From positions 62,001 to 126,000 of the forward strand of contig JAFGCO010000069.1 in assembly GCA_016932575.1 (NCBI GenBank): 64,000 nucleotides of DNA, in the 5' to 3' direction. This DNA comes from a bacterium. Its GTDB lineage: Bacteria > Zhuqueibacterota > QNDG01 > JAFGCO01. Shown here piece by piece: positions 1 to 64,000 of the stretch (the first letter of the stretch is position 1; each line of letters opens with the position of its first letter). Under the pieces are notes generated by a model. It was not told the origin of the DNA and did no database searches. It saw only the letters and a program-made list of their open reading frames with translations. The position numbers and the translations under genes are program-made.

Positions 1-71
1 ACGCTGTTTTGTGCATAACTGAATGAAACAACTGCAACAAACAAAAACAGACAACCCTTATTAAAAGACAT
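1..71 (-). CDS. Secreted protein, N-terminal fragment (partial)
   Basis: Only the first 23 codons lie in the window; the gene continues off the left edge. An ATG at 71 follows a strong AAGGAGG ribosome site about 4-10 bases upstream. The translation starts MSFNKGCLFLFV and continues with a hydrophobic stretch ending SYAQN, a signal peptide with a plausible cleavage after the Ala of YAQ. This indicates export to the periplasm, outer membrane or outside. The product cannot be identified from this fragment. It shares the strand of the receptor cluster to its right, but a terminator separates them. Confidence 0.7.
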   Translation of the reverse strand, partial: MSFNKGCLFLFVAVVSFSYAQNS

Positions 72-260
72 GCTTCCTCCTTGAATGAATATGAAAATCA
101 ATATGAATCATCGCTTGATTAAAGTTGATGTCATAACATCGGGATTTCATAATATTAATACGATTGAATTAAAAATTACCCTAATCCGATCATCAATAAT
201 CAAAAACCAGAATTTTTTAATACACTTCAGGTGTTAATTTAAATCCTTACTGCATGAATA
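72..260. other. Intergenic region upstream of the left-edge gene
   Basis: This AT-rich spacer holds the 5' region of the minus-strand gene starting at 71. A small inverted repeat, GATGT-CAT-AACATC, at about 129-142 could be an operator, but it has no recognised identity. No clear promoter box was found. Confidence 0.4.
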
Positions 261-290
261 AAAAAGGCCGTCTCATCTTCCCGGACGGCC
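261..290 (-). terminator. Rho-independent terminator after the T9SS repeat protein
   Basis: Read on the minus strand, a GGCCGTC / GACGGCC stem of 7 bp with an 11-base loop is followed directly by a run of six T. It lies about 30 bases past the stop of the gene ending at 320, so it probably ends the sigma-FecR-receptor transcription unit. Confidence 0.8.
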
Positions 291-319
291 ACTGAATTGA
301 TCGTATCTGATCAGTATGA

Positions 320-1858
320 TTATTGAGTGAAAACCATTTTTTGAATAGCCTGATGCATATCCGTTTCCAGTCTGCAGAAATAGACTCCGCTGGGAACCGG
401 TTCATTGTTGTCATCCAATCCGTTCCAGAGCACCTGATGCATCCCGGAACCAAGCCTCTCATTTATTAAGGTTTTAACTCTGCGACCAGTGATACCATAA
501 ATAACCAACTGAACCGATTCAGTCTTTTCCAGCTGAAAATCAATGGTTGTACTGGGATTAAACGGATTCGGATAGTTTTGATACAGTCTGAAATCAGAGG
601 GATCATTCACAGATTTATGTTCAATTTCCGTACCACTCCCTGAAGTATGATGAACCAGGTCAATGATATTAGCATAAATATGTTCATTGGCATTCCACAC
701 ATTATATAGAAATCCATCGGCCTTCAGCTCCAGATCAATATAATGGCCCATAAATATATTTGAACCTGCCGGATGAAAAGGATCTTCCCCGGCACCAGGT
801 CCGGAAGGATAGTATCGAATATAAAAATTATGCGCGGCATCGTTGTCCAGCCAGCCGATGACAAATTGTCCGGAATCATTCAGTGAAACCGAAGCCGAAC
901 AACGGAATTCACTGTATATATCCAGATTGACTTGAAAATTATCACCCGAACGGCTGCCGTCGGCCAGATAGTACTGTGCGCAAATATCATTCTCTCCAAA
1001 TCCGTGACTCCAGGCAATCACAAAATCGCCCGATTGATTGATTGAAACAGCCGGATCATATTTTCGGACTCTCTTTGCCACATCGCTCACCTGAAATTCC
1101 GCTCCGTTTTTCGATCCATCCGCAAAAAACCTCTGAGCAAAAATATCAAATTCACTGTAACGTTCATCCGCCCATGCAACGACAAAATCACCCGATGAAT
1201 TCATGGCAACATCCGGATAAATCTGCCAATATTGATTTTCACTGACTAAAAAATTGTCCCCATCTTTTGTTCCCTCTTTGAAATACTTTTGCGCATAGAT
1301 CTGGCTGAAATTTTTATCCCGCTGTTCTCTCCATACAATGATGAAATTTCCATCCTGATCCGCGGTCACTGAAACTTCACAGCAATGATCATGATACACA
1401 TCGTCATTAACTCGAAAATTACCTCCGATCCGGTCGGCTTGAGAAGAGTAACGTTGAGCATAAACATTAAAGTCCCGAACCTGATCACGCCATGTATTCC
1501 AGCATATGATAAAATGCCCGTTCGCGTCCAAAGCAATTTCCGGATCTTCACATTCCATTCCCTCGACAATGTCATTCACCCGGAAATTATCTCCCTGTGG
1601 TATACCTTCGCTGGTATATCGCTGTGCATAAATATTAATACCGTCACCGCGTTCATCTTCCCAGGCCACCACAAAGTCACCGTTTACGCTCACGGCGATG
1701 CAGGGACTGGCAAATGTGTTGGCCGAATCACTGTCATCCACCTGAAAACTGGAAATATACGGTGGATAAACGGGATTGATATCATTCTGACCGGAAGACG
1801 ACATCACAAAAAAGATCGTCATCAGAAATATAATAACACCTGTTCTATTCATTTTCAT
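320..1858 (-). CDS. T9SS-exported six-repeat (propeller-like) protein
   Basis: A 512-residue secreted protein. It opens with a signal peptide (MKMNRTGVIIFLMTIFF) and then carries six imperfect units of about 50 residues. Each unit contains a pattern like SGDFVVAWADER, then IYAQRY and GDNFRVND, suggesting a beta-propeller or similar blade fold. The last 85 or so residues form a T9SS type A sorting module: the motif YPNPFNPSTTI, a GRRVKTL-type strand, and PSGVYFCRLE near the end. The ATG at 1858 is chosen because AGGAGA lies 9 bases upstream and the signal peptide begins there; a longer frame to 1891 would overlap the preceding receptor. It is the last gene of the ECF-FecR-receptor cluster and could be a surface partner of the receptors, but its ligand is unknown. 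Confidence 0.85.
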   Translation of the reverse strand: MKMNRTGVIIFLMTIFFVMSSSGQNDINPVYPPYISSFQVDDSDSANTFASPCIAVSVNGDFVVAWEDERGDGINIYAQRYTSEGIPQGDNFRVNDIVEGMECEDPEIALDANGHFIICWNTWRDQVRDFNVYAQRYSSQADRIGGNFRVNDDVYHDHCCEVSVTADQDGNFIIVWREQRDKNFSQIYAQKYFKEGTKDGDNFLVSENQYWQIYPDVAMNSSGDFVVAWADERYSEFDIFAQRFFADGSKNGAEFQVSDVAKRVRKYDPAVSINQSGDFVIAWSHGFGENDICAQYYLADGSRSGDNFQVNLDIYSEFRCSASVSLNDSGQFVIGWLDNDAAHNFYIRYYPSGPGAGEDPFHPAGSNIFMGHYIDLELKADGFLYNVWNANEHIYANIIDLVHHTSGSGTEIEHKSVNDPSDFRLYQNYPNPFNPSTTIDFQLEKTESVQLVIYGITGRRVKTLINERLGSGMHQVLWNGLDDNNEPVPSGVYFCRLETDMHQAIQKMVFTQ

Positions 1859-1874
1859 AAGACATTCTCCTGTA

Positions 1875-4604
1875 TTATTGATAAGTAACATTTAAAAACA
1901 CAAAGGGAACCAAAGGAAGCATTCTTCGTTCCTGGATTTCGTAATAACCGCTTTCCATGTTTGTAAATATTTCGCGATCCACAATTTTTTGATAATTCAA
2001 CAGATTTAATAACGAGATGCCGGCATCACAATGGATGGTTTGTGACACATTGAACGTGCGTCTGATATTCAGGCAAACCTGCTGATAATAGGGCAGATCC
2101 AGATTTCTTGGCGGAGTGTCATTTTCAGGACAGACAACCGCTTTATTAAACGACCGGACAGGCGAACCGTACACCCCCGTCATTGTAAAACGCCATGCCC
2201 TGAATGAAAAACCGGCGGCCGCTTTTATCTCATGCGCCCGATAATTCTTTGGAGAAAAAGGAGTTCCGTTGTTGACGTTTTGAAATTGATACATCACGGT
2301 TCCGTAATGATAACAGAGCCATCCGGTCAATGGCCCGCTGGTTTTTTGTAAAGACAAATTCAAACCCTCTGTCAAGCCCGATCCCTGTAAAAAGTCCTGT
2401 TCCCAATATTGTTTTTCAAGGGGGGATGAAAAATAGAGGGGCGCATCATTTCTATGCAGGGTCAATCGGTTGATCTTTTTCTGATAGACTTCGATCATGT
2501 AACAATAATTTTTTCTTTCAAACAACAGTTCTGCAACACGATGTTCGGATTGGTTGGGAAGCATTTTATGATCTGCGTGCCACCATAAATCATAAAAATT
2601 GTCCTTATTGTTTGCCAGGTCGTTTTGTATGGCCGCATATTGATAATACTGCCCCCATCCGCATTTAAGGGTGAGCCCTTCTGAAAGTTGATATGACATG
2701 GATACACGTGGTAAAAAATGGGGCCCGATGCTGTTTTTTTGCTGATACGCCTTATTTTGCTTTTGATTTTCATCCGTTAATTCCCAAACACCCGTTTTGA
2801 ATTTCACCACCCGTACTCCCAATCCCAGATTCAGTTTATTGATAGGCGTGCAACTGCTCTGCATATAAAAAACATTTTTCATTGTTTTATCGTATCTCTG
2901 CGCAAAATGATAAAATACGCGATCGTTCAGAGGATTTGTATAGGGGATATGGTAAGCCGTTTTTTCTTTGAACATGGGGCTTCTTTGATTCACTTCATAA
3001 CCCATGTCAATTTTAAAGGGATGCCATTCTATTGAATTGCCTGCTGATATCCTGAATGTGTTCATTTTATATTGAATATGGGTTGTATCGAATTCGGAAT
3101 CCCATGTTTCAAAAAGGCGATTTTTATTCGAAAAATAATCAAACGGCCTGAAATCATTTGTATAAACAAATTGAATGTTCGAACTGCTGTAAGCATTCCA
3201 TTGATGATTGTATTTTAAAGAAGACCCGATATTATGCCATTTCCATATCGTTTTAAATTGATACTTATTATTATCCGTATGATTCATCGCCTGATATAAT
3301 TCTTTTTCCTTGCCTGCATAATAAGTGATACAGAATTGATCATGTGACGAAATATCAAATAATAACTTACCCATGGTTCTTAAAAAGGCATATTGTTCGT
3401 TTTGACCTGAGTAACCGGTGATTTTTTCCTCTCCAGGATAAATTGAGATGTAACTGCCTTTGGCAACCGAGTATACATCATGATAAACGGGACCTTTGTC
3501 AATCCCGTCAAAAGAACGGCTCACTGTACAAAAGAATTTTAGCCTTTTCGAAACAGGAACCTGGATAAAACCGTTGATTTGAAACAGATCAGCACCGGCA
3601 CTCATTTTAAATTGATTATCGTGTATATTATTTCCGGTCAGTTCAATAATGCCTCCAATACAGTCCCCGTATTGGGCACCATAAGCTCCTTTGTGTACAT
3701 TCACCTTTTCAATGGCCAGAGGATGAAAAGGACTGACCATGCCAAAATACACTTCGGGCCGGTAACAAACAGGAATCCCGTCAAAATAGATCATATTGTG
3801 AACGCGTTCCCCGCCCCAAATTGACAAATCCGAAATTTTCTCATGAATCGCACTGATGCCGGGCATGAGTTGTAAAGATCGTTGACAGTCTGAAGCACCG
3901 AGCGACGGAACGGCAGCCTGACTTGCGGGTAAGAATGAAATTTTTGAGGAATGTGTTTCAGAAATATTGAAAGACCGGATGTGATCCCCTGTTACAGTCA
4001 CGGATTCTGTCAAAACCGGATTTTGCTTCATTATAATTTCAATCAGCTCAGAACGATTTGAAGCAAAGACCATCCGCTCTTCTGGATTGTAACCGATATA
4101 ACTGACCGTTAACGAACACGATGGCATGCCGACACGGTCAATTTGAAAATATCCCACACTGTCAGAGGCACTGCCTTTTTCAGTGCCATTTAAAACAACA
4201 TTGGCGTATGGCAGTGGCCGGTCGCTTTCGGCGTCGAGGACAATCCCTTGAATTGAGGATAATGTCATCGCCTCATTAAAGAGAACGATGACATTATCCG
4301 ACGTCCACCTGTATGAAAGGCGGTATGGGGAGAGAATATTCTTAAGCACTTCTTCAAAAAGAGCTGATTCAAAATCGCATGTAACCTGTTTGTCTTTAAT
4401 GAATTGATCATTAAATACAAAATTAATCTTTGTTTTATGGAAGATTTCATGAAGCACCGATTCGAGAGGCATTTTCTGGCAATGCAAATCGACAGTTTTC
4501 TGGTATATTTCTTGTTGAGCCATTAACGGGCATATCCCGTATACAAATATGAATAATACAAAGATATGCAATAAAGACAATGCTCCCGATAAATAATGTC
4601 TCAC
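1875..4604 (-). CDS. TonB-dependent receptor with STN domain (copy 2)
   Basis: An outer-membrane receptor of about 909 residues, expected to import a ligand using TonB energy. In order: a signal peptide ending near MAQQ, a secretin/TonB short N-terminal (STN) domain (about 35-110), a carboxypeptidase-regulatory-like beta domain (about 115-200, with PLPYANVVLNG), a plug domain (about 215-335, with YFDGIPVCYRPEVYFG) and a beta-barrel ending in an aromatic residue pair (VTYQ). The STN domain is the part that contacts FecR in transducing receptors. The start is a GTG at 4604; no internal Met comes before the signal peptide. It is closely similar to the receptor immediately upstream, pointing to tandem duplication. 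No SusD partner lies beside it, and the substrate cannot be inferred. Confidence 0.9.
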   Translation of the reverse strand: MRHYLSGALSLLHIFVLFIFVYGICPLMAQQEIYQKTVDLHCQKMPLESVLHEIFHKTKINFVFNDQFIKDKQVTCDFESALFEEVLKNILSPYRLSYRWTSDNVIVLFNEAMTLSSIQGIVLDAESDRPLPYANVVLNGTEKGSASDSVGYFQIDRVGMPSCSLTVSYIGYNPEERMVFASNRSELIEIIMKQNPVLTESVTVTGDHIRSFNISETHSSKISFLPASQAAVPSLGASDCQRSLQLMPGISAIHEKISDLSIWGGERVHNMIYFDGIPVCYRPEVYFGMVSPFHPLAIEKVNVHKGAYGAQYGDCIGGIIELTGNNIHDNQFKMSAGADLFQINGFIQVPVSKRLKFFCTVSRSFDGIDKGPVYHDVYSVAKGSYISIYPGEEKITGYSGQNEQYAFLRTMGKLLFDISSHDQFCITYYAGKEKELYQAMNHTDNNKYQFKTIWKWHNIGSSLKYNHQWNAYSSSNIQFVYTNDFRPFDYFSNKNRLFETWDSEFDTTHIQYKMNTFRISAGNSIEWHPFKIDMGYEVNQRSPMFKEKTAYHIPYTNPLNDRVFYHFAQRYDKTMKNVFYMQSSCTPINKLNLGLGVRVVKFKTGVWELTDENQKQNKAYQQKNSIGPHFLPRVSMSYQLSEGLTLKCGWGQYYQYAAIQNDLANNKDNFYDLWWHADHKMLPNQSEHRVAELLFERKNYCYMIEVYQKKINRLTLHRNDAPLYFSSPLEKQYWEQDFLQGSGLTEGLNLSLQKTSGPLTGWLCYHYGTVMYQFQNVNNGTPFSPKNYRAHEIKAAAGFSFRAWRFTMTGVYGSPVRSFNKAVVCPENDTPPRNLDLPYYQQVCLNIRRTFNVSQTIHCDAGISLLNLLNYQKIVDREIFTNMESGYYEIQERRMLPLVPFVFLNVTYQ

Positions 4605-4757
4605 TTTCTTTTGTTCCCCCGCAAATTAACAATCAAATTTTATAACGACAGACTCTTTAATAATTAATACGGCTTATCAGGAAAATACCCTAAATCTGAA
4701 AAATACTTTTTACTGAATATGGATCCCGCTGGAAACAGTATCTTTTTTTTCTATTCA

Positions 4758-7460
4758 TCACCGGTAGGTCACATTTAAAAATACCAGCGGTAAAAAAGGC
4801 AGCATGCGCCTTTCATACACATTAAAGTAATCCATATTCGAATCTTTATAATAGTACCGGTACACGACATTTCTGTTTTTCAACACATTGATAAATGAGA
4901 CTCCCAGCTCCCAATTCAGAGACAACAGGTTTTCGAATTTCCTTGATATATTGACATCCAGGCGAAAATATGAAGGTAGACTGAAATCATATGCATTGAA
5001 TCCACCATCTTCAATAGCATAAGAGGATGAATCCCCTGAAAAAAGAATCGGAGAACCGTAAACGGCTGCAGCCGACACACGCCACTGACCCGGTGATATC
5101 ATTGCTGTTGCTTTTAACTCATGATCCCGATAATATTTTGGATAAACAGGTTTTCCATCATTCACATTGGGGAACCGGTACTCAGCTTTACCGAATCGAT
5201 AGCAAATCCATCCTGTTAAAACGCCCTCCGTTTTCTGCAAATACCCTTCCATGCCCCTGACAGAACCGGAGCCATAAAAAAAATCTCTCCATCCCACTTC
5301 ACTGGAAATCAATAAATCTTTATAATAATCGGGGACGTCTTCCTCGAACACGCTCAATTGTGATAATTTTTTGGAATACCATTCTAAACCAAAACGATAA
5401 TTGGGCAAACTATAGGACAATTCGGAAATAAAATGTTCTGCTTCACAGGCCGGCCACTCATCATTTGCAATCAGCCATAAGTCATTGGACATGCGTGTAT
5501 CATGGATCAGATCATTTTGCATATAAAAAAACTGAACATATTTGCCCCAGGCGCTGTTGAATGCCAGTTGGTCCGATAATGACAGATTTATTGAAAATCG
5601 GGGTAAGGAATAAAGATCCGGATCATACCTGTTTTCTCCACATCCTTCATTATCATACAAATACGATTCCTTCCATCTGTATTTTACGGCACGCAGACCC
5701 GCCCTGATGCGACACCATTGAAAACACCGCCAACAACCCTCAAAATGCAGGCAATCTTTCGACATGGTTATCTTCCCTGCTTCGTCCGAATGCCAGGGAT
5801 TGGGAGGATTGCGATAATCGCCAGGCGGCGAACAGGGCAGATTTGGAAAAAAGAATACGCTCTTGCTATTGGATTTCAATCGCTGCCTGAAATATTCATA
5901 TCCCAAACCGACTTGAAAACTTCCGAATTGAAACTGATGCTCATGTTTGATAATGACATGTTGCCACCGATGGTCATCAAAAGTTGTATCGTATCCGGTT
6001 TCTTCAAAATCCACGAAGTCTTCATCCGCCAAATAATCTTGAATAGATCGTAATTCATTTGAATGCACGGCTGTCAGCTTTGAATACCACCAGGGTAACC
6101 ATTGATGGGACACATTTAATGATATCCCCCTGCTTTGCCATTTCCAATAGTTATCATGTGTCAATAAATACGAATACTCCTCATCACGGATTGAATATTC
6201 TTTCGATTCATATTCATTGCCAAGGATGCCGGTTAATTGTATTTGCCCTTTCGGACAATACTCCCAAACGAGTTTACCGAGTGCTTTTGAATATCGATAA
6301 TTCTTCGGTTTTTTATCAAATATACCATAATCAATATCATTTTGATATGAAAGATTCTCATAAGCCACCCGATAGACCTCATTATATATCGATCCCGTGC
6401 TGATATGATTAAATGATCGATTGACTGAAAAAAAACACCGAATATTGTGAACGACCGGAATCTGAATAAAGCCGTGGATATCAAAAAAATTGACGCCAAT
6501 GCCAAAATCGAATTGGCGGTCCTGCATCGTATTGGCAGTCAGTTCGATGATACCGCCGATGCAATCACCGTACTGTACGGAATATCCGCCTTTGTATATG
6601 TTTACCTCTTCAATGGAAGGGGCATGAAAAGGCGTAATCATACCATAATACACTTCCGGCCGATAACAGACAGGAATACCGTCGAGATAACATAAATTAT
6701 GAATTCTCTCGCTGCCCAAAAATGACAAATCAGCAGAATTGTCCGTTTTTAAATTGACGCCCGGCATCATTTGCATGGAGCGCTGATAATCGGAACCGCA
6801 AAATGAAGGAATTGACTCCAGGTTCGAAGGTGAAAACCGCAGCTCTGCCGCATGGGTTTTGGATACTTCAAAGGCGGGTATCTTGTTGCCAGTCACAGTA
6901 ACAGATTTCATTTTTATCGGATTCTGCCTCATCACAATTTCAAGCAGTTCGGGATGATTCGAAGCAAATGCCACCAGTTCTTCTGTGTCATAGCCGATGT
7001 AGCTGACCTTTAATGAACACCGATCCGCTGACGCCTGATCAATCTGAAAGTATCCTTCATTATCTGAAGTACTTCCTTTCTTAGTGCCTGATAAGATGAT
7101 GTTCGCATAGGGCAGGGGCCGATGATTCTCCGCATCACGCACAACGCCTTTAATTTTTAAATATGCGGTCGTTTCATTGAAAAGGACAATGACGTTGTCC
7201 GATGTCCATCGGTAAGAGAGGCTGTATGAAGGGAGTATTTGTTTCAGGATCTCGTCCACCGAAGCATCCGTGAATTGACAGGACACCCGCCTTCCCTGAA
7301 TGAGTTCATCCCTGAATACAAAGTTGACGCTGGCATCCCGGGCAATTTGCTTGAGCACAGACTTTAAAGGAATATTAGTACATTGTAAAGTGATCCGGAT
7401 CTGTTCGCTTCCAAAGAGAGAGGTGAAGCAAAGCTGGACAACAAGGAGAGTCAGAATCAT
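4758..7460 (-). CDS. TonB-dependent receptor with STN domain (copy 1)
   Basis: An outer-membrane transducing receptor of 900 residues when started at the ATG at 7460. This start begins the signal peptide (MILTLLVVQLCF) and sits 19 bases after the FecR stop; the longest frame (7535) would overlap fecR. Domains in order: STN (with IPLKSVLKQIA), a carboxypeptidase-regulatory-like domain (PLPYANIILSG), a plug with YLDGIPVCYRPEVYYG, then a 22-strand-type barrel ending VFLNVTYR. Sigma, fecR and receptor lie in this order on one strand, the classic FecI-FecR-FecA signalling arrangement: ligand binding at the surface is relayed through STN to FecR and releases the sigma factor. Plug and STN sequences match the second receptor closely, while the barrels differ more, suggesting distinct but related ligands. 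Confidence 0.9.
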   Translation of the reverse strand: MILTLLVVQLCFTSLFGSEQIRITLQCTNIPLKSVLKQIARDASVNFVFRDELIQGRRVSCQFTDASVDEILKQILPSYSLSYRWTSDNVIVLFNETTAYLKIKGVVRDAENHRPLPYANIILSGTKKGSTSDNEGYFQIDQASADRCSLKVSYIGYDTEELVAFASNHPELLEIVMRQNPIKMKSVTVTGNKIPAFEVSKTHAAELRFSPSNLESIPSFCGSDYQRSMQMMPGVNLKTDNSADLSFLGSERIHNLCYLDGIPVCYRPEVYYGMITPFHAPSIEEVNIYKGGYSVQYGDCIGGIIELTANTMQDRQFDFGIGVNFFDIHGFIQIPVVHNIRCFFSVNRSFNHISTGSIYNEVYRVAYENLSYQNDIDYGIFDKKPKNYRYSKALGKLVWEYCPKGQIQLTGILGNEYESKEYSIRDEEYSYLLTHDNYWKWQSRGISLNVSHQWLPWWYSKLTAVHSNELRSIQDYLADEDFVDFEETGYDTTFDDHRWQHVIIKHEHQFQFGSFQVGLGYEYFRQRLKSNSKSVFFFPNLPCSPPGDYRNPPNPWHSDEAGKITMSKDCLHFEGCWRCFQWCRIRAGLRAVKYRWKESYLYDNEGCGENRYDPDLYSLPRFSINLSLSDQLAFNSAWGKYVQFFYMQNDLIHDTRMSNDLWLIANDEWPACEAEHFISELSYSLPNYRFGLEWYSKKLSQLSVFEEDVPDYYKDLLISSEVGWRDFFYGSGSVRGMEGYLQKTEGVLTGWICYRFGKAEYRFPNVNDGKPVYPKYYRDHELKATAMISPGQWRVSAAAVYGSPILFSGDSSSYAIEDGGFNAYDFSLPSYFRLDVNISRKFENLLSLNWELGVSFINVLKNRNVVYRYYYKDSNMDYFNVYERRMLPFLPLVFLNVTYR

Positions 7461-7479
7461 TTGACATAATTGACCCCGT

Positions 7480-8499
7480 TTATTGACATCGATGGACAAT
7501 ATAATAGCAATCCTTTTTATGGATATATTCTGCATTTATCGCCAGACAAATCGATTCCAGCACCGCATCCACGGTCATTTCTGAAAAAGAGGCTGTAATG
7601 GTCAATTCAGAAAGCTCCGGATCCTCAATACGAATGTCTGTATCATAAAAACGAATCAGCTCGGCAATCACCTCTCTCAGGAGCGTCTCATTAAAAACCA
7701 GACGCTTTTCAAGCCATCCCAGGGTAGCTTCCACATCAGTCTCCTGCGGAATCCGCGGCAGCCCGTGATCTTCGATCTGACTCATCATACTTGCGGCCAA
7801 TACGACTTCACCGGACGCTTTGCCGCGTGAAGCAAACCGGACCCGGCCTTCCTTGACAACAACCCGTGTCTGCCGGCCGCGGGCCCGCACATTAAACTTC
7901 GTGCCCAGTACACCTGTCACGGCATTTTCGGTCTGCACGATAAACGGCAATTCTCCGGGTACCACAGAAAAAAATGCTTCGCCGGCCAGGATGACATGTC
8001 TCTTCTTTTTCCATGATTTTGCGTACTGAACAACACTTCCGCTGTTCATTCGAATTTGTGAGCCGTCATCGAGTGTGATTTCTTTTCTTTCACCATTTCC
8101 GGTCACCATCCGATGGTATCTGGAAAAACCGATTTCGTTTTTCCAAAGCAGAATTGCGATCATGAAAATGCATGCCAGGGAGAGTGCCGCAACAGCCAGC
8201 CGCTTTCTTCCAGAAAGCAGGGATCTGAATGTCTCCACCGCGGACTCCGGCCGTCTGGATTGTGAATGCAGATGATCCAGCCCCAAACGATTTTTTATTT
8301 TTGACCATTCTTGATGAACATCCGGAATGAAAGGAGGCTCCGGCTGTCTTGATTGTTCCCAGTATCGCTTCATTTCATGATAAAGTGCCTGATTTTCCGG
8401 TGATTGTGTCAGCCAATCCTGCAGCTGTTTTGATTCCTTACTGGAAAGCTCGCCGGATAGCTTTTTAGAAATGAGCATTTGATAATCGGCCTGATCCAT
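7480..8499 (-). CDS. FecR-family anti-sigma factor
   Basis: An inner-membrane signal transducer of 339 residues. The cytoplasmic N-terminal part (about 1-100) would bind the sigma factor. One transmembrane segment follows (about 105-125, AVAALSLACIFMIAILLW), then the periplasmic FecR domain with the signature GERKEITLDDGSQIRMNSGS. The C-terminal 85 residues (from about LGWLEKRLVF) form the STN-like domain common in Bacteroidota FecR proteins. The ATG at 8499 has AGGGG about 5 bases upstream; an in-frame GTG at 8505 is the alternative. It lies between the sigma gene and the first receptor, so it should control that receptor pair. Confidence 0.93.
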   Translation of the reverse strand: MDQADYQMLISKKLSGELSSKESKQLQDWLTQSPENQALYHEMKRYWEQSRQPEPPFIPDVHQEWSKIKNRLGLDHLHSQSRRPESAVETFRSLLSGRKRLAVAALSLACIFMIAILLWKNEIGFSRYHRMVTGNGERKEITLDDGSQIRMNSGSVVQYAKSWKKKRHVILAGEAFFSVVPGELPFIVQTENAVTGVLGTKFNVRARGRQTRVVVKEGRVRFASRGKASGEVVLAASMMSQIEDHGLPRIPQETDVEATLGWLEKRLVFNETLLREVIAELIRFYDTDIRIEDPELSELTITASFSEMTVDAVLESICLAINAEYIHKKDCYYIVHRCQ

Positions 8500-8557
8500 A
8501 AGCACCCCTCTCTGATGGAGCCTCCATAATATTTATACGAATGATTCCCGAATTTCC

Positions 8558-9091
8558 CTAACCGTGAGACAGTTTTTTTCGCATCAGTTCCAATGCCTTT
8601 GAAATACGAAATTCCACGGTTTTAACAGATACGCCGCAGATCTCCGCGATTTCACTGTACTTGAATCCTTCAAACCGGCTCATACAAAAGACTGTTTTCA
8701 CCGGTTCAGAAAACTGATCGATGACCCGATATACATCCATCTGCAAATCCGAAAATGCCTCAAACGAAATATTTCGCTGATGTGTATTTTTCTGGATAAA
8801 GGTTTCGTGACTGGACCGTTTTTTTAAATAATCAATCACCAGGTGATAAGCAATACGATACAGATAGGCTCTGATGGATTTTTGTGGATCGAGCGTTTCA
8901 CGCTTTTCCCAGATCCGCATAAACACTTCCTGGGTAAAATCTCCGGCTGTTTCGGTGGAATGGGTGCGGTACCATAAAAACCGGTATATGGGTTCGTAAT
9001 ACCTTAAATAAAATACATGAAACGCTTCGCTGTCCGAAGCACGAATCGCTTCAACCAGCTCTCTGTCGGAAAACCGTGTGTAAGGCTTCAT
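8558..9091 (-). CDS. ECF RNA polymerase sigma factor (FecI/SigE-like)
   Basis: A sigma-70 family extracytoplasmic-function sigma factor of about 177 residues. Region 2 is seen in FYLRYYEPIYRFLWY and in the helix DFTQEVFMRIWEKR. Region 4 carries the helix-turn-helix FKYSEIAEICGVSVKTVEFRI. It belongs to the class paired with FecR in Bacteroidota-type genomes. The ATG at MKPYTRF is preferred; a TTG ten codons upstream gives a longer frame with a non-conserved AT-rich extension. No Shine-Dalgarno is evident at either start. It heads the cluster sigma-fecR-receptor-receptor-T9SS protein and likely directs transcription of the downstream receptors when released from FecR. Confidence 0.92.
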   Translation of the reverse strand: MKPYTRFSDRELVEAIRASDSEAFHVFYLRYYEPIYRFLWYRTHSTETAGDFTQEVFMRIWEKRETLDPQKSIRAYLYRIAYHLVIDYLKKRSSHETFIQKNTHQRNISFEAFSDLQMDVYRVIDQFSEPVKTVFCMSRFEGFKYSEIAEICGVSVKTVEFRISKALELMRKKLSHG

Positions 9092-9433
9092 ATAAATAAC
9101 AATGGATATTTTAAAATTCAAAAAATATAATACAATTTAATTCAAAATGCCAGAGAAAACTGACAGACTCCTATGGTGGAATAAATAATATTCCGCGTCG
9201 TATATTCGGACTTAAGACAACCCTTTATCAGACGCTGTAGACACTGAAAACAATATCAAGTACCACTCTTGTCCAAGAGTGGAAATGGTTTAATTGATTA
9301 TTTCATGGGGCCATTCTTAAGGTTACAGGTTCACCCAGTTGGATAAATAAAAAAGAGAGAATATATACAGTGTTCGGGTTTTTCCCTTGTCTTTCAATGG
9401 TTTCACCTTTGCCGCTTATGGATATACATTATT
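9092..9433. other. Intergenic region upstream of the sigma factor
   Basis: AT-rich spacer with no gene. A perfect hairpin, CCACTCTT-GTCC-AAGAGTGG, lies at 9263-9282 without a T-run on either strand, so it is not a standard terminator. The sigma gene's promoter should be in the first 100 bases or so, but no confident box was found. Confidence 0.4.
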
Positions 9434-10675
9434 TTATTCTGTCAGTATCTTCAGTGTCTTTTCTGCAGTCTTTCTGACTTTTTTATCTGTGTGCTCCATA
9501 AGTGATTCAATTTTTGGAACTGCCTCTTTATAATTCAATTCACCAATCATTTCAATAAGATAACAGATGACATCAGTGTCTTTCGCATCATCGATCATTA
9601 AAACAAGTTGATGTTTCGCTTCCGGATCAGTCAATTGAGCTAAAATATGTCTCGAATGCTTTCGGCTCTTTTTATCTTCTAGTAAATCTAAAATAGAGGG
9701 TAATGCATCTGCTCCTATATTCGCCCATCCTTTATAGATGCATTTGGTCATCAGTTTATCACAATCCTCTTTGATAAGATGATTTTTTAGCGCAGGAATT
9801 AATTCTGGATTGTTGATGGTCGATACAGCAATTAAAATGGAATATCTTGGAGGTTGGTATTTATTATAAAGTTCAGAGGGAGCACCTTCATTAATTTCTT
9901 TATCTATACTCATCCAAAATATGTCATTTTGTATTTCTGACATCGATAATCCAGTAAATTCAGCAATACTCATTTGCATTCCGACATTCAGCGCCATTTC
10001 AGCGACTGGTGCCAGCAGCAATTGTGCGGACTGAGCGGCTGCCAGACTATCGGATGCTGAATCCAATTCTGATTTCAATGAATGATACAATTCAATAATC
10101 AAATTCAGGCCAAAATCGCTTGTATTCGCGATTTGCTGCGCATATTGAGCATTTGGGCGGGTTCTTATTCGCCTTTGGATTGATTTGGATAAAAAAGACC
10201 GGGCACTATTGATATACCCTCTATAGGCCATATAATCTTCATAATTATATTGCTTTAATGTACTCAAAGTCCGGATAATATTCGCTGAATCCTTGGCAGT
10301 CGCGCATACGACCAGCGCCTTAAAGCATAATTCCTGATCCGATCCTGAAAGATAATTACTGAATAACGTATCATAGATTACATCCGTATATTCAATAATA
10401 TCAAAAAAGTGAGTTTGAAAAAACAATCCCCTTTCTGTGAGAAGCATCTTATGAAGGTGATCATAAGTAAAAGGGATAGCAGGTAATGAGCGATTCATAT
10501 TGTCTTGTTTTTGTGATATCGTATCACTTGACAATTGTATGGGTAATATAGGATCAATAGGATCCACTTGACTATGAAGCATTGAAGTAAGCAAGAGCAT
10601 GATTAATATTATGATGCCGTTGACACAAATAATATCGGATTTTCCAAAATTCTCGATTCTTTTTGATCTTATCAT
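9434..10675 (-). CDS. Secreted HEAT-repeat-like protein of unknown function
   Basis: A 413-residue protein with an N-terminal export signal (hydrophobic core CVNGIIILIMLLLTSMLHSQ). The last 130 residues look like HEAT or PBS-lyase-type helical repeats: ALKNHLIKEDCDKLM, ALPSILDLLEDKK, HQLVLMIDDAKD, AVPKIESLMEHTDKKVRKTAEK. Such repeats usually form protein-binding scaffolds. The ATG at 10675 is chosen because AGAGGAG lies about 7 bases upstream; a longer frame to 10732 lacks this. The middle is helical with no recognised domain. It stands alone between the sigma gene and the MITE-like element, so context gives no function. Confidence 0.75.
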   Translation of the reverse strand: MIRSKRIENFGKSDIICVNGIIILIMLLLTSMLHSQVDPIDPILPIQLSSDTISQKQDNMNRSLPAIPFTYDHLHKMLLTERGLFFQTHFFDIIEYTDVIYDTLFSNYLSGSDQELCFKALVVCATAKDSANIIRTLSTLKQYNYEDYMAYRGYINSARSFLSKSIQRRIRTRPNAQYAQQIANTSDFGLNLIIELYHSLKSELDSASDSLAAAQSAQLLLAPVAEMALNVGMQMSIAEFTGLSMSEIQNDIFWMSIDKEINEGAPSELYNKYQPPRYSILIAVSTINNPELIPALKNHLIKEDCDKLMTKCIYKGWANIGADALPSILDLLEDKKSRKHSRHILAQLTDPEAKHQLVLMIDDAKDTDVICYLIEMIGELNYKEAVPKIESLMEHTDKKVRKTAEKTLKILTE

Positions 10676-10742
10676 CACATTTTCTCCTCTTCTAGGGAAG
10701 ATTAAATCTGTTAGGTTTTTCCTCGTTTCCACGGTCTGAGTT

Positions 10743-10912
10743 TGTGTGAAAACACAGTATTGTGTGTCATTTCGAATCCCGCGAAGCGGGATGAGAAATC
10801 TTATAATCCTTTTTATAACAATAAGTTAGTAAGATTTCTCTCGGAGTTTATCCTGAGCTTGCCGAAGGGCTCGAAATGACATAGGGTATGGATATTTTTT
10901 TGTTTTCACACA
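10743..10912. repeat. MITE-like 170-bp imperfect palindrome
   Basis: The ends are a perfect 12-bp inverted repeat, TGTGTGAAAACA (10743-10754) and TGTTTTCACACA (10901-10912). Inside lie a second perfect pair, TGTCATTTCGA (10765-10775) / TCGAAATGACA (10871-10881), and a third, AGAAATCTTA (10794-10803) / TAAGATTTCT (10830-10839). The whole can fold as one long hairpin. There is no coding capacity and no clear target duplication at the ends. This resembles a non-autonomous miniature element or a dispersed palindromic repeat; only one copy is in the window. Confidence 0.65.
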
Positions 10913-11042
10913 GCCTCTTTAGGCCGTGCAAATAGTTAAATGAGTCTGGTTCTTTTCAGGAATATCATGTGCACATAACATGACCTGACCCTCAATCAAG
11001 CAGGGTCTGAAGCCTGTCCCGAACTTGATTCGGGAATCATGT

Positions 11043-11078
11043 CACACGATTCCTATTGGGTTATGTCACTCAGTCAGG
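11043..11078. repeat. Direct repeat A flanking the DUF3326 gene
   Basis: A 36-base segment that starts CACACGATTCCTATTGG and ends TCACTCAGTCAGG. It matches repeat B (12328-12363) at about 32 positions with three substitutions and two one-base gaps. The two copies have the same orientation and enclose the DUF3326 gene. Confidence 0.65.
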
Positions 11079-11220
11079 ACACCCCGCAATACGGTATCGG
11101 GCTTGCCCAATGCTTTACCTTTACTCAAATGCTCGCCCGAATTTCAGTAAAAGAATGGCCGTGCCGGTCGCGTGCATTTTGTTCGGTATCTTGAAGCCGC
11201 CTAATCCATCAATCTTTGCC

Positions 11221-12210
11221 TTAAAGAACGGTTGTCGGTCCCAACGGTCTGCGAACCGACGATGAATGAATGCCCGCTTTCATCGCCATCATCAAGCCGG
11301 CCGCCTCTATATAGTTTTCAACGAAGATAAATCGCTCATCACAGTCCTCATATTCGTGAAGCACCGACCTGTTTTCTCTCACTACCACAATGGGAATTCC
11401 CCGCTCCAAACAAGCTTCGTGAGGCTCGCCTAAACAGCCCATCGGACTGATCAGCACATCGATGTCCTCAACGCCCAGCGATCCATTTTTCTTAACTTTG
11501 CTGAGCCTCGGCGCCTTGTGGAGCCCCTTTAGTAAGCAGTGGATGAAGTTTAAAGTGACAATTTCTATGGCCATCCGAGGGTCGACGATCTCGTAAAAAT
11601 CCGGTATCGCGTAATCGACAGGTCCATGCGCCACGGGCTTTTCGAGTGCCGAAGAGATCAGCTTAGAAGCGACAGCCTCGACACCGCCGACCGGATTCAC
11701 GCCGCCAATTTGAAAGTACTTCCTGAGCTCGTCTTCGTCGATAGTGATCGGTGTAGCGATGCCCAGCGCGTCGAACTCATATTGCTTTACTTGCTCCACC
11801 AGCGGTTCCCAGTTAATCACCTCCCCGCTGGCGAGCCCGTTTTTCATCTGTGCGATCAATCTCAGCGGCTTCTCCAGCTCAACAATTTCGACGTTCGAGC
11901 CGATAGTTGCCCTGGCACCGGAAACAGCATTGATCGATTGCCAATCGGCTTTATTAACGACGATGAGAATCTTGTTGAGACAGGGTTTCTCCAAGAAAAT
12001 CTCACCTCTTAGAAACCGATTTAAGCAGCTCCCTTCAACATACCAGCTGTTCTCCGGCATTTCGTTCACATCGGATGAGTTCACAACATTCGGGTGCAGG
12101 ATCAGATTGTCGCAGCATGCCCCCATGAGCTTGGCGACCGGATTGGCATCTCCCGCATGCCCCCCAATTTCACATCCGATTCCTGTAGGAACAATGAGTA
12201 CGATATTCAT
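11221..12210 (-). CDS. DUF3326 family protein
   Basis: A 329-residue cytoplasmic protein resembling the DUF3326 family, whose biochemical role is not established. Features match that family as I recall it: the N-terminal MNIVLIVPTGIGCEIGGHAGDA, then LILHPNVVNSSDVNEMP and VEGSCLNRFL. Later come VDVLISPMGCLGEPHE-type residues and IPIVVVRENRSVL, which suggest an alpha/beta fold binding a small ligand. The ATG at 12210 has AAAGGAG 8 bases upstream; seven extra codons would be needed for the longest frame. Base composition looks more GC-rich than in the flanking genes. It lies between 36-base direct repeats in a region without other genes, which hints at acquisition as a cassette. Confidence 0.7.
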   Translation of the reverse strand: MNIVLIVPTGIGCEIGGHAGDANPVAKLMGACCDNLILHPNVVNSSDVNEMPENSWYVEGSCLNRFLRGEIFLEKPCLNKILIVVNKADWQSINAVSGARATIGSNVEIVELEKPLRLIAQMKNGLASGEVINWEPLVEQVKQYEFDALGIATPITIDEDELRKYFQIGGVNPVGGVEAVASKLISSALEKPVAHGPVDYAIPDFYEIVDPRMAIEIVTLNFIHCLLKGLHKAPRLSKVKKNGSLGVEDIDVLISPMGCLGEPHEACLERGIPIVVVRENRSVLHEYEDCDERFIFVENYIEAAGLMMAMKAGIHSSSVRRPLGPTTVL

Positions 12211-12303
12211 TGATGCATCTCCTTTCATCACATTGTCGGCAAGTAGTCGGCTTCACTTGCTGCGCCGGGTGCCCTAAAATGTCGATAACTTCCCTTTTGT
12301 CAT

Positions 12304-12330
12304 GTGGCATGGAACAAATCTACATGCCAC
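12304..12330. promoter_or_regulatory. Inverted repeat upstream of DUF3326 gene
   Basis: A perfect 8-bp inverted repeat, GTGGCATG (12304-12311) / CATGCCAC (12323-12330), with an 11-base spacer. It lies about 95-120 bases upstream of the DUF3326 start. It could be an operator or a leader hairpin; the evidence is symmetry and position only. Confidence 0.35.
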
Positions 12331-12363
12331 ACGAGTTCTATTGGATTATATCACTCACTCAGG
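12328..12363. repeat. Direct repeat B flanking the DUF3326 gene
   Basis: Second copy of the 36-base repeat described at 11043-11078. It starts CACACGAGTTCTATTGG and ends TCACTCACTCAGG. Confidence 0.65.
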
Positions 12364-12395
12364 GTATCTGGCGGAAAGCATAAATTGACTATTAT

Positions 12396-12707
12396 TTATC
12401 GAATTTTTATTTGGGGCCAAAATTCATCGAATCTTTGATTTTGGCATTTTAATTTTCGATAGTCTAAAAACGCGTAAATAAGTATGGCCGATACAATTGC
12501 AATAGTGAGATAAAAAACAAAATCGACAGAATCGTGGTACGTACCCTGAGCCGCCATATTTACCGCTCCTGAAATACTATGCACAAATGCTATTAATAAA
12601 AGAGACCGGGTTAAAAGATAAAGTAACAAGTCACAAGCAAATGCTGCGAATAATCCTATTAAAAAAATTGGTGTTGTGCCGGCAGGAAAAAAGTAAAAAT
12701 GGGCCAA
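12396..12707 (-). CDS. Small multi-pass membrane protein, possibly truncated
   Basis: A 103-residue frame with three likely membrane segments: TPIFLIGLFAAFACDLLLYLL, LLLIAFVHSISGAV and VFYLTIAIVSAILIYAFL. A basic tail follows. The only start in frame is TTG at 12707, without a clear ribosome site. The frame stays open a further 14 codons upstream to a stop without any ATG or GTG. It may be a real small membrane protein with a weak start, or the 3' remnant of a longer gene. The family is not recognised. Confidence 0.4.
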   Translation of the reverse strand: MAHFYFFPAGTTPIFLIGLFAAFACDLLLYLLTRSLLLIAFVHSISGAVNMAAQGTYHDSVDFVFYLTIAIVSAILIYAFLDYRKLKCQNQRFDEFWPQIKIR

Positions 12708-13217
12708 ATGATTAATAAGTCTGTCGGACCAGCACTGTACGCTCTTATTTCATAGTTATTGTAAAAGAAATGTAATTACGACTTTTAACATTATTTTAGT
12801 TTACGCTTAATATAAACCATTTTAATTCATCCATAATCTTTATACATCACAAAGATGTCAAGTTATGGTGAAAATATATTTGTTCTATTATAACAAGAAT
12901 CACCCTAAAGATCAATAAAAAAACCGGAGGTTGAAGAATGAGTCATCATTCAACAGTCCGCTGCAGGCTATCATGGTTAATGTTCAGACAGGATCTGAGA
13001 TCCTGTCTGATCCGCAAGATCCATTTTTATGAAAGATTGTATAAAAAGTGAATTTCAATTGATTCCCGGCCATCTGCAAGCTTGAAATAAATCCGGTTGA
13101 AGGAAGATAATATCAATACAAGGTCGTCCGGATAATTCTTAACGGATGCCTGAGGAGATGGAAGCACGATCGAGGATTCAACTTTATCTTAAAACATTTA
13201 CAAAAAAGAGAGAATTT
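12708..13217. other. Gene-poor region with small ORF and perfect hairpin
   Basis: A 510-base region, AT-rich on the left. It holds the 37-codon frame at 12938-13051 and, within it, a perfect 11-bp inverted repeat, CAGACAGGATC-TGA-GATCCTGTCTG (12985-13009). The right end is the 3' flank of the large C25 protein. I see no terminator T-run. Confidence 0.45.
12938..13051 (+). CDS. Possible 37-residue small protein
   Basis: An ATG at 12938 follows CGGAGG at a good spacing of about 7 bases. The frame encodes a basic peptide (MSHHSTVRCRLSWLMFRQDL then a Lys/Arg-rich end). The perfect hairpin at 12985-13009 lies inside it, which could equally mean that the region is a structured non-coding element and the frame fortuitous. 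No homology is recognised. Confidence 0.25.
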   Translation: MSHHSTVRCRLSWLMFRQDLRSCLIRKIHFYERLYKK

Positions 13218-16200
13218 TCAATGACTCAGGGATACTTTCCCGGTACTCATCACCGGCAGATGATTGCGGTGATGGATGACAAGGTAGTAGTCGCCGTCTG
13301 CCGTATCGAACAGCACGCCGGGAGCGCCGGTGACATCGCAGAGATATCCATGCTCGCTGAGCAGGGCGCTCCGTGTCTCCACAGCCGGCCCCGCCGGGTC
13401 CGAGCGCAGCTCCACAAGCACCCAGTCCACAATGCTGTCCGGTATAGCCGTACAGGTGGCAGGTGCCTCGGAATAGGGAGATTCGGCGGGAACATGGCCG
13501 GCCGCATTCAGATCGAGGCGCAGCGCGCCTGTGCCCGCCTCGTAAGCGCCTTCAAGCAGCAGCCGGACGCGCACTTCGGAGCCATGAACATGACAGGTGG
13601 CAGGGATCACAATCTCCGGATCCACCGGATCATTGCTGACGATTTGGATATTCGCCCGAAGCAGTCCCGGATCCTGACCACCTGCGTCAAACAATGCCGT
13701 GATCGTCTGCGATGCTCCGGCATTCACAGATCCCGCAAGCGGAGAAAGGGTGAGCCACGCGGGCGGGTCCGGAGTTACGTAGCGGGCAAACAGATTTGGA
13801 TATCCATCTGCTCCAATAAAATACACGCCGCTGACACCGGGATGCCCGATATAAGCCATTCCCCCCCAAAAGTAATTTGTGTTAATGGGCATCGTTAAAA
13901 TGCTCCATGTTTCTTGTACCAAATCATATATATACCAGTTATTGCCATCCCGGGGGCCATAACAGTAAAGTTTATCATCCAGCGGATCCACTGCGATGCC
14001 CAGAATTATCTCCCCCGGCAGGGAACCGAGTGATTCCCAGGTATTGGACGCGATATGGTAGCGGCATAAAGGATCACCCCAGCTGCATGCATAAATATAA
14101 CCGTTATAATATGCTATGCCGCAACTCAAATTACTGAATTGAACAGGTGTCTGTGCCAAAACTGTCCAGTCCCCTGTTTCTGGATTGTACTTCACAAATT
14201 CAAGGAATTCCAGGACCATATAAAGACAATGATCGTCCGTGGCGATGGTGGCGGATCCGCTTTTATATCCGCCGAACTCGATGGATGACCACGTATCATA
14301 AGCAATATTGTACACACCGAAACGGTAATGGTTCTGGAAGAATCGTGTGTATATATTTCCATTTAAATATACAGCACCGCCTGCATAGGTATCAGTGATC
14401 GGGCAGGTGCTTTTTTGACTCCAGGAATTCATGAATGGATCATAGCAATAAAAATCACCACAAATTCCAAGCTCAGATATTCCATAAATCAATCCGGATG
14501 TGAAATCGGCTGCAATACAAGATAATGTCCTGGGACTGCGGGCCCGTAAAACAAAATCACCTGCGCCAGATTCAGATTCATAATCGAGACAATCGGTCCG
14601 AATTCTGAAAAACAGGTCGGCCTGGCCCATGCTGTTATCGATCAACAGGGTTTGTGTCTCGGTCTCCTCGATAAAAAGATGTGAGCCGAGTGAGTCGGGA
14701 TTTGCATCGATTACTGCGCTCGGTATACCTTCACCTGTAAGGTGCACCTGTACGATATTTTCAACCGGATCATTGCTGTAAATGGACAGGCTGGCGGATA
14801 CCGGTCCCACGCTGCCTGGGGTATAAATTACTTCAATTTCCTGTTCTGAATACGGAGCGATATTAAAATCCGATTCACTGACTGCAAACGCCTCATGGTC
14901 CGTGAGGATCTGACTGACAACCAGTGGTTCGCTGCCGAGATTGCCGATTGTCAGCGGCATCTCCCCGGATGCCCGGGCCAGAACCTCTCCAAAATGCAGT
15001 GTGTCCGGTCTGACCAAAATGTCAGGCGGCAGAACAGGAACAGAAAATTCAAATCCGCGATTCCGGTTTTGCACAATCACATCATCCACGTACACACCTT
15101 CGGTCAGCGGCTGATCGTCGCTCACGAACCGGAACCGGATCTTAAGCGTTGATCCGGCGGGATACTGCGACAACGAATAGTAATAGTGTGTCCAGGTATT
15201 GAGTATGGGAAGAACCGGCAGCGCGCCGCCGCTGCCGAAGAAATCGATTTTGTCCCAGCCAGCGCCGTTGTTCACCTCGACATAAAGGCCGTTCACACCA
15301 TAATTCGGCAGTTCAAACCAGCACCAGAAATCTAACTCTGAATCAGAGTCGATTACAAATGGGTCAGACACCAGGGCATTGTTCATGTCATGGTCATAAT
15401 CCCGTGTTTCCGGATGCCCGCAGTACCAGCTCGTGTTTTGGGTACGGCACCGGTGATTCACCGGCTGCCACAGATCCGGAGAACCGGTATGCGACCATAG
15501 GCCGGTGCCGCTTTCCATGTCATCCTGCAGCCCGAATTCACCGACTGAAATGACGAAGCTGTCTGTATTCAGATATCCGTCCGATGTTTCCAGCTCCAGA
15601 TCGATCGTGATAAAATCGGGAATCATACAGGAGGGCGCCACCTGCAGGTCAAAGGAGGCGCTCCGGGTTTCTCCGGAGCCGAGCGTACCGTAATTCAGGC
15701 TGGATTGATTCAATGTGATCTGCGGACTCTGGCTGTTCAATGCGACAGTCACATCCTCACCTGCCAGCAGACCGCTATTCTCAATAGTCAGATCCACAGT
15801 CACGGTTTCTCCGGGTTCGGCAAAATCATCCCCGTCCCCCTCTTCTGAATCGGACATCTGATGCGTATGATAGATAAGCACGGGTGTCGTGATCACAATC
15901 TCTTTCTGATCCGTCCACGGGCCTCCGGATGCGCTGCTCAGAGTCAGGGTGCACGGAATGACCTGTCCGTTCTGCAGGCCTGCAGCGGTTTCAAAAGTGA
16001 AGGCAGCCGTCCGGTCAATCACCTCACCTGACTGCAGGGTACCGATGGATTCAGAATCATCGGTCAGCGTGATATCCGGATCCGTGCAGGACAGCACAGC
16101 TGTCACGTCCGATGCCTGTGCTGATCCGAAATTTTCAAAACTGCAGTCCACCTGAACCGTGCTGCCAGGCAGTACATGACCGTCCGGGGAACCGCTGGTA

Positions 16201-18281
16201 ATAAAAGAAACGGCCGTGACATGCGGCTCTGTGGTATGCAGCGTGATGACGGATTCATATGGAACGGCATTAAGCGCCGTGACTGTGACCTGAATGTCGG
16301 TCGATACCTGAGAGGTTGAAAAGGACAGAGACACCTGTCCCTGAATATTCGTGAGATTCGACTGATAAATCCCGTCTGCCTGCATCAGGCACACCCGTGC
16401 CCCTTCCACGGCCAGAATGCCGTCGGTCACGGTTACCATGCACAAAGCCTCACCGAGCGGCAGTTCCGCAGGATGTGTGACTGTGAGTGCATAGGGCGCA
16501 TCTGTCCATACGGGCATTTCCGGATCGCCCATCAGATTCACCGTGTACTCACACCAACGGTAGACGTTTTTATAATTCGCAAACGGCACATATACCGATT
16601 TCGCGGCTGCCAGTGCATTTCCAAGACGGGTGATCTGATCTGTAAAAAGAGCTTTGAAAAACTGCTGGTCCAGCAGCTCGGAATACCCGTATCCGGGATT
16701 TCCCGGACTCGCCCAGCCATACCGTGAATTTCCGATAAACGCAACCCCGCCACCGGATGGATTCGTAACAAAATGTTCGGCGGCGCAGTTAAAATCAAAC
16801 GCGGCCGGCCAGCACCCGATGGAATAGAGAATGGAATAGCGGTCCGTATTCTGCAGCGCATCCATATCATTGATGTCAATGCCGCCGTCTGCCACGCTGA
16901 TCCCTTCGGTCCAGCCGTGGCCGGAATGATTGATCACATTGTAACCGTCGTTGATCGCGGCAATGGCGGACGCATGAGACAGATTGCTGTTCGCCTGATA
17001 CAGCTTGGTGATGGGATCAAACTGGGCGGGAACATAACGCTGGTCGATCATATCCTTCCCGGTTCCAGGATCCTGGTACGGTTCACTCCATAAATATTCC
17101 GCTAAAAACAGTATTTTGGTTTCATGAAGATGCGGCGCGTCTCTCTCATAGGTCAATACTTTCTGCACAAATGCATACGTTTCTGTGATGTTTCCAACAG
17201 GCGCCCGGCCCACAAACACATCCGGATACATATCGATCTGATCCGCGGCTTCGCCGTAAATACCGTTTCCGTTTGCATCCCAGCTGCCGTCCAGATCCGA
17301 ATAATAGAGATCGCAGGGCAGATAATTATCTTCAAACCAGCCGTACTCACAGTCGAAGGCAAACGCCACACGATGAGGAACGACTGGTGTATCACCGCCG
17401 AGCAGCACCCACAGCGTACCCCGGTTCTGATAGGACTCCCTGATGAAATTTCTGATTTTTTCCTGCAGATCCACTCCGGAATATTCACTTTCAATCGATG
17501 AAACCGTAACAATATCAGCGGGCAGCCCCTTTTTGGTTTTCCAGTCCGCAAGCGGCTGAAAATAAGGAACCAGCGCCTCGGAAGTGATGATGACATAGGG
17601 AATTTCATCACCCTCGCCGGAGAGTGACCGGGACGGAGCATTGTATTCGGAAACGCGGAGCTGATCCTGATTGAAAACCAGTTTTTTCAATAACTGCTCC
17701 TGAATCGGCCCGGCAATCGATCCCTCCCGGCGGATGGTTTGAAGGGATCGGGTATTGTCATACCGCACGGTCAGCGTTATCTTGCTGTAAAATTTGATTT
17801 TTCCTTCTGCGGGAAAATACTGAACGGGATAAAGAAAAAAGGTGCCGACCGATTGTCCGGACAATGAGCCGCTTGAGGCAATCTCAACAATCTTTTCGGG
17901 ATAGGCTCCTTTTGAAGCGTAGATGGATGCATCCGGATCCTTCCACCGGACCGGAGTTTTGTTGGATAAAATATGCGGCGGCTGCACAGGATAAATATGG
18001 TAGGTCCCCGGCAGAATGATGCTATCCGCCTGAATCACCCGAATATCCGCAATCGTCCGGCCCGGCGGTACTGCCAGATAAACGGCATGAACCGGAAGCT
18101 GTGGCGCACCTGTCTCATGCGTCACATCCAGATCACCATAGAAAACAGCATCATAACCGGAAATCTCTGAAAATGTCAGCCTGCTGCGGTCAAAGGAAAA
18201 ATGATAGGTATCGGTCCGTCCGAAAACGATCAGATCGGTCACTGTCATAAAAATGCAAATTAAATAAACCGCATTTTTCAT
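13218..18281 (-). CDS. Large gingipain-family (C25) cysteine peptidase
   Basis: A secreted protein of about 1687 residues. A signal peptide (MKNAVYLICIFMTV) is followed by a propeptide-like region and a Peptidase_C25 domain from about residue 225 (YVIITSEALVPYFQPLADWK). The clan CD catalytic pair is visible: His in NHSGHGW (near 452) and Cys in YSIGCWPAAF (near 489). Then come Ig/CARDB-like domains (DVTAVLSCTDPDITL, VTVDLTIENSGLLAGEDV), a jelly-roll-like segment (YVDDVIVQN), a HYDIN/ASPM-like domain (DTLHFGEVLARASGE) and a kelch-like propeller (about 1265-1490). The final domain ends at DYYLVIHHRNHLPVMSTGKVSLSH. No T9SS sorting motif is found, which is odd for a C25 exoprotein. The ATG at 18281 fits the signal peptide; an upstream ATG at 18320 is possible. 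It is divergent from the GH35-type gene. Confidence 0.9.
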   Translation of the reverse strand: MKNAVYLICIFMTVTDLIVFGRTDTYHFSFDRSRLTFSEISGYDAVFYGDLDVTHETGAPQLPVHAVYLAVPPGRTIADIRVIQADSIILPGTYHIYPVQPPHILSNKTPVRWKDPDASIYASKGAYPEKIVEIASSGSLSGQSVGTFFLYPVQYFPAEGKIKFYSKITLTVRYDNTRSLQTIRREGSIAGPIQEQLLKKLVFNQDQLRVSEYNAPSRSLSGEGDEIPYVIITSEALVPYFQPLADWKTKKGLPADIVTVSSIESEYSGVDLQEKIRNFIRESYQNRGTLWVLLGGDTPVVPHRVAFAFDCEYGWFEDNYLPCDLYYSDLDGSWDANGNGIYGEAADQIDMYPDVFVGRAPVGNITETYAFVQKVLTYERDAPHLHETKILFLAEYLWSEPYQDPGTGKDMIDQRYVPAQFDPITKLYQANSNLSHASAIAAINDGYNVINHSGHGWTEGISVADGGIDINDMDALQNTDRYSILYSIGCWPAAFDFNCAAEHFVTNPSGGGVAFIGNSRYGWASPGNPGYGYSELLDQQFFKALFTDQITRLGNALAAAKSVYVPFANYKNVYRWCEYTVNLMGDPEMPVWTDAPYALTVTHPAELPLGEALCMVTVTDGILAVEGARVCLMQADGIYQSNLTNIQGQVSLSFSTSQVSTDIQVTVTALNAVPYESVITLHTTEPHVTAVSFITSGSPDGHVLPGSTVQVDCSFENFGSAQASDVTAVLSCTDPDITLTDDSESIGTLQSGEVIDRTAAFTFETAAGLQNGQVIPCTLTLSSASGGPWTDQKEIVITTPVLIYHTHQMSDSEEGDGDDFAEPGETVTVDLTIENSGLLAGEDVTVALNSQSPQITLNQSSLNYGTLGSGETRSASFDLQVAPSCMIPDFITIDLELETSDGYLNTDSFVISVGEFGLQDDMESGTGLWSHTGSPDLWQPVNHRCRTQNTSWYCGHPETRDYDHDMNNALVSDPFVIDSDSELDFWCWFELPNYGVNGLYVEVNNGAGWDKIDFFGSGGALPVLPILNTWTHYYYSLSQYPAGSTLKIRFRFVSDDQPLTEGVYVDDVIVQNRNRGFEFSVPVLPPDILVRPDTLHFGEVLARASGEMPLTIGNLGSEPLVVSQILTDHEAFAVSESDFNIAPYSEQEIEVIYTPGSVGPVSASLSIYSNDPVENIVQVHLTGEGIPSAVIDANPDSLGSHLFIEETETQTLLIDNSMGQADLFFRIRTDCLDYESESGAGDFVLRARSPRTLSCIAADFTSGLIYGISELGICGDFYCYDPFMNSWSQKSTCPITDTYAGGAVYLNGNIYTRFFQNHYRFGVYNIAYDTWSSIEFGGYKSGSATIATDDHCLYMVLEFLEFVKYNPETGDWTVLAQTPVQFSNLSCGIAYYNGYIYACSWGDPLCRYHIASNTWESLGSLPGEIILGIAVDPLDDKLYCYGPRDGNNWYIYDLVQETWSILTMPINTNYFWGGMAYIGHPGVSGVYFIGADGYPNLFARYVTPDPPAWLTLSPLAGSVNAGASQTITALFDAGGQDPGLLRANIQIVSNDPVDPEIVIPATCHVHGSEVRVRLLLEGAYEAGTGALRLDLNAAGHVPAESPYSEAPATCTAIPDSIVDWVLVELRSDPAGPAVETRSALLSEHGYLCDVTGAPGVLFDTADGDYYLVIHHRNHLPVMSTGKVSLSH

Positions 18282-18538
18282 TAATTTGCTCTTGAAAATA
18301 GGATAAATATTTTGGATCATTGGATAATAATTTAAAAATATAAATCATTTTTTGATAAATTCAAGCAAATTTACATGACATTTCTGTAAAAAATCAATAT
18401 TTCATATGATCGATCATTTCATAACTTTCTATTGCAATCTGATTGAATTTTAAACATATTTTAATGAGGCGATTGCTTACACAAGACAAATCCGGATCAT
18501 GTAAGATCCTGAAATAAATCAAACAGGGGATGAATCCA
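18282..18538. other. Divergent intergenic region, C25 peptidase / GH35
   Basis: AT-rich divergent control region. Near the GH35-type gene a small inverted repeat, GGATC-ATGTAA-GATCC, lies at about 18494-18509, some 30 bases before the start codon, where a repressor or translational hairpin could act. No confident promoter boxes were found. Confidence 0.35.
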
Positions 18539-20182
18539 ATGTGTAAAAAGTTCAAAGTCTTTCTTCAATCAACAATTTTTGTAATCTTGTTGATATTGAA
18601 TATTAAACAGACCCTGACTGCATCGGCTCTCCCCCATCTGCGCAAACAGGGAACTGCCATGCAACTTATGGTGGATGGAAAACCGTTCTTAATGATCGCC
18701 GGGGAACTGGGCAATTCCACTGCCTCGAGTATAGAAGCCATGCAACCAGTCTGGCCCAAACTCGTGCAGCTGAATCTAAACACATTTCTTGCCCCGGTCT
18801 ACTGGGAACTGCTGGAGCCTGAGGAAAATCAGTTTGATTTCAGCCTGGTGGACGGGCTGATTGAAGAAGCACGGAAGCATGACTTGCATCTGGTGCTTCT
18901 TTGGTTTGGCAGCTGGAAAAACAGCATGTCCTGTTATGCCCCCTATTGGGTAAAAACAAATCAAGAACGGTTTCCACGAGCCGAAAACGCTGCAGGAGCA
19001 TCTCAGGAGATCCTCTCCTGTTTCAGTGAAGAAAACCGGAAAGCAGATCAAAAAGCCTTTGCCGCCCTGATGCGGCACATCAAAGAAGCAGATGGTCGGG
19101 AGCATACGGTCATCATGATGCAGGTGGAAAATGAAATCGGTATGATTCCCGATGCCCGGGATCATTCGAGCCTGGCCGACCGGTATTTCGAACAGCGGGT
19201 GCCTCAAACATTGATGGATTATCTAAAGCAAAAACAGGATGCGCTGATTCCTGAATTTAAAGAGGCCTGGGAAAACGCCGGAGCGAAAATGTCCGGTACC
19301 TGGATTGAAATATTCGGACAAGGCCTGGGCACAGATGAAATATTTATGGCCTGGTATTACGCCCGGTATGTGGAAGCTGTAGCCTCTGCAGGCAAAACCG
19401 AATACGCGCTCCCCATGTATGTCAACGCGGCCCTCATTCGTCCCGGCTATCAGCCCGGTCAGTATCCCAGCGCCGGTCCCCTGCCCCATCTTATGGACAT
19501 CTGGCGCGCAGGGGCTCCGAGTATCGATTTTCTCTCTCCGGATATTTATTTTCCCAATTTCGCTGAATGGTGCCAGAAATATCATCGTGCAGGCAATCCC
19601 CTTTTTATTCCGGAAGTCGGCCGGGGGAACGCCTCGGCTGTGAATATCTATTATGCGCTGGGACAGCATGATGCCATGGGCTACTCACCTTTTTCAATCG
19701 AGTCGACCGATGATCCTCTGGATGATCCGATTGGAAAAAGTTACAGGCTGGTCTCTCAGATCGCTCCCCTGGTTCTTGAAAAACAGGGGAAAAACAGGAT
19801 GCGCGGTGTTTTACTGGATGAAGCCACTTCTGAAAAGCGGGTAATGCTTGGAGATTATACGTTTGTCTGCTCTCATGAATATACCAGCAAATGGACCTAC
19901 AGAGCACCGGGTAACGAATGGCCCCGAAAGGGATGCCTTATTATCCAGGTGGGCGAAAACGATTATTTTATAGCGGGCAGTGGCGTGATTATCACTTTTG
20001 AACCGGCGGATAAGGATGCTTTTATTGCGGGTATAGCATCTTTGGATGAAGGTGAATTCATCAACGGAACATGGACACCCGGACGCCGTATGAACGGCGA
20101 CCAGAGCCATCAGGGTCGTCACATGCGCCTGTCGCATTGGGAGTACAGCATTCAGAAGATACGGCTTTACCGGTATCAGTAA
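18539..20182 (+). CDS. GH35-type beta-galactosidase-like glycoside hydrolase
   Basis: An exported enzyme of 547 residues with a signal peptide (KFKVFLQSTIFVILLILN). The catalytic TIM barrel shows PFLMIAGELGNS, then NTFLAPVYWELLEPEENQFD, an acid/base Glu in QVENEIG (Glu199) and a likely nucleophile Glu in FIPEVGRG (Glu359). This combination belongs to GH35 enzymes of the DUF5597-containing type, which remove terminal beta-galactosyl or related sugars from polysaccharides. The last 130 or so residues form a beta-rich domain. The ATG at 18539 is chosen because AGGGG lies about 9 bases upstream; an ATG at 18530 is too close to it. It sits between two C25 peptidases, so the region looks devoted to degrading extracellular polymers. 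Confidence 0.88.
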   Translation: MCKKFKVFLQSTIFVILLILNIKQTLTASALPHLRKQGTAMQLMVDGKPFLMIAGELGNSTASSIEAMQPVWPKLVQLNLNTFLAPVYWELLEPEENQFDFSLVDGLIEEARKHDLHLVLLWFGSWKNSMSCYAPYWVKTNQERFPRAENAAGASQEILSCFSEENRKADQKAFAALMRHIKEADGREHTVIMMQVENEIGMIPDARDHSSLADRYFEQRVPQTLMDYLKQKQDALIPEFKEAWENAGAKMSGTWIEIFGQGLGTDEIFMAWYYARYVEAVASAGKTEYALPMYVNAALIRPGYQPGQYPSAGPLPHLMDIWRAGAPSIDFLSPDIYFPNFAEWCQKYHRAGNPLFIPEVGRGNASAVNIYYALGQHDAMGYSPFSIESTDDPLDDPIGKSYRLVSQIAPLVLEKQGKNRMRGVLLDEATSEKRVMLGDYTFVCSHEYTSKWTYRAPGNEWPRKGCLIIQVGENDYFIAGSGVIITFEPADKDAFIAGIASLDEGEFINGTWTPGRRMNGDQSHQGRHMRLSHWEYSIQKIRLYRYQ

Positions 20183-20303
20183 AACATATACATCTTCAGG
20201 GGGAAAAGGGGTATCAATCCAATATTGCCTCATCTATATGCGGATGAAGCATAATATATCCATGATTCCCTTCCCTGGATTCAGGCATTAAATCTGCCAC
20301 TTC

Positions 20304-21719
20304 CTATTTCAGAAGATGCATCCGCTGAACCTGAACCTCCGAACCGAAACTGAGCCGCGCGATATAGACGCCGCTGGATAAATCCGCAGGGCACCATTGA
20401 AACGTATTTTGACCTGCATATGGATAAAACCCGCGTGTATCCAGCACAGCCTGACCCGCCACAGAGTAAATTCGGATCCTCACTTCACCGGCGTACGGTA
20501 AAATAAATGCCAGCGTGGTGGCTGTATTGAATGGATTTGGATAATTCGGTTTCACACAAAATTCGACAGGATTGGCAATATCCTGTGAACCTGCATCCGC
20601 CCTGAGCAATGAAGGAAGTTTCATTGCAGGATCGCCCAGAAGCGTAAACAGTTTTATGGTTGTTTGATAATGCCGCATCTCATTTTTTGACGACTGGATC
20701 ACTTCTCCAATTGTAAAATCATTATTTGACAAGACCGTCTGATGAAATGTCTTCAACATTTGCGCTCCGACTGATTCAAAATGTTCGGCTGTGGGCGCAA
20801 ATGTGGCAACTGCGCCGCCTCCGGGCAGAATCAGCATATTCTCGACAATGGATTGCGGCCCTTTCCCTAAAAATGTCTGACCGCAGGCATAGGTAGTCAT
20901 AATATAAGGAATTTGATTCTGAATGACATCAACCACCTTTTCCGTCGTTAAAAAGAGTGAATCGGACCATGTATGATCATTTCCATGTCCTAAATAGATG
21001 ACAAATTCGGGGGACTGAGCCACCATTGCCTGAAAATCCGATAATTCCCCGGCATACTCTGAATCAGGATTCAGATCCAGGCGCAAATAGGATGCTTCAG
21101 AAAAAATGATTTCATTCACAAATTCCTCTGTTCGGCGTTCAAAGACGCCAGTTTGATTATCTGTATGGTCAGCCACAAACAAATAATGATAACCGTATTC
21201 ATGGGGATCCATATATTCAAATGAGATTGTTTTATGAATCAAAATTGATAACTCATCACCATTCGAAACAGGAAACCGTCCGATCGCAATATCCGGGGGA
21301 CCATCCGTATTCGATTCCGAGATACCGTACCATTCATCAGCGGCGGCAAGTTCTTCAAAATGATAAAAACAGTACGAAGGAATGATATCCGAATCTCCAA
21401 CCAGCAATAAATATCTGGGCTTCGGCGCCCGCCAGTGTTCCAGTGCATAGGTGACAAATGAACGAATCTGTTCGGGCTCTTCTCCGGCTTCGATAAACTC
21501 ATTGGTGATCTGATCCATAAAAATCAACTCGACCTTCAGCCCCTGCGATTCGCGGTGATCGATCAGCACAGCCAAATCATTTTCATTAAAACATCGCGTG
21601 ATCATGAGATAATCCGCCTGGTTTGTTTCAGCTTTCAACAAATCGACAGCAGCCCGACCGAATGAATAGCTCGAAACCAATCCAATCGTTATAATCGCGA
21701 AAAATGCTTTGATGTGCAT
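20304..21719 (-). CDS. C25-family cysteine peptidase with T9SS sorting domain
   Basis: An exported protein of 471 residues. A signal peptide (MHIKAFFAIITIGLVSSYSFG) is followed by a Peptidase_C25 core (YLMITRCFNENDLAVLIDH, PRYLLLVGDSDIIPSY). The catalytic His is in YLGHGNDHTW (near 245) and the Cys in MTTYACGQTF (near 277). From about residue 390 there is a T9SS type A sorting module (YPNPFNTATTLAF, GQAVLDTRGF, LSSGVYIARL, ending MHLLK). The ATG at 21719 has GGAGGG 5 bases upstream; the longer frame to 21776 has none. Compared with the giant C25 protein nearby it is a minimal peptidase-plus-sorting-signal form. Members of this family also include the T9SS sortase PorU, but the sorting domain here marks it as cargo. 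Confidence 0.9.
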   Translation of the reverse strand: MHIKAFFAIITIGLVSSYSFGRAAVDLLKAETNQADYLMITRCFNENDLAVLIDHRESQGLKVELIFMDQITNEFIEAGEEPEQIRSFVTYALEHWRAPKPRYLLLVGDSDIIPSYCFYHFEELAAADEWYGISESNTDGPPDIAIGRFPVSNGDELSILIHKTISFEYMDPHEYGYHYLFVADHTDNQTGVFERRTEEFVNEIIFSEASYLRLDLNPDSEYAGELSDFQAMVAQSPEFVIYLGHGNDHTWSDSLFLTTEKVVDVIQNQIPYIMTTYACGQTFLGKGPQSIVENMLILPGGGAVATFAPTAEHFESVGAQMLKTFHQTVLSNNDFTIGEVIQSSKNEMRHYQTTIKLFTLLGDPAMKLPSLLRADAGSQDIANPVEFCVKPNYPNPFNTATTLAFILPYAGEVRIRIYSVAGQAVLDTRGFYPYAGQNTFQWCPADLSSGVYIARLSFGSEVQVQRMHLLK

Positions 21720-21926
21720 AACATCCCTCCTGTTTTGTTTGTGAATGGTTTTTAATACAAAACAGTCGCTTTTCAATCGATATGCACCTCCTTAATACCA
21801 TTCTGCATCCAGCTGCCCGGACAGGCTGCAATGACATTTTTCATATATGATCTTAAAAATCACGGCTGTAAAACTGATTTAAAAACACAATACGAATGGG
21901 ATCCTGAACCCTGAAAATTAAGACAC

Positions 21927-22023
21927 TGCAGGTCTGCCTCCAATCAGAAAGCCCATGTGAAAGGAATGAATATGCTGTTGAAAAATTCCTTTTCACTCAC
22001 AATAACGAAAGAGGCAGTCTGCA
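21927..22023. repeat. Imperfect inverted-repeat element (~97 bp)
   Basis: The outer arms are TGCAGGTCTGCCTC (21927-21940) and GAGGCAGTCTGCA (22011-22023), complementary except for one extra base. The inner arms are GTGAAAGGAAT (21957-21967) and ATTCCTTTTCAC (21985-21996), also with one extra base. The element can fold as a long interrupted hairpin. It is non-coding and may be a dispersed palindromic repeat or a small structured RNA. Confidence 0.5.
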
Positions 22024-22060
22024 ACTCCTTTCAAAAAGGTTCGGAGAAAATGGATGAAAA

Positions 22061-22088
22061 TAAAAAACCGAATCATCTGTGATTCGGT
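22061..22088 (-). terminator. Rho-independent terminator after the CDP-alcohol transferase
   Basis: On the minus strand, a perfect 9-bp stem ACCGAATCA / TGATTCGGT with a 4-base loop is followed by a T-rich run. It lies about 210 bases past the transferase stop. Confidence 0.7.
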
Positions 22089-22298
22089 CCGATGGACATC
22101 CATTAATCAATCCATGAAAAATCTTTAATCACAACGATAAAGAATGTTTCACCAGACCGTTAACGAATGCGAATAAGCAATCTCCTTGTTTGAATGAAGT
22201 CAAAGTTAATTCATAACACCGTCGATATCAAGAACAATTTTCTTCGTACAGACAGAAATCACCCCATGAGCCATGAAGCCGGCCGATAAGTGAACTGT

Positions 22299-22997
22299 TT
22301 AATGCTGATGATTATCCGCACGGTATAATCGAACCGCATTCCTGCAGACAGTGACAATAAAAAGCAGTACCATGATCCCAAAGGGGATCAATATCAGTAC
22401 ATCCAGCACGGACCAGATATTGTTCAGCAGTGTTATCTGCGGTAATTTGACAAAATATATAAAAATCGTGATTAAAATCGCAATCAGACGGAATTCGGTG
22501 GCACCCAGCTTGGCATACGAAATCCTGAAAATGCCCGTGGAACAGGTTAAAATATATGTCTGGATACTCATCAGCAGATAGGCGATAAGCAGCAACAGGG
22601 CCACATCAAAGCGGACATACGGCGACAATCCGAAACCCATGCCAATAATCCATACGCTCAATGTATCACAATGATGATCGATATAAAAACCGAACCGGGG
22701 TTTCTCAATATTCCTATATCGTGCCAGAGAACCGTCAAGACTGTCCCCATACCAGTTAATAATCCAGCCAAGGCAGGCCATCCATAAAAAATTTTCATTA
22801 TAGGTTGAAAACCAGTATCCGAAAAAAACAAGCAGCGATCCGGCCATACCGATGGTGGTTAAGATATTGGGCGTCATCCAGGCCGGCAATCTGCTGGCCA
22901 AAAACAACAGCACCTTCTTTTCCCAGACTCCGAGCAGGGTGTGATTTTCTCTTTTCATATCAAGGATTTTGGATGTTTCTTCTGACTGTGCGGCCAT
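22299..22997 (-). CDS. CDP-alcohol phosphatidyltransferase family enzyme
   Basis: An inner-membrane enzyme of 232 residues that joins a CDP-activated lipid or alcohol to an alcohol, a step in phospholipid synthesis. The full family motif is present: Asp85, Asp88-Gly89, Ala92-Arg93, Gly103, Asp107 and Asp111, within GDSLDGSLARYRNIEKP and GFYIDHHCD. About six hydrophobic segments follow the usual topology. Which alcohol it uses (glycerol phosphate, inositol phosphate, serine or other) cannot be told from the motif. It stands alone with its own terminator. Confidence 0.88.
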   Translation of the reverse strand: MAAQSEETSKILDMKRENHTLLGVWEKKVLLFLASRLPAWMTPNILTTIGMAGSLLVFFGYWFSTYNENFLWMACLGWIINWYGDSLDGSLARYRNIEKPRFGFYIDHHCDTLSVWIIGMGFGLSPYVRFDVALLLLIAYLLMSIQTYILTCSTGIFRISYAKLGATEFRLIAILITIFIYFVKLPQITLLNNIWSVLDVLILIPFGIMVLLFIVTVCRNAVRLYRADNHQH

Positions 22998-23174
22998 TTC
23001 GCTGATTCCTTATCTTTTGCACTGTTGATTTAATCTCAGACCATGGGTACAATCTGAACATATATGCTTTTTATGCCCTGACCACGCTTCACCATTGATC
23101 AACAGTTAAAAAATGGATCGAGACAGAAAAAGAATGAGTGATCTATGATACAAAGAATCAAAAAGAAAATCAAT

Positions 23175-23210
23175 AAAAAAAAGCCCCGTCCACAATAAGT
23201 GAACAGGGCC
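23175..23210 (-). terminator. Terminator of the PII-AmtB operon
   Basis: On the minus strand a GC-rich imperfect hairpin (GGCCCTGTTCAC, then TTATT, then GTGGACGGGGC) is followed by a run of seven or more T. It lies about 35 bases past the last operon gene, ending at 23246. Confidence 0.8.
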
Positions 23211-23245
23211 AAAGGAAGGGAGAAAACGTATGATACATTGAGGAG

Positions 23246-23881
23246 TTAAAAAGAATAGCCGAATATCAGATAATTTGTTTTCTTCTGTGGATTGACAATA
23301 TATGACACAGATATGGGTCCGGACGACGCAGTGATCCCCACATTAACCACATTTAATTTATCATCCTCTTCAACATAGACGCCATCACCCGCACCCACAA
23401 TCAGGCTCGCCTCCATATCATCCTTTGCATAGAATTCATATCCGGCCTCCAAATACATGGAGTTATCCGGATCACCGGAGAAATAATAACCGGCCAGCAT
23501 ACTGAATGATCCCGGGCTGTAAGACACACTGGCTTCCAGACAGTGAATGCCGTCTTCGTCTGAATAATTAAAAGCGTCCATCTTCTCTGGATAATAATAA
23601 TCCGTTATGGTGATTCCCAGATCTCCGATAGAATAGGTTAAATAGAGATCATTCTCGTGAGATCCGCTGTCTGCCAGTGCATAAGAGGCCCATGCCCCAA
23701 TCTCCAATCCAGCCAGAGTATAACTGAGAGCAGGCTGAATACTGGCTGAATTCCCAAAATCTGTACCGCGCCAGACATACCGGCTGACCAGATCTGCGCC
23801 CAATCCAATCTGAGCATAGCTGTTGACGGTTAACATGATCATTAAACTGAACATCATTATTAAACAGGCTCTTTTTTTCAT
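23246..23881 (-). CDS. Outer-membrane beta-barrel protein, TorF/Gcw_chp-like
   Basis: A 211-residue exported protein. The signal peptide ends near NSYAQ, and the mature start (IGLGADLVSRYVWRGTDFG) is the hallmark of the TorF / Gcw_chp family of predicted small porins. Alternating beta strands follow (LEIGAWASYAL, LYLTYSIGDLGITITDYYYP, VSVSYIVNPQ) and the chain ends in Phe (LIFGYSF), the usual barrel signature. It is the third gene after glnB and amtB on one strand and shares their terminator. That suggests a porin that lets ammonium or other nitrogen compounds through the outer membrane; the substrate is inferred from context only. The ATG at 23881 is taken, with an in-frame GTG one codon earlier. 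Confidence 0.8.
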   Translation of the reverse strand: MKKRACLIMMFSLMIMLTVNSYAQIGLGADLVSRYVWRGTDFGNSASIQPALSYTLAGLEIGAWASYALADSGSHENDLYLTYSIGDLGITITDYYYPEKMDAFNYSDEDGIHCLEASVSYSPGSFSMLAGYYFSGDPDNSMYLEAGYEFYAKDDMEASLIVGAGDGVYVEEDDKLNVVNVGITASSGPISVSYIVNPQKKTNYLIFGYSF

Positions 23882-23992
23882 CACCGTTTTCCTTTCCTTT
23901 TTTTATTGATACTGATTTACAGCAACCAGTGTTGATAATAACACCAACATCGGATCCCTGTTCCGGCACGGATTAAGACAGACAAACCGTGC

Positions 23993-25345
23993 CTACTGTG
24001 TTGTAAAAATCTGAAATCCGCTGTATGCTTCCATGCCATGCTCGCCAATGTCGAGTCCTCGCATCTCTTCCTCTTCCGATACGCGTAGGCCCACGGTCTT
24101 TTTTATTAATGTGAATAGCAGCATACCAAGGCCGAAGGCCCAGATAAACGCAGTGACAATACCCAAAACCTGTACGCCGAGAATCTTGAGACCGCCGCCA
24201 TAAAAGAGACCGCCGTCCGCTGCGAATAAACCGACAGCCAGCGTGCCCCAGGCGCCGCATACACCATGGACACTGACAGCACCCACAGGATCATCCACTT
24301 TCAGCACACGATCAATAAAGAGAACGCTCAGAACAACAATAATTCCGGCAATAAATCCAATAACCAGCGATCCGGTAGGAGTCACAGAATAACATCCGGC
24401 CGTTATACCGACCAGACCGGCCAGAGTGCCGTTCAAAGCCATGGAACCGTCCGGCTTCCCCAGAATAATCCAAGCAGTAAACATGGCGGAAATAGCAGCG
24501 GCCGCAGCAGCCAGATTCGTGGTCACAGCCACACGGCCGATTTCACCGTCTCCCAGGGTGGTCGAACCCGGATTAAATCCGAACCATCCGAACCACAGAA
24601 TAAACACACCCAGAGCCGCAATAGCGATATTATGGCCGGGAATCGCACGTGCTTTTCCATCCGGGCCGTATTTACCGATCCGGGGACCGAGCACGATCGC
24701 ACCGGAAAGCGCAAGCCATCCACCAATGGAATGCACCACAGTGGATCCTGCAAAGTCATTAAACCCAAGACCTTCAAGCCAGCCGTTTCCATCCAGAAGC
24801 GATCCCCAGGCCCACGAGCCGAATACGGGATAAATAACCGCACAAATAAAAAAACTGTAAATCAGATATCCCGCAAATTTGGTCCGCTCAGCCATGGCGC
24901 CCGAAACAATTGTCGCAGCAGTCGCGGCAAATACGGTCTGAAAAATCAGAAAGGTCCAGTTCCAATCGGCACCGGTCGCGTCCGTACTCAACAGGGCAAA
25001 ATGGGTGGTTCCAAATAATCCGTTGGTTACACCAAACATAAGCCCGAAACCAATAAAAAAGAATGTCACGGTTCCAATGGAAAAATCCATCAGATTCTTC
25101 ATCATAATGTTGATGGTGTTTTTGGCCCGGGTAAAACCGCTTTCCACCATGGCAAACCCTGCCTGCATGAAAAACACCAGGAAAGCGGCCACACAGGTCC
25201 ATACGATATTGATATTGTTTTGTAATGTTTCCATCACAGCAATGTCTGTGGATTCGGTCGTTTCCTGTGCTGTAACCAGGGATGTCAGTACCAATAATAA
25301 GAGTGCAGCTGTGAGTATCACTTTCCTTTTGTGAGTAATTTTCAT
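23993..25345 (-). CDS. amtB: Ammonium transporter AmtB
   Basis: An 11-transmembrane ammonium channel of 450 residues with a cleavable signal peptide (LLLLVLTSLVTAQ). The twin pore histidines are visible: His205 in STVVHSIGGW and His360 in VSVHGVCGAWGT. Also seen are GFGLMFG, FAATAATIVSGAMAERTKF and the GWFGFNPGST segment typical of the family. The C-terminal tail (from about 415) is the usual PII-binding region. AAAGGAG lies 8 bases before the ATG. It follows glnB in an operon, the near-universal pairing in which PII blocks the channel when nitrogen is plentiful. Confidence 0.97.
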   Translation of the reverse strand: MKITHKRKVILTAALLLLVLTSLVTAQETTESTDIAVMETLQNNINIVWTCVAAFLVFFMQAGFAMVESGFTRAKNTINIMMKNLMDFSIGTVTFFFIGFGLMFGVTNGLFGTTHFALLSTDATGADWNWTFLIFQTVFAATAATIVSGAMAERTKFAGYLIYSFFICAVIYPVFGSWAWGSLLDGNGWLEGLGFNDFAGSTVVHSIGGWLALSGAIVLGPRIGKYGPDGKARAIPGHNIAIAALGVFILWFGWFGFNPGSTTLGDGEIGRVAVTTNLAAAAAAISAMFTAWIILGKPDGSMALNGTLAGLVGITAGCYSVTPTGSLVIGFIAGIIVVLSVLFIDRVLKVDDPVGAVSVHGVCGAWGTLAVGLFAADGGLFYGGGLKILGVQVLGIVTAFIWAFGLGMLLFTLIKKTVGLRVSEEEEMRGLDIGEHGMEAYSGFQIFTTQ

Positions 25346-25382
25346 AATGAATCTCCTTTCAAAAAATCAACATGCTTCCATA

Positions 25383-25724
25383 CTATCCAATGGCTTCTCT
25401 GCCAGTTTCTCCGGTACGTATGCGAATACATTCGTCCAGGGACAGAATAAATATTTTTCCATCACCGATTTGTCCGCTTTTCGCCCCGTCAATAATAGCC
25501 TGTATAGTCGGTTTGACAAAATCTTCGTTTACAGCAATTTCCAGTCGAATTTTTTTCAGCAAATTCACTTCAATATCAGCGCCACGATAAGTCTCATGAT
25601 AACCCTTTTGCTGGCCGCATCCCAACGCATTCGTCACAGACATTTTATACACTTCGCGTGAATACAATGCCTGCTTCACAGCCGTTAATTTTTCCGGTTG
25701 GATGTAAGCAACAATCAATTTCAT
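25383..25724 (-). CDS. glnB: Nitrogen regulatory protein PII
   Basis: A small trimeric signalling protein of 113 residues. It contains the N-terminal [13 protein letters not shown], the T-loop region [16 protein letters not shown], and the C-terminal signature [20 protein letters not shown] that binds ATP/ADP. It would sense 2-oxoglutarate and energy and gate AmtB, encoded just downstream. Position 51, the tyrosine uridylylated in enterobacterial PII, is isoleucine here, so modification at that site is unlikely; Tyr46 is kept. The ATG at 25724 has AAAGGAG upstream; the longer frame to 25892 is not supported. Confidence 0.95.
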
Positions 25725-26276
25725 TACGGGCTCCTTTCTCTGCTTTTTTATTTCCTGAACCATGTTTTCGTCATTCAGGATCTGTTTTCTTTGTAAAATC
25801 TTCTGGCAAACAAAATGCCGAACTTTTTTATCATGTTCTTTCTTATTGATTATTTTGTATTTATCCACATGTATCCAATGAGAGCAGATCATTCAATTAC
25901 ATACATTTTTGTATATGATATATCAGCTTATATCATTTTTGTTGCAATAGATTTTAAATCACCACTTTATCTGTCAATCGGTTAAAAAAAGAAGCACCTC
26001 TGCATTATAAAGTCCGGGCATATTCATTATATTTCTTTGAAAAAGGGAGGCGCTGAATACCATAACCAACCGTCCTGATAACATCGACCTGAAATCAGAT
26101 AAAAAATCCAGAAAGAGTAAGAATATTGCATAACAACAGTTTTGTATCGGTTAAGATATATAGCAACAATTTTGTCGTAAATATTATAATCGGGTATTAA
26201 ATTTGAAAAAGACTGTTGACGCGGTCGCTTTTTTTTACTACTTTTGACAAAATGCTGCAAAGGAGCCATATATATC
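25725..26276. other. Divergent region between glnB and the ACT-domain gene
   Basis: A 552-base divergent control region, AT-rich. It contains the sigma-54-like site for glnB at 25805-25820. No operator was identified, and the promoter for the plus-strand gene could not be placed confidently. Confidence 0.45.
25805..25820 (-). promoter_or_regulatory. Sigma-54-like promoter of glnB-amtB
   Basis: On the minus strand, CGGCAT-TTTGT-TTGCC fits the TGGCAC-N5-TTGCW pattern with GG and GC exactly 10 bases apart and the -12 TTGC intact; the mismatches are the first T, the C at position 6 and the last base. Transcription would start near 25792, about 68 bases before the glnB ATG. Sigma-54 control of PII-AmtB operons is well known in other bacteria. 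Confidence 0.55.
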
Positions 26277-28157
26277 ATGCCTGAAAGAAACCGACTAAAA
26301 GACATTTTAAATACATATTCACTGGATATTACAGAGCAGCAGGCAAAAAATTATCTTTATGAAATTGAAGATGCCCAGCAGATCTTGCCTATGGATATGC
26401 AAAAAGCCCTGCTGATCAAACTGATGTATGAATCTGATACGGATCAGAAAGACAGAGTCATTACCACTTCGACAATCGCCTGCCGATTGAAAAACCACAT
26501 CTGCCTGACCACCTTTGGTATCCTGAGCCCGGATTGGCCAGGGCTTTCTACTGTCTGTCTGGGTGTTATTAATGCAATGAGCTGGAACATCCACTATGTC
26601 AATGCATTTACAATCCACAGGAATGGTAAAGACATGGGTGTGGTTATCATCAGCGTACGAACCGAATGTGAGGAAGATTATCAAAAATTATTAAAACAAA
26701 CCACAAACATCCTGTCCGATCTGGTAAATGCTGCTCAGGTAACTGAAGGTAAAACCAACATACTCTTTGAAGAAATTCGCAAACTGTTGATCTATAGCAG
26801 TGTTATTTCTCAAATTGAAAACACATATAAAGGATCAAATATAGATTCCATCATCGGTCCCAACGGAGAAGCGGTTCATTATTTTAATGCGCGGTCCAGG
26901 GACTATATCGAAAACCGCAGCATTTTGGATATCGCTCAGCAAATCATTCGTAATTATACTTTTATTCGTGAAGCGCATAAAACCAGCACAATTCAGCTGG
27001 ACATCAGCAATTTCACGACCAAAAAAGAGGGCACATTTACCGGATTGACTGTTTCCGGCCCGGCCCAGATGATGAATCTGGAAGACTGCCTAAAAACGAT
27101 TGAACTTACGATTCCCGGATTTATTCTGAAACACAATCGCGAATTCACGACCAAGGAGGGCATAGCCTGCTATCGAATTGAATTCGTGGATCAGCTGGGA
27201 CATCCACTCGGTGATCTGGAACAAAGCCGGCTGCGTCGTGCATTCTCCAACATGGTTTTGCATAAACGCCGCGACCGCGCACAATGGATAGAATCGATTG
27301 GCGGTTTTGAACAATATGCACGGGCCATTATCCCGCTTTTATTGCGGGAAGCCCAGCAGACCAATATCACCCAGGTCTATCAGAGCGTTGAAAAAGCGAC
27401 CGACCTTTTTATTGTGTTCAAGATTATTTCGGTGGTCCCCGAACCCAAAATGCTGCCCAAAGACATGCTCAATCTGATTGTGAAAAAAATTGAAGGCGTC
27501 AATGGATTACATATACTCAGGGTAAAGCCATCGAAAACATATGGAAAGGCGCTTTTAAATATTTTGGATATCAAAGCCAGTCTGGCTGATATTGAAAACA
27601 CAGAAACCGTTTACCGGCTTATTCGTGAGAAACTGCAGGAAGCGATCGGTGACTATCGTGACTTTGACGAGGGTATGCGAAGCATTGACACCACAAAACT
27701 GAAATCCGTTCAGCGTATGATTACAGATATCGATCCGACACTGATTCGTGAAATATATTACAGTATTGAAGATTTTTACCGTATCGGTGCAACGATCGAC
27801 GAGTTGATTGCCCATGTGCGCATCGCCTGCGATATGATTCAAAGTATTGAAAAGCAAAACAAATCCTATGATGTCATTTGTAAACAGGTAGGCACACACA
27901 GCAAGAAAGGAGAACTGATACCTCAGGCTTCTCTGGGTTGTATTGCCTATTCTCATGAACTCGAATTATTGGAATCCATCCTCAATGTTCTAGGAAAATA
28001 TGATATCACCATGAGCCGTCTCGAACGTACAAGCAAGGATATTCTGATTTGCCGCATCTCAGAGGATGAAAGGCCCCTATCGAATTCGGATCTGGAAAAT
28101 ATTTGCAAAACCATTCGCACATTGATTATAAAAAGGCAGAAAGAAAAAAAATCTTGA
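26277..28157 (+). CDS. Large ACT-domain protein of unknown function
   Basis: A 626-residue, apparently cytoplasmic protein. Residues about 77-150 (CLTTFGILSPDWPGLSTVCLGVINAM and following) fit an ACT domain, the fold that binds amino acids or other small ligands. A second ACT-like stretch lies near the C-terminus (about 545-620, LGCIAYSHELELLESILNVL). The central region has no catalytic motif that I recognise. The layout is reminiscent of the regulatory N-terminal half of very large NAD-glutamate dehydrogenases, but no dehydrogenase domain follows. The ATG at 26277 has AAAGGAG about 10 bases upstream. Divergence from glnB-amtB suggests a role in sensing nitrogen or amino acids; this is inference. 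Confidence 0.75.
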   Translation: MPERNRLKDILNTYSLDITEQQAKNYLYEIEDAQQILPMDMQKALLIKLMYESDTDQKDRVITTSTIACRLKNHICLTTFGILSPDWPGLSTVCLGVINAMSWNIHYVNAFTIHRNGKDMGVVIISVRTECEEDYQKLLKQTTNILSDLVNAAQVTEGKTNILFEEIRKLLIYSSVISQIENTYKGSNIDSIIGPNGEAVHYFNARSRDYIENRSILDIAQQIIRNYTFIREAHKTSTIQLDISNFTTKKEGTFTGLTVSGPAQMMNLEDCLKTIELTIPGFILKHNREFTTKEGIACYRIEFVDQLGHPLGDLEQSRLRRAFSNMVLHKRRDRAQWIESIGGFEQYARAIIPLLLREAQQTNITQVYQSVEKATDLFIVFKIISVVPEPKMLPKDMLNLIVKKIEGVNGLHILRVKPSKTYGKALLNILDIKASLADIENTETVYRLIREKLQEAIGDYRDFDEGMRSIDTTKLKSVQRMITDIDPTLIREIYYSIEDFYRIGATIDELIAHVRIACDMIQSIEKQNKSYDVICKQVGTHSKKGELIPQASLGCIAYSHELELLESILNVLGKYDITMSRLERTSKDILICRISEDERPLSNSDLENICKTIRTLIIKRQKEKKS

Positions 28158-28381
28158 TGTTCGGAAGTAATTATTTAAAAAGGAGGATAACGCAGTATCA
28201 CACTCAACCATTTAAAATGCTTAAATAGAATAATTGGTCATACATATTCTTGATATCGAATAATTCAAAATATCATCTTCTAATTTCAAAGCGGATAATA
28301 AAAATAACTCTTTTTAACTCCATTCTCTCGATTTAAATTTTCAATTGAATTGTAGACAGTTCTGTCTGTATAAGGGTCTTA

Positions 28382-29296
28382 TTATAATATGATAATCCAA
28401 AATATTATACTCAAAATCACCAAAATAACGCCTTCTGCCCGGGACATCTTCCATCCGGTTCGAAAAAATATAAGAGAAATCACGAGAATTCCAAACATCA
28501 TCAATGTATTGCTTCTGGCATCCTGAGAAACACTCATTGGGCGCAGTAATCCGGCCACACCCAATACACCCATAATATTAAAAATGCAGCTTCCTATCAG
28601 GTTGCCAGCCGAGATGCCATGATGACCGCGGTAACTGGCCATTAATGAAGTCGCAAACTCCGGCGCGGATGTGCCTCCGGCAATTAATGTGACACCAATG
28701 ACCCAGTCTGAAATACCAATCTTTCTGGCCACACCCACTGCACCCATTCTTAATAAAGTACCGCCCAATATCACCAAAATCAATCCCAGAATCAGCATCA
28801 GCCAATCCATAACAATATTATCGGATTTCTCCGTCTTGATCTCCACCTTTTCTTTTCGATGAATTAAAAAATAGTTATAAACCAGCAGTCCGATGAATAA
28901 AATGAATCCCTCAATACGGGAAAGGTGCAAATCAAAGAGAAACAGCAACAAAGACAATGAACAGATAATCAATATTGAACCATCACGAAAAATCAGTTTA
29001 CGGTCCGCTCCAACCGCGCGAATCATGGCCACACTGCCCATAATAAATCCCAGGTTATAAATATTGGACCCGATGACATTGGATATGGAAATATTGGCCT
29101 GACCGCTCAATGCGGCACCCACTGTCACGGCAAATTCAGGCGCAGAAGTACCGAAAGCGACTATAGTCAATCCGATCACCAGCTGGGACACGCCCATCCA
29201 GTCAGCTATTCTTACAGCGCGTTCGACCAGCCAGTCTGATCCTTTCCATAGAAGTGCCAGAGAAATCAGTATTTCAGAAATATATAAAAATGTCAT
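28382..29296 (-). CDS. Calcium/cation antiporter of the CaCA family (YrbG-like)
   Basis: An inner-membrane exchanger of 304 residues with about ten hydrophobic segments in two halves. Both halves carry the family's alpha repeat: GTSAPEFAVTVGAAL with SNVIGSNIYNLGF in the first, and GGTSAPEFATSLMAS with GNLIGSCIFNIMG in the second. The acidic residue in each SAPEF motif lines the ion path. The family exchanges Na+ or H+ for Ca2+; the exact ions are not predictable. It stands alone, convergent with the ACT-domain gene. Confidence 0.93.
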   Translation of the reverse strand: MTFLYISEILISLALLWKGSDWLVERAVRIADWMGVSQLVIGLTIVAFGTSAPEFAVTVGAALSGQANISISNVIGSNIYNLGFIMGSVAMIRAVGADRKLIFRDGSILIICSLSLLLFLFDLHLSRIEGFILFIGLLVYNYFLIHRKEKVEIKTEKSDNIVMDWLMLILGLILVILGGTLLRMGAVGVARKIGISDWVIGVTLIAGGTSAPEFATSLMASYRGHHGISAGNLIGSCIFNIMGVLGVAGLLRPMSVSQDARSNTLMMFGILVISLIFFRTGWKMSRAEGVILVILSIIFWIIIL

Positions 29297-29459
29297 AGAA
29301 GCCGCTTTCTAAATAGCATGTGCCAGTATATCATGTTACAAATCAGTTTCGATCTTGTTGTTTCAGTTTTTCAATCCAACAATCCTCTTTCCATACTTAC
29401 CTTATTTTCGCTGGACTATGTCTTATTTCTTGTTTATTGATCCTTGTCTCTTGTTTCTT

Positions 29460-30041
29460 CTACTTCAATCCCCGGCTTCCCGGCTTCACCGCCCGGCTAC
29501 CTGCAGCACACATAGGACAGACATCCGGCTTAAAAGCTTCAACTTGCATCTGCAAAAGTGCATGATAATGCACACCAAAATCAATAGTTCCCCCGCTGCG
29601 GTCCACAACAGCTCCGACACCGACAACTCTGGCTTGATTTTTTTTCATCACATCAATAACTTCCCTGACCGATCCGCCCGTGGTGGTCACATCCTCCACG
29701 ACCAGGATGCTTTCACCAGGCGATACAGAAAATCCCCGGCGAAGCGTCATTTTCCCATCCACACGCTCTGTAAAAATGGATCGTGCTCCCAATATGCGGG
29801 CGATTTCGTAGCCTGTGACAATACCTCCCACTGCCGGGGAAACGACTGTGTCAATGTTTTTTGGCTGAAAATATTCTGCCAGATCCCGGCATAATGCTTC
29901 TGCACATTCAGGATATTGAAAAACCAGCGCGCACTGAAAATAGGAAGCGCTGTGCAATCCTGAAGTCAAAATAAAATGCCCCTCCAGAAGTGCTCCGCTT
30001 TCTCTGAATATTTTTAAAATTTGCTCAGACGCTAAACCCAT
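29460..30041 (-). CDS. pyrE: Orotate phosphoribosyltransferase
   Basis: A cytoplasmic enzyme of 193 residues that transfers ribose phosphate from PRPP to orotate, giving OMP in pyrimidine synthesis. The PRPP-binding motif ILVVEDVTTTGGSV is complete, and the substrate loop region GHFILTSGLHSASYFQ is typical. The C-terminus (CPMCAAGSRAVKPGSRGLK) runs into a T-rich low-complexity spacer and may have drifted. It is followed upstream on the same strand by pyrF across a 214-base spacer. Confidence 0.93.
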   Translation of the reverse strand: MGLASEQILKIFRESGALLEGHFILTSGLHSASYFQCALVFQYPECAEALCRDLAEYFQPKNIDTVVSPAVGGIVTGYEIARILGARSIFTERVDGKMTLRRGFSVSPGESILVVEDVTTTGGSVREVIDVMKKNQARVVGVGAVVDRSGGTIDFGVHYHALLQMQVEAFKPDVCPMCAAGSRAVKPGSRGLK

Positions 30042-30255
30042 TGATGATCCTGTGAGTATTATTGGATAATAATAAAATTATCGGTCTTTTTCTGCCCTCG
30101 GCATCTGCAAAATATCTTGCATCATTTCACTATTCGCTATAAATCTTTCATTATTTTTTATGTTTTTTATCTTTTGTCTTTTATCTTTTTTATTTCTTTG
30201 TCTTGTTTCTTGATTCTTATTTCTTGTGACCCAACGACACAATGACTCAAAGACT
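30042..30255. repeat. Low-complexity spacer between pyrF and pyrE
   Basis: Built from short reiterated words: TTTTATCTTTTGTCTTTT-like runs, TTTCTTGATTCTTATTTCTTG, and ACCCAACGACAC / CAATGACTC / ACCCAATGACTC. The same words recur in other spacers of the window (29430-29460, 31200-31620, 49610-49655). No gene is supported here. Confidence 0.6.
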
Positions 30256-31122
30256 CTATGACCCAATGACTCCCTCATCTTTATTCTTGCTTATTTCCTG
30301 ATTTCTGTATCTTTTCTTCCTCCGAATATAATTTATCTCTTCCCGGAGTCTATGAGCGACCTTACCCGCCTCCTCTGCAAAATTTTGCCCTGAAGATGCG
30401 TACAACACACCCCGACTGCTGTTAATAGCGGCCATCTCCCCCAGATGATCCGTACCTGCCAATACAACGGATGTCAGATCTCCACCCTGAGCACCAATCC
30501 CGGGAATCAGAAAGGGCAGGGTGGGTGCAATTTTACGAATTCTTTCCAGTTCGCTGCCATGAGTAGCACCGGCTACCAATCCACAATTGCCTTTCTCGTT
30601 CCAGTGTTCTATCTTCTCGGCTACTTTTAAATAAAAGGGAGATCCATTGATTTTCTGTTTTTGAAAATCCATTGAACTTGGATTCGATGTCAAACAGAGG
30701 ATAAAAACGCCTCTGTCTTCATCCTGAATGAACGGCATTATAGCATCCTTTCCCAGATAGGGATTCAGGGTAACTGCATCGAATCCGAGATTCCATAAAC
30801 CCTTGGCATACTGCTCTGCTGTCGAACCAATATCACCCCGCTTGGCATCACCTATTTTTATGATACCATCAGGAATATACGAGACCGTCTTTTTCAGGAT
30901 ATCCCATCCTTCTGATCCCAATGCTTCATAAAAAGCCAGATTCGGCTTGTATGCGATCACATACTCCTTCGTTGCATCAATAATGGCTTTATTAAATTGG
31001 AAAATTGGGTCTGAACTTTTCTTGATAGAATCCGGAATTCGTTCAGGCACGACATCCAGGCCCACACACACCAGAGAATTCTGACTGCGGATGGTATTTC
31101 TTACTTTATTATTAAAACTCAT
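30256..31122 (-). CDS. pyrF: Orotidine 5'-phosphate decarboxylase (type 2)
   Basis: A 288-residue enzyme that decarboxylates OMP to UMP, the last step of de novo UMP synthesis. It starts with LVCVGLDVVPERIP, and the catalytic Lys-Asp network is in IIKIGDAKRGDIGSTAEQYA. The type 2 signature FDAVTLNPYLGKDA is present, as is the phosphate-binding LIPGIGAQGGD. The length matches the longer type 2 (PyrF-long) group. The last 25 or so residues are basic and poorly conserved in character, lying next to the low-complexity spacer. Confidence 0.94.
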   Translation of the reverse strand: MSFNNKVRNTIRSQNSLVCVGLDVVPERIPDSIKKSSDPIFQFNKAIIDATKEYVIAYKPNLAFYEALGSEGWDILKKTVSYIPDGIIKIGDAKRGDIGSTAEQYAKGLWNLGFDAVTLNPYLGKDAIMPFIQDEDRGVFILCLTSNPSSMDFQKQKINGSPFYLKVAEKIEHWNEKGNCGLVAGATHGSELERIRKIAPTLPFLIPGIGAQGGDLTSVVLAGTDHLGEMAAINSSRGVLYASSGQNFAEEAGKVAHRLREEINYIRRKKRYRNQEISKNKDEGVIGS

Positions 31123-31616
31123 AATGGATGAAAGTTAATCTCAAATTTGGTAAGAATCAATGATAAAAATACAATTGCGGGATTTTATATTCGACTGCTC
31201 CTTAATAAATTTTCAACTCAATGACACAACGACTCTCTTCACAGACCGCTGACCGCTGGAAAATCACAAATATCAAATAATATCTAAATCATAAATTCCA
31301 ACTTCCAAACACACTTTTCTTTGTTTGTGATTTCAAATTTGAAATTTGTCATTTATTTGTATTTTGGGATTTGATATTTGGGATTTATTATTGACTTGTC
31401 ATTTGGAATTTTAAATTTGGAATTTTTTCACCATCAATCCATACGTTATATTTAGTCTTAATCCTTGCCTAAATTCTTTTGTTTCTTGCTTCTTGTTTCT
31501 TGATTGTTTCTTTTTCTCCGTTTCTCCGTCCCTCCCATGCTCCGTTTCAGTCTCCCAACCAATGACTCTGCGACACAAGGACTCTATTTCCCGTATCCCC
31601 TATATCCCCCATTTCC
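31123..31616. repeat. Low-complexity spacer with tandem word families
   Basis: A 494-base region with no credible gene. It strings together several repeated words: GACCGCTGACCGCTGG (about 31243-31258), a long AT tract alternating forms of GGGATTTGATATTT, CAAATTTGAAATTTG and GGAATTTTAAATTTGG (31310-31430), TTGCTTCTTGTTTCTTGATTG (31480-31510), and CCAATGACTCTGCGACACAAGGACTC (in pieces, 31558-31590). The repeats are degenerate rather than perfect tandems. Confidence 0.6.
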
Positions 31617-32936
31617 CTATTCCTTCTTACTTTTTATTTCTTTTTTCTTGCCGATTATCCTATTTCTTTTCTTCGTCTTTTGATCCTGATTCTCCGGAAG
31701 ATCAATTTTTACTGTTGTCCCTTTTCCTGCATCACTTTGTACGCTTACTTCACCGCCATGTGCTTCCACGATGGCTTTTACGACAGATAATCCTAAACCG
31801 GTCCCGCCCTCACGCCGGCTGAAAAAAGGCTTGAAAATATGTTCAATCTGATCGGGTGCAATACCTTCACCAAAATCACGGATTGTAACACTCACACAAT
31901 TTTTTTGTTGGCAAAAAGAAGATTGTACTAAAAGATGACCGCCTTCTGTTGAAGCCTGCTGCGCATTTAAAATCACATTGGCTAAAACCTGAATCATCCT
32001 TTCCATATCAACAGGAACACAAGGAAGATTTTCTCCATACTCTGATATCACTTCACAACGGACTGCCTCGAGTTGTGCTTGCATTTTTTCCAGAGTCTGC
32101 TCCAAAATGGTATTGATTTGATGAGGAACAAATTTCAGGGTTTCTGGCTTTGCATAAGCCAGCAGGTCTTTCATCATACGTTCAAGATGGGTTACTTCTC
32201 TTAAAGTAACTTCGATAATGCGCCGGTCCTTCTCAATAATCGATGATCGGCTATACAGGGTTGTTAATCCCATTTTAATCGACGACAGAGGATTACGCAG
32301 TTCATGAACAAGTTGAGCCACAAGCTGTCCGGTTGCAGCCAGCTTTTCAAGATTAAACTTATGACGCTCCAATTGAAGCAATTCTGTTGTTTTTTCTTCT
32401 ATATTTCTTTCCAGATTCTCAGAATAATTCTCCAACTCTTTCTGTATGACCAGACGTTCTGTGATATCACGAAAAATGCCTTCAACACCCGTAATCTCGT
32501 TCTGATTATTTCGCTGCGCATGGAATGTTAATCCAATCCATATTTGACCTTTATGAGAATTTTTAAACTGTGCAACTTGTCGTACTGTTTGCGCGGATTC
32601 CACGACATCATTCAGTAATTGCTCCCAGAGTGTTGTTTTCAAATAAAAATCTTGAAATCGTTTTCCATTTGAAAGCAACTGGTGTGGAAAATCATAGCCA
32701 AGAATTTGCGCTCCACCCCGGTTGATGATGATAAAATGTCCTTCTAGATCAAGCTCAACAACACCTTCGGAGGTCAGATTAAACAAATCTTTGTATCGGT
32801 CTGATTCAGCTTTCAACTGAATGGAATATTTCAATTCAAGACGCAATCTGTATGTATAGTAGAATACAACCAGCAGTGTAATCGCAATAAAAAAGAAATG
32901 CATAAAAATCAGTATATTTATATGATTTGCATCCAT
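31617..32936 (-). CDS. PAS-domain sensor histidine kinase
   Basis: A membrane-anchored kinase of 439 residues. One N-terminal transmembrane segment (ILIFMHFFFIAITLLVVFYY) is followed by a PAS domain (about 55-170, with GVVELDLEGHFIIINRGGA), a coiled coil, and HisKA with the phospho-acceptor His in LVHELRNPLSS. HATPase_c follows, with the N box NVILNAQQAS, the G1 box DFGEGIAPDQI and the G2 box EGGTGLGLSVVKAI. The order resembles NtrB-type kinases. No response regulator lies next to it, so its partner is elsewhere. The ATG at 32936 is preferred; a TTG at 32960 is in frame and neither has a clear ribosome site. The C-terminal 20 residues are Lys-rich and overlap the low-complexity spacer. Confidence 0.92.
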   Translation of the reverse strand: MDANHINILIFMHFFFIAITLLVVFYYTYRLRLELKYSIQLKAESDRYKDLFNLTSEGVVELDLEGHFIIINRGGAQILGYDFPHQLLSNGKRFQDFYLKTTLWEQLLNDVVESAQTVRQVAQFKNSHKGQIWIGLTFHAQRNNQNEITGVEGIFRDITERLVIQKELENYSENLERNIEEKTTELLQLERHKFNLEKLAATGQLVAQLVHELRNPLSSIKMGLTTLYSRSSIIEKDRRIIEVTLREVTHLERMMKDLLAYAKPETLKFVPHQINTILEQTLEKMQAQLEAVRCEVISEYGENLPCVPVDMERMIQVLANVILNAQQASTEGGHLLVQSSFCQQKNCVSVTIRDFGEGIAPDQIEHIFKPFFSRREGGTGLGLSVVKAIVEAHGGEVSVQSDAGKGTTVKIDLPENQDQKTKKRNRIIGKKKEIKSKKE

Positions 32937-32983
32937 AAGATCAGTTTCTGTCTTTATCAATAAAGTATCTCAAAGAGTATGAT

Positions 32984-33166
32984 ATGACTCCTCAGAGCAA
33001 CCAATCCAAGCCTGACCCACCCAACAGTAACGTAAATTCTGATATTCTTTTATCACAATACGAGCAGGTCGGGATTCCAGGCGATTTTACGATAAATCTT
33101 AAAATTGAATGGCATGGCAAAATCAGCATAACCATAACAATGAAGGGCCCTTCATACAATCATTAA
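32984..33166 (+). CDS. Possible small protein of 60 residues
   Basis: A frame divergent from the histidine kinase, encoding an Asn/Pro/Ser-rich start and then a beta-like end (FTINLKIEWHGKISITITM). No ribosome site precedes the ATG and no family is recognised. It may be fortuitous. Confidence 0.25.
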   Translation: MTPQSNQSKPDPPNSNVNSDILLSQYEQVGIPGDFTINLKIEWHGKISITITMKGPSYNH

Positions 33167-33223
33167 AGAAATCCCGCATAATGGCTCACAGTATATAAAA
33201 TGGATCATTTTGATTCTGAATTT

Positions 33224-34249
33224 TTACTGAAATATTTTCTTAAAAACTATAGCGGCCTGTTCAATCTGCTGCCTTGAAATATCAAGATGGGTAACTGCCC
33301 TTAACCGTGTTGGGCCTACAGAAATTACCTGAACACCATTTTTTTGTAAAAGCTCTTGAATAGTATCTCCGTTTTTCCCAGTTTGTGATACGTCGAAGTA
33401 TACAATATTTGTCTGCACAGAGGTCAAATCCACGTGAACGCCGGGTAATGCCGATAGTATTTCTGCCAGAAAACGCGCGTTATCATGATCTTCTTTCATT
33501 CTTGATATATGATGCTCGACCGCATATAAGGCACCGGCTGCAATAATACCCGCCTGGCGCATACCGCCGCCAAATATTTTTCGAATCCTCCGGGCCCGAT
33601 GAATAAATTCAGCTGAACCTAAAATCATCGAACCGACTGGAGCACCCAATCCTTTTGAGAAACAAACTGAGACAGAATCGAAGTATCGGGCATACTCACT
33701 TAAAGGAATCCCTGTGGCTATATGCGCATTCCACAGCCTTGCACCATCCAGATGCATAAACAGAGCGTGTGAGTCTGACAATACACGAATTTTGCGTATT
33801 TCTTCAAGAGGAAATACCGTACCGCCTGCGCGATTATGCGTATTTTCGAGCCAAATTAAGCGGGTTTGGGCACAGTGCATGCTTTGTGGGCGAATAACAG
33901 CCTCGATCTGTTTTGAAGTGATGACACCGTGTTTTCCATTAATCGTCTGCAACTGCACACCTGACAAAAAGGCCGGGGCACCGGACTCGTAATGAAATAT
34001 GTGCGATCCTGTTTCAAGGATAATTTCATCTCCAGGTTGTGTATGGGTTTTAATCGAGACTTGATTGGCCATCGTTCCCGACGCCACAAACAATCCGTCC
34101 TCTTTGCCTGTAATAGCGGCGACTTTTTCCTGCAATTGATTTATCGTGGGGTCTTCTCCGAACACATCATCGCCCACATCCGCCTTTTCCATGGCTTCGC
34201 GCATGGAAGGGGTGGGCCGGGTAACCGTATCGCTTCTTAGATCAATCAT
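33224..34249 (-). CDS. ltaE: Low-specificity L-threonine aldolase
   Basis: A PLP-dependent enzyme of 341 residues that splits L-threonine or L-allo-threonine into glycine and acetaldehyde. It opens with MIDLRSDTVTRPTPSMR, the standard family start, followed by GDDVFGEDPTINQLQ. The PLP-phosphate region is FVASGTMANQ, the substrate/PLP Asp is in MHLDGARLWNA, and Lys199 in FSKGLGAPVGS is the Schiff-base lysine. The length is typical. GGAG lies 6 bases before the ATG. It stands alone upstream of the divergent three-gene unit. Confidence 0.95.
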   Translation of the reverse strand: MIDLRSDTVTRPTPSMREAMEKADVGDDVFGEDPTINQLQEKVAAITGKEDGLFVASGTMANQVSIKTHTQPGDEIILETGSHIFHYESGAPAFLSGVQLQTINGKHGVITSKQIEAVIRPQSMHCAQTRLIWLENTHNRAGGTVFPLEEIRKIRVLSDSHALFMHLDGARLWNAHIATGIPLSEYARYFDSVSVCFSKGLGAPVGSMILGSAEFIHRARRIRKIFGGGMRQAGIIAAGALYAVEHHISRMKEDHDNARFLAEILSALPGVHVDLTSVQTNIVYFDVSQTGKNGDTIQELLQKNGVQVISVGPTRLRAVTHLDISRQQIEQAAIVFKKIFQ

Positions 34250-34627
34250 AGAATGCTCCAGTTTATAACGAAATTTTATTAAATATTAAGAGAATTCATT
34301 AAAAAAAACAAGTAAAAATATAATAATTATTATAACAGCTTAATCAAGTATCTATAATTTTTCACTCATTTGTAATTCAATTAAAAATTAACTATTTACA
34401 AATTTTATCAAGAAAATTTTTCCTATTGACTTTATTCGCAAATTTTCATATTATTTTATTAGAAAATTAATGGCATTGCTCCTTCTGGAACAAAGGGGAG
34501 CCCAAAAAGAGAAAAACATCATTTCGGGGTTGATTTTTTTTTTGGATTTTACTACAATCCAGCATGACCCGAACAATATACACCTCTCTTTTATCCCCCC
34601 TGAAACACCTAAAAAAGGAGCGCCGCC
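34250..34627. other. Divergent AT-rich control region with long leader
   Basis: Contains the plus-strand promoter (34426-34454). A leader of about 165 bases follows, with a hairpin GCTCCTT / AAGGGGAGC at 34478-34502 and a smaller one (GGATT-TTACTAC-AATCC) near 34552-34568. The long structured leader before the small peptide gene suggests post-transcriptional control. Confidence 0.5.
34426..34454 (+). promoter_or_regulatory. Sigma-70-type promoter of the three-gene unit
   Basis: TTGACT (34426-34431), a 17-base spacer, then TATTAT (34449-34454), near-consensus for both boxes. The predicted start is near 34461, leaving a leader of about 165 bases before the ATG at 34628. Confidence 0.6.
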
Positions 34628-34813
34628 ATGAAACGTATAATTTATTTGATCGGCTTGGGCATTGTATATGCTTTGGTATTGTTTGTTTTCAATTTTACAG
34701 ACAAACAGGGAATAATTGAAGATGCTTTGGGAAAAAGTAAGACGGTACAGGATTCCGAAATTGAAGGGCCTTTATGTGAACTTCCTCCGCCACCATTTCC
34801 TCCTCCGGGCTAA
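34628..34813 (+). CDS. Small membrane-anchored peptide with Pro-rich C-terminus
   Basis: A 61-residue protein. The N-terminal hydrophobic segment (IIYLIGLGIVYALVLFVF) could be a membrane anchor or signal peptide. A short acidic/basic linker follows, then the C-terminus GPLCELPPPPFPPPG with a single Cys and a proline run. The ribosome site AAAAAGGAG lies 7-8 bases before the ATG, so translation is well supported. It is the first gene after a strong promoter and is followed by a polytopic membrane protein and an NtrC-like regulator on the same strand. A role as a secreted signal, or as a regulator of the membrane protein, is possible but only inferred. No family is recognised. Confidence 0.6.
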   Translation: MKRIIYLIGLGIVYALVLFVFNFTDKQGIIEDALGKSKTVQDSEIEGPLCELPPPPFPPPG

Positions 34814-34869
34814 TAAGCATTTTTCAAAGGATTACAGAATATTTACATATTTGTTCGGGTCAGTTGCCT

Positions 34870-35946
34870 ATGTCAGCAAATCATTATCAATTAATCTACA
34901 GGCTGCTTAATATTTGGCTGGGATTTTTTGTACTTATTATTTTTACCTCCTATCTGCCTCACTGGGAAAATGTGAAATTCTTAACCTGGATAGTATACGC
35001 AATCAAATTTTGGTTCTTTCTTTGCGTTTTGAATATTGCAAAAAGGGAATGTTACAATAAAGATATTTTCATCAATCTGAGTATTCTGTTTTTAATTGAC
35101 ATTATTGGTTTTGTCAATATATTTATCGGTGATAATTATTTATTTGGCAACAATAGCCTGGCATACTTTATATACCAATATCATACAATTATTTATCACT
35201 TTTTTCTATCATTTTCAATTCTGTTTATCATAATAAAACTCACATTTTTAAGTATAAAACGTCTCATGCATTATCTGATAACATTTATCATTCTGATGTT
35301 GGCAATTGGCATCATTTTTTCGCCTTATTTTATTGCTCCAACCCATGCGTTTCTTTCAAAAAACGGATTTTTATCAGATCTTTTTAAGCGTACATTTCAA
35401 TTAAATATATTCACGCTTCTTTGTACTATCTATTACGGATTTTTTATATACAGGAATAATCGAATTCTTGGTGAATATATCAACCTTTTGGTTTCATATT
35501 TCTTTATCTACCTGTTTGCAGATTTAATTGAAAATCTTTCCATGGTCTATCAGTTTCAATCGTACAATATTCGACTGTATATTATAACATTTAACTTTAT
35601 CTTTCTATCATTTATATTATTTAAAAAACTCATCTATACATACTCTGATTTCGGTCAGTTCTATGAAAGCTTGCTCGCCGGCCAATACAGTTTTAGCAAA
35701 GTAAAAATTATCCCCCGAAATCAAAATTCCAACACACTTGCTCTGAAAGTGATTAAAATCTATATTCATCAGCGACGACAGTATCTGCTCACCTTGCTTG
35801 TACTGCTGGGAGTCGGTGTCTTTTTCTTTGAGTTGCCCGCATGTTTTACATTCAACCTTGTAGCGCTCATCTTTGGATTCAGTATAATTCTCATTTTTTA
35901 CGATGCCCTGTATAAAAAGCGCGGACAACAAAAGGTATATTTATAA
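34870..35946 (+). CDS. Polytopic membrane protein of unknown function
   Basis: A 358-residue integral membrane protein, very rich in Ile, Phe and Tyr. I count about seven hydrophobic segments in the first 255 residues (for example WLGFFVLIIFTSYL, IFTLLCTIYYGFFIY, LYIITFNFIFLSFILF). A polar stretch of about 60 residues follows (KLIYTYSDFGQFYESLLAGQ to KVIKIYIHQRRQ), then two more segments (LLTLLVLLGVGVFFF, LVALIFGFSIILIFY). A 7TM sensor-like front with an internal cytoplasmic loop is one reading. ATG 34870 is taken; no strong ribosome site. It lies 56 bases after the small peptide gene and 27 bases before the AAA+ regulator, so the three are probably co-transcribed. The low GC differs from flanking genes. 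Confidence 0.7.
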   Translation: MSANHYQLIYRLLNIWLGFFVLIIFTSYLPHWENVKFLTWIVYAIKFWFFLCVLNIAKRECYNKDIFINLSILFLIDIIGFVNIFIGDNYLFGNNSLAYFIYQYHTIIYHFFLSFSILFIIIKLTFLSIKRLMHYLITFIILMLAIGIIFSPYFIAPTHAFLSKNGFLSDLFKRTFQLNIFTLLCTIYYGFFIYRNNRILGEYINLLVSYFFIYLFADLIENLSMVYQFQSYNIRLYIITFNFIFLSFILFKKLIYTYSDFGQFYESLLAGQYSFSKVKIIPRNQNSNTLALKVIKIYIHQRRQYLLTLLVLLGVGVFFFELPACFTFNLVALIFGFSIILIFYDALYKKRGQQKVYL

Positions 35947-35973
35947 ACAGCACCGTTTGAAAGGAGGCATTCT

Positions 35974-36900
35974 ATGTTTGTAGGACAGAGTCCACATAGC
36001 ATGAAAATTAAAAAACTAATCCGTGAAGTGGCAAAGACCAACGACAACTCTCTACTGACTGGAGAAGTTGGTTCAGGCAAGCAACATGCAGCCCGCGAAA
36101 TCCACAATCGCAGCAAACAGAAAAATCGTCCGTTTGTGGTACTCAACTGTACGGCAGTGGGCGATACCATTACTGAAACAGACATTCTTGGTCATGTTTC
36201 TGAGGGGAATCTGGGGGTAGAGCGTAAAATTGGCATTTTAGAACAGGCACATAAGGGTATTTTATATCTTGAAAATGTTCAGGATTTACCCCCCGGGTTT
36301 CAGCAAAAATTGTTCAATATCATCACGGAAGGCCGGTTTCAGAAACCCGGAGAAAAAAAATTTATACAGGTAACCTTGCGAATTTTTTCCGCTACAACCG
36401 ATCTTGAACTCAGCAAACGCGAATCATTTCGTAAAGACCTGCTTTCTCTGCTCAATCCCTTTGTGATTCCCATCCCGAAGCTTTCCGAACGCAAGCAGGA
36501 CATCCCTTTACTGTTTACTCATTTCCTCGAGCAATATTGCCAGGAGTATGATAAGGAGCTTCCCGCTGTACCAGCCGAGCTGTTTGAATCTATGATGGAA
36601 TATCACTGGCGGGGGAACGTTCAGGAATTAAAAAATGCGATTCGTAATCTCGTGTTAATGTCGCCGGAAGGCAGTTTGTCTGTAGAATTTCTGCCGTTTG
36701 AAGTGAAGCATCATCCCTATGAAAATTTGGTTGGCAAAGAACTTCCGGACGCCATCAGCGAAGTGGAAGGTTATCTGATCAAACGTGCATTGTCCAGATT
36801 CGCCGGCAACCAGACCAAAGCTGCACATGCACTCAATGTATCTGAAGCCGCGCTGCGCTATAAGATGAAAAAATACGGCCTCACCCGCAAAGCCTTTTAA
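35974..36900 (+). CDS. NtrC-like AAA+/Fis regulator lacking the GAFTGA loop
   Basis: A 308-residue protein of the bacterial enhancer-binding type without a receiver or sensor domain: an AAA+ domain (1-230) directly followed by a Fis-type helix-turn-helix at the C-terminus (NQTKAAHALNVSEAALRYKM). Key residues are altered. Walker A reads GEVGSGKQ (30-37) instead of GESGTGKE. The sigma-54 contact loop reads GHVSEGNLG (73-81) where GAFTGA should be. Walker B reads ILYLEN (96-101) instead of LFLDE. Of the arginine fingers, FRKDL is kept but the second is Leu (SLLN). It therefore probably binds DNA but does not activate sigma-54 in the usual way. The ribosome site GGAGG precedes the ATG. It is likely paired with the membrane protein upstream. 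Confidence 0.85.
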   Translation: MFVGQSPHSMKIKKLIREVAKTNDNSLLTGEVGSGKQHAAREIHNRSKQKNRPFVVLNCTAVGDTITETDILGHVSEGNLGVERKIGILEQAHKGILYLENVQDLPPGFQQKLFNIITEGRFQKPGEKKFIQVTLRIFSATTDLELSKRESFRKDLLSLLNPFVIPIPKLSERKQDIPLLFTHFLEQYCQEYDKELPAVPAELFESMMEYHWRGNVQELKNAIRNLVLMSPEGSLSVEFLPFEVKHHPYENLVGKELPDAISEVEGYLIKRALSRFAGNQTKAAHALNVSEAALRYKMKKYGLTRKAF

Positions 36901-37189
36901 TCCTGGGCCGTAAATTCTCTATTATATGATAAAGTTTGGGTGCAATACCGAAAAAATCTGTCATTGCAGATACGGCACAATAACTATAACGAATCATATT
37001 CGAATTATCATTCGGTGAATGGCGTGTGACAAGTATATTCTTCCTGCACAAAGGAATATCAGGAGAAGTAAAAAGAAGAACATTTTTCTTAAAATCAAGA
37101 TAAAAATAACTGCAAGTACCGACTTATTTCAGTTATTTTTTGTTGCTTTTAAAGAATAATATCATTATCATCACACTATAGACATTCTA
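36901..37189. other. Intergenic region, nothing recognised
   Basis: An AT-rich spacer between the AAA+ regulator and the LacI-type gene. I see no terminator, promoter or coding frame of note. Confidence 0.3.
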
Positions 37190-37326
37190 ATGGTCAAAAT
37201 TGGCCGCCACAACTGCCGTCAATCGTTTTATCGTATTCATTATGACTTTCAACAAGCGTGGCATCATCAGTTTTTAATACAGGTCTTTCATGAATATCGC
37301 ATCAGCCGGGAAAGGAAAGCGTTGAA
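37190..37326 (+). pseudogene. Apparent frameshifted LacI-type DNA-binding region
   Basis: Upstream of the effector domain, pieces of a LacI-type N-terminus appear in different frames. One frame reads SKLAATTAVNRFIVF then IMTFNKRGIIS, like the helix-turn-helix LA--TGV-R-TVS--- N-RG-IS. The next frame reads FLIQVFHEYRISRERKALK, like the following helix and hinge (V--V--EYGYRPSR-ARALK). The intact body then begins in a third frame at 37327. Order and spacing match a LacI protein interrupted by about three small indels. Confidence 0.5.
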
Positions 37327-38154
37327 ATGGAAAGCCCGAAGATAACTGTTTTAATCGCCGCGCCCACTTTCTATTCCGTTTTTCAGGCCGAAATATGCAA
37401 ACATCTCAGAGAATTTTTCCTGCCGAATGAGATTGCACTACGGTCCGTGACAAACGATACGGATGTACAAAAAGAACGATTATTATTATCACTCAACCAG
37501 ATTCAACCTGATGCTTTAATTGCAATCAGTGTGCAGCCAGATAGTCATACAGTATCTGCTTTTCACTCCGCCAATGTGCCCATTGTCCTGATCGATGAAG
37601 AGACAAAAGGCGTATCTACCATTACAACAGATAACTTCCTGGGAGGCCGTTTGGCCGGAGAATACCTTCTCTCGAAAGGCCGAAAAAAAATCGCTGTTGT
37701 TTGCGGAAGAACTCAAGCTGCAGGCGGCTATAATGCACGACAGAGAGTGAGCGGATTCAAACAGGCGTTAAGCAAGGTCAAACTCACCGTATCACCCGAA
37801 TATACATTTGAGGTTACAAACTACTCACGTGAGGAAGGCGCTGAAATCATGCCCAAATTACTGAGCATCCAGCCGGATGCAATCTTCAGCGCAGCAGGCG
37901 ATAACTGTGCGCTCGGACTGCTCACAGTCGCCAAAAAACGGGGAATCAGAATCCCCGAAGACATCTCAATTGTGGGATTTGACGACCTGCTGGCTGCACG
38001 GGTTGCCACACCGGCACTGACAACAATCCGTCAGCCATTGAGAAAAATCGCGGAAACCGCTTATCAGATGGTGGTTAATCAGAGAAAAGATATTCTTCAA
38101 AATCCTCAGAAAACCGTATTCAAACCGGAGCTTGTGATCCGCCAGTCAGCTTGA
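37327..38154 (+). CDS. LacI-type ligand-binding domain without intact HTH
   Basis: A 275-residue protein covering only the periplasmic-binding-protein-like effector domain of LacI/GalR regulators. It starts ITVLIAAPTFYSVFQAEI and shows DALIAISVQPD, VPIVLIDEE, TDNFLGGRLAGEYLLSKG, RKKIAVVCGR and IPEDISIVGFDDLLAARVATPALTTIRQP, the standard C-terminal signature. No signal peptide is present, so it is not a transport binding protein. The DNA-binding head is missing from this frame but apparent remnants lie just upstream in other frames. It may therefore be a decaying regulator, or a stand-alone sugar-binding protein starting at this ATG. It lies 178 bases before the M6 protease gene on the same strand. 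Confidence 0.8.
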   Translation: MESPKITVLIAAPTFYSVFQAEICKHLREFFLPNEIALRSVTNDTDVQKERLLLSLNQIQPDALIAISVQPDSHTVSAFHSANVPIVLIDEETKGVSTITTDNFLGGRLAGEYLLSKGRKKIAVVCGRTQAAGGYNARQRVSGFKQALSKVKLTVSPEYTFEVTNYSREEGAEIMPKLLSIQPDAIFSAAGDNCALGLLTVAKKRGIRIPEDISIVGFDDLLAARVATPALTTIRQPLRKIAETAYQMVVNQRKDILQNPQKTVFKPELVIRQSA

Positions 38155-38332
38155 ACACCAGATTTCATATACCCTTCTTCCGATTAATGATCCTCCTCAA
38201 GAATCCTATCGAGATTATTCTGGGATAAATGGAAAAACAGCAAGATGCTTATTTTCCAAATAATGGAAAAATTTCGGAATCATCGCCAAATTTTTCAAAG
38301 TGTGGTTATTCACATAGCCAAGGAGTAATGCG

Positions 38333-40897
38333 ATGAAAAAAGATATTCTTCAGGCATTTATTGCTCTTAGCTTGCTGGCGCCTCAATTATTCAAAGGCAT
38401 GCCGGCCCCTCCTTATCCTATCCTGTTAAAACAACCCAACGGAATAGAGTTTGAAGCGAGAATGTACGGCGATGAATGGGAAAACTGGGCCACTACCATG
38501 GATGGTTACTTAATCATTGATGTCATGGATGCGGAATACAACCTATGGTGGCATTACGCACTCACAGACGCCAACGGATATATCGTCCCGACAGAATATC
38601 AGGTGGGCATCTCAGGACCTCCCGTTCAACGGGAAAGGGTATTCTTTAAATCGACATTACAACATAAGATGCCCAAGTGTCCAATGCTCCCTAAAACACG
38701 ATCGCTGCAAAAATCATGTGCGGTTCCTCCTGACACTGTATTTAAACCACTCGTCATTCTGGTGGATTTTTCAGGGATTCTCCCGGGACAAATGCCGGGC
38801 AGAAAGTATACACGCAGCCAATTCGCAGGACTTATATTTTCTAAAAATTTAAATCCGAATACGGTGTCTCCGCCTCTGCCAACCACCTATCAGATCAGCA
38901 TGCGGGATTATTACAGCGAAGTTTCAAGAGGACGTGTCAATATCATTGGAGATATTAACAGTATCGTGGATTGGACAATACCCAAATATCAATATAGCTA
39001 TTACGTGGATGGAAATCAGGGGATGGGTTTTGGATCTAATGGAATTACAAGAAGTATGGAAGCGCTCACCATAGAAATTCTGCAGACACTGGATCAAACC
39101 GTGGATTATTCTCAATTTGATGCAAATGGTGATGGTTATGTGGATTTTGTGATTCTCATTGTTGAAGGCTGGGCCACAGGCCCTGCACAAAATCAGTTCT
39201 GGTCGTTTATGTATGGCCTCCTGAATACACCCCTCATCGATCCCCATGCAAATACCAATGCTTTTGGCAATCTAATACTGGATGGTGTTGCGATCTATAA
39301 ATGTTTTACCACGCAGGAGCAAATATACAATGCCCGACCACCACATTGTCAAATAGGAGACATACAACCCATTGCTGTATTTTGCCATGAAATGGGGCAT
39401 GTGATCGGACTGCCCGATTTATATGATACGGGTACTTTTCCTACTTCTGCCGGTATTGGAGATTGGGGAATAATGGCGACTGGAGGTTATAATCAATTAA
39501 CCAGCCCGGCTTATTTTTGCGCCTGGTGCCGAAGTCAAATGGGCTGGATCACGCCAAAACTGCTGTCAGGATTAAATAATGCATCCATAATCATTGATCC
39601 GGCAGAACTGAACACAACAACAGCGGCCTATAAAATACCCATCGATCCATATGATGAGAGTGAATATTTTCTCATTGAAAACCGACAAGCCATTGGAAGC
39701 GATCAATATCTCCATGGCACAGGGCTCCTTATCTGGCACATCGATAAAACGTTTACGGACATATGGCCAGGCCTTAATAATGTCAATCAAATCGAATCGG
39801 CATTTGGAGTCAATTTGATGCAAGCGGATAATCAGGGCCATCTTTACAGCGACATATGGACAACATGGACCAATCCCGGAGATGCAGGTGATCCCTATCC
39901 GGGGTCATCAGGTAATATGAATTTTACAGACAGCACATCACCGAATGCGATGTGTTATCAATATGACCGTAACGCTGACGCGACTGTGGAAGCCTCTTCA
40001 AACAGCAATGTATCCATATCAAACATCACAGCAAAGGGCCTGCAAATTCAGGCAACATTGACGTGTCCTTCTTTCACCGGCCGGACAGTCGGTTACGACG
40101 AAGGAGACTGGCAATACTGGTTTATGCAAAATGGCAGCAACCTTGCAGGAATTGTGATCAATCTTCAGAATACTTACAATCTGATCAGTATTAAAACTGT
40201 CTTCAGACCGACATTTCAGACACATCAGCTCACAGGATATACTATCCGTATCTGGGATGGATTTGATTCAAATACAGGTTTAACTGGTCAGTGTATTCAT
40301 CAGCAATCAGGATCCGTCAACTGGTCGGCTTCTGGTCCGCAGCGGCAATATGGATGGGTTACCCTTCCGATATCAAGCACTGCATCTGTAAGATGTGAAG
40401 CAGGTAAGAATTATTATATTGAGGTGGAATACGCCGGAAACGGTTTGTTGATACCCTTCGATGGCGGTATTTATTTTAATAGTCTGCCCAGTGGCAATTC
40501 ATACTGGCGTCCGATAATAAGCAGTGCTTGCACGCCGTTAAATAATGGGGATTGGAATATTCGGGCTGTTTTTTCCCCGCTTCCGACATCACTCCCCATA
40601 TCGGATTCTAACATACCGATCCAATTCGCACTTAAACAAAATCATCCGAATCCTTTTAACAATAAAACGATCATAGAATACAGCATACCGTATAAATCTC
40701 ATGTAACACTCCAGGTTATCAATTTACTTGGAAAAGAGATCGTCACTCTCGTGCAGGAAGAAAAAGAAACGGGTTATTACAGGATTGATTGGGATGGAAA
40801 AAATCGTCACAACACGCCTATGTCGAGCGGCGTCTATTTTGTTAAATTAGAGGCCGGTGATTTTTTTACCGTACGTAAAATGATCTATATCAGATAA
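38333..40897 (+). CDS. M6-family metalloprotease with T9SS sorting domain
   Basis: An exported zinc protease of 854 residues. The signal peptide is followed by the M6 (immune inhibitor A-like) domain: the zinc site HEMGH (352-356) with the downstream GLPDLYD, and the calcium-like loop DANGDGYVDF before it. GIGDWGIMATGGYN is also typical. From about 575 to 750 there is a beta-sandwich (WQYWFMQNGSNLAG, YTIRIWDGFDSNTG). The last 85 residues form a T9SS sorting module (HPNPFNNKTIIEYSIP, LLGKEIVTLVQEE, SSGVYFVKLE). GGAG lies about 8 bases before the ATG. It probably degrades extracellular protein and, with the two C25 proteins, makes a third protease in this window. Confidence 0.92.
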   Translation: MKKDILQAFIALSLLAPQLFKGMPAPPYPILLKQPNGIEFEARMYGDEWENWATTMDGYLIIDVMDAEYNLWWHYALTDANGYIVPTEYQVGISGPPVQRERVFFKSTLQHKMPKCPMLPKTRSLQKSCAVPPDTVFKPLVILVDFSGILPGQMPGRKYTRSQFAGLIFSKNLNPNTVSPPLPTTYQISMRDYYSEVSRGRVNIIGDINSIVDWTIPKYQYSYYVDGNQGMGFGSNGITRSMEALTIEILQTLDQTVDYSQFDANGDGYVDFVILIVEGWATGPAQNQFWSFMYGLLNTPLIDPHANTNAFGNLILDGVAIYKCFTTQEQIYNARPPHCQIGDIQPIAVFCHEMGHVIGLPDLYDTGTFPTSAGIGDWGIMATGGYNQLTSPAYFCAWCRSQMGWITPKLLSGLNNASIIIDPAELNTTTAAYKIPIDPYDESEYFLIENRQAIGSDQYLHGTGLLIWHIDKTFTDIWPGLNNVNQIESAFGVNLMQADNQGHLYSDIWTTWTNPGDAGDPYPGSSGNMNFTDSTSPNAMCYQYDRNADATVEASSNSNVSISNITAKGLQIQATLTCPSFTGRTVGYDEGDWQYWFMQNGSNLAGIVINLQNTYNLISIKTVFRPTFQTHQLTGYTIRIWDGFDSNTGLTGQCIHQQSGSVNWSASGPQRQYGWVTLPISSTASVRCEAGKNYYIEVEYAGNGLLIPFDGGIYFNSLPSGNSYWRPIISSACTPLNNGDWNIRAVFSPLPTSLPISDSNIPIQFALKQNHPNPFNNKTIIEYSIPYKSHVTLQVINLLGKEIVTLVQEEKETGYYRIDWDGKNRHNTPMSSGVYFVKLEAGDFFTVRKMIYIR

Positions 40898-40915
40898 ATA
40901 AAAGGCAGGCACCAT

Positions 40916-41683
40916 TTAAATCGTCTCCAATACATCCTGTTTCACCCACCCCACTTTCCTGTCCGGAAGAACAATCTCTACCCAGTTGTCTGAAGACCGG
41001 TCCAGCCGCACCTTGGTGCCTTCATGCAGGCTGAACACTTCGACGCCACCTTGCTCAACAGGCGCACTCATTACATCGACTCTCTCTGCCAGAATCACAG
41101 CTTCAACCACCCTGTGTTCTGTAAAAAGACGTCCAGTAAAAGAAATGATCAATAAAAATAAAACAATGCCTAAAATCCACAGCAGACGATAGGTTATTTG
41201 CTGCCAAAAACTGGAACGCGTCAGTAAAAAGAAAAAAAGAATCGCTGTAAAAAGAAAATAGGCACTCAATGTGAACACTAATTGAAGTGTTTTTGGAAGT
41301 ATATGGAAAAAAGCATGCGTCAACCGAATGACAATAAAATCAGAGGCTGGCTTGACCTGATCGACCACGGACAATTGGGCAATGGCCAAATTGGCCTTTA
41401 AATCTTCATCGGAGGGCATGAATTTTTTTGAACGTTCGTAATGAAGAATCGCCTGACCAATATTGCCCAATTTATAATAACAATTCCCGATATTAAAATA
41501 TAGCGGCCCGCTTTCATAGCCCAGTTTAACAATTTCCTGATAAGCCATGAGGGCGTTCTCAAATTCCCCCTGAATATAATACTGGTTGCCCTGCTCAAAA
41601 AAATTCTGAGGAGAATCGGCCGCAAGCCAACCTGCTATTAAAAAAAGGCATCCAATGATGATGCAAATACGTTTCAAATGCAT
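40916..41683 (-). CDS. batE: BatE-like TPR and SH3 protein
   Basis: An exported, membrane-associated protein of 255 residues and the last gene of the Bat operon. A signal peptide (ICIIIGCLFLIAGWLAAD) is followed by two to three TPR units (NFFEQGNQYYIQGEFENALMAY, SGPLYFNIGNCYYKLGNIGQA). Two membrane segments follow (LVFTLSAYFLFTAILFFFLL and LLWILGIVLFLLIISF), and the C-terminus is a bacterial SH3 domain (VDVMSAPVEQGGVEVFSLHEGTKV, then WVEIVLPDRKVGWV). The ATG at 41683 is preferred over the GTG at 41692 because AAGGTGA sits about 5 bases before it; the start lies just past the BatD stop. Confidence 0.85.
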   Translation of the reverse strand: MHLKRICIIIGCLFLIAGWLAADSPQNFFEQGNQYYIQGEFENALMAYQEIVKLGYESGPLYFNIGNCYYKLGNIGQAILHYERSKKFMPSDEDLKANLAIAQLSVVDQVKPASDFIVIRLTHAFFHILPKTLQLVFTLSAYFLFTAILFFFLLTRSSFWQQITYRLLWILGIVLFLLIISFTGRLFTEHRVVEAVILAERVDVMSAPVEQGGVEVFSLHEGTKVRLDRSSDNWVEIVLPDRKVGWVKQDVLETI

Positions 41684-41688
41684 GCTCC

Positions 41689-43515
41689 TCACCTTCTTAA
41701 ATCCCGGTCCAGTTGAGACATTGAGATCTCCGCCTGTTTTAAAAAGTCACGCATGTCACTTTCGGAAGCATCGCTGGGAGCAAACCGCTGAAAATCACAA
41801 GTTTCAAGCACAGAAAATATCTTGTTAATGACTGATGCTCCAACCCCGCGTTTTGCCAACACGGTCTTCACATCATCTGAAATCATCCCTGCCTCGGCTA
41901 TATTTAACTTATCGCCTAAAAATCCCATCAATGCTTTACCAACCTCGGCATAGAAGGCTTTCTGGCTTTCCGGATGCAATAAGGAACGGGCCTTGACCAG
42001 CCGTTTTCTGGCAGCACGGCTCGCCCTCTTTTCACGGGCGTATGCCACATCGCCATGAATACGGTTTAAATATCTCCGATACCTCAATACACCGATCAAT
42101 TCCAGTATGGGTGTAAACATAATCAACCAGAAAAGAGGAGCATTATAAAAGGCGTCGTCAACCTTTTTAAAATTGCCAGTTTCAGTCTTAATAAATCGGA
42201 TATCCTGGCCCCGCCATTTTACCTCTTCTTTCGAGGCTCCTGAAGAAACAATTGAAAACGTCTCATCTCCTTTTATAACTTCAATCTGAATAGGATCCGT
42301 TTTCAAAATTTGATAAGCATTGGTCCTGGTATTAAAATAACTATATGTAACCGGATCGATTTTCTGCAAACCTGCGAAACGGGGAACCAGCACATACTCA
42401 TATGTTTTACTTCCGGAAATCGGAACGGTTTTTCGCTGAATCAATTCGCTGACCTTGGGTGTATAGGTTTCAAAATCACCGGAAAAATTCACCTCAGGGT
42501 CCGGTAAAATATGAATGCCACCCTCACCCGTGATTTTTACTTTATAGGTAATGGCCTCATTGGTTTTTACTTCGGATTTATCAACCCATGCGTTTATTTT
42601 ATACTGGCCAACAGCTCCGGAAAAATTATCCGGTTTGCCTGTTTCTGGCAGAGGCATTACTTTTATGGTCAGCGAATTGGAGGGTACCCGGACCTGCTCA
42701 GTGCGTCCGAAAAACGGATCATTGAAAAAATCACCAAACGGATCACGAGAACGCCGCTGCACGCGCACTTCGCAGGTGATTACCAGTGGATCGATTGTCT
42801 TCTCACCCGGTGTCATAGGAAACAAAGCCTGTTTTTTGATCGTGGCCACTGTATATTGCTTGCCATTCACCACTTCTTTAGATGTCACCGGCTGATTAGG
42901 CAATTCATAATCCTCTTTCCAGAATCCGGTGGTTTCCGGTTCTTTGGTGAATCCAAAAGAAGATACCTGAAGCCGGGTATAAATCTTATATGTAATTGTC
43001 ACAGGTTCATTCTGGTATACTCGCTTCTTGTCCGCTACAGCTTCCACAAACAAATCTTCCGTGCTTCCTTCAGGTGCGATTTTATTCTGTTTTTGTTTCG
43101 GAGTTGAAGGTCGGCCTCCCTGAACTTGTTTAATCTCAATATCAATAGGATCGGTCCTGTACTGTTTTTCATTATACTGCACAATCACCGGACCGATCTG
43201 ATGTTTGCCGGCGACAGTCGCCTGAAAATGAAAATTCAGCACCTTGGACACAGACATCTTGCCATTGATAAACTGTATATTCTGCGAACTGCCACTGCCC
43301 AGAAAAGAAGCAAATGCGTCCATTTCTGGCAACTGGGGATTCCCTGCTTTATTCGCGCCTTGCCCGGAGAGCTCTACTGTGAGCGTAAATTGCTGATGCT
43401 GGCTTATGACTGTCTTATCCACATAGGCCTTGACCGACAGATCGCTCGCCAAACCACAGCAAAATGTCCCGAATAACAAAATCGATATAAAAATGTTAAA
43501 TCTTCTGGTCTGCAT
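41689..43515 (-). CDS. batD: BatD, aerotolerance membrane protein
   Basis: A 608-residue protein with a signal peptide (FNIFISILLFGTFCCGLAS) and several periplasmic beta-sandwich domains. Repeated strands of the type NEPVTITYKIYTRL and NEAITYKVKITGEGG mark it as BatD (oxygen tolerance family). A transmembrane segment (PLFWLIMFTPILELIGVLRY) precedes a cytoplasmic helical tail that ends SQLDRDLRR. BatD is thought to work with the VWA proteins BatA and BatB in the cell envelope. Start Met at 43515 gives the cleaner signal peptide; an ATG at 43536 is in frame. Confidence 0.9.
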   Translation of the reverse strand: MQTRRFNIFISILLFGTFCCGLASDLSVKAYVDKTVISQHQQFTLTVELSGQGANKAGNPQLPEMDAFASFLGSGSSQNIQFINGKMSVSKVLNFHFQATVAGKHQIGPVIVQYNEKQYRTDPIDIEIKQVQGGRPSTPKQKQNKIAPEGSTEDLFVEAVADKKRVYQNEPVTITYKIYTRLQVSSFGFTKEPETTGFWKEDYELPNQPVTSKEVVNGKQYTVATIKKQALFPMTPGEKTIDPLVITCEVRVQRRSRDPFGDFFNDPFFGRTEQVRVPSNSLTIKVMPLPETGKPDNFSGAVGQYKINAWVDKSEVKTNEAITYKVKITGEGGIHILPDPEVNFSGDFETYTPKVSELIQRKTVPISGSKTYEYVLVPRFAGLQKIDPVTYSYFNTRTNAYQILKTDPIQIEVIKGDETFSIVSSGASKEEVKWRGQDIRFIKTETGNFKKVDDAFYNAPLFWLIMFTPILELIGVLRYRRYLNRIHGDVAYAREKRASRAARKRLVKARSLLHPESQKAFYAEVGKALMGFLGDKLNIAEAGMISDDVKTVLAKRGVGASVINKIFSVLETCDFQRFAPSDASESDMRDFLKQAEISMSQLDRDLRR

Positions 43516-43648
43516 CACCCGATTCCATTCTCCCATTCTTCCAATCGGAATGAAAATAAATTGCCGACTTGACTCTGGTAAATTTCAGGACACATAATCA
43601 TCTTTACTCTTGGTTCCTTTTTCTTTAATCTTATTTTTTTATTGATTT

Positions 43649-44389
43649 TTACCAGTCTTTGGCTACGCCCGTGCTCCCGCGCACCTTGGCCTTTTCCTTC
43701 TTCAGGTTTTCCTGATCTTCCTTTAGTGCATTCAATAATTGTTCTGCCTCTTCTTTACTCATTTCTTTACGATTTTCCTGCGGTTGTACCTGCTGCTCCT
43801 GTTGTTTTTCCTGGTCTTCCTTTTCAGCGGATTGCTGATCCTGTTGTTGCTCCTCTTTCTCCTGGTTCTCCCGGTCCTTCTGATCCTGATCCTGCTGTTG
43901 CTGTTGATTTTGCTGTTGCTGTTGATTTTGTTGATTCTGATTCTGTTGCTGTGCATTATCCTTCAACATATTCCGTACATATTCCAGATTGAATTTGGCA
44001 TCTTCATCATCCGGATTTAATTTCAAGGCCTCTTGATATGCCAGAATACTTTCAGGTAACTTTTGCTGACGAAAAAGTGTGTTCCCAATATTATAATAGG
44101 TTTTAGATTGTAAAAACGTATCATCGCTTTTCTGTAACACTTTCTGATACGACTCCATGGCCTTTTCATAATCTTTTTTCTGATAAAGCGCATCACCAAG
44201 ATTAAATTGAATTTGCTCCGAGCCGGGATTGTCCAAAAGCGCATCCTGATATTTATTATGCGCAGCGTCATATTTTTCTTCAGCGTACAACTGATTTCCT
44301 TCCACGACCTGTTTTCTTCCGGCTTGGGCTATTATCAAGCAGGGCAGCAACCATAATATCATCCATATGTATTTCTTCGATAATCTCAC
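43649..44389 (-). CDS. batC: BatC TPR protein with Gln-rich tail
   Basis: An exported protein of 246 residues: an N-terminal membrane/signal segment (IWMILWLLPCLIIAQ), then three TPR units (GNQLYAEEKYDAAHNKYQ, FNLGDALYQKKDYEKAME, YYNIGNTLFRQQKLPESI). A long polar tail of almost only Gln, Asn, Glu, Asp and Lys follows (about residues 145-215). The start is taken as GTG at 44389: it overlaps the BatB stop as GTGA and has GAAGGGG about 7 bases upstream, typical of translational coupling. An ATG six codons upstream is the alternative. BatC is expected to scaffold the BatA/BatB complex. Confidence 0.85.
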   Translation of the reverse strand: MRLSKKYIWMILWLLPCLIIAQAGRKQVVEGNQLYAEEKYDAAHNKYQDALLDNPGSEQIQFNLGDALYQKKDYEKAMESYQKVLQKSDDTFLQSKTYYNIGNTLFRQQKLPESILAYQEALKLNPDDEDAKFNLEYVRNMLKDNAQQQNQNQQNQQQQQNQQQQQDQDQKDRENQEKEEQQQDQQSAEKEDQEKQQEQQVQPQENRKEMSKEEAEQLLNALKEDQENLKKEKAKVRGSTGVAKDW

Positions 44390-45417
44390 TGAAATCGCCC
44401 CTTCCATTCCTTACGCAGACGACGCCGCTCCGGAATGAAAATCTCGATCACAAGCAATAAAAAAGCCAATCCAACAAATCCCTGGAACCGGTCCTCATAT
44501 TGAGCAAACTGCTTTGAAGCCAATGCTTTCTTTTCCATATCAGAAATCGCTTCATATATTTTATTTAGCTCTGCTTCACCTGGTGTTGCAAGATAATACT
44601 TGCCGCCTGTTTCAAGAGCAATTTTTTCAAGTGTCAGCTCATCCAGTTTGGTCATGACAACTTCTCCCTGACGGCTCTTTTTAAATCCGGTCTGGTTTCC
44701 ATGCGCATCGTATAACGGAATTGGCACTCCCTGAAGTGAGCCAATACCGACCGTATAAATCACAACACCCTCTGTCGAGGCTGCTTTGGCCAATTCCAGG
44801 GCCTTTCCGTCATGTTCTTCACCGTCAGTAATTAAAATCAGCACTTTGTGCTTACGTTCCTTCTCCACAAAAGATTCCCTCGCTTTCTCGATGGCTTCGT
44901 CAATCCGAGTGCCCGGTACGGGAATGAGATCCGGTTCCATAAATTCCAGAAACATCTTTGCTGCGCCATAATCCAGGGTTAACGGACACTGCACAAACGC
45001 TTTGCCTGAAAACGCAACAAGACCCACCCGATCTCCTTCCAGATGATCGATCAAAGTGCTGATTTCATGCTTGGCCTTTTCCAGCCGGTTGGGTTTAATA
45101 TCTTCCGCCAACATAGAGGTTGAGACATCCAGTGCGATAATAATGTCCTGCCCCTCCCGTTTTACAGTACGAAGTTTGGTACCGAACTGCGGCCGTGCCA
45201 GGGCCAGAAAAATTGCGGCCATTGCCAAAATAAAAACCGCCACTTTCCATACTTGCCCTGTTCGATTAACCGAAGCAGACAATTTTTCCATTAATGCCAA
45301 ATTGCCAAACGACGCCATGGCGCGTTTTTTCTGACGAAATACATATATAAAAAACAGGACCAGAAAAGGCAATCCCAGGAGCCCGTACAACCAAATGTCA
45401 TTTGCAAATCGAAACAC
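44386..45417 (-). CDS. batB: BatB, von Willebrand factor A membrane protein
   Basis: A 343-residue inner-membrane protein. Two N-terminal membrane segments (IWLYGLLGLPFLVLFFIYVF and VAVFILAMAAIFLALARPQFG) precede a periplasmic or surface VWA domain with an intact metal site DVSTSMLAED and the later Thr/Asp positions (ITDGEEHDG). A C-terminal membrane segment (GFVGLAFLLLVIEIFI) follows. It is a close paralogue of BatA directly upstream. BatA and BatB form the core of the Bat system, linked to stress and oxygen tolerance in Bacteroidota and Leptospira. Confidence 0.93.
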   Translation of the reverse strand: MFRFANDIWLYGLLGLPFLVLFFIYVFRQKKRAMASFGNLALMEKLSASVNRTGQVWKVAVFILAMAAIFLALARPQFGTKLRTVKREGQDIIIALDVSTSMLAEDIKPNRLEKAKHEISTLIDHLEGDRVGLVAFSGKAFVQCPLTLDYGAAKMFLEFMEPDLIPVPGTRIDEAIEKARESFVEKERKHKVLILITDGEEHDGKALELAKAASTEGVVIYTVGIGSLQGVPIPLYDAHGNQTGFKKSRQGEVVMTKLDELTLEKIALETGGKYYLATPGEAELNKIYEAISDMEKKALASKQFAQYEDRFQGFVGLAFLLLVIEIFIPERRRLRKEWKGRFQ

Positions 45418-45509
45418 GATTTATCCTTTACCCCCTCGTATGATAAAAATCCAAATTCTCATATTCAACCTTTGCGACCTTTGCGCTCCTGCTTTTTTTT
45501 TCAATTATT

Positions 45510-46502
45510 TTAGGGAATTTTACGAAACCTTGTATTGGCCAGCACAGCTTCCGTCAGCAGCAATCCAAGGCCTATAATCAAGAAATAGTGAAACAGCTCT
45601 GAATACCGTGTATATTCCTTCACCTTGATTTCAGTTTTTTCCATTTCATCAATTTCTTTATAGATGGATTTCAGACGATTCCTGTCCGTCGCCCGGAACA
45701 TCTTGCCGCCTGTTATTTGAGCCACTTTTCGCAACATGGGTTCATCAATATCCACCTGAATAGGCACATAGCGTTTCCCGAAGAAGGGATCATCCACCGG
45801 GTAAGGTGCTGTGCCTTGCGTTGTACCCGCTCCGATGGCATGTATTTTAACATCCAGCGCCTGGGCCAATTGGGCCGCCGTAGTCGGATCGATTTGACCA
45901 CGATTATTGCGTCCGTCTGTAAGGAGCACAATCACCTTGGATTTTGCCTTGCTGTTTCTGAGACGATTCACACCTGTAGCCAGCCCCATACCGATGGCCG
46001 TACCGTCTTCTATCATGCCCACATGAATATTCTCTAAGAAATTCAGGAGCACACCATAATCCAGCGTAAGCGGACATTGCGTATAGGCCTCGCCCGCAAA
46101 CACAACCATTCCAATTCGGTCATTTTTACGTCCCTTGACAAATTCAGCTGCGACCTCTTTCGCTGCTTCCAGCCGGTTAGGCTTGATATCTTCTGCAAGC
46201 ATAGACCCGGAAATATCCATAACAAGAACAATATCCACTCCTTCTGTGATAACTTCTTCGCCTTTCACACCGGACTGAGGCCGGGCAAAAGCCAGCACGA
46301 TAAAAATCAGCGCCAGCAGTTTAAGCACGAAAAGCATTTGCCGGATCACCAGTGATCCGTGTTTGGCGGCACGCTTGATGATTCCGAGATGTGAAAACCG
46401 AAGTGTGGCTCCCCGGCCGTGCTGCAGAAAAAAGTGCCTATAGCCCAGCAAGATCACTGCAACCAACAAAATCAGATAGTAGGGATCCGAAAATCGAAAC
46501 AT
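45510..46502 (-). CDS. batA: BatA, von Willebrand factor A membrane protein
   Basis: A 330-residue protein with the same plan as BatB: N-terminal membrane segments (YYLILLVAVILLGYRHF, VLKLLALIFIVLAFARPQSG), a VWA domain with the metal site VMDISGSMLAED and LLTDGRNNRG, and a C-terminal membrane segment (YFLIIGLGLLLTEAVL). Its ATG lies immediately after the stop of the preceding gene with no spacer, so the two are translationally coupled. A 92-base spacer with a repeated CTTTGCGACCTTTGCGC word separates it from batB. Confidence 0.93.
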   Translation of the reverse strand: MFRFSDPYYLILLVAVILLGYRHFFLQHGRGATLRFSHLGIIKRAAKHGSLVIRQMLFVLKLLALIFIVLAFARPQSGVKGEEVITEGVDIVLVMDISGSMLAEDIKPNRLEAAKEVAAEFVKGRKNDRIGMVVFAGEAYTQCPLTLDYGVLLNFLENIHVGMIEDGTAIGMGLATGVNRLRNSKAKSKVIVLLTDGRNNRGQIDPTTAAQLAQALDVKIHAIGAGTTQGTAPYPVDDPFFGKRYVPIQVDIDEPMLRKVAQITGGKMFRATDRNRLKSIYKEIDEMEKTEIKVKEYTRYSELFHYFLIIGLGLLLTEAVLANTRFRKIP

Positions 46503-47561
46503 TTATACATGCACCTTTTCATTTTCTTTGGATACAGATTCCGGCTCTGCCGTTTCCGCGCTATCTTGAATGCTTTCTTGCGACATTTCTTCTGACTGAT
46601 CTGAATCCGATATTTCTTCATGCACCACAATAACCGGTTTTGTTTTTTCAACGATCTCATATGCTGTTTTCACGTTTCCTTCGTGCAATTCGTCGGAAGG
46701 GATAAATTTGGCGAATTTCACGAGATCACAATTCTGCAGGAACGTTTGGAATAAATTAAAAATTTCATCTGTTAAATCCTGGGCTCTTAATCCGTACAAA
46801 ACCTCTGTCGTGGTCATTTCAAGGGCTACCACAAAATACCGGCCGTTGATATATTCACGAATAATTTCTGAAAGCTCAATATAAAACTGCTTGATTTCTC
46901 CTTCCGCCCAAAGATCCGAAGCCAATAAATGATTCAGCGACTCAATAGCCACTTCATGAGCCGGACGGGGCGGGACCTCACGTACGGGTAAAAACGATTT
47001 GCCCGCTTTGTACCGCCGATAGAGTATAATGCCTGTGAAAAGAGCGGATATCAATAGGATCCCAAGGATCCCCCAGCGTAACAAATACCACCAATTGCGC
47101 GGTATTTCAAGCGGCGCTTTCACATCCCGGATATCCCCGGCTTCGCTTGCTTTCATGCTTTCCACTGTTATTTTAATGGATTCTGTCATCAGCGCATGTC
47201 TGGTGGTATCACTGCCCATGGTGTATTGGATGAATAATGGCGGAATTTCGAATTCACCTGTAAGAAAAGTGGAAATTGTGTAGGATGCTTCTGTAACTAA
47301 CTGACCATCTTTTTCTTGGGGTTCTTTCAACTCATAATCCCGAATTTCAAAACCGCTCAAATTGGCTGCAAATCCCGGCATTTCCACCTGCACGGAATCG
47401 TTATATATAACCGTAACCGAATAATGAATCAAATCACCGATGCGAATTCGCGCCTTATCCACTTGTGAAGACACGGAAATCGGCACATCGCCTTGCGAAA
47501 TCAGAATGGCCGCCAATCCAAAAAATAAAACGGACAGAAAATATTTTGTTTTAAAAATCAT
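46503..47561 (-). CDS. BatD-like/DUF4381-like membrane protein of the Bat operon
   Basis: A 352-residue protein: signal peptide (YFLSVLFFGLAAILIS), a periplasmic beta-sandwich (RIRIGDLIHYSVTVIYND), one transmembrane segment (WGILGILLISALFTGIILY), then a cytoplasmic helical domain (AHEVAIESLNHLLASDLW, IREYINGRYFVVALEMTT, FLQNCDLVKFAKFIPS). An acidic, low-complexity C-terminus closes it. The cytoplasmic part is the type often called DUF4381 and placed between the DUF58 and VWA genes in Bat operons. The ATG at 47561 is taken; the longer frame begins at a TTG. It is a paralogue in architecture of the gene at 50714-51688. Confidence 0.8.
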   Translation of the reverse strand: MIFKTKYFLSVLFFGLAAILISQGDVPISVSSQVDKARIRIGDLIHYSVTVIYNDSVQVEMPGFAANLSGFEIRDYELKEPQEKDGQLVTEASYTISTFLTGEFEIPPLFIQYTMGSDTTRHALMTESIKITVESMKASEAGDIRDVKAPLEIPRNWWYLLRWGILGILLISALFTGIILYRRYKAGKSFLPVREVPPRPAHEVAIESLNHLLASDLWAEGEIKQFYIELSEIIREYINGRYFVVALEMTTTEVLYGLRAQDLTDEIFNLFQTFLQNCDLVKFAKFIPSDELHEGNVKTAYEIVEKTKPVIVVHEEISDSDQSEEMSQESIQDSAETAEPESVSKENEKVHV

Positions 47562-47635
47562 CGGCCTGTCAGACAAAATAAATTAATATGCTGATATTTA
47601 ATGAACACCCTCGGTATCTTTCCGATATGTTTTTC

Positions 47636-48571
47636 CTACTTCACCATGTCATCAAAAATACGCACATCCTCCGCTTCCACCATTCGGTCCAATAACTGCT
47701 CATATGCCTTTTGCTGTCGCTCCTGAGCCAGATCCTGAGCCACTTGCTGCTGCACCTCTTGAAAAGGTTTTTGACGTTTCACATTTCCTTTGTCGTCTTT
47801 TTCCGTATAGCGGTCTTTGTTCGCTTCGTAGTAGAGCTTTACTTCATCCGGTTTGATATCGATTTCGCCGGCGATTTCATTCTCTAGATATTTTTGAACC
47901 ATCAAGCTTTTCTTGGCCTGATAGGTTCCCTCGATAACGTCTTTGTCTTTATCCAAATTCTGCCGTTTGGCCGCATCGTAGAAAAGTTCTGTGGCCACAT
48001 ATTGCTTGAGAAACTCCAGTTTTGCCTTTCGGTCTTTCAATTGCGACTGAATATATTCTGGCAACTGGTTAATATGAAAAGACAAATCCCCGGATGTTAT
48101 CTCACGCATCCCGATCTTGGCCACCACATCGCCCGGACGCGGTTTATCAATATCATCGGGATTCAAGCTGGTGGCCTCATCCAGTGCCTGCTTGGCTTCA
48201 ATGGAACGCTGCAGCCGTTCCAGGCATGCCACAATCTGCCTGTCAGCCTGACCGACCAATTCGCTTTCCGGAAATACATGTTTCACTTTCAGATAATAGG
48301 CCATGGCGTTTTCATAATCGTGCAGGCGTTCAAAATATATATTGCCGATAATAAAATTTACATTGGCCTGTTTGTTATCATCCACATTAAAAATGTCAAG
48401 ATACCGCTGATATTCCTCAACCGCCTGGGTATAGAGTTCTCGATTGTACAGTGCATTGGCATACTCACGTACCCTGTCTCCTCCCCCATGCGGACCTTGA
48501 GCACAACCCATCAAGAGTAATCCTGTGATAACAATTTCCGGCCCTTTAAACAACTGATTTAAATGCTTCAT
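47636..48571 (-). CDS. TPR lipoprotein fused to a SurA-like chaperone domain
   Basis: A 311-residue predicted lipoprotein: the signal ends at lipobox LLLMGC. Residues about 30-135 are TPR-like (YANALYNRELYTQAVEEYQRYL, ANVNFIIGNIYFERLHDYENAMAYY). From about 150 there is a SurA/PpiC N-terminal-type helical domain (VVAKIGMREITSGDLSFHINQL, LEFLKQYVATELFYDAAKR, IKPDEVKLYYEANKDRY). No rotamase (parvulin) domain follows; the C-terminus is a helical QEVQQQVAQDLAQ stretch like the end of SurA chaperone cores. It probably binds unfolded envelope proteins without isomerase activity. Its place inside the Bat operon suggests a periplasmic partner of the Bat complex. Confidence 0.78.
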   Translation of the reverse strand: MKHLNQLFKGPEIVITGLLLMGCAQGPHGGGDRVREYANALYNRELYTQAVEEYQRYLDIFNVDDNKQANVNFIIGNIYFERLHDYENAMAYYLKVKHVFPESELVGQADRQIVACLERLQRSIEAKQALDEATSLNPDDIDKPRPGDVVAKIGMREITSGDLSFHINQLPEYIQSQLKDRKAKLEFLKQYVATELFYDAAKRQNLDKDKDVIEGTYQAKKSLMVQKYLENEIAGEIDIKPDEVKLYYEANKDRYTEKDDKGNVKRQKPFQEVQQQVAQDLAQERQQKAYEQLLDRMVEAEDVRIFDDMVK

Positions 48572-48698
48572 TTTTTACCCCGATTTGACAATCTTATATC
48601 CAAACAACCTTTTAAAATCCATTTTCATGACAACTTTAAATAGAAATCTCTGCGCCCCTGCTGTTCGTGTATCTTGTTAATCATTTATCTTTTTTAAA

Positions 48699-49577
48699 TC
48701 AGCGAAACCGTTTGGCCCGCATCCGGAAAAACCGAATCAAAGGTTCCACATAGCTCTGATCTGTACGAATAATGATAGAATCCATATTCATGGATTTAAA
48801 CAGCTTGTCCTGCTCAATCATGGTTTCGGATGTTTTCACAGAGAACATCCTGCGAACATCAGGATCTGATGTATCCAGTATTAACTGTTCACCTGTTTCC
48901 GCATCCTCCAGCTCGATGTAACCCATCCGCGGCAGTGTCAGTTCCCTGGGATCCACAATATGCACTGCCACGATATCATGCTTACGGCTGGCAATGCGAA
49001 GCGGCCTCTCGAAATCTTTTGAAAGAAAATCGGAAACCAAAAACACAACGCTGCGCCGACGGATCACCTGGTTAAAATATTCCAGAGCCGCACCAATATT
49101 GGTCTTTTGATCTTCGGGTTTGAAATAAAGCAGCTCGCGAAGCACCCTGAGCACATGGCTTTTGCCTTTTCGTGGCGGTACAAATTTTTCAATTTTATCG
49201 GTAAAAATGATCAATCCGACTTTATCATTATTTTTAATCGCAGAGAAAGCCAGCAGGGCACAAATTTCAACCGCGATTTCTCCCTTCATCTGTTCGAATG
49301 TACCGAAGTCTCCTGAAGAACTGGCGTCCACCATGAGCATCACCGTCAGTTCACGTTCCTCTTCAAAAATCTTTACAAAGGGATGTCCCTGCCGTGCGGT
49401 GACATTCCAGTCAATCGTACGAATATCATCTCCAATCTGGTATTCTCGAACTTCGGAAAATTCCATGCCGCGTCCCTTGAACACTGAATGGTATTCTCCG
49501 GACAATACATCATTAACCAGCCCGCGGGTGGTAATTTCTATCCGCCTGACCTTTTTCAGTATCTCTTTCGGTATCAT
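48699..49577 (-). CDS. DUF58 family protein, VWA-like
   Basis: A 292-residue cytoplasmic protein. The DUF58 signature is clear: GRGMEFSEVREYQIGDDIRTIDWNVTAR (in two parts), followed by the VWA-like strand VMLMVDASSSGDFG. It is routinely encoded next to MoxR ATPases, as here, and is thought to be the client or partner of the MoxR chaperone in assembling the membrane VWA proteins. It follows moxR with a 75-base spacer that contains TTTTTTGATTCTTATTTCC-like repeat words. Confidence 0.92.
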   Translation of the reverse strand: MIPKEILKKVRRIEITTRGLVNDVLSGEYHSVFKGRGMEFSEVREYQIGDDIRTIDWNVTARQGHPFVKIFEEERELTVMLMVDASSSGDFGTFEQMKGEIAVEICALLAFSAIKNNDKVGLIIFTDKIEKFVPPRKGKSHVLRVLRELLYFKPEDQKTNIGAALEYFNQVIRRRSVVFLVSDFLSKDFERPLRIASRKHDIVAVHIVDPRELTLPRMGYIELEDAETGEQLILDTSDPDVRRMFSVKTSETMIEQDKLFKSMNMDSIIIRTDQSYVEPLIRFFRMRAKRFR

Positions 49578-49652
49578 CTATCCATTCGCGATTCTGCTAT
49601 AACACAATTCCTTTGTGTCTTATTTTTTGATTCTTATTTCCTGTTTCTTGAT

Positions 49653-50642
49653 TTACGGAACCTCAATCTTATTCAGTACTTTTCGTACCACATCTTCTGC
49701 TGTCACTTCTTCAGCTTCAGCCTCATATGTCACAATCAACCGGTGACGCAGCACATCCATGCCAATCGCACGCACATCTTCGGGTGTGACATATCCCCTT
49801 CTTTGTAAAAACGCATGAGCCTTGGCCGTTTTAGCCAGGTTGATGGATGCCCGGGGAGAAGCACCATATGCAATCAGTTCTTCAAGATCATTCAAGCCGT
49901 GCGCTTTGGGATCTCGTGTTGCGAACACAATATCAACAATATACTGTTCGATTTTCGGATCGATATAAATACTGTTAACCACATGACGGGCCTTGACAAT
50001 ATCCTGGGGTTTAACCACTGCACTGGCACGTGGTTCTTCGCCTTTCGTCATACGCCGCATAATCTCCAGCTCTTCTTCCTGGTTGGGATACTCAATCGAT
50101 AATTTCAACATAAACCGATCCACCTGGGCTTCAGGCAGCGGATATGTTCCTTCCTGTTCGATCGGATTCTGGGTGGCCAGCACCAAAAACGGATCTTCCA
50201 GAGGATATGTGTTCTCACCAATTGTCACTGTGCGTTCCTGCATGGCTTCAAGTAACGCAGACTGAACTTTGGCTGGCGATCGGTTGATTTCATCTGCCAG
50301 AATAATATTGGCAAAAATCGGCCCTTTCTTTGTTTCGAATTTTGTTTTGGATTGATTGTAAATCAAGGTGCCCACCAGGTCCGCAGGCAACAGATCCGGG
50401 GTGAATTGTAAACGCTGAAATTTGGTTTGAATCGTATTTGAAAGTGTACGTACGGTTAAAGTCTTTGCCAGACCAGGAACACCTTCGAGTAAAACATGAC
50501 CATTGGAAAGCAAACCGATCAACAGTCGGTCGACCATATACTTCTGGCCCACGACGACCTTACTGACTTCGTTTCGAATTTTTTCTACAAAAGTGCTTTC
50601 AGCTTCAACTTTTTTATGAATGGCTTCGATTTCTTTGTTCAT
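49653..50642 (-). CDS. MoxR-family AAA+ ATPase
   Basis: A 329-residue ATPase acting as a chaperone for VWA-containing complexes. Walker A is GVPGLAKTLTVR, Walker B IILADEINRSPAKVQSALLEAMQER, sensor 1 VLATQNPIEQEGTYPLPEAQVDRF, and the C-terminal lid has GASPRASINLAKTAKAHA. GAGGAGG lies about 5 bases before the ATG. It precedes the DUF58 and VWA genes in the standard Bat operon order. Confidence 0.95.
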   Translation of the reverse strand: MNKEIEAIHKKVEAESTFVEKIRNEVSKVVVGQKYMVDRLLIGLLSNGHVLLEGVPGLAKTLTVRTLSNTIQTKFQRLQFTPDLLPADLVGTLIYNQSKTKFETKKGPIFANIILADEINRSPAKVQSALLEAMQERTVTIGENTYPLEDPFLVLATQNPIEQEGTYPLPEAQVDRFMLKLSIEYPNQEEELEIMRRMTKGEEPRASAVVKPQDIVKARHVVNSIYIDPKIEQYIVDIVFATRDPKAHGLNDLEELIAYGASPRASINLAKTAKAHAFLQRRGYVTPEDVRAIGMDVLRHRLIVTYEAEAEEVTAEDVVRKVLNKIEVP

Positions 50643-50713
50643 TCATCCTCCTCAGCCTTCGATTTGGACATTAATTTCTATGTTAGACGACAGTAAACCA
50701 ATAAAGTTTTAAA

Positions 50714-51688
50714 TCATCTGAAGCGGATTCGGTATCTCTTTCCGGATTTGGATGTCGTTTGTTCTTCACGGGTTTTAACAGCCTCTGCCCGGTATGCTTC
50801 GAAAATAGTTTCGACTGTTGTATACGCCGAATCCAGGGCCGCTTGCGTGGCTTCTTCCCCCGAAAATTTGATCACATCTGCTTCTTTAAAAAATAACTCG
50901 CATTTCCGTATCAGACTTTCATCGAGTTCCAGATTACTCAACTTAATCAAAAGAGACTCGGTCGTGGCTTCCATCGCATGAAACTTGAATTTTGCAGCCA
51001 GGAAGCGTCTCAATAATTTGGATAAAGCCACAAATGCCTGTCCCCGATCTTTTGCCTGCAGTGAAATGGATGTTTTCAGCTCCTTCAGATAAAGGTCTTC
51101 TATGATCTCATCAGATTTTAAATTTTCGTCTGCTGAAACGATTCGACGTTTTCTTAGGATAAAAAATCCAGTTCCTGATACAAGAATCCCTGCCGCTGCA
51201 ATCATCCACCACGGAAAAGCACCCGCTGATTTCTCTTTCACAGCCGGAAGCACCTCTACACCAATGCGCTCCGTCCTCAGAAAATAAGATTCACCGGTGA
51301 CGGTATCCTGATATCTCAGACCCACAGACTCAATGTAAGCCATGCCCATGGCAGTCGGCAAACAAGTATATATAATTTCCTTCACTGCCTTCGCTCCATC
51401 CCTTGCTCCCAAAACATGATTGGCCGAAGCGGTTCCTGTAATTTCAAGATGACTGAGCAAAGGCTCCTCCACATCCTCGATCTCAATTCGATCCATATCA
51501 CCCTGCCATGAGATCTGAACAGTCAATGTTACCGGACGGTTCATCGGTACATGATTTGGTGTCACATTAGCCGCCAGGGTAACTGAAACCTCGGCCGATC
51601 CCATGTCCAAAACGGCGCCTTCCTGAGCAAAAAGTATATAGGGTAAAACCAGCAAGTACCACTGAAAAATTCGACGTTTTTTTATCAT
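50714..51688 (-). CDS. BatD-like/DUF4381-like membrane protein upstream of moxR
   Basis: A 324-residue protein with a signal peptide (FQWYLLVLPYILFAQ), a periplasmic beta-sandwich (VPMNRPVTLTVQISWQGDMD), a transmembrane segment (FPWWMIAAAGILVSGTGFFIL) and a cytoplasmic helical domain (AFVALSKLLRRFLAAKFKFHAME, FFKEADVIKFSGEEATQ). The C-terminus is basic (SGKRYRIRFR). It has the same plan as the gene at 46503-47561. It is the first gene of the Bat block, 71 bases before moxR and about 210 bases after the preceding TPR lipoprotein gene. Confidence 0.78.
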   Translation of the reverse strand: MIKKRRIFQWYLLVLPYILFAQEGAVLDMGSAEVSVTLAANVTPNHVPMNRPVTLTVQISWQGDMDRIEIEDVEEPLLSHLEITGTASANHVLGARDGAKAVKEIIYTCLPTAMGMAYIESVGLRYQDTVTGESYFLRTERIGVEVLPAVKEKSAGAFPWWMIAAAGILVSGTGFFILRKRRIVSADENLKSDEIIEDLYLKELKTSISLQAKDRGQAFVALSKLLRRFLAAKFKFHAMEATTESLLIKLSNLELDESLIRKCELFFKEADVIKFSGEEATQAALDSAYTTVETIFEAYRAEAVKTREEQTTSKSGKRYRIRFR

Positions 51689-51900
51689 CCTGTCTGTTTT
51701 TCCTTATTGTCATCCATGAATACTCAATACAATAAACACTTGCAAACATCCTGTTACGACTGCCATTTCAAGTGACAATTACGAGTATTTGCTCTGTAAT
51801 GTCAGGTATGGTTATATAATGGCCCTACACATGAAACGAGGTTTTCCAGTAAAAAAAGAAAACCTCTATATAAAGAACATAATTATTTCATACCAAATAA

Positions 51901-52413
51901 TTATTTCTGGGCAACCTCCTCATCAGCCGGTTCCAAATTCATCAATTCCGGTATCTCATTAATGTCTTTTCCCAGATATTTTAATTCCCATTCGACAGAG
52001 CTGACAAGCTCATGATTGGGATATTTGGCAAGAAATGCCTCATATGCTTGTCGTGCTTTGCTCGTATCCGCCACATTGTTGGCATAGATAAATCCTATCA
52101 TAAATTGCGCTTGCGGTGCAAATTTGGTATCAGAGTATTTGTCAATTAGACTTTCAAATGTCGACACTGCCATATCAAAATTTTGCAGTCCGTTTGCCTG
52201 GATTAATGCAATATGATAATGAGCTTCTGCGCACAACGGACTTTCCGAATATTTGCTGGCAACTTTACGAAATGTTTTTATCGCCTCGTCAAATTCACCC
52301 TTTTCCTCCAATTCTTTTCCTTTGGCAATCAATTTGTCATCGGGAAGTTGCGCACAACTGAAAATAATCAATGCTCCCAAAACTAAAGCCATCCAAGCCA
52401 TCCAATGTTTCAT
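51901..52413 (-). CDS. TPR outer-membrane lipoprotein (BamD/CpoB-like)
   Basis: A 170-residue predicted lipoprotein: the signal peptide ends at lipobox IIFSC. Three TPR units follow (GKELEEKGEFDEAIKTFRKV, AHYHIALIQANGLQNFDMAV, AQFMIGFIYANNVADTSKA). The size and repeat style resemble short BamD or CpoB-like proteins, but it is shorter than BamD and the assignment is open. AAGGAG lies about 9 bases before the ATG. It comes 57 bases after clpB on the same strand and may be the last gene of the proteostasis transcript. Confidence 0.75.
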   Translation of the reverse strand: MKHWMAWMALVLGALIIFSCAQLPDDKLIAKGKELEEKGEFDEAIKTFRKVASKYSESPLCAEAHYHIALIQANGLQNFDMAVSTFESLIDKYSDTKFAPQAQFMIGFIYANNVADTSKARQAYEAFLAKYPNHELVSSVEWELKYLGKDINEIPELMNLEPADEEVAQK

Positions 52414-52470
52414 ATTCCACCTCTCCTTAATATGATCATAAAATCGATTATATTATTAAAGTTTAAAAAT

Positions 52471-55086
52471 CTAAATATTTTTAATCCTAAAATCAAGTGA
52501 ATTTTCATTAACTTCCAGTATTACCCTGTCATTAGATCTAATGTCTCCTTTCAATATAGCATTGGCCAGAGGATTGGTTAGCAGTCGTTGCAAAGTACGT
52601 TTTAACGGACGGGCACCAAATGCTGGATCATACCCGGATCGTGCAAGAAACTGCCGTGCTTCCTGTGTCAATTTCAAATCGATTCCCTGGGATTCGGCTT
52701 TTTTGCGAATGGTACGGAACTGTAGATTCACAATCTGTTCAATCTCTGATAAATTCAGGGGATGAAAGACCACAATCTCATCGATTCGATTAAGAAATTC
52801 AGGTGGTAAAGTCTGTTTAAGCATCAAATCCACTTCTTTCTTGATAGATTCATAGACCGCCTGATGGTTGGCCTCGCCGACAGACTTGGATTTTTCCATA
52901 ATCATTGAAGCGCCTATATTGGACGTCATGATGACAATGGTATTTTTAAAATTAACAACCCGCCCCTGGTTGTCTGTCAGTCGTCCGTCATCCAGTACTT
53001 GAAGAAGCACATTAAATATGTCAGGGTGGGCTTTTTCAATCTCATCCAGAAGGATCACCGAGTATGGACGACGGCGTACTGCTTCAGTGAGCTGCCCCCC
53101 TTCATCATATCCGACATAACCAGGAGGTGCACCAATTAGACGAGACACCGAGTGCCTTTCCATGTATTCCGACATATCAATTCGTACCATAGCGTGTTCA
53201 TCATCAAAAAGAAATTCTGCCAGCGCCCGGGCCAGCTCGGTCTTGCCAACACCTGTGGTACCAAGAAAAATAAATGAACCGATCGGCCGTCTTTCTTCCT
53301 GAAGGCCTGCCCTGGCTCTCCGAATTGCATCCGAGACTGCAATGACTGCTTCATCCTGGCCGACCACTCTTTGCTTCAGGCGCTCTTCCATATGGAGTAG
53401 TTTTTCCCGTTCACCTTCCATCATACGTGATACGGGAATGCCAGTCCATTTGGCAACGACCTCGGCAATATCCTCTTCATCCACCTCTTCTTTCAACATC
53501 TGCTTGTCTTTTTGCAAACTGACAAGTTGCTGATTGGCTTCGCTAAGTTTTTTTTCCAGATCGGGCAGTGTCCCGTATTTAAGTTCGGCTGCTCTGGAGA
53601 GCTCACCGTCACGTTCTGCCTGACTCGATTCTGATTTCACCTGCTCGATCGATTCTTTCAAAGAACGGATCTGAGCAATCTTCTCTTTTTCCATTTGCCA
53701 TTGGGCACGTAAGGATTTTGCATCTTCCTCCAAATTGGCCAGTTGTTCACCAATACCCTTCAACCGTTCCTTTGAAGCAATGTCTTTCTCTTTCTTCACA
53801 GCTTCCCGCTCAATGGTCAACTGTTTTATTTTACGCTCAATCTCATCCAGTTCGGCCGGCATTGAATCAATTTCAATACGTAGCTTGGAGGCGGCTTCAT
53901 CAACCAAATCAATGGCCTTATCCGGTAGAAATCGGTCACTGATGTAACGGTGGCTTAACGTGGCCGCTGCTACCAGCGCATTGTCCTGTATACGGACGCC
54001 ATGATGTACCTCATATCGCTCTTTCAATCCCCGCAAGATAGAAATCGTGTCTTCCACCGAGGGTTCGCTGATTAAAACCGGTTGAAACCGTCGTTCCAGG
54101 GCGGCATCCTTTTCAATGTGTTTGCGATATTCATCCAATGTGGTAGCACCAACACATCGTAACTCTCCCCTGGCCAGGGCCGGTTTCAACATATTCGACG
54201 CATTTACAGCACCCTCAGCAGATCCGGCACCAACGAGCGTATGTAATTCATCAATGAAAAGAATGATCTGCCCATCGGACTCCTGGATTTCTTTCAGCAC
54301 TGCTTTCATACGATCCTCAAATTCTCCACGGAATTTGGCTCCGGCCACGAGGGCCCCCAGATCCAGCGCTATGATTGATTTGGTTTTCAAGGTGTCCGGG
54401 ACATCTCCAGCCACAATACGATGGGCAAGACCTTCAGCAATGGCTGTTTTTCCCACACCCGGTTCTCCGATTAAAACCGGATTGTTTTTGGTGCGTCGTG
54501 ATAACACCTGAAGAACCCGACGGATTTCTTCTTCACGTCCGATCACTGGATCCAGTTTGTTTTGACGCGCCAGATCATTTAAATCCCTCCCATATCGCTT
54601 TAATGCCTGATACTTTTGTTCAGGATTGGGATCTGTCACTCTCTGGCTGCCCCGTAATTCTTTGAGAATCTGAAGAAGTTTGTCATGGGTTGCTCCGGAT
54701 TTCCGAAGCAAATCACCGGTTGGACATGTGGATTCTGACAAAGCCAGCAGGAGATGCTCCACACTGATGTATTCATCCTTAAGCTGGCGGGAAGACTGAT
54801 GGGCCCGTTCCAGTACCTGATTGGCGGCCTGAGAAAGATAAATCTGCCCCACACCTCCACTCACTTTTGGAAATCGTTTGATCAATTCGTCCAGTTGTAG
54901 CTTAACAGGACCGGTCGGAATATCCAGTTTTTTAAACGCAGACAGCGTCAGGCCCTCGGGATCCTGTAAAAGTGCATTCAGCAAATGCTCAGGTTCGATT
55001 TGCTGCTGCCCGTATTCACTTGTCATCTGCTGTGCCAGCTGGATCGCCTGTTGCACTTTAACGGTCATTTGATCAGGTGAAATCAT
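52471..55086 (-). CDS. clpB: Disaggregase ClpB
   Basis: A full-length hexameric AAA+ disaggregase of 871 residues that works with DnaK to rescue aggregated proteins. In order: an N-terminal Clp domain ([19 protein letters not shown]), AAA1 with Walker [16 protein letters not shown], the long coiled-coil middle domain (about 400-525, [17 protein letters not shown]) that is diagnostic for ClpB, AAA2 with [16 protein letters not shown] and the pore loop [11 protein letters not shown], and a C-terminal D2-small domain. The genes upstream (dnaK, hsp20) lie on the same strand with spacers under 30 bases, so it belongs to the chaperone operon. Confidence 0.97.
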
Positions 55087-55110
55087 TGATGCATCATCCT
55101 TATTATATCA

Positions 55111-55338
55111 TTATTTCTCGGATTCACCGGATGTCTGTTCCTCTTCTGTTTCTCCTGCTTGCTTTTTCACAACCACTTCTATGGCTTTTTTCTGATCATG
55201 GGTTAACAAATCCTGAGTAGCGCCAAAAATAACATTGGCCGGCCCGCCGCCACCCTTCTGAAAACCTCCGGCTGCTACCATAATAAACAAGGCAATTAAT
55301 CCCACTGCCAAACCAACCAGTATTATTATTTCGAGCAT
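55111..55338 (-). CDS. Small single-pass membrane protein in the chaperone operon
   Basis: A 75-residue protein. The first 24 residues form one membrane segment (MLEIIILVGLAVGLIALFIMV). A Gly-rich turn (GGFQKGGGGPANV) comes next, then an amphipathic helix (QDLLTHDQKKAIEVVVKKQAG) and an acidic tail. It is packed between hsp20 and clpB with spacers of 24-27 bases, so it is surely co-transcribed. It does not match SecG, which has two membrane segments. It may link chaperones to the membrane; the function is unknown. Confidence 0.72.
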   Translation of the reverse strand: MLEIIILVGLAVGLIALFIMVAAGGFQKGGGGPANVIFGATQDLLTHDQKKAIEVVVKKQAGETEEEQTSGESEK

Positions 55339-55365
55339 TACTCGTTCTCTCTCTTTTTATGACTT

Positions 55366-55731
55366 TTACACCACCTCAATCGGGATTTCGCGAGGCTTTA
55401 ATTGTTCATACCTCGGCAATTTTAAAATTAAAACACCGTCTTCCAATTTGGCAGTAATCTTGGTTGCATCGACATCATCGCTCATTTTGAAAACACGGTA
55501 ATAATTACCCGGCTCAATCTCCCGATGCACAAATGCATCCGGATTCACCGATTCATCGGTCACTCGCCCATATAAAATCAATTCACCATCAGCGAATTTG
55601 ACGTCAAGGTTCGATTTTTTAACGCCTGGCATATGTGCTTTCAGTACATACTCTTCTCCGGTATCAAAAATATTGACCGCCGGAGGAACCAAATTTCCGG
55701 CTTCCCACTCTTTTTCAATATCTGCCGTCAT
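55366..55731 (-). CDS. Small heat shock protein, Hsp20 family (second copy)
   Basis: A 121-residue alpha-crystallin-domain chaperone that holds unfolding proteins for DnaK/ClpB. The domain shows VNIFDTGEEYVLKAHMPGVKKSNLDV, then LILYGRV, and the C-terminal strand AKLEDGVLILKLPR with an I-P-I motif (PREIPIEVV). AAGGAG precedes the ATG. It is 9 bases after dnaK and shorter than the other Hsp20, with a reduced N-terminal arm. Confidence 0.93.
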   Translation of the reverse strand: MTADIEKEWEAGNLVPPAVNIFDTGEEYVLKAHMPGVKKSNLDVKFADGELILYGRVTDESVNPDAFVHREIEPGNYYRVFKMSDDVDATKITAKLEDGVLILKLPRYEQLKPREIPIEVV

Positions 55732-55740
55732 GGCCGCTCC

Positions 55741-57657
<1,917 letters not shown>

Positions 57658-57680
57658 AATCATTATCCTCCTTATGTCAA

Positions 57681-57950
57681 TTATTTTTTCGCTTCTGTCG
57701 GTTTTTGTGTTGAACTTTCCTTCTTCGGATCCGCCTTTTCAGGTTTGGCCGAATCAACAGCATTACTTTTTCTTTTATAATCTGTGATATAAAATCCGCT
57801 TCCCTTAAAAATCAAACCGGCACCCGATCCAATCTTTCGTTTGACTTTTCCCCGGCACTTTGGACATTTTTTCAGCGGCTCTTCCGTAATATTCTGAAAC
57901 GCTTCAAATTCATATCCGCATACTTTGCACACATAATCATAGGTTGGCAT
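57681..57950 (-). CDS. FmdB-family zinc ribbon protein
   Basis: An 89-residue protein. The N-terminal zinc ribbon has two CxxC pairs ([14 protein letters not shown] and [16 protein letters not shown]), typical of the FmdB/CxxC_CXXC_SSSS putative regulatory family. The C-terminal half is Lys/Ser/Pro-rich and unstructured. It is placed between dnaJ and dnaK with spacers of 23-30 bases. Its role is unknown; the position suggests a stress-linked regulator or a small redox/zinc sensor. Confidence 0.88.
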
Positions 57951-57980
57951 AATCAGCCCTCTCGTTTGATAAAATTAATT

Positions 57981-59054
57981 CTATACTGCCTGTTTTTGTT
58001 TATTCACCACCTGCACAGTCACCAGTTGATCTCCGCGTTTTCCCGGTTTGCCTATACCCATATTCGGAATTCGCAAGGTGGTACCGCTGTTTGTTCCCGG
58101 CGGGATTTTCAAACGGACTTTATTTCCATGAACGGTCTTGACCTGAATCGTTGTACCTTCAGCCGCCTGACCTGGATTAATCTCTACGATGCAATGAACG
58201 TTGCGTCCCCGCGGCTGGAAAAACCTGTGAGATTTAATCTGAACAGTCACGTACATATTACCCGGTGGTAATCCCGAGGGATCTTTCTCCCCCTGCCCTT
58301 TTAACCGGATTTGCTCTTGCTCTGTGATGCCTGCCGGAATATTGATTGTATAATTTTTTTTCACTTTGGCTGTACCTGATCCCTGGCATCGGCGACAGGG
58401 ATTTTCGATAATGTGACCCTTTCCATAACAATGGGGACAAACCTTTTGCGAAGCGCCAAGAAACGGGGATCCACTTGAAATTCTTCCCCGGCCCTGACAC
58501 TTCGGGCATGTCTTGACCGTCGATCCAGGTCTGGCACCACCGCCCTCACATATCGGGCATGTATCTTCTTTTTGAACTAAAAATGAGGCCTTGCCTCCTT
58601 GAACCGCCTTTTCCAGAGGTATGGTCAATTTGACATGGATATCATGTCCGCGCACAGGTCGCGGGCGTGCTTTCTGAAAAGGACTGGCTCCTTTAAATAA
58701 ATGGTCAAAAATACTCCCCAAATCACCCATAAAATCAAAACCTTCAAAGGAAAATCCCCCCGGTCCTTCAGATGTCCCTGCACGATGAAAGGAGCCAAAA
58801 TCATAATTCCTGCCATGAAAACCACCACCACGGAATCCATACTTACGCATCTGATCATATTCAGATTTTTTCTTGGGATCACTCAGCACATTGTATGCTT
58901 CCGAAATAGCCTTAAATTTTTCCTCGGCTTTTTTATCTCCGGGATTGGTGTCCGGATGATATTGTTTGGCCAGCATTCGATAAGCTGATTTAATATCAGA
59001 AGCTGAAGCTTTTTCTCCAACACCCAAAATTTTATAATAATCTTTGATATCCAT
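57981..59054 (-). CDS. dnaJ: Co-chaperone DnaJ (Hsp40)
   Basis: A 357-residue class A J-protein. The J domain has the essential HPD at 33-35 (AKQYHPDTNPGD). A Gly/Phe-rich linker (GFRGGGFHGRNYDFGSFH) is followed by the zinc domain with four CxxCxGxG-type repeats (CPICEGGG, CPKCQGRG, CPHCYGKG, CRRCQGSG) and the C-terminal client-binding domains. Its ATG overlaps the grpE stop by one base (TAATG). It stimulates DnaK, encoded downstream. Confidence 0.97.
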   Translation of the reverse strand: MDIKDYYKILGVGEKASASDIKSAYRMLAKQYHPDTNPGDKKAEEKFKAISEAYNVLSDPKKKSEYDQMRKYGFRGGGFHGRNYDFGSFHRAGTSEGPGGFSFEGFDFMGDLGSIFDHLFKGASPFQKARPRPVRGHDIHVKLTIPLEKAVQGGKASFLVQKEDTCPICEGGGARPGSTVKTCPKCQGRGRISSGSPFLGASQKVCPHCYGKGHIIENPCRRCQGSGTAKVKKNYTINIPAGITEQEQIRLKGQGEKDPSGLPPGNMYVTVQIKSHRFFQPRGRNVHCIVEINPGQAAEGTTIQVKTVHGNKVRLKIPPGTNSGTTLRIPNMGIGKPGKRGDQLVTVQVVNKQKQAV

Positions 59055-59587
59055 TAATCAGACTCTTCCATCGCTTTCAGTTTGGCGACTTTTACACGGC
59101 TTGGCCTCAACAGGCTGCCATGAAATTGATATCCTTTTTGCCATTCTTCTAAAACGACGCCGTCCTTCTTAGGTTCTTCCACTTCTTCAACAGCGATCGC
59201 TTCATGAATGTCCGGATTAAAGGTTTGATCCAATGCATCAATGGATTCCAGCCCTTCATCAAATAGAATCTTTTTCAATTTTTGAATAATAAGCTGAATT
59301 GCTTCTATCGGACACTGATGATCTTCTTCATGATGCTTTACCAGGAGATCCAGATCATCCAAGATGGGCAGTAACTGAGCAATAAAATTCCCTTTGATAA
59401 AAGTCGAAAGCGATTCTTTTTCTTTCTCTGTTCTTCGTCTGTAATTAGCAAACTCAGCCTGAAGTCGTTGAAGCTGTTCAACATATATTTCCTTCGGCTC
59501 CTTTTCATCGGATCGATCTGCACTTTGTTCGCTTTCTCCCCCCTCTATAGGGATTGAAATATACTTATTATCTTTTTTTGCTTCCAT
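59054..59587 (-). CDS. grpE: Nucleotide exchange factor GrpE
   Basis: A 177-residue DnaK nucleotide exchange factor. The long N-terminal helix (QLQRLQAEFANYRRRTEKEK) is followed by LPILDDLDLLVKHHEE and the C-terminal beta wing with NPDIHEAIAVEEVEEP and VLEEWQKGYQFHGSLLRPSRVKVAK in pieces. All are family hallmarks. The ATG at 59587 is taken, with a GTG three codons upstream also possible. It is directly coupled to dnaJ. Confidence 0.95.
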   Translation of the reverse strand: MEAKKDNKYISIPIEGGESEQSADRSDEKEPKEIYVEQLQRLQAEFANYRRRTEKEKESLSTFIKGNFIAQLLPILDDLDLLVKHHEEDHQCPIEAIQLIIQKLKKILFDEGLESIDALDQTFNPDIHEAIAVEEVEEPKKDGVVLEEWQKGYQFHGSLLRPSRVKVAKLKAMEESD

Positions 59588-59649
59588 AAAAATCACTTTA
59601 CCTTATTTAACACCAATCCTTGATTAAAATTATATTTTCCATCAAACGG

Positions 59650-59674
59650 AAAAATCCCATCAAGTGGGATTTTT
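59650..59674 (-). terminator. Hairpin between hsp20 and grpE
   Basis: AAAAATCCCA-N5-TGGGATTTTT forms a perfect 10-bp stem ending in T on either strand. It lies about 30-50 bases past the first hsp20 stop and 60 bases before grpE. It may be a partial terminator that lets hsp20 be made in excess over the DnaK system, or an RNA processing site. Confidence 0.65.
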
Positions 59675-59702
59675 CTAAAAACCAACCATTTTAAATGCCC
59701 GG

Positions 59703-60146
59703 TTACTGAACCGAAATATCTATTTGTTTTGGTTTGGCTTCCTCTGCCTTGGGCAGTGTAATTGTCAAAATACCATCTTTATAAGCTGCTTTAACCTTGT
59801 CTCCCTTCACTGCTGTGGGTAAGACAAAAGACCTTTGAAATTTTCCATAACACCGTTCCAGTCGGTGATAGCATTTCCCTTTATCTACGGTCTCCTGCTT
59901 CTTGTCACCCTCCAGGCTGAGCACATTATCCTGTAAAGCAATTTTTACATCTTCTTTCTGAAGACCCGGCAACTCGGCAACCACCACGATCTCATTGTCA
60001 CTCTCGGAAATATCCACCATTGGACTCCAGACAGTGGAAGGTTCAACATTTTCGGATCCCCTTACATAAAAATCATCAAAAAGGCGGTTCATTTCAGATT
60101 GGATATTAACCAGGTCCCTTAAAGGATTGAATCTTACAAGTGTCAT
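59703..60146 (-). CDS. Small heat shock protein, Hsp20 family (first copy)
   Basis: A 147-residue alpha-crystallin-domain chaperone. The N-terminal arm is MTLVRFNPLRDLVNIQSEMN with RLFDDF. The crystallin domain follows (VDISESDNEIVVVAELPGLQKEDVKI in pieces, LSLEGDKKQE, GKCYHRLERCYGKFQRSF, YKDGILTITLPKAEE), and the C-terminal strand ends PKQIDISVQ. The ATG at 60146 has GGAGGG 7 bases upstream; ATGs at 60152 and 60161 are too close to it. It is the first gene after the sigma-54 promoter at 60193-60208. Confidence 0.94.
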   Translation of the reverse strand: MTLVRFNPLRDLVNIQSEMNRLFDDFYVRGSENVEPSTVWSPMVDISESDNEIVVVAELPGLQKEDVKIALQDNVLSLEGDKKQETVDKGKCYHRLERCYGKFQRSFVLPTAVKGDKVKAAYKDGILTITLPKAEEAKPKQIDISVQ

Positions 60147-60192
60147 GGCCATACCCTCCATATTTTTTAAATTTCATTTCGTTTTTTAATTA

Positions 60193-60208
60193 TGCAAGAG
60201 GTGTGCCA
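60193..60208 (-). promoter_or_regulatory. Sigma-54 promoter of the heat-shock operon
   Basis: On the minus strand the sequence is TGGCAC-ACCTC-TTGCA, an exact match to the sigma-54 consensus (TGGCAC-N5-TTGCW) with GG and GC ten bases apart. Transcription would start near 60182, leaving a leader of about 36 bases before the hsp20 ATG. Genes under such promoters need an enhancer-binding AAA+ activator. Confidence 0.82.
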
Positions 60209-60275
60209 CATTGAATATTGATGTGTATATCCAGTTTAAACAATAGGTTATCATAATTCAAAAGTACTCAGCACA

Positions 60276-60311
60276 ATAGCGCCGATTTGGCGCTATATTT
60301 GCCAATTTGAC
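60276..60311. promoter_or_regulatory. Tandem palindromic activator sites upstream of hsp20
   Basis: Two copies of GCC[A/G]ATTTG[G/A]C lie at 60281-60291 and 60301-60311, exactly 20 bp apart, about two helical turns. The first is embedded in a perfect 8-bp inverted repeat ATAGCGCC-N5-GGCGCTAT (60276-60296). They are 70-100 bp upstream of the sigma-54 promoter, the usual location of activator sites. Confidence 0.65.
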
Positions 60312-60343
60312 ACCTAACTGAGATTCTCAAGCCATGATGGCAT

Positions 60344-60376
60344 AAAAAAGGACAGATTTTAATCTGTCCTTTTTTT
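60344..60376 (-). terminator. Terminator of the HtrA gene
   Basis: A perfect 11-bp stem AAGGACAGATT / AATCTGTCCTT with a 2-base loop, flanked by A-run and T-run, so it can work in both directions. It lies about 75 bases past the HtrA stop. Confidence 0.88.
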
Positions 60377-60448
60377 ATAAGATAGAATGCTGTGTTGTTT
60401 AAAGATATTATTACATTTAAACAGAGATTATACCCCGACTTCATTCAA

Positions 60449-61966
60449 TTATTCAGGAAGCTTCACAAATGCATGCACTTCCCTGGACTGTCGTTTCAAA
60501 TAAAAAATCACGACTTGTCCCTTTTTAAATTCTTTTAAAGCCTGACGATAATCCGAAATATTTTTAATCGGAATATCTTCGATTTTAAAAATCAGATCAC
60601 CCCGGATGATTCTGCCTTCCTCTGCTGCACTGTACCGTTCGACATTGGTTACCAGAATCCCTTCTTCATCTTCATATTCTTCGTAACGCGAACGAATTTC
60701 ATCCGTAAGATTCTTTACTTGCAAACCCAGCTTGGGTAAATCCTCATCCTCCGAATGAGTCACACTCTCTTTTCCCATATCTTTCTGGCCGAGGGTGACT
60801 TTGATCTGTTTTGTTTTCTTATCGCGAATAATGGTTAAGACCACTACATCATCCGGATTTTTCAGAGCGATGGTGTTTTGAACCTGATTGGGAGCGTCCA
60901 TAGGCTGTCCGTCGACTTTCAATAATATATCCAATGGTTTAAGACCCGCTTTATCAGCCGGGCTGTCTTCCATCACCTGATCGATCAAAACACCGGTGGG
61001 ACGTTCCAATCCATACCGCTGGGCAATTGCCTCAGTGACAGGATACATACCAATTCCCAGGTAAGCACGGGTAACATAACCCTGTTTTACAAGGTCGTTC
61101 ATAACTTTCTTCGCGAGATTAATGGGGACAGCAAATCCATATCCCTGATATCCGCCGGTTTTTGTGGCGATCGCTGTATTAATACCCACCACTTCTCCAC
61201 GCAAGTTCACTAATGCACCCCCGCTGTTCCCGGGATTTATGGCCGCATCGGTTTGGATGAAATTTTCTATGGCAAATGATCCGCCTTCGCGGCCGGCCTC
61301 GTCATCGCCGATAATATCGATTTTACGGCTCTTGGCGCTGACAATGCCGGCTGTAACGGTTGATGTCAGATTCAGCGGATTGCCGACAGCCAGTACCCAC
61401 TCTCCAATATCCAGCTGGTCTGAATCTCCTAAAAGTGCAGCAGGTACATCGTCCCCGTCAATTTTGATTACGGCAATCTCGGTGAGTGGATCCGTACCTA
61501 CCAGCTTGGCATCAAAAGACCGCTTGTCATAAAGCCTGACTTTCATATCTTCCGCATCCTGAACCACATGATTATTCGTCAGAATATATCCGTCCTTACT
61601 GACAATGACTCCAGATCCTAATCCTTGCAGCCGTTGTTCCTGTTGAGGTATTTCACGGCCGAAAAAATCCCTGAAAAACGGGCTGAAAAAGTCGTCCGAC
61701 GATTGTTTTACGACTTTTGATGTGGATATACTGACTACAGTCGGCAGAATTGCCTGAGAGACCTTGGTAAACGCTTTGGCGGTCTTATCCAAATCAAAAT
61801 CAGTATCAACAGGCTCATAGGAAGCCTCTGAAGATATGTGCGATATTGATTTCGGATTTTCTGAAGGCAGCATCCACCCCAATTGCGTGGATATAACAAG
61901 ACCAATCAAAGCACCGATAATAATCAGTCCGCCTACCGAAATCCATTTAAATCGTGATACAGACAT
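60449..61966 (-). CDS. HtrA/Deg-family periplasmic serine protease
   Basis: A 505-residue envelope protease-chaperone. An N-terminal membrane anchor (WISVGGLIIIGALIGLVIS) is followed by a trypsin-like domain with His133 (LTNNHVV) and Ser248 (NPGNSGGAL). Two PDZ domains follow (about 290-380 and 410-500; GLERPTGVLIDQVMEDSPADKAG in pieces, DLIFKIEDIPIKNIS). The residue at the usual catalytic Asp position is Glu163 (DPLTEIAVIKI), which is unusual. AGGAGG lies 6 bases before the ATG. It follows the zinc peptidase by 24 bases and precedes the heat-shock operon, with a terminator between. Confidence 0.92.
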   Translation of the reverse strand: MSVSRFKWISVGGLIIIGALIGLVISTQLGWMLPSENPKSISHISSEASYEPVDTDFDLDKTAKAFTKVSQAILPTVVSISTSKVVKQSSDDFFSPFFRDFFGREIPQQEQRLQGLGSGVIVSKDGYILTNNHVVQDAEDMKVRLYDKRSFDAKLVGTDPLTEIAVIKIDGDDVPAALLGDSDQLDIGEWVLAVGNPLNLTSTVTAGIVSAKSRKIDIIGDDEAGREGGSFAIENFIQTDAAINPGNSGGALVNLRGEVVGINTAIATKTGGYQGYGFAVPINLAKKVMNDLVKQGYVTRAYLGIGMYPVTEAIAQRYGLERPTGVLIDQVMEDSPADKAGLKPLDILLKVDGQPMDAPNQVQNTIALKNPDDVVVLTIIRDKKTKQIKVTLGQKDMGKESVTHSEDEDLPKLGLQVKNLTDEIRSRYEEYEDEEGILVTNVERYSAAEEGRIIRGDLIFKIEDIPIKNISDYRQALKEFKKGQVVIFYLKRQSREVHAFVKLPE

Positions 61967-61990
61967 AATTTTCCTCCTGACACTTTAATA

Positions 61991-62677
61991 TTAATCACGA
62001 GCATTACGCAAAACCAATAACCGAATGAGCTGCAGAACGGCAACAGCTGTTGCAGCCACATAGGTCAAGGCAGCTGCATATAAGACTTTTCTGGCGTCCT
62101 TGACTTCCATCTCTGCTAAATAACCGCGATTTTTTAATACTGCCAGTGCACGGCCGCTTGCGTTGAATTCGACCGGCAACGTGACCAGCTGAAATAACAC
62201 GGCTCCGCTGAAAAATATGATTCCGATATCCAGAAGCGTGGGAACCGACATAATTAATCCGATGAGAATAAGGGGAAAAGCCATTTTTGATCCAAGGCCG
62301 ACAGCGGGGGCAATCGCCTGACGAATCTGAAATGGCTGATAAGCTTCCTGATGCTGTACAGCGTGCCCGACTTCATGAGCGGCCACTCCCAACGCGGCCA
62401 CGGACCGGCTTCTGGCCACTCCCGAAGAAAGACGGAGCACTTTGGATCTCGGATCGTAATGATCAGACAGATTTCCATTGATCTCTTCAACTTCAACCCC
62501 AGATAATCCGTGATCCTGCAACAATCGCTTTGACAGTTCAGCGCCCGTCATCCCGGAGCCGGCTTTGACTTTACTGTACTTATTAAACGTGCTCTTTACT
62601 TTAAATTGAGCCCATAGGGATAAAATAATTGCGGGAATCAGAAACAGGAGGGTCGGATCGTAAAATAAATAGGGCAT
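61991..62677 (-). CDS. Membrane zinc metallopeptidase (YugP family)
   Basis: A 228-residue membrane protein with the zinc site HEVGH at 101-105, followed by AVQHQ, typical of the Zn_peptidase_2/YugP family. Membrane segments: LLFLIPAIILSLWAQF at the N-terminus, AFPLILIGLIMSVPTLLDIGIIFFSG in the middle, and LTYVAATAVAVLQLIRLLVL at the end. The ATG at 62677 has GGAG 6 bases upstream; a TTG four codons earlier is the longest frame. It is probably co-transcribed with the HtrA gene 24 bases downstream, so it likely takes part in membrane protein quality control. Confidence 0.9.
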   Translation of the reverse strand: MPYLFYDPTLLFLIPAIILSLWAQFKVKSTFNKYSKVKAGSGMTGAELSKRLLQDHGLSGVEVEEINGNLSDHYDPRSKVLRLSSGVARSRSVAALGVAAHEVGHAVQHQEAYQPFQIRQAIAPAVGLGSKMAFPLILIGLIMSVPTLLDIGIIFFSGAVLFQLVTLPVEFNASGRALAVLKNRGYLAEMEVKDARKVLYAAALTYVAATAVAVLQLIRLLVLRNARD

Positions 62678-62946
62678 CGTTTTCTCCAAAATTAATTTCT
62701 GACCAATAAATTCACCTTGTAATACGAAATTTATAAAACTCAGGTTCCTAAATTCTCATTGAACCCGAAACTTCCATCTCCATCAATATCGGACGGGCAA
62801 GAAAAGAAAAAAGTTTTAACCTGAATTATTTGTCATACAGGAATTGACAGTGCAGAATTAATCATTCGCTTCCATATTTGAAAACGAATCATTTGTATCA
62901 ATCAGGAATACAGGACATTAGATGGCTCAAGAACAAGTAAGTCACA

Positions 62947-63510
62947 CTAAAAATGAAGGGCGATGTTCACACCGTTCAAAGTACTGCTGACTTTGACTTT
63001 TCCGATTGGCACCTTGATTTCCATAGGCCGGATGGCGATATAAAGGGAGCCAACGCTCAAAATACTTGAAACAATGCCGGCTGCCATCGCATTCTTCTGA
63101 TCTTTTGTATTGATGGTTTCAGGATCAACCTGTGCTTCCTTACGTTCTTTTTCGGCTTTTTTATGAAGGCGATCATACTCCTGAAACCGGTTGATTGCAT
63201 AGGCTCCAGACGCAATACTTAATACTGCAAAAGGTAGAAATGGCCGGCGAACTTCAGTGTAATAGCGTTCTCCAGTAATAAGATCTATCACTTGGTTATC
63301 CCGATAAATTCGAGCAATATTTTTTTGAAAAACAGCGATTGTACTTCCCTGTTCTGTTTTCATAACAAAGGCTTTGCCCCCTTTGGTATCTTGAACTTTT
63401 ACAATCTTCCCGCGGTATTTTACTCCTTTTCGGGTTTCAAGAATATCCAAAGCCAAGGCATTCGAAACAACAATTAATAGTAAAAAACATCCAGCCCACT
63501 TGTATTTCAT
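62947..63510 (-). CDS. Secreted protein of unknown function
   Basis: A 187-residue exported protein. The signal peptide (WAGCFLLLIVVSNALAL) is followed by a beta-rich region (RKGVKYRGKIVKVQDTKGGKAFV, GSTIAVFQKNIARIYRDNQ) that resembles small SH3- or Sm-like barrels. A hydrophobic segment (FLPFAVLSIASGAYAI), a Lys/Glu-rich helix (EYDRLHKKAEKERKEAQ), a second hydrophobic segment and a final beta hairpin ending IALHF come after. The terminal Phe would suit an outer-membrane location. No family is recognised. Confidence 0.72.
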   Translation of the reverse strand: MKYKWAGCFLLLIVVSNALALDILETRKGVKYRGKIVKVQDTKGGKAFVMKTEQGSTIAVFQKNIARIYRDNQVIDLITGERYYTEVRRPFLPFAVLSIASGAYAINRFQEYDRLHKKAEKERKEAQVDPETINTKDQKNAMAAGIVSSILSVGSLYIAIRPMEIKVPIGKVKVSSTLNGVNIALHF

Positions 63511-63842
63511 TCAAATATTCCTCTTATGCTCGGTTTCATGGAGTATAACAGATAAATGTAAATTTCAAAAGCCGGTTTTAATGATTGATTAAAAAATCAT
63601 CAAATACTCCCGTTTCTGTTCTCTGACAAGATGCAAATTGAAATGAACATCGCTTTCTGATCAAGACCGATGAATAGATTGCATAAAATATGCCAAAACA
63701 GCAAACTGGCACTGCCGAAATGAAAAAGAACAGTTTTAACCGATTTTATCTGAAGCAGAAAATCGTGTTTTACATTGTTTATTTTCTGTCTTTCAAGAAA
63801 TAAATGGCATTATCGATAAATTATAATCTTCTGATTAGCAAC
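63511..63842. other. Intergenic region with possible sigma-54-like site
   Basis: A 332-base AT-rich spacer. On the minus strand TGGCAT-ATTTT-ATGCA (63695-63680) has GG and GC ten bases apart and could drive the gene starting at 63510, but it deviates from consensus in two core positions and the leader would be about 160 bases. Nothing else is recognised. Confidence 0.35.
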
Positions 63843-64000
63843 CTAACGCATCCTTAAAAGCAGTATTGAAATACGCCGATTCAAATAACGGCCCACCGGT
63901 GTCGTGTTATCTCCCAATTTAACCTGTCCGTAATTTTTCAGTTTTACAATCAGGGGTTGACTTTCACCATATCCTACAGGTGTTTCGATTCGGCGGCGCA
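63843..64000 (-). CDS. OmpA-domain protein, C-terminal fragment (partial)
   Basis: Only the last 51 codons are in the window. The translation contains RIETPVGYGESQPLIVK and DNTTPVGRYLNRRISILLL, ending LRMR. The patterns GYGESQP and N-TP-GR--NRR-I are the closing signature of OmpA/MotB-type peptidoglycan-binding domains, which anchor the outer membrane to the cell wall. An insert (LKNYGQVKLG) between them is longer than usual. The TAG stop is at 63843-63845; the start lies beyond the right edge. Confidence 0.8.
   Translation of the reverse strand, partial: RRRIETPVGYGESQPLIVKLKNYGQVKLGDNTTPVGRYLNRRISILLLRMR

Follow-up and report, generated by a model that had tools for sequence, protein, structure and literature searches.

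Does an enhancer-dependent sigma-54 promoter control only a small heat-shock gene at this locus, or does it also reach the DnaK chaperone genes encoded behind it? Bacterial heat-shock control is, in textbook terms, a matter of sigma-32 or of repressors such as HrcA. The locus resembles E. coli ibpB, a small heat-shock gene that also has a sigma-54 promoter, and it is unlike E. coli as regards dnaK and grpE, which are sigma-32 genes in that bacterium. We addressed this question in a 64-kb window (the whole stretch of 64,000 nucleotides analyzed here), in the 4.4-Mb genome to which it belongs, in a sample of 12 genomes of the order and in Hsp20 loci of other phyla.

An exact sigma-54 box upstream of hsp20

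The initial annotation reported an exact TGGCAC-N5-TTGCA match located 47-62 bases before the hsp20 ATG. Both the match (60208-60193, minus strand) and its distance proved right when counted from the start at 60146 (Table 1), which is backed by a GGAGGG Shine-Dalgarno sequence and by the starts of orthologues (MTLV...). The element TGGCACACCTCTTGCA has the -24 GG and the -12 GC of a sigma-54 promoter 10 bp apart in TTGGCAC-N5-TTGCW, and it is the best hit in the window of a weighted sigma-54 scan (19.5/20). When both strands of the genome are searched, TGGCAC-N5-TTGCW occurs eight times versus twice for the reversed pattern. Two of these eight exact boxes have the enhancer repeats described below and both are hsp20 promoters, the second belonging to the hsp20 gene at C30:65174, while the remaining six boxes have no such repeats. 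A sigma-70 type promoter had been named as the alternative to check, and the sequence upstream of hsp20 yielded no sigma-70-like site. The presence of rpoN is implied by the enhancer-binding proteins (EBPs) and promoters of the genome. Note that a weaker sigma-54-like box, TTGGCATATTTTATGCAA, is located at window position 63696 (minus strand), ~190 bp upstream of an ORF starting at 63510.

Table 1. Features of the chaperone locus (window positions) and the leading candidate activator gene (genome contig).
Feature	Position	Strand	Remarks
clpB	52471..55086	-	TIGR03346
Second hsp20-like gene	55366..55731	-	PF00011
dnaK	55741..57663	-	TIGR02350; sole dnaK found in genome
FmdB-type zinc-ribbon ORF	57681..57950	-	PF09723; conserved between dnaJ and dnaK
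dnaJ	57981..59054	-	PF00226, PF00684, PF01556
grpE	59054..59596	-	PF01025
Hairpin GAAAAATCCCA-CTTGA-TGGGATTTTTC in hsp20-grpE gap	59649..59675	-	Possible attenuator or terminator
hsp20 (small heat-shock protein)	59703..60146	-	PF00011, E 2e-26; open frame reaches 60161
Shine-Dalgarno GGAGGG	60154..60159	-	From sequence; 7 nt 5' of ATG 60146
sigma-54 -24/-12 element TGGCACACCTCTTGCA	60193..60208	-	Exact match; conserved before hsp20/grpE in order
-12 GC of sigma-54 box	60195-60194	-	
Proximal enhancer site CGCCAAATCGGCG	60280..60292	.	At -82; inverted repeat related to TGYCANNNTGRCA
Middle enhancer site TGTCAAATTGGCA	60300..60312	.	At -102
Distal enhancer site TGCCATCATGGCT	60330..60342	.	At -132; overlooked in initial annotation
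Terminator after degP/htrA-type gene	60344-60376		
degP/htrA-type protease gene, upstream	60449..61966	-	TIGR02037; syntenic in relatives
lptE-linked EBP, 382 aa	G000:C24:28200-29348		AAA+ and Fis HTH, no sensory domain; putative lptE adjoins

Three phased inverted repeats upstream of the box

Two GCCRATTTGRC elements had been described at a spacing of exactly 20 bp, and they are indeed present as GCCGATTTGGC (60281-60291) and GCCAATTTGAC (60301-60311), with a third copy, GCCATGATGGC (60331-60341), 30 bp farther out. All three copies form the core of 13-bp inverted repeats with the pattern TGYCA-N3-TGRCA, hereafter termed the UAS. The order along the minus strand is the degP terminator, TGCCATCATGGCT, TGTCAAATTGGCA, CGCCAAATCGGCG, an AT-rich stretch and TGGCACACCTCTTGCA, with the site positions in Table 1 counted from the -24 box. 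Thus, the region ~80-200 bp upstream, where activator sites would be expected, holds three TGYCANNNTGRCA-type sites that are both conserved and phased.

We analyzed the repeats across 21 promoters, which were picked partly for having a box and come from related genomes, such that the following counts overstate independence. Exact UAS sites number 25 in 17 of these promoters, as compared with 0.14 in dinucleotide shuffles, and at no more than one mismatch there are 50 sites present in all 21 promoters versus 2.9 in shuffles. The best period over all sites is 10.1 bp with R = 0.74, a value that exceeds the 99.9% null of 0.42 and that was reached by none of 2000 random sets. Among the order genomes, this period analysis puts the sites on one helical face, and in most of these genomes the repeats are at -82/-83, -102/-103 and -132/-133. 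The helical phasing behind the earlier proposal of a dimeric or oligomeric activator on one face of the DNA is therefore borne out by computation, and such a protein would bind these sites. Repressors often use short inverted repeats in front of chaperone genes, and these repeats might instead be the target of a classical repressor or of a nucleoid protein. We regard this as quite improbable given that the sites, at ~70-145 bp upstream, keep helical register with the box and stay clear of it, which is an enhancer-like arrangement.

The arrangement is conserved in the order and beyond

In all 12 order genomes the best-matching Hsp20 gene is preceded by a sigma-54 box scoring at least 18/20, located within ~75 bp of the start, together with upstream UAS repeats. 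When no best copy is chosen, a box of at least 17 is found at 19 of the 30 Hsp20 loci fetched, and the loci below this score are mostly divergent copies or inner operon genes.

We also scored 80 named Hsp20 loci from other phyla for a box of at least 17, where the count expected per group is 0.02-0.28. All eight Calditrichota loci have a box before hsp20 (0.12 expected) and five of these eight have a box plus repeat. The same is true of the box at 3/3 loci from Latescibacterota/Zixibacteria/Poribacteria. Nine of 12 Verrucomicrobial loci also have one in a variant form with nAGCTA at -12, although its assignment as a sigma-54 box is less certain. A box was found at 3/19 loci labelled Ignavibacteria or Bacteroidetes, at 0/17 Acidobacteria Hsp20 loci and at 1/20 of all other Hsp20 loci. 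Judged from these upstream regions, Calditrichota, Latescibacterota and Zixibacteria have the module before hsp20 in common, and Acidobacteria lack it. The proposed check on conservation of the motif and its paired sites thus came out in favor of the promoter, with box and phased repeats before hsp20 in 12/12 genomes of the order as well as in a number of other phyla. This recurrence indicates that the arrangement, as predicted from sequence, is a real, conserved and little-described mode of chaperone switching. A chance motif devoid of function has nothing more than the AT-rich sequence to recommend it and is refuted by a conservation within the order and other phyla that is far above shuffles, leaving it a negligible probability.

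In regards to the Verrucomicrobial variant, the hsp20 genes L073, L081, L085, L089, L103, L106 and L112 have in common TTGGCAT-N5-nAGCTA ~100-145 bp upstream, which may be a form of the sigma-54 box in which the -12 element is changed. Repeat-like sites near -130 also occur at several of the Verrucomicrobial hsp20 genes.

Link to the DnaK operon

The gene order after hsp20 is grpE, dnaJ, an FmdB-type ORF, dnaK, a second hsp20-like gene and clpB. A single full dnaK match was obtained in each genome where the gene was found, and the operon behind hsp20 is probably the only DnaK (Hsp70) operon of the cell. Nearly all of the order genomes read have an FmdB-type ORF separating dnaJ from dnaK.

The earlier description of the promoter as being ahead of a chaperone operon holds for gene order, but an 11-bp hairpin separates hsp20 from grpE in the 106-bp gap of the window. 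Indeed, a stable hairpin fills this gap in all three genomes where hsp20 comes first, so that read-through into grpE is likely partial. The hairpin may attenuate the operon, and partial read-through would favor an excess of Hsp20 over DnaK. It might also terminate the majority of transcripts, and grpE may possess a promoter of its own. Taken further, these 3/3 gap hairpins would fit a promoter that is real but serves hsp20 alone, with the hairpin acting as a terminator and grpE-dnaJ-dnaK being transcribed from an unrelated promoter of their own. We consider this possible but doubtful, as a sigma-54 box of the same kind lies directly before grpE in G004, G005, G006 and G007, and as a second sigma-54 box is absent from the gap in the three genomes that share the window's gene order (G000, which is the window's own genome, G001 and G011).

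More specifically, among nine sole-dnaK operons with a readable upstream region, seven have a strong box, directly before grpE in four cases and before hsp20-grpE in three, and two have weaker boxes (G008, G009). In G006, a metalloprotease gene and degP are followed by the box with repeats at -129/-100/-80 and then by grpE, dnaJ, fmdB and dnaK with no hsp20 between; the G005 arrangement was inferred by joining a pair of contigs that have the box sequence in common at their ends. The box thus directly precedes grpE/dnaJ/dnaK in relatives, whereas the window has hsp20 in between, and the presence of the module directly before grpE-dnaJ-dnaK in relatives indicates a genuine connection with the DnaK operon. 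We therefore conclude that an enhancer-dependent sigma-54 promoter very probably drives hsp20 and, at least in part, grpE-dnaJ-fmdB-dnaK. Both the sole DnaK operon and the principal Hsp20 genes of this bacterium thus appear to rely on sigma-54 together with an ATP-driven activator.

What the module responds to is a separate matter. Many characterized EBPs are sensors of nutrients or envelope stress, and the module might answer a signal such as nitrogen, envelope or redox state with Hsp20/DnaK as one output among others. We think this rather unlikely because every UAS-bearing promoter detected in the order precedes either hsp20 or grpE-dnaJ-dnaK. This restriction suggests a proteostasis signal and would fit induction by protein-folding stress.

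CIRCE lies at groESL, the probable target of HrcA

The statement that neither CIRCE nor hrcA is present holds for the window, including the hsp20 and grpE upstream regions where no CIRCE was found, but not for the genome. The genome has hrcA at C6:61695 and, at up to three mismatches, a sole CIRCE (C22:87314) located at groES-groEL. Both hrcA and CIRCE-pattern matches are found in 9/12 order genomes. The eight CIRCE loci that were read, with 0-1 mismatch, all precede groES, and none of the CIRCE loci read has a sigma-54 box of at least 18 upstream of groES. The location of CIRCE at groES and the lack of a strong sigma-54 box there suggest that this lineage splits control, with HrcA appearing to govern groESL and sigma-54 appearing to govern Hsp20 and DnaK. 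As in HrcA/CIRCE systems, both components are thus present in the genome and order, with the difference that CIRCE is at groESL and not at the window's hsp20 or grpE. Note that a second grpE and dnaJ follow hrcA (L279, G000:C6 ~60200-63850), giving two co-chaperone sets for the one dnaK found.

Relation to known systems

Sigma-54 control of chaperones is already known in kind from Flavobacterium psychrophilum, as described in the passages of PMC9723704 drawn on here, where sigma-54 promoters with mapped 5' ends precede groESL, lon, dnaK, grpE-dnaJ, htpG and clpB, and where three EBPs are reported with none assigned to chaperone promoters. Our locus is like this system in having grpE-dnaJ and dnaK behind -24/-12 promoters, and unlike it in that groESL is under CIRCE without sigma-54 and that hsp20 heads the operon. 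A 2025 computational survey, in the passages used, also reports that chaperones are enriched among the genes predicted to be under sigma-54 in Bacteroidota and Planctomycetota (PMC12316311). The phased 13-bp UAS defined here is not mentioned in these passages of PMC9723704 and PMC12316311.

A search of the accessible literature, a body that excludes most subscription papers, returned no description of the enhancer, of its phasing or of comparable regulation in this lineage, which by protein similarity would be an uncultured one of FCB type. Two features are thus apparently undescribed, namely the conserved phased enhancer and the split between HrcA (groESL) and sigma-54 (Hsp20/DnaK). The suggestion of a regulon not described for this lineage is to that extent supported, but the principle is known in Flavobacterium (PMC9723704).

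A proposed mechanism and candidate activators

We propose that sigma-54 RNA polymerase would occupy the -24/-12 box in a closed state, while a dimeric Fis-type AAA+ activator would bind the 13-bp repeats at -82, -102 and -132 on one face of the helix. An activator oligomer formed on the repeats could then touch the polymerase by DNA looping, with a stress signal leading to ATP hydrolysis and promoter opening. The hairpin after hsp20 would probably make Hsp20 more abundant than GrpE/DnaJ/DnaK, and groESL would be under separate HrcA/CIRCE control. The GTCA-N3-TGAC of the UAS fits the GT-N7-AC spacing of NorR-type enhancers, and the Fis-type HTH is alike, although the target genes differ.

The conserved enhancer sequence is a direct handle for finding the activator, a question that Flavobacteria pose as well. 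The genome codes for ~20 EBPs (20 strong PF00158 proteins), most with GAFTGA, and for four of these, reciprocal best hits were obtained in five or more relatives. Next to the EBP genes fetched, no UAS pair was detected. Our working hypothesis is that an lptE-linked, PspF-like EBP, the leading candidate, is the activator. This protein has GAFTGA or GSFTGA in the order and Calditrichota, and its recognition helix, [GS]ERTLYRK[LI]KEYGL, is almost invariant across phyla, which fits a conserved DNA target. As regards co-occurrence, this EBP is present in 12/15 non-Verrucomicrobial genomes having the box and full-length in 0/14 box-less genomes outside FCB, but its distribution follows FCB phylogeny. 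Specifically, it is also present in 4/4 FCB genomes that lack the box, so that phylogeny confounds the co-occurrence. No chaperone genes were found next to the lptE-linked EBP, with groESL absent there in the seven genomes read, and no enhancer pair was found beside it. We advance only tentatively an ancient FCB-type circuit, shared by this order, Calditrichota, Latescibacterota and Zixibacteria, in which the sensor-less lptE-linked EBP would be the dedicated activator that reads TGYCA-N3-TGRCA. This EBP would switch on Hsp20 and the sole DnaK system, perhaps once it is freed from a chaperone or some other inhibitor, with HrcA keeping only groESL.

Several other EBPs were considered. L019 (G000:C57) was suspected initially given that a relative with 47% identity adjoins hsp20 in a Caldithrix contig (L077), and it was set aside as clear orthologues are missing in the UAS-bearing genomes G005, G006 and G010. 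The conserved EBP L010 was also rejected, since in G005 it is located close to a gene for glutamine synthetase, as is one of the four EBPs with reciprocal best hits, and may thus serve nitrogen control. L013, conserved between a putative lpxK gene and nadB, may still be a candidate. A UAS pair at G000:C24:32325 was discounted as it is without a sigma-54 box and may be chance, the reversed pattern being similar in count. The window itself codes for a 308-aa EBP-like protein (35974-36900, plus strand) with AAA+ and Fis-type HTH domains, which should not activate sigma-54 because SEGNLG replaces the GAFTGA loop; it has no reciprocal orthologue among the relatives fetched. Finally, the gene for the NtrC-type EBP L014 (relatives L209, L221 and L249) has a conserved position next to hflX, which other bacteria have as a heat-shock gene, and its product may represent a second candidate activator.
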